Of a DNA stretch of 21,173 nucleotides, positions 1 to 21,173 are shown one piece after another (the stretch's first letter is position 1; every line of letters starts with the position of its first letter). Under the pieces are notes generated by a model. That model searched no databases. It saw only the letters and a list, made by a program, of their open reading frames with translations, and was not told where the DNA came from. The position numbers and the translations under genes were made by a program. This DNA is from a virus: positions 1 to 21,173 of IMG/VR virus record IMGVR_UViG_3300037189_004921. One strand, given 5' to 3'.

Positions 1-2934
1 CATATGGTTCCTGCAATAGGATCAAGTGATAGTGTAATCATTAATAACTCCGGCGAAGCCGACGGCTACGGTGGCGCAACTAGATTACCTGTTGGTGAGA
101 TAAACAATGCAAATCAAAAACAAGATAATAAATCATTATTGTCGGCACTCTCTAGACCTGTGCATAGTTATCAGGCAGCAATATTAAACCAACAAGGTCT
201 TATACGTGATCCTGATAGAGGTACTATTGGTAGCAATAGTATGCGTGAAAGTCCTAGTCGTGTATTTGGTATAAGCACACCTGGACGCCCTATATACGAA
301 GGTGGATATGACGATACTACAATTGCAGATGCAGTTAAAGATGATTCTATTCCTGACAAAAATTTTAAAGTTGTTGGAAGACGAGGAGGTCATAGTGTAG
401 TTTTAGATGACGGAGACCTAGCTGGCAAAGACCAACTGATGAGATTTAGAACTGCTAGTGGTCATATGATAATGATGAATGATAGTATTCAATCATTGTT
501 TATTATTCATGCTAATGGTCAAAGTTATATTGAATTGGGTCGTGAGGGTACAATTGATATGTACTCAACTAACAGTGTTAACATTAGAACTCAAGGAGAT
601 TTAAATTTACATGCTGATAACGATATAAACATTCACGCTGGTAAGAATTTTAACGTCAACGCTGAAAACATAAAAACAGAAAGCTCCAAAGAAACAACAA
701 GTTTTGTAGGGACAAACTACAAACAACAAATTAAAGCAGACATGACTGTCAAAGTAGATAGTAAAATGAGTTTTTCTAGCACCGGGGATAGTAGCTTTAA
801 GAGTTCAGCGATTTCATATATCAATGGTAGTAAGGTAAATTTGAATACAGGTTCAAGTGGTTTAGTACCAGCAGACGTTAAACAAATGCCGTTAGTTGCA
901 CATACTGATACATTATATGATAAGAAAAAAGGTTATGCTGCCGCTCCTGGAAAGTTATCTAGTATTACAAGTAGAGCACCGGCACACAGTCCATGGGCTA
1001 GTGCTGGCCAAGGGGTTAATGTTAAAACCGATATAAGTGCAGACTCAAACTTACCGGCTGCACCTTCGTCTACTTTGTCTGCTGTTAATAACAGTACACC
1101 CGCAGTACCACCAGCTGGTGTATCAGCCGCACTATCCGCCGCCGCACCAAACGTACCGGCAATTTCAGATAAATTTGATAAGGCTGCAACTAGTGCATTG
1201 GTTTCACAAATGGCAGTCGGAGCCGCAACAGGCTTAACTGCTGGTGCTGTGGCTGGCGCCGCGGGAATAGTTAATGTTGCTGGACAAAAAGTAGCTAGTC
1301 TTGGAACATATGGATTAAACCCTACACAACTTGTTAGTTCCGGGGTATTAAAGAAGGGGGCAGACATTGCAGTTAACGCTAGCGTTGCCGCCGGAAAATC
1401 ATTAGAACAGGCAATGCCAACTAATCTCTTTACTGGATTAAATGGTATCAAAAGTGCATCACAGTTTATTGGTAGTTCTTCAGCACAAGCCTCGTCTGCG
1501 GTATCATTGTTAAAACAAGGTTCAGACGCATTGAATGCTACCGGTATATTAGGTACTAATACAAGTCCAACACAAACGGGAGGACTGATGCTGTCTGCTG
1601 CCACTGCGGGCATTGATAAAACCCTCGACTACGTTAAGACAACTGCAGGAGCTTTGGGTACAGGAATAAACTTGGGAAGTCAATTAGGTGGACTTAAGTT
1701 GCCTGGCAATCTATCTGCTATGTCGGGTTCAGTTAAAGACATTATTTCGGGTGGAAATTTTGCTGCCAATCTAGCAGATAAGGTGACTGGTCCACTGAGT
1801 GGATTGCCGGTCGCAGATCAATTAAAGGGAGCCGCGGCTGGCGCGTTTGCAAAAATTACATCTTCTTTTAAATCATTTCCTAAGATTGGTGCCCCTATTA
1901 ACTTAACAGCAATCAAAGCAAAGAATGATGAAGATCAGGCATCGGAAGATAGTAAAGATGAAGTACAAACACCAGCACAAGTTGCCGCAGCCTCATCACT
2001 AAATCAAAAATTAACTAGTGCTTTGGGGTTGCAGGCTGGAGGAACAACGTCATCAGTGTTAGGTGGTATAGGTGATAAAATTAGAGCGGCAACTTCTGGA
2101 ATCACAGATCCAGTTAAATTAGCAGGAGCCACTGTAACTGCTTTGGGAACTGCTACTAAAGGTTTTGGAATAGATACTAGTGGGTTGGGTAACTTGCCAG
2201 GTGGAGCCTCAGCAATATCCAACGTAGTAAATTTAGGTCCAGTCGCAAAAGCTATTTCTAGTGATTTAAATAGTGGATTAAATGTTGGTAGTGTTACTGG
2301 AGCCGCAAATAAATTAGTATCCGGCGCAATAGATATTCCTGGTCTTCCTAGCATACCCGGTATACCTAATGTTCCCGGTAGTGGAGAATTATCCGGTGCT
2401 ATTAATAAAATTTCTGGATCATTATCGGGACCATTAGGCGGGGTAACTAATGCATTATCTGGAATAAAATCTAAGTTAGGATCTGGTACCAGTGGTCTAC
2501 AAGCATTAGCTGGTTTGGGTTTAGGAACTAAAGGATTATCATTGTTAAGTGGTAGTATCAATTCAATTGGTACAGGTGGCGCAGTTGAAGTTAAGTTGCC
2601 AACTGTAGCTAAAGATAGTTTTGATTTTGGACCTATGATGTCTCAGGCTAAGTCCTTGTTGGGTAATCCTAAGATACCGGCATTGTCATTTGGAACCATA
2701 CCAGCCGGATCATTTAAAACTCCAACTTCTGCTGAAGCAGCCGCCTATGATAAATTAAAGGCAGAGTTATCGACCCAAGAAGATTTACAATTTGATTTGA
2801 GAAAAACATATTTAGATTTAAAAATGCTGAACGGACCCGATGACTCAGCAACTACAACCGCATATGCGGCATGGCAGGATAATGTTAAGAAAATTGAAAC
2901 ATTAAGACAGGACCTGTCTAAAGCAGTGACATAA
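1..2934 (+). CDS. gp5: Baseplate central hub/spike protein, gp5-like, 5'-partial, with long Gly/Ala-rich extension
   Basis: Probable cell-puncturing hub of the contractile-tail baseplate. The frame is open to the left edge (codon 1-3 is His), and the first ATG at 4 has no visible ribosome site, so the true start and the family's N-terminal OB-fold probably lie upstream. Numbering from that ATG: residues 85-130 form a linker; 140-290 form a gp5/VgrG-type beta-helix, with 'RTASGHMIMMND', then 'GQSYIELGREG', then short alternating polar/hydrophobic turns rich in N, D, I and G; 325-336 read 'APAHSPWASAGQ'. About 350-900 is a Gly/Ala/Ser-rich extension, including a small-residue hydrophobic stretch (400-435), an acidic patch near 643-655 and a Pro-Gly repeat (778-792). 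About 905-976 is charged and probably helical (coiled coil). T4 gp5 is 575 residues including a lysozyme domain; this fragment is 976 with no lysozyme motif visible. No cysteine seen. Family call firm; function of the extension unknown. Confidence 0.85.
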   Translation, partial: HMVPAIGSSDSVIINNSGEADGYGGATRLPVGEINNANQKQDNKSLLSALSRPVHSYQAAILNQQGLIRDPDRGTIGSNSMRESPSRVFGISTPGRPIYEGGYDDTTIADAVKDDSIPDKNFKVVGRRGGHSVVLDDGDLAGKDQLMRFRTASGHMIMMNDSIQSLFIIHANGQSYIELGREGTIDMYSTNSVNIRTQGDLNLHADNDINIHAGKNFNVNAENIKTESSKETTSFVGTNYKQQIKADMTVKVDSKMSFSSTGDSSFKSSAISYINGSKVNLNTGSSGLVPADVKQMPLVAHTDTLYDKKKGYAAAPGKLSSITSRAPAHSPWASAGQGVNVKTDISADSNLPAAPSSTLSAVNNSTPAVPPAGVSAALSAAAPNVPAISDKFDKAATSALVSQMAVGAATGLTAGAVAGAAGIVNVAGQKVASLGTYGLNPTQLVSSGVLKKGADIAVNASVAAGKSLEQAMPTNLFTGLNGIKSASQFIGSSSAQASSAVSLLKQGSDALNATGILGTNTSPTQTGGLMLSAATAGIDKTLDYVKTTAGALGTGINLGSQLGGLKLPGNLSAMSGSVKDIISGGNFAANLADKVTGPLSGLPVADQLKGAAAGAFAKITSSFKSFPKIGAPINLTAIKAKNDEDQASEDSKDEVQTPAQVAAASSLNQKLTSALGLQAGGTTSSVLGGIGDKIRAATSGITDPVKLAGATVTALGTATKGFGIDTSGLGNLPGGASAISNVVNLGPVAKAISSDLNSGLNVGSVTGAANKLVSGAIDIPGLPSIPGIPNVPGSGELSGAINKISGSLSGPLGGVTNALSGIKSKLGSGTSGLQALAGLGLGTKGLSLLSGSINSIGTGGAVEVKLPTVAKDSFDFGPMMSQAKSLLGNPKIPALSFGTIPAGSFKTPTSAEAAAYDKLKAELSTQEDLQFDLRKTYLDLKMLNGPDDSATTTAYAAWQDNVKKIETLRQDLSKAVT

Positions 2935-2937
2935 ATA
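2930..2937 (+). promoter_or_regulatory. T4-type late promoter-like box before gene 25
   Basis: The sequence CATAAATA matches the T4 late promoter box TATAAATA at seven of eight positions. It overlaps the stop codon of the upstream hub gene and ends 16 bases before the gp25 start. In T4, late transcription starts a few bases downstream of this box, which would give a very short leader beginning about at the ribosome site. Call rests on match and position only; an AT-rich genome produces such boxes by chance. Confidence 0.45.
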
Positions 2938-2943
2938 CAACAC

Positions 2944-2947
2944 AGGA
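2944..2947 (+). promoter_or_regulatory. Ribosome binding site of gp25 gene
   Basis: AGGA lies six bases before the ATG at 2954 in the 19-base gap after the hub gene. It supports this start, and the conserved gp25 core begins downstream of it. Confidence 0.6.
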
Positions 2948-2953
2948 ATATAT

Positions 2954-3397
2954 ATGGCAACATACATTGGGTTTAGTACTAAAAACGTGAATAGCGTCAG
3001 AAAAATAGTACCTACGGGAACTGATGGTGGTTCTACTATATTGGCTAAATCAGGATCACGTAAACGTTTCAAACTAACAGATGAACAGCTAGTTATTAAT
3101 GATTTTATCAATGCACTAAACATACCCCAAGGACAAAAACCAGGTAAACCTAGTTATGGCACTACATTATGGTCTTTTATTTTTGAACCAAACACATTAG
3201 ATGTAAGACAAGCCCTAACCACTGAAGTCACACGAGTTGCGCAGTCAGATCCTAGAATTGAGCTAAACTCATTAGAAGTGTATCATCAGGATCATGGCAT
3301 ATTGGTACAACTTGAAATGGCAATTGCCCCCTTCAATGACGCTATGACGTTTAATCTATTCTTTGACCCCAAGACAAATTCAGTTTTTGGTAGTTAA
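2954..3397 (+). CDS. gp25: Baseplate wedge protein, gp25 family
   Basis: A 147-residue wedge component of the contractile-tail baseplate, related to T4 gp25 (132 residues) and type VI secretion TssE. In T4, gp25 bridges the wedge core and the first sheath ring and helps start sheath polymerisation. Visible family features: an N-terminal basic segment (residues 16-40), 'NDFINAL' (49-55), 'PSYGTTLWSFIFEP' (66-79, the family's conserved P-x-YG...FEP block), and 'DPRIELNSLEV' (99-109), which aligns with the EPR motif of gp25/TssE with Asp in place of Glu. The C-terminus (118-142) is the usual amphipathic beta hairpin. It starts 19 bases after the hub gene with an AGGA site, and is followed by gp6 after 46 bases, the expected baseplate context. 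No cysteine. Confidence 0.9.
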   Translation: MATYIGFSTKNVNSVRKIVPTGTDGGSTILAKSGSRKRFKLTDEQLVINDFINALNIPQGQKPGKPSYGTTLWSFIFEPNTLDVRQALTTEVTRVAQSDPRIELNSLEVYHQDHGILVQLEMAIAPFNDAMTFNLFFDPKTNSVFGS

Positions 3398-3416
3398 AAC
3401 TCTCATTTTTTAGTAT

Positions 3417-3424
3417 GATAAATA
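3417..3424 (+). promoter_or_regulatory. T4-type late promoter-like box before gene 6
   Basis: GATAAATA matches the T4 late box at seven of eight positions. It sits in the 46-base gap between genes 25 and 6 and ends 19 bases before the gp6 ATG. A purine-rich site (AGAGA, 3431-3435) follows in the same arrangement as at the gp25 gene. The only other feature seen in this gap is a T-run near 3405-3411 without a convincing hairpin. Confidence 0.5.
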
Positions 3425-3430
3425 CATAAA

Positions 3431-3435
3431 AGAGA
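3431..3435 (+). promoter_or_regulatory. Weak ribosome binding site of gp6 gene
   Basis: AGAGA, eight bases before the ATG at 3444, is the only purine-rich candidate upstream. The conserved gp6 N-terminus starts just after this ATG, so the start is well supported even with a weak site. Confidence 0.45.
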
Positions 3436-3443
3436 AATAACTT

Positions 3444-6400
3444 ATGGCCACAAGTTCAAGACAATCTAGTATATTTGGTGTAAATGATTGGAAAACAATC
3501 TATAAAACATACAAACAAGCTGATTTCCAAAGCTATGATTACGAAACCCTTCGTAAGACGTTCGTAGATTACCTACGTAAAAACTATCCCGAAACTTTCA
3601 ATGACTATATTGAATCTAGTGAATATGTTGCGTTACTAGATGTAATGGCATTCATGGGTCAAGCATTGAGCTTCCGTGATGACTTAAACACCCGTGAAAA
3701 CTTCATTGACACAGCCGAACGCAGAGACAGTGTTATCAAGCTAGCCAACTTAGTTGGCTACAATCCTAAGCGTAATAATGCTGGTCAGGGTTATTTAAAA
3801 ATTACTTCAATTCAGACAACTGAGCAAGTCAAAGACATTAATGGTTTGGTTCTTAATAATTTAACAATCTTGTGGAATGACCCTGCTAATCCAAATTGGC
3901 AAGAACAATTTAACAGTATTATAAATGCCGCTTTAATTGATTCTCAACGTGTTGGTCGTCCTGGAAATAGTAAATCTATACTAGATGTTAAGACAGATGA
4001 ATATAGTATTAGTCTTCCTACCGGTATTATTGCAACTGCTCCATTCAATGCAACTGTTGATGGAGTAAATATGGATTTTGAATGCGTTAGCGTAACCAGT
4101 TTAAATTCTGACAGTCTGTATGAAATACCACCCGGACCTAATGGCAAATTTAACATAGTGTATCGCAATGATAGATTAGGTTATGGAAGTCCAAACACTG
4201 GATTCTTTATGTATTTCAAACAAGGGTCACTACAAACTTATGGTTTTAATTTAACTGAACAGATTAGTAGCCAAGTGGTGGACGTTAACATTCAGGGAAT
4301 TAACAACACTGATACATGGTTATATAACTTTGACAATACTACTGGTACAATTAATGAATGGACTCAGGTAGAAAGTATCTATGCTAATAATACTAATCAA
4401 TTATTGTCTACTAATAAAAAAGTATATAGCATAACGTCTAGGTTCAATGACCAAGTAAGCTATGTATTTGGTGATGGAGTGTTTGGTGAAATGCCAATTG
4501 GCAACTTCACTGCATATGTTCGTGCAGGTAATGCATTGACATACACTATCAACCCAGATGAAATGCAAGGAACTACTGTTTCTATTAATTATGTAAGCCG
4601 TGTTGGACGAGTAGAAACATTGACAATAACTATGGAACTAACTATTCCAGTTGCTAATGCACAAGCAAGAGAAACTCTTGCAAACATTAAACAACGTGCC
4701 CCGCAACGATTCTATAGTCAAAATCGTATGGTTAATGGAGAAGACTATAATAATTTCCCATATACATTGTATGGGTCAATTATTAAAAGTAAAGCATTGA
4801 ATCGTAGCAGTGTAGGTGTAAGTCGTAATTTTGACCTATTAGACCCAAGTGCAAAATATTCAAGCACAAACAATTTTAGTGATGACGGTGGTCTATACTT
4901 AGAGAATAGTGACGGGTATACTACGTTCACAGCAAATACCACCAACGATGTTGTTGCGTTTTTAACAGAGACATTAAATAACGAACTAAACGATCACCGC
5001 TCTTATCAATATTATACACAACATTATAGAAGATATAATGTTAACAGTGGTTCCGGAGACGGTACTGTTATCTGGAATCAAACGTCATTTAACACCTTAG
5101 AATCAACTGGTTATTTTAAAAATATTTCAGGTCCTATGCCAATTGGAGTTTACAGTACAGGTAATGTAAAATATCTTACTGAAGGCGCACTGATTAAATT
5201 TATTGCACCCAGCGGATACTATTTTAGTCAAGATAATAGGTTAATCGAAGGTCTACCAACCCCAGCAGATAATAAATTTATTTGGACAAGTGTTGCTAGT
5301 GTTACAGGTGACGGATCTAACAATGGTCAAGGCAATTTAGGAAATGGCTTTGGACCAGTTGTGTTAAATAATCCTATTCCCAATGGAGTAATACTAACAA
5401 CAATTCTTCCTTCATTTACAAATCTATTGCCATCAGACGTAATTCAAGATTGCATAACACAGATTACATTGAATCAGAGTTTTACCTTAATATACAATAA
5501 CACATTACTTGCAAATCAAACACGATGGATAGTTGATACATTTGATAAGACTAACTATTTTGTCAAATTTGAAAGTTTAGGTAGTAATCGTTATATGGTA
5601 ACACATAAGTCATTAGCTTATTACTTTGGTAGTGTGGCTAATATTCGATTCACATTTGATAAAAATAATGTCATATATGACCCTTCTACTGGAAAACTCC
5701 TACAAGATTTTGTCAATGTGTTGAAAGTTAATAGTCAACCAGATAGCAACTATCCGTTTGCCGTTGATACTAAATTAAGTATTGTTGGTCAATTAGTTGA
5801 AAGTGACGGGTATATTGATGACTATAGTGTAGAAATTTCTAGTACCGATCCTAATGTAGCTGGAGTTGTTAAAGACCCTGATTTCTTTTATGACCTAACT
5901 GGCTATGCAACTGGTACAAAGAACACTTCTAATTTTGTTTTCTTTCAACAAGTTACTGACATCAATTTATTAACTAGATATCAAATGGTATCTAATAAAA
6001 ACATAATTTATGCGTACACTACTAAAGCAGAAATAGCATTGGTTCAGTATGAATATGCTGCCGGTCAACTATACTATGCTACTAAGGAAAATGCATTTTA
6101 TCAATCGGTAAATGATGCGGTAACAAAAAACATTGTTAGATTGGTTCAAGTTAATAACTATATTGCAAAAACTGGAAGACAAGGTTTATCATTTCAATAT
6201 AGACATAACTCAAACAATACAACACGTATTGATCCAGCTACAACTAACATCATTGATTTATACGTAGTCACTCAATCTTATTATACTCAATATCAAAACT
6301 GGATTAAAGATACGTCAAACAAATTGACAGAACCTACAAGCCCAACTATCAATGAGTTAAATATAGCATACAGTGAGATCAATGATTATAAAATGTTAAC

Positions 6401-6800
6401 TGATAGCGTTATTCTAAACAGTGTAAAATTCAAACCATTGTTTGGAAATAAAGCATCACCCCAACTACGTGCAACTATTAAAGTCATCAAGTCTAGTGGA
6501 ACAACTGCTAGTGACAGTGAAATTCGAAGTGCGGTGTTAAGTGAGATGAATACATATTTTAGCATTGACAATTGGAATTTTGGTGACACTTTTTACTTCA
6601 CTGAACTTAGTGCGTACTTGCATTCTAAGATAGGTGACTTAGTAAACTCTGTGGTGTTAGTGCCAAATGATCCTTCATTGAAGTTTGGTGACCTATACGA
6701 GATTCGTAGTGCACCTTATGAAATTTTCGTCAATGCGGCACAAGCAACTGATATCATGGTTATCAGCGCATTGACACCCGCCGAACTACAAACATTTTAA
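3444..6800 (+). CDS. gp6: Baseplate wedge protein, gp6-like (Baseplate J superfamily), enlarged
   Basis: Core wedge subunit; in T4, gp6 dimers form the inner ring that holds the baseplate together and rearranges on sheath contraction. Seen here: an N-terminal helical block with 'MGQALSFRDDLNTREN' (71-86), 'AERRDS' (91-96) and 'LVGYNPKR' (103-110); the Baseplate J core with 'YVFGDGVFGEMP' (340-351) and 'APQRFYSQNRMVNGEDY' (419-435); and the C-terminal wedge domain with 'LRATIKV' (1008-1014) and 'FGDTFYFTELSAYL' shortly after. T4 gp6 is 660 residues; this protein is 1,118. Most of the excess appears to lie between about 530 and 1000, Asn/Thr/Tyr-rich beta-type sequence including 'YLTEGALIKFIAP', which I cannot assign to a named domain. 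Two cysteines only. It follows gp25 and ends 13 bases before the giant gene. Confidence 0.9.
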   Translation: MATSSRQSSIFGVNDWKTIYKTYKQADFQSYDYETLRKTFVDYLRKNYPETFNDYIESSEYVALLDVMAFMGQALSFRDDLNTRENFIDTAERRDSVIKLANLVGYNPKRNNAGQGYLKITSIQTTEQVKDINGLVLNNLTILWNDPANPNWQEQFNSIINAALIDSQRVGRPGNSKSILDVKTDEYSISLPTGIIATAPFNATVDGVNMDFECVSVTSLNSDSLYEIPPGPNGKFNIVYRNDRLGYGSPNTGFFMYFKQGSLQTYGFNLTEQISSQVVDVNIQGINNTDTWLYNFDNTTGTINEWTQVESIYANNTNQLLSTNKKVYSITSRFNDQVSYVFGDGVFGEMPIGNFTAYVRAGNALTYTINPDEMQGTTVSINYVSRVGRVETLTITMELTIPVANAQARETLANIKQRAPQRFYSQNRMVNGEDYNNFPYTLYGSIIKSKALNRSSVGVSRNFDLLDPSAKYSSTNNFSDDGGLYLENSDGYTTFTANTTNDVVAFLTETLNNELNDHRSYQYYTQHYRRYNVNSGSGDGTVIWNQTSFNTLESTGYFKNISGPMPIGVYSTGNVKYLTEGALIKFIAPSGYYFSQDNRLIEGLPTPADNKFIWTSVASVTGDGSNNGQGNLGNGFGPVVLNNPIPNGVILTTILPSFTNLLPSDVIQDCITQITLNQSFTLIYNNTLLANQTRWIVDTFDKTNYFVKFESLGSNRYMVTHKSLAYYFGSVANIRFTFDKNNVIYDPSTGKLLQDFVNVLKVNSQPDSNYPFAVDTKLSIVGQLVESDGYIDDYSVEISSTDPNVAGVVKDPDFFYDLTGYATGTKNTSNFVFFQQVTDINLLTRYQMVSNKNIIYAYTTKAEIALVQYEYAAGQLYYATKENAFYQSVNDAVTKNIVRLVQVNNYIAKTGRQGLSFQYRHNSNNTTRIDPATTNIIDLYVVTQSYYTQYQNWIKDTSNKLTEPTSPTINELNIAYSEINDYKMLTDSVILNSVKFKPLFGNKASPQLRATIKVIKSSGTTASDSEIRSAVLSEMNTYFSIDNWNFGDTFYFTELSAYLHSKIGDLVNSVVLVPNDPSLKFGDLYEIRSAPYEIFVNAAQATDIMVISALTPAELQTF

Positions 6801-6801
6801 T

Positions 6802-6805
6802 AGGT
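6802..6805 (+). promoter_or_regulatory. Ribosome binding site of the giant gene
   Basis: AGGT lies eight bases before the ATG at 6814, in the 13-base gap after the gp6 stop. No NATAAATA box is present in or just before this gap, so translation from the gp6 transcript is the simplest reading. Confidence 0.45.
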
Positions 6806-6813
6806 AAAACAGA

Positions 6814-9800
6814 ATGGCAAAACGAGTTAGAACAATTGATTTTTTACCGGAAATCTTTAAGACAGATATCAATAACCAATTTTTATCAGCCACACTAGAT
6901 CAATTAGTACAACCTCCTAATTTCAAAAAAATACAAGGTTTCATTGGGAGTAAATTTGGTTACGGTGTTACCTCTAACGACGGTTATGTAGCCGAGCCAA
7001 CCAAGACTAGATCAGACTATCAGTTAGAACCAGCAGTTATTTTTAAAAAGAAAGATACTCAAGTTGCAATAGATGCTATTACATACCCTGAATTAGTTGA
7101 TGCATTATATGTTGAAGGTGCTGCCACTGACAACCACAACAACTTATTCACTAATGAATTTTATTCATGGGATAGTTTTACAGATTTAGACAAGCTAATA
7201 AATTACAGCCAATATTATTGGTTGCCACAAGGCCCTGAACCAGTTAACATCAGTGATACTGCCATGTACAAAAGTGGCACATTCACTATGCTTTCTAATA
7301 ATGTTGTATATGATATTACATCTGACTTATTTACGTTTGACGTAAGTAATCCTACTATCACATTGGTTAGAGGTGGCTTGTACAAATTTGTAGTAGGACA
7401 AGATACTCGGTTGTTTATTCAAACAGAACCGGGTATTACTGGTTATGAAAAATTAAGAACAAACATTAGTACACGTGAAGTCTATGGTGTAGATAATAAT
7501 GGTTTATCAACCGGCACTATTACTTTTCATGTACCACTAGCTAATGCACAAGACGAATACAACTATCCAGGCAATAACCCTGTTGACCTAGTGACTACTA
7601 AGTCAATTGGTGATATACACGGTAAAAAATTAAGCGAATTAAACAACATTGACGGTATTGCAAGTTTAGATGGAAAAAGAATATTATTTTATGGAACACA
7701 GCCGGGAGTACAGGCATACATTGGGGACTTCTATGGAGAGTATGCATTTGACGTTGATAATCCAGGTAGAGTTACCCCTATTGTAACTGAAGTAACGGCA
7801 ACGACTGGGGAAGTAACAGACTTTGATGAAGAAAATTTCGACAGTGATCCATTGGGTTATACTAGACATACAATAACATGTTTATCTACTAGTGGGTTTG
7901 ATGTTAACGATGCAGTAACATTTACTGGAATTTCTTTTGGTGGCATAGAAGAAGGATTAGTTTATTATATAGCCAGTATTGTAAATAACACCACTTTTAC
8001 TATATCTCCTTCTTTATACGGAGCTGCCCTTGAGTTAACTAATGGTACAACCAATTCAAATGGTAAGTTATATGTAACCGTGCATCAAGGCGGATTTGAA
8101 GAAGGCACACTAACTACCATCAATAATAATTTTTACAGAATTTCATACGTTGGTGAAGAAGATGATCCTATTATTAGTTTATACGAAGATGGTGTAATCC
8201 CCAACGACCAAACTATAGAAATAAACTATGGTAAACAATACATTACCCGTCGTTTTGTTCGTAATGCATATGGGGAAATATCATTGGTTCCTCTTATTAC
8301 GGCCAACCTAAACAAGTTATATTATCAGGATAGTAACAACCCAGATCAGTATGGTATAATTAAACTCATTGATGCTCCTAGTCTTTCAGGAATAGATGTT
8401 GATGATATTATAGGAAAGAAAACATATACTAGTCCAAATGGAGTGACGTTTACCAATGGCTTAAAAGTTAAGTTTAATGGTAACATCATCCCTGCCAAAT
8501 ATACCACTGACCAATACTATGTAGAGGGCGTTGGAACAAGTATTGCGTTATTGCCGGTTAGCGAACAATTAGTACCTGAACCATTTGGTCAGGGATTCTT
8601 TGCACCATTTGATAATGCAGCCTATGACACGGATGCATATGGCAGCGCATTGCTAGTACCAGCAGACAGTGATTATATTACTATCAACCGTAACAGCAAA
8701 AGTAAAAATGCTTGGAGTCGTAGTAATAGATGGTTCCATGTAGATGTATTAAACACTACTCTTGCTAATAATAACAACAGTCCAATGGTTAAGGCGGCAC
8801 TATCTAATTCAACAGCTAGAGCTAAAAGACCTATTATTGAATATTATCCAAACATAAAATTATTCAATTCAGGTAGCATGGGTAAGGCACCAGTCGATTA
8901 TATAAACTTTACTGTAACAGATGCATTCAATCAAGTTGCAGGAAAAACTACATATTTTCCAGATGGCGAAGAAAATGAATTGTTTGATGGTGCACGAATT
9001 ATATTTGCTAATGATACTAACGTTGACGTAAGAAATAAAATTTTTGTATGTACGTATAGTAAAACAAAGTCTACCAGCACAGGATCAACTATCACATTGT
9101 CTAAAGCAGCCGACGGGGATGTATTATACAATGACCAAACAGTTATCGTTAAAGGCACTGCTTATCAAGGTAAGAGTTTTTATTTTGATGGTTCTAACTG
9201 GATACCTGCACAGTTTAAACAATATGTAAATCAATATCCCAAGTTTGATATATTTGACAACAATGGAATAAGTTTTGGAGATATTGAATATTATCCTGGT
9301 ACTGACTTTGTTGGTTCAACATTATTTGAATACCAGGCTGGTTCAGGTGTCAATGACATTATTTTAGGATTCCCTATTAAGTATAGTTCTATTACTAACA
9401 TAGGTGACATTAGTTTTAGTGTGAGTTTAAATTCTCAGACATTCAACTACGTGTATAACAGTCAATCTATTACTACACCAGTGAATTCAGGTTATGTTCA
9501 TATCTATTCATCTAACACAATTCACGACAGGCATATTGGTTGGCAAACTGCCGTTGCACCATCTATTCAATATCAGGTGTTTAAATTCACATATTCTCAG
9601 GATACAATAATATGTGATGTTCCCGCAAAAGATGCCGCTAAAACAGAATGGCCGGTGATTACTGTGTATGTAGACAATCAACGAACTACGGATTATACCT
9701 ATGTAGTGACTGATACAACTACGGTTATTACATTATCTAATCTACCTGCTTTGGGGACACCAGTTGAAATTTTAATTTATAGTGATAGTGTCAGCAAAGT

Positions 9801-12800
9801 TGCTTATTACCAAATACCTGCAAACTTTGACCATAACCCCTTTAACTCACAAGTAGCTGTTGTTAACCTGGGTGACCTACGTGGACATTATAAGAGTATC
9901 TGTAACAATATCAAAACGTTAACCGGTAATGCATTTGGTCCTAATAATTTTAGAGATTTAGGAAACATTATTACGTATGGTACACGAATTATACAAAATA
10001 GTGCATCACTTGTAGCACCATCTATATTTTTAAAATCATCTGATAATAATATTTTCAATGCACTAACTTTCAATGCAAACGAATATACAAAATTCAAGGC
10101 AGCATTGATGGATATAGTAAACAGATCAGATTACAGTCCATTACAATCTAACAGCGATATATTAGACGATGCGTTGGATCAATTGACTGGTACCAAATCA
10201 GATACTAACTCTTTCTTTTGGAGTGACATGTTACCCTCAAAAGGTGCATTGACTGTCAAAACATATAATTTTAAGAGTGGCGTAGATTCATCTATATATC
10301 CCTTAACGAAAGTCTACGATTATGCTACTGCTAATTATAATGGTATACTAGTATACTTGAACAGAAAAATTGATGGAGTAGTTCGCAACATACAATTACT
10401 AAACGATATTGACTATCAAGTAAGTTCAACTGAAAAAAGTTTAACTATTAGCAAATATCTGTTACCCAATGATGTTATTACTATCAAAGAGTATTCACAA
10501 ACATACGGAAGCTATGTACCAAATACTCCTACCAAGATGGGTTTATACCCATCATACATTCCAGAAGTTTTTAAAGATAATAGTTTCATAACACCTACAT
10601 ATTTTATTAGAGGTCACGACGGATCATATACAAAGTTGTATGGTGAATATAATAGCGGATACCTAGAAGATTTTAGAGACCGTGTATTGTTTGAATTTGA
10701 AAACAGAATTTATAATAACTTAAAAGTCAAGGCTAAGATACCGCTGGCATATGATGACATTTTTCCTGGACAATTTAGAACTACTGATTATTCTTTTGAT
10801 AAATTAAATGCAATATATTCCTCACAGTTTCTAAACTGGGTTGGAACAAATAGAGTTAACTATCAAAGTCAATATTATAGTTCTACTAATGAGTTTACTT
10901 GGAATTATAAAAATTCTACAAACAAGTTAACTAATACCAATCTTGCACAAGGTAACTGGAGAGGTGTGTTTTATTGGTTATATGATACATCACATCCAGA
11001 TACCCGTCCTTGGGAATTATTAGGTATAAACAATAAACCAACTTGGTGGGACAGCCGTTATGGTGAAGCCCCGTATACAAGTGAAAATATATTACTATGG
11101 ACTGACCTAAGTAAAGGATATGTATGGAATAACGGTGATAGTTATATTAATACTAAACGTGTCCGACCTGAATTATTGAAGGTACTGCCGGTAGACTCTA
11201 AGGGTAGATTAGTTAGTCCATTTACAAATGTACTAAGTGCATACGATACTAAAACTTTCAATACCGATTGGAACATCGGAGACTTAGGACCAACTGAATA
11301 TAGTTATAGAAAAAGTAGTCAATGGCCATTTGATTTAATGCGCATGTATGCATTAACTAAACCTGCACAGTTTTTCTCTTTAGGTATTGACCTTGATGTA
11401 TTACAATATAATTATGAATTTAAACAGTACTTAGTTAATGATAGATTACGTCAACCACCGTCAAGTTTGTTAATATATGGTGGAGGGGAAGACCATGCCG
11501 CTCATAGCTATTTGAATTGGATTGTTGATTACTTAAACCAATATGGAATTAATGGTAGTCAACAGGTGTCTGACTATCTCAATAATACCGATGTTAGATT
11601 AACTTATAGAATGGCTGGTTTTAGTGATAAAGAATTACTAAAGTTCTATGCAGAAAAAGGATCACCTAACAGTAAGAACAATAGTTTGTTGATACCGGAC
11701 GAAAGCTACAATATCATAATGTACGAGAACCAACCTTATGATACGATTGTATATAGTTCTATTGTCATACAAAAAACTAGTCTTGGCTACAGAGTATATG
11801 GAAACAGCCAAGACAAATCATATTTTGTTGTATCTGATCCCAATTTAAATGGTATCCTAGATACTATAACGATTGACAATTACACCGTTAGAGTGGCAAA
11901 ACTATATAATAAAACTACAACATATGTTCCATATGGCACTGAATTTACTAATCTAAGTGCCTTAGTACAATTCATTGGTGGGTATGGTAATTATTTAGAA
12001 ACACAGGGTGTTAAATTTAACAACATTGAAAATGCATTAGAGTTAAATTGGAAACAAATGATTGCAGAGCTTATATACTGGTCTAGGTCTGGTTGGGAAG
12101 ACGGCAGTATCGTAAACTTGAATCCAAATGCTAATAGTATTACTATTACTACAGAACGTGGTATATTACAACCACTAACAATTTACCGTGACAACTATAT
12201 TCTAAATCAAAACTTGCTACCTATCGCACTAAATGATTTGGCTATCACTAGACTAGATACTACGTTTACTGCCACAGCATTAAATCAAGGTGATTCTATA
12301 AGTTTTATGCGAAGCAAAATAAGTGGCGTAGAACATATTGTTGTATTCGACAACACCACAGTATTCAATGATACTATGTTTAACTTAGTGACCGGCTTAC
12401 GTCAACAACGTATATACGTTAAGGGTGTAAAGACGGCTGAATGGACTGGGCAGATGAACGCCGCTGGGTTTATTATCAATCAAGACAATATACAAGAGTG
12501 GATCACTAATCAAAAATATAATAAAGGTTCGATTGTCAAACACAAAAATGAATATTGGATAGCAAAAAAAGTAACAGTAACTCCTGCTACTAAATTTAAT
12601 CCAGACGAGTGGAACAAAACATCATATGAGACTATTCAAAAGGGTATGTTACCTAACCCTAGTACTAGAGCATACGAATCAACCTTATACTATAATACTA
12701 ACATAGCCAATTTAAAAAATGATGCAGACTTATTAGGTTTTTCATTGATTGGATATCGTCCTAGAAACTATCTAGCAGAAGCTAATTTGGATGACACTAC

Positions 12801-15800
12801 TCAAGTTAATATCTATAAGAATTTGATTTCAAGCAAAGGTACTAGAAATGCATTTGATTCGTTAGTTGGTATAAACCTACAACAGACAAATTTAAAATAT
12901 GATTTGTATGATAACTGGGCAATCAAAACTAGTGAGTACGGCGGAGTATTAAATAAAAACTTTATTGAACTTACATTAGATGAGAGTCAACTTTTAGGAA
13001 ACCCGGCTACTGTTGGTATTGTTCACGGAGAAGAGTTATCTGGCATTCAACAAATAATTCAACTTTATGATTTAAAAAATTACGGCTATGCAGTAAATAA
13101 TACAAACATCTTACCTACAATTCCTTCTACTACTGATAGTAAATTACCATCTGCGGGTTATGTAAACTTAGATGACATATCATACACTGGTTACTATATT
13201 AACAACTTAGATAATACTTCCATCGGCGATCTATACAAAAATGATTATATTTGGATTGCGGATAAAATTGGAGAATGGAAAGTTTATACTCCAATGGCAT
13301 CTACTAGTAGATTAGTTAATGTTATCAATAACTTAAACAATACTTGTACCTTTGTTTTTAGTGGTCATCATAATTTTAGTGTCAACGACAATTTTGGTAT
13401 TATAAACTATGAGTATCGTATCAATGGATACTATACTGTGTTATCTATCGATAATCTAACTACGATTGTAGTTGATTTGGTAATTGATTCTTCGGTGGGC
13501 AATATCACTGGCGGAATAAACAGTATTATGTTCAAGTTAGAGAATCAACGAGTAGAACGTGCAAAAGACATTGCTTCTTTGAAGTTATTGAATTCAGAAT
13601 ATGTAAACAACAAAGTATGGGTAGATAAAAACTTATCCGGAGAGTGGAGCGTTTTACGTAAAACTAATAATTACTCACATACTACTTTTGTTAAACCAGG
13701 CGGAACAATTGAATTTGGTAGCGCAGTATCATATACTGACAAACTAGGATTTTTTGTTTCAGATCCTGCAAATAGCAAGGTTCATCGTTTCATAGAAGTT
13801 AACAGTGGTAATACTGATTATGCACTAGTTGATACTATTACGCATGGTCAAGGCTATGGTACTGCTATTGTTAAAAACGATGAGGTGATGATTATATCAC
13901 AACCTGATCCGTTTGGAGATTTGAGTATTCTATATGTTTATAGAATGGTTAAAAACGATAGAATCGTGTCCTTAGTAGAAGAACAAATTCTTGCAGTTGC
14001 TGGATTTAGATTAGGTGATAGCGTAGCACTTTCCGGTGATGGTGAAATGTTCTATGCTAGTATTATTGACCTTAATGCAATTGTTGAGTTCCAACGTAAC
14101 GCTGATTATACCTATTATGATATTGGTGCTACACTAAAATCATCAGTAACACCTGGCTCTACATCTATTGAATTGAATGGTAATATTCCTAATTTAGTAC
14201 CAGGTAGATACATTACGTTTACTGCGTTTGGGTATGATGAAAAGTATATGATAGTAACTTCAAAATATAATTCATCAACTAATTCTACTAGCGTATATCT
14301 ATATACACCTGTACCTTATAGTGTTGGTGTTGGGGCAAACGTCTATAGAGCTAGCATCAGTTATTTCTTATTGGGTGCTATTACGAGTGAAGGATTAGCT
14401 AACGGCACTGATTTGTTCAGTTACAGTTTAGCTACAAATTATGACGGAAGTAAATTGTTTGTTGGATCACCTCAGGCTGATTTTAGCGGGCAATTGCAAG
14501 ATTCAGGATATGCGTTCATATTTGATAGATTGATTGAAAATTGGGAAGTAATTACGGATAGCCAAGCCGGTAGTTTTACATTGTTCTTCTTGCCTTGGCA
14601 GCCCACACCAACATCTGTTGTTTACCTCAACGGCGTCAAACTTAATCCCTCATATTATGTATTGATATCAAACTTGTTAGTTATAGGTCCTATATTACGT
14701 GCTGGAGACATAGTAACAGTCAGTAGTGGTAATTTAGTATTAGTACAACAACTTGCAAGCTATGATTTAATTGAGGATATTGACCCTGGTGCTAAATTTG
14801 CTTGGTCACTGGATTGTAATACATCAGGTAGTGAAGTGTTGGTTGGCAGTCCATTCAATTTAAACCCAGAAGAAAAAGAAGGTGCGGTGTTTAGATACTC
14901 TAATGAAGGTAAACACTTTGGTAGAATAACCGGCATCCTTCAATGTACTTTGTTAGAACCGGCTAGTATTTTGATTAATGGATATCGTGTTGCGTTACCT
15001 GACCCCACACTACTATCAGCTGGTGACGCTTTTTACGTAGCTAACAAAATTAATCAAGCTGTGATTAATAATGTTTTTGCATATGCGACTGAAGACAATC
15101 GTTTAGTAATTCGTTTACGTGATGTTGATTTAAACCCTGTAAACAATAAATTAAACTTAACAGTGTTTAATGCTAACGTCATGACACAGCTTGGTATAGC
15201 AACGTACTTAAAAACTCAAGTAGTATATGACCCGCACCCTAGCACTAGAACTCAGTTTGGATATAAAGTCAAATTCAATGAACAAAATAGTTTTGTAGTA
15301 AGCGCACCCGCTGGCACACGATATGTTGGAACACAGTTTGACTTTAGTAACGATGAAAACAATCACAATGATACTGTGTTTGACAATAACTTCACTCAAT
15401 GGGAAGATGCATACGGTGATGCAGGAACAGTATACATGTATGATTATATTCCTTCATACGCTGAAAGTTTATTGACTGCAAGTAACTACGTATATTCACA
15501 GTCTCTTCCTGACACTGTAATTGATTATGGTCGTCAACCATTCTATGGTCAATCATTAGATTTCTATAAAAATAAAGTAATGATTGGATCACCTAACTTT
15601 AAGAATGGTACTGTGAATGGTCGTGTGACAGTATATAGCAATGAAGTTGGGGTAGCTAACTGGGCAGTTTATAGAGAGTCGTCTAATGTAATAGATATTG
15701 ATAAGATTCAAAAAGTACAAATCTACAATAATATAACCAACGTTACCCTTGAGTCGTTAGATTATTTTGACCCACAACAAGGCAAACTACTAGGTCCTAT

Positions 15801-18800
15801 TCGTGAAAATATAGACTTTATTACATCAGTTGACCCGGCTGGATATAATAACCTTAATGCTAAAGGTAACATGGCATGGGGAAAAAATCAAGTAGGTAAG
15901 ATTTGGTTCGATGTAACTACTACTAAGTTTATTAATTATCATCAAAACGATTTAGAGTATAATAGTAAGTACTGGGGTAATATATTCCCTGGTAGTACAG
16001 TAACAGTATACAGTTGGATTGAAAGTGATGTATTACCAGCATTCTACACTGGAGATGGTCAACCTTATAATTTTGGTAGTTACAGTTTAGGATTTGAAAC
16101 TGATGCCGGCGGAAACTTGGTAACACGATATTACTATTGGGTTCGCAATACCAATGTCTTGTTTGGATTGCAAGGCAAAACATTAACTGATGCCGTGATT
16201 GCTCAGTACATTGCTAACCCACAAAGTTCTGGCATATCATATTTTGCCCCACTTGCACCTAACGTATATTCTTTATATAATGTGCGTGATGTAGTCTATA
16301 GCAAAAATACTAATTTGCATATTGGATTTAGTACAAACGACATCGATATCCCTAATCATTCTGAATATCAGTTAATACGTAACGGTTATGCCAACGACTT
16401 CTTAAAAGGCGTACCCGATAAAGTAAATTATTTAGAACCAAGTGGATTATACAACAAGTTACTTTGCAGTTTTTCTGGTGTAGATGAGATTGGTCAAGTA
16501 TTACCTAATCCAAATCTACCTAAGTTGTTGCAAGTTGGTATAGGCACTCGACCAAGTCAATCATTGTTTGTAAATCGTTTTACCGCTTTAGAAAATTATT
16601 TGCAGTATGCAAATACTGTGATGAAAACTTATCCTATTAATGAATTGAGCACAGTCACGTTTTTGAATACATATGGCAACACATATGACACTAGAAAATA
16701 TTGGCAGAATGTTTATTGGTGGGCAGAAGGTTACCAAAGCACAACAAAAACTGCGTTTGAAGTTGCTACTTATTATGACTTATTAAAAGTTGATGGTAAA
16801 GAGGGATTAATTGTTGGCGTAAGTATGAATAGTCAGGGTAAACGTGAAATATACAAGTATACCGCTGACGCTTGGTCTCGCATTGGTTTAGAAGATGGAA
16901 CTATAGAATTTTTAAGTAACCTATGGGATTATCAAGATAATAAGATTGGTTTTGGCGACGTATTTTTTGATACAGTATCATTTGACGCATACCCTTCTCT
17001 TGAAACAAGATATATTATACGTGCATTGAATGAACAGATTTACACAGGACCCCTGAACATATATAAAAACAAAAGTTTAATTTTAGTTTTTGAATATATT
17101 CAAAGTGAAAACGTAGAGTCAAGTAATTACTTACCATGGTTGAACAAAACTAGTTTAGCCGATGTTAGTTATACTGTGCGTGGCTTAATACCTTATCAAA
17201 AATATCAAAGTGATAATACTAATTTACTTGAGGGATATTTGAATGAAGTTAAACCATATCACGTAGTATTAAAAGAATTTAGTTTTAAATATGATGGTGT
17301 TGATACCTTTGATGGCAACATTACTGACTTTGACTTACCATCACAATATAATCGTAATTTAAATAGATTTGTCTCGCCGCGGTTAACATATACTACTCCT
17401 AGTGATACCGGAGAATATACCAGTACTGATCCAATATGGTCTAGCAATAATGCATACCAAACTTGGGTTGATAATTATGGATTAAAATTGATTGCTAAAA
17501 AGAATCAAGTTTTAGCAAAACTAGTTAGATATGTTAACAATACTAGTCAGGCATTGTATGTAGATAATGCAAGTAGTTTCCCAGTTGCGGGTTTAGTTAC
17601 TATTGGTGGAGAATTGATTTCTTACACAACAGTAGACCGTGCTCGTGGAAAATTATCAGGATTGAGTCGAGGTGTAAGCAATACCTCAGTAATTGAACAT
17701 TATCCAGGTACTAGTGTGTATGCTGATTTACCGGGAGTAATTGTTTTAGACAGTGGTCGTGCATACATTGATCCTCCCATAGTAAAGGCATATATTGATA
17801 CTACTAAGTATCCAGCTCCAAAACGTGAAGCTATATTGAAGGCTGCAATGGGCGGTGGTAAAGTAATTGAAATTGAGGTAATTGATCCGGGTGAAGGATA
17901 TGCAGTTGCTCCTGAAATTATATTCCAAAGTGCATTTGAAACAGATTTTACAGTAAACAACATCAATTTCCAATCAAACTTGATTGTTATTGATCCTACA
18001 GCAATTGTTACCGGCGACTTAATTAAGATTGTAAATGACGCTAGTGGGATGGAAGCTATAACTACCGGTTACTATTATGTTAAAGTGTTAGGCTTTAATA
18101 GAACCCGAGGTGTGATTACTAACGACCCGGTTATCTCCCTACACTATAATTATAGAGATAGTTTAGTGGGAGAACATAAGGTAGTGTTTAATCAAGCAGT
18201 TGATCCATTGATAACTTATACTTTGCAAATGGTTCCTAGAGCGATAGCGGTAACTACTAACCCGTTACTGCGTTCAATCAATACAACAATACGTTTGGAT
18301 AGAACCAGCTACACCACAATGATTGAAGAATGGAAATCTGGAACATACTGGCCTAGTCCGTTCAACAGTTTGGGAAATGATGCCAGTACTAATACTGCAC
18401 TGAGTTTTGGTATTCCGTTTCAATTTGAATATGACGACGGGAAGAATTTCCAAGACAGCGTTAGTGGTAATGGTGTTAAATTTACAATATATAATCAAAC
18501 AATGTTGGGTTCATATGCAGCCAGTATTGAATCCCCGGGTGCATCTTACGCTGTGGGTGATACGATAACAGTTGAAGGGTTTTATTTAGACGGAGTCACT
18601 GGTGCAAATAACTGTGTTATAACAGTTACTCAAATTAATGGATCTACTTCTGGTCCTATTAGGACTGTAACAGTAAGTGGTACGCCTTACTCAAGAACTG
18701 GCGCTGGCTCTCAGGGTGCATTATTACCAATAACAGGCGTGACAAGCGTGGACGTTACACCTGATACCCCTGTAGTTGTCGCATTGAATTATAGACCTAG

Positions 18801-21173
18801 CACATTAAGACCAGGTCAAATTAAAGGCTTACCAATGTACTTCTTCCACACTTATACCCCTTACATTTATGATGATAGAGGCAAGATGTTTACCGGATCA
18901 ATAACTGACACTACTCTTACAGTTACCGCTATAGTAGGTTCTAGTACTACTTTAAATATAGGAGATCATGTGTACGGCAGGGGCGTAGAATTTGCGGGAT
19001 TGGGAACTGTCATTACTGGATTTGGTACAGGTACCGGTCGTTTAGGTACGTACACGGTGTCTCAATCACAGACGGTTTCGTCTACTGATATGAGTACAGG
19101 CGGTGGTGCAAAAATTGAAGTACACCGTCCTAGATTCAACCCAGTATCAATTACTAATCAATACTTTATTAAAATTTTAGATTACGGATACAAGTATGTT
19201 GATGACGACCAAATTTTATTACAAGGGTCATTATTAGGTGGGACCAACATTACTAATGATGCTAGTATCAACATACGTTATGCAGATGATTTTGGTAGAA
19301 TTCAAATTGTTACTGTAACTGGAGTTTCAATGGGTGGATTTAAACAATATTTTGTAACACCAATTAGTCCTACTCAAGTTTTGTTATTCCAAGATAGTAA
19401 CCTAACTATTCCAGTAATATATAACGAGTTTGACTATAATAATACAACTACTGACTTTGGATTTATTCCAGAACCGTTATCATCTGGTGGTGGGTACAAG
19501 TACACTGTAACCGCTATTGTTTCATATGACAAAAAAGTTTGGCGTTGTTTAGTCAGTAATAGTGATGATGTATTTGACTATGCTAAGTGGCAAGAAATCA
19601 AGAGTGATGACAGAATTTTAAATGCAATTGATAGAGCTATTGGTTTCTACGAACCTACAGCAGATATGCCGGCAAAAGATTTAACTCAACTGTTTACTGG
19701 TATAACATATCCTGATGCAGTTTATTACGGCAACAGTTTCTCCCCCGAAGATGAATTACCTTTAGATATCATATTAAGAGATAGAACATACTACCCTAGA
19801 GATACCGATATTAAAGCAATAATTTATGACGGTTCAGAATATTTGGCAGTCGGGGAAACAGCAACGCATTCTGTTGCTTTAATAAGTTCGGATGGCATTA
19901 ATTGGCGCATAATTAAACTATCAGATCAAAACTTAGGTGTAACCGATGTTGTTTATTCGGGATTATACTATGTAATTACTACTACAACTATAGCGACCCC
20001 TGTGTTAATAAGTGGTGACAAAATATTTTGGTCTACACTAGGATCTCCGTCTGCATATGACTTTGCGCCATACGGTTACTCTGGGTATGATACACTTGCA
20101 TTAACTGTTCCTAATGAATCAATGTATTCTTTAACTTATGTAAATGACAAGTTTTTTGCTATAGGCAAAAATATTGTTTCTAGTGATGATGGCATTACTT
20201 GGGAAATTGTGTTTAGTTTTAATAGTGTATTAGATAACCAAATTAAGAATTTACGCTATGTAGAAACAACTGGATTTGTTGGATACATTGCAGTAGGCGG
20301 TGGAGATCAAGTTGTAGCCAATGCCGGATCCTCTGCGCCTAATATTCAACGTAAAGCTAAAATTATTACTTCCGTTGCGGGCACGTGGAGTCTACATAGT
20401 CCTTCGTTTACTTCTAATCAAATGAATACTGTTATTTCTTCAAGTACTGTAATTGTAATTGCAGGGGAAAACGGAGAGATTTGGTATAGTGGTAATACCA
20501 GTAACTGGATATTAGCTAGCACAGCCGGCGGATCAGTCAATGCGACATTACGAGATAGTGCATATGGTAATAGCGTTTTTATTATCGTTGGTGATGCACC
20601 CAGGGATATTAACGGTAAAATAAACGGCCCATCGTCAATTCTAAAATCAACCGATGGTATATCTTGGGGTAAAATTTCAAGCCCAATAAATTATGACTTG
20701 ACCGGTATTACTTTCGACGGAGCCTATTTCTATGCTGTTGGTGATAACGGTGTTATTATTCGTAGCACATATGGAACTGTATGGGAAGATATTTCTTTTA
20801 TCACAACCGACAGCCCGTTATATGATATCAAAGGAAGTACATACTTGGCGGGTTATGGTCCTGAAGAACTTGTACCCGGGGTTATATATGATTCATTGTC
20901 AATGAAGGTCATTAATCGTCCAGGCTCATACTGGGACAATGACACCTTTACTCAGTCTTTCTTGTATAAAAACACTGGTTATAATATTGTGTCTACAATA
21001 CTGACACCGACCGGAACTACTGCTAGCTTTGATAACTTGGTAGAAAATCCTGCTCAACTTGCAATATTTGTAGTTAATAGCAGTACTAAGTTAGGTAATA
21101 GAATTTACGAAGGTCATGGATATACACTAAATTGGATTACAAAAACGATTACTCTAACTTCTGTGTTGACTGC
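6814..21173 (+). CDS. Giant multidomain virion structural protein, 3'-partial (at least 4,786 residues)
   Basis: One uninterrupted frame from ATG 6814 to the window edge; I read every codon and found no stop, so the gene continues outside. Likely a baseplate-attached or fibre-like structural protein, over 500 kDa. N-terminal region: '[15 protein letters not shown]' (10-24), '[15 protein letters not shown]' (130-144), cupredoxin-like 175-252, '[11 protein letters not shown]' (632-642). Middle: '[12 protein letters not shown]' (1237-1248), '[14 protein letters not shown]' (1409-1422), carbohydrate-binding-like 1895-1936, FG-GAP-like propeller 2301-2945. Later: '[13 protein letters not shown]' (3379-3391), '[15 protein letters not shown]' (3475-3489), 'FPVAG' module (3581-3638), Gly-Thr module (4030-4094), second carbohydrate-binding-like segment (4230-4260), Asp-box propeller (4336-4665), '[10 protein letters not shown]' (4680-4689). 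Only ten cysteines, no signal peptide or membrane segment seen. These motifs recall giant 'virion structural proteins' beside gp6 in marine T4-like phages (recalled, not searched). Exact role is inferred from position. Confidence 0.85.
7336..7569 (+). other. Cupredoxin-like segment of giant protein
   Basis: Residues 175-252 read '[20 protein letters not shown]', then 'LFIQTEPG', then '[18 protein letters not shown]'. This follows the pattern of cupredoxin-like beta-sandwich modules in phage structural proteins (NPTlxLxRGxtYxFxV ... GTitFxVP). The usual metal ligands (His before the second block, Cys and His near the end) are not seen, so it is probably a structural module that does not bind copper. 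Confidence 0.45.
9649..9786 (+). repeat. 'VYLNG'-type beta module, copy 1 in giant protein
   Basis: Residues 946-991: '[20 protein letters not shown]', a Thr/Val strand, then '[15 protein letters not shown]'. It matches the common phage tail-protein module of the form VxVYLNGxxxxxxYxV...LxxGDxIxIxxYS. Two further diverged copies occur in the same protein at 10339-10500 and 14602-14730. Confidence 0.45.
10339..10500 (+). repeat. 'VYLNG'-type beta module, copy 2 in giant protein
   Basis: Residues 1176-1229: '[19 protein letters not shown]', '[15 protein letters not shown]', '[14 protein letters not shown]'. It shares the strand-turn-strand pattern and the closing 'xxxDxITIxxYS' with copy 1. 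It directly precedes the conserved '[12 protein letters not shown]' segment. Confidence 0.45.
12496..12618 (+). other. Carbohydrate-binding-module-like segment 1 (CBM5/12-type pattern)
   Basis: Residues 1895-1936 read '[20 protein letters not shown]', 'WIAKKV', then '[10 protein letters not shown]'. The order W ... Y-x-x-G-x-x-V-x-x-x-x-x-Y-W-x-A ... F ... W is that of the small chitin/cellulose-binding CBM5/12 modules, with three aromatic positions kept. It also matches small virion-fibre modules of unknown ligand. Sugar binding is inference from pattern only. Confidence 0.45.
14602..14730 (+). repeat. 'VYLNG'-type beta module, copy 3 in giant protein
   Basis: Residues 2597-2639: '[20 protein letters not shown]' and '[13 protein letters not shown]'. 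It is the copy closest to the common module. It lies between FG-GAP-like blades 4 and 5, so it looks like a module inserted into the propeller. Confidence 0.5.
14962..15171 (+). other. Hook-IN-like insertion between FG-GAP blades 5 and 6
   Basis: Residues 2717-2786: '[17 protein letters not shown]', '[20 protein letters not shown]', 'RLVIRL', 'NKLNLTVFN'. The order IxING ... xxINxAxIxxVxAxxxxxxLxI resembles the flagellin/hook IN motif, which also occurs in phage structural proteins. The match is by pattern only. Confidence 0.35.
17551..17727 (+). other. 'FPxxG ... RG' tail-protein module
   Basis: About residues 3580-3638: '[20 protein letters not shown]', '[20 protein letters not shown]', then 'EHYPGTSVY'. 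This wording (short strand, SFPxxGxxxIGxExIxY, then LxxLxRG and HxxGTxVY) is a small beta module that recurs in phage tail and fibre proteins. It is followed by '[10 protein letters not shown]' and '[11 protein letters not shown]', two copies of a GxGYxxxPxI turn motif. Confidence 0.4.
18901..19095 (+). other. Gly-Thr-rich repeat module
   Basis: Residues 4030-4094: '[20 protein letters not shown]', 'GDHVYGRGV', '[20 protein letters not shown]', '[11 protein letters not shown]'. The pattern TxLTVTAVxSGxIxVGxxLxGxGV...GTxIxxxGTGTGGxGTYTVxxSQTVxSTxM is a module I recall from surface and phage structural proteins of many bacteria and viruses. A single copy is seen here, although the module is often tandem elsewhere. 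Confidence 0.5.
19501..19605 (+). other. Carbohydrate-binding-module-like segment 2
   Basis: About residues 4230-4264: '[20 protein letters not shown]', then 'FDYAKWQEI'. It has the same Y ... V-x-Y-x-x-x-x-W ... S-x ... F-x-x-x-x-W skeleton as segment 1. It is followed by '[14 protein letters not shown]' and '[18 protein letters not shown]', a conserved-looking linker before the Asp-box propeller. Confidence 0.4.
19819..20808 (+). other. Asp-box (BNR/Ycf48-like) seven-bladed beta-propeller
   Basis: Seven Asp-box-like motifs start at residues 4358 (SSDGINW), 4400 (SGDKIFW), 4456 (SSDDGITW), 4519 (TSVAGTW), 4559 (SGNTSNW), 4612 (STDGISW) and 4651 (STYGTVW), spaced 39-63 residues apart. Most are preceded by a 'YxAVG' or 'FxxxG' strand ('YLAVGE', 'FFAIGK', 'YIAVGG', 'VIVIAG', 'FIIVGD', 'FYAVGD'), the blade pattern of sialidase and Ycf48-type propellers. 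Copies 1, 3 and 6 are near canonical; 2, 4, 5 and 7 are degenerate. Sialidase catalytic residues cannot be assigned, so binding rather than catalysis is more likely. Confidence 0.6.

Follow-up and report, generated by a model that had tools for sequence, protein, structure and literature searches.

The window analyzed here, which makes up the whole 21,173-nucleotide virus record IMGVR_UViG_3300037189_004921 (IMG/VR), ends in a giant gene whose product, ~5,300 residues long when complete, probably is a hugely enlarged gp7-type wedge protein (the "wedge initiator" in T4) from a jumbo myophage of the RaK2 type. The giant is genuine and well conserved, and as a tail-baseplate protein it is of known kind and not a novelty; what is added here is its full length, taken from relatives, a match to the gp7 core, and a domain map. 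The gene lies on the plus strand (6814..21171, 4,786 codons read, 3' end missing), as do the other genes and domains of the window given below.

The genes in front of it bear out the baseplate cluster claimed in a preliminary description of the window. A gp5-like baseplate hub/spike gene (1..2934; phrog_13211 E 1e-14), its 5' end cut by the window, is followed by genes for a gp25-like baseplate wedge subunit of 147 aa (2954..3397; phrog_43 E 7e-9; PF04965 E 4e-6, just under its cut-off) and a gp6-like baseplate wedge subunit of 1,118 aa (3444..6800; phrog_10646 E 3e-255; phrog_219 E 4e-20). In a relative (L020:2773-6117), the gp5-like gene is present in full, with 1,114 aa and a match to phrog_13211 at E 1e-42. 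The giant follows directly downstream of the gp6-like gene, starting 13 bases past its end with an AGG nine bases upstream of the ATG; a promoter and terminator scan gave a signal near chance level. The order gp25-gp6-giant is also found around the homologs in Phosso, Atu_ph07, PA5oct, and CBB, and in SCTP-2 and Vibrio 2.275, the gene in front of the giant carries no gp6-like annotation. T4 gene 7 sits directly after gene 6, a slot equivalent to that of the giant. Downstream of the giant in one relative (L092:14631-22034), we noted a conserved gene of 206 aa (phrog_11259, found in PA5oct as well), a fiber-like gene of 405 aa, an unmatched gene of 323 aa, and then glycosyltransferase-like and radical SAM-like genes (judged by eye).

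By profile comparison, the giant clearly belongs to phrog_10938 (E 6.5e-276; the best stretch covers residues 907-1892), the family of giant virion proteins from jumbo phages like RaK2, PA5oct, and Atu_ph07; the family is matched by 27/27 A1 members and 27/27 A3 members. PHROGs annotates phrog_10938 as "virion structural protein" in the category "head and packaging." This category looks wrong, since the gene order and the data on CBB and PA5oct fit the baseplate better.

Besides this gene order, the gp7 reading draws on a match to the core domain of gp7 of T4 and cyanophages at residues 1953-2083 (12670..13062). A KGT motif resembling that of gp7 was noticed at residues 2008-2010 first, and the profile tests were done afterwards. 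An alignment of six gp7-core sequences matched the KGT region of the giant with an hhalign P of 8.6e-4. Because a search with the single sequence of T4 gp7 against the family alignments gave no match, a larger gp7-core profile was built from 31 sequences collected from viral contigs and compared with the giant in 81 sliding windows. Four overlapping windows over residues 1953-2083 reached a probability of 27-47% (best P 2e-4), the remaining 77 stayed at ≤1.2%, and the next best region had a P of 0.044. None of 60 column-shuffled profiles reached the score of the match. A T4/phiM7-type profile, which extends into the helix region upstream and has some sequences in common with the 31-sequence profile, pointed to the same place (P 1e-3). 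A HMMER search for the gp7 core in the giant gave no match, and Tail_P2_I (PF09684; P2 gpI), which we take to be a minimal gp7 equivalent, matched 0/7 records at E values up to 10. Residues ~1600-1830, a candidate for the second half of the core, had a probability of 3% and are a lead; the N-terminal "FLPEIF" segment showed no link to the LP helix of gp7 (residues 1-145, probability 0.2). The AlphaFold model is poor across the core (pLDDT about 30-60), and the fold searches returned no baseplate gp7 chain among the matches listed, which is not evidence against gp7. A search of the complete genomes of Atu_ph07, PA5oct, RaK2, CBB, and Phosso recognized no other gp7 core, with T4 and S-SM2 as positive controls; since HMMER misses the giant's own core, an equally diverged gp7 could still lie elsewhere in these five genomes. 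Taken together, the case for a gp7 core at residues 1953-2083 is good but not conclusive.

Around this candidate core, the giant appears as a string of β-domains. The strongly conserved N-terminal segment (residues 1-141, 6814..7236) has a pLDDT mostly below 50 and no stable fold predicted alone; strong conservation together with a missing fold would suit a segment that takes up its structure on binding partners. It is followed by a predicted cupredoxin-like β-sandwich (residues ~145-545, 7246..8448) that resembles rusticyanin in the AlphaFold model (Z 9.5, rmsd 2.0, 93 aligned) at middling confidence (mean pLDDT 68.5), with an inserted β-barrel (~320-425) similar to the Uba1/Uba6 barrel (Z about 8, fold search on the model). 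Fold searches with the middle part found only a common barrel, also present in phage endosialidases. A small CBM5/12-like domain (residues 1886-1936, 12469..12621; phrog_972 E 1.4e-5) lies just N-terminal of the gp7-core match, and CBM_5_12 is matched in 20/27 members (best E 1.4e-4). FG-GAP-like repeats with lineage-specific insertions at residues 2301-2960 (13714..15693; repeat scan; FG-GAP_2 E 0.0028, below its cut-off; integrin alpha chains E 0.008-0.04) probably form a β-propeller, judging from the repeat pattern. Residues 3631-3702 (17704..17919) are a small module in common with the cyanophage giant syn9 gp101 (blastp E 8e-5; E 6e-7 for the module in the relative G016). In the variable C-terminal third, Asp-box repeats at residues 4358-4657 (19885..20784; motif scan; DUF6242 E 0.0014, below its cut-off) probably form a second β-propeller. 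A search of the PDB with the single giant protein found nothing, and family profiles gave CBM-like, integrin-type, and weak matches only.

The preliminary description had also called the protein conserved along its whole length, and selection on the gene agrees with this. Between the window giant and three relatives, every 500-codon bin that allowed a computation gave a dN/dS of 0.03-0.10 (in three bins, saturation of pS against the most distant relative prevented it), with strongly changed synonymous sites (pS 0.34-0.76) and a frame that is open in the relatives. At the level of the family, conservation is high over residues 1 to ~3560, softer at 300-460 and 2300-2950, and drops in the last third. 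The end of the conserved core is formed by residues 2960-3560 (15691..17493). Queries with residues 1-1000 and ~2950-3560 found 57 phage records each, from the same groups: RaK2-like, PA5oct-like, Atu_ph07-like, and a few others. A similar C-terminal tail, often with G-D-P-L-Q-x-S ... F-L in the last 15-20 residues and preceded by a differing region, was seen in 14/16 environmental full-length members (a count that ignores kinship), in PA5oct, and in the contigs L086-L088. Atu_ph07, Phosso, RaK2, SCTP-2, and Vibrio 2.275 are without it, and the tail of one relative had no match among isolated phages.

From the gene position and the gp7-core match, a role in building the wedge is favored first. 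T4 gp7 is present in one copy per wedge and six per baseplate. In our model, the part of the conserved core that includes the KGT domain would pack with the gp6-like subunits and so build each wedge. The inserted and C-terminal β-domains (cupredoxin-like, CBM5/12-like, FG-GAP, and Asp-box propellers) would make a large outer portion of the baseplate that could contact fibers or the host surface, and the fast-changing C-terminal third after residue 3560 may tune these contacts. Six copies of the giant would add roughly 3.5 MDa per baseplate. Host attachment, which the preliminary description had named as a probable role next to that of a large baseplate appendage, is plausible, and adhesive-looking modules exist, but its rating as probable is unsupported; position and core match point first to the wedge. 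A bolder extension of the model is possible, though on balance doubtful: a gp7 whose core was pushed ~2,000 residues inward by inserted β-domains, and which carries two propellers and a carbohydrate-binding-type domain, might be the main baseplate surface of an uncultured jumbo-phage clade, joining assembly and surface sensing in one chain of 4,400-6,500 residues with the conserved C-terminal tail as docking end.

The giant could instead be an adhesin or baseplate appendage that is added after wedge assembly and serves mainly in host binding, with no gp7 role. The CBM5/12-like domain, the two predicted propellers, and the fast-changing C-terminus would fit such a protein, as would the tail-fiber-like genes downstream of the giant in PA5oct. 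However, the first 3,560 residues are not only well conserved but common to phages of very different hosts, the giant occupies the gene-7 slot, and the five RaK2-type genomes revealed no other gp7. We consider an adhesin of this kind unlikely.

That the giant is part of the virion, as had been supposed, is supported by its homologs. CBB_236 (10,023 bp) was found in purified virions by mass spectrometry with 21 unique peptides, whose locations are unstated, and a coverage of 7.72% (PMC5259590). PA5oct gp355 carries the annotation ESI-MS/MS. So low a coverage in CBB_236, like the long string of separate domains, could also be expected of a polyprotein that is cut post-translationally into several virion proteins. 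Some virion proteins of tailed phages are indeed processed. On the other hand, family scans revealed no protease domain, no cleavage motif was noticed (without a systematic search), and all relatives have a colinear core; we regard cleavage into separate products as improbable.

The reading frame itself is beyond reasonable dispute. Frame +1 runs from ATG 6814 to 21171 over 4,786 codons with zero stops and exits the contig, leaving 2 bases at the window end, which confirms the earlier statement of an uninterrupted protein of at least 4,786 residues. In a random frame at the local base composition, each codon is a stop with a probability of 0.0747, which gives such a frame a log10 P of -161; the longest ORFs beneath the gene in other frames encode 83 and 88 aa. 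This value and the dN/dS of 0.03-0.10 rule out a chance frame; with the frame kept across relatives, the gene encodes a true single protein, as had been claimed. An assembly artifact, in which a lost stop or frameshift fuses separate genes, deserves practically no weight. The window is a single contig without reads, and such contigs can contain single breaks, as L083 does. However, ~79 other related contigs and the six isolated phages that were examined have the same open frame, and relatives at 92-93% and 86-87% identity are colinear across the gene; together they refute an artifact in everything except the exact bases. L083 is the one of 80 viral contigs carrying the gene in which the frame is broken; there, reading halts after ~1,124 codons (~9047-9053) and an open frame resumes in another phase, which may be an assembly error or a true break. 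In NC_027399.1 (K64-1), OR699183.1, and OR699181.1, the matches fall under two to five annotated features, and the giant gene may be split there by annotation or frameshifts. Within the giant gene of the window, 28 bases at 14258-14285 match 7090-7117 at 93% in reverse orientation, probably by chance.

Two independent assemblies contain the gene in complete form, with 5,284 aa (IMGVR 3300006037_000006, 79-80% identical) and 5,285 aa (3300032247_000508, 86-87% identical). From the stops of these close relatives, the window giant is missing ~499 C-terminal residues of a full length of ~5,300 aa. The 16 environmental relatives that could be read to the stop have 4,368-6,529 aa. Among isolates, the giants have 3,326 aa in RaK2, 3,340 aa in CBB, 3,771 aa in Vibrio 2.275, 3,807 aa in SCTP-2, 3,857 aa in PA5oct, 4,449 aa in Atu_ph07, and 4,555 aa in Phosso. 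Furthermore, a 4,455-aa "structural protein" is encoded after the wedge genes of Sinorhizobium phage AP-J-162 and was matched to Atu_ph07 by the authors (PMC11242549). The size is thus not "extreme," as the preliminary description had it: RaK2-like jumbo phages as a rule encode proteins of 3.3-6.5 thousand residues in this slot, and giants also occur there in T4-like cyanophages. Nor does the gene take up a large share of the genome, which is only ~2.6-4% in sequenced jumbo relatives (from record and gene lengths). A literature search on the largest phage protein found no paper.

In sum, the giant size of proteins in the gp7 slot was already known from jumbo phages and from the cyanophages S-SM2 and syn9, and at least two phage groups encode giants in the baseplate slot after gp6. 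What our analysis offers is a testable function, that of a gp7-type wedge protein, for a family filed only as "virion structural protein." The closest known systems are the members of the same sequence family, RaK2 ORF070, PA5oct gp355, Atu_ph07 gp180, Phosso 294, and CBB_236. Like the giant, they are encoded after gp25/gp6 by one uninterrupted gene of several thousand codons and are virion proteins where tested. They are 24-28% identical to it over the aligned parts and shorter (3,326-4,555 aa compared to ~5,285 aa), and the C-terminal third of the giant is its own.

The cyanophage proteins S-SM2 gp7 ("baseplate wedge initiator," phrog_2885, 4,156 aa) and syn9 gp101 (phrog_701, 6,076 aa) occupy the same slot after gp25-gp6. 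They are like the window giant in their huge size and in small repeat modules in common with its C-terminal part, but overall homology is not detectable, and their gp7 core is located near the N-terminus, at residue ~200 (S-SM2) or ~700 (syn9), compared to ~2000 for the candidate core in the window giant. Close to its giant, syn9 encodes another large baseplate protein, of 1,386 aa (L113:21945-26105), and S-SM2 has a VrlC gene of ~7.5 kb (L109:29520-32174). If the match to the gp7 core is true, the giants of this slot would lend themselves to modeling how baseplate size is gained by domain insertion. T4 gp7 itself (1,032 aa), the baseplate wedge initiator, is about five times shorter than the giant and has no similarity to it by ordinary sequence search, but its slot directly after gene 6 is the same, and profile comparison points to a candidate KGT-type core in the giant. 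With a true core match, RaK2-like and T4-like baseplates would share the gp25-gp6-gp7 wedge plan.
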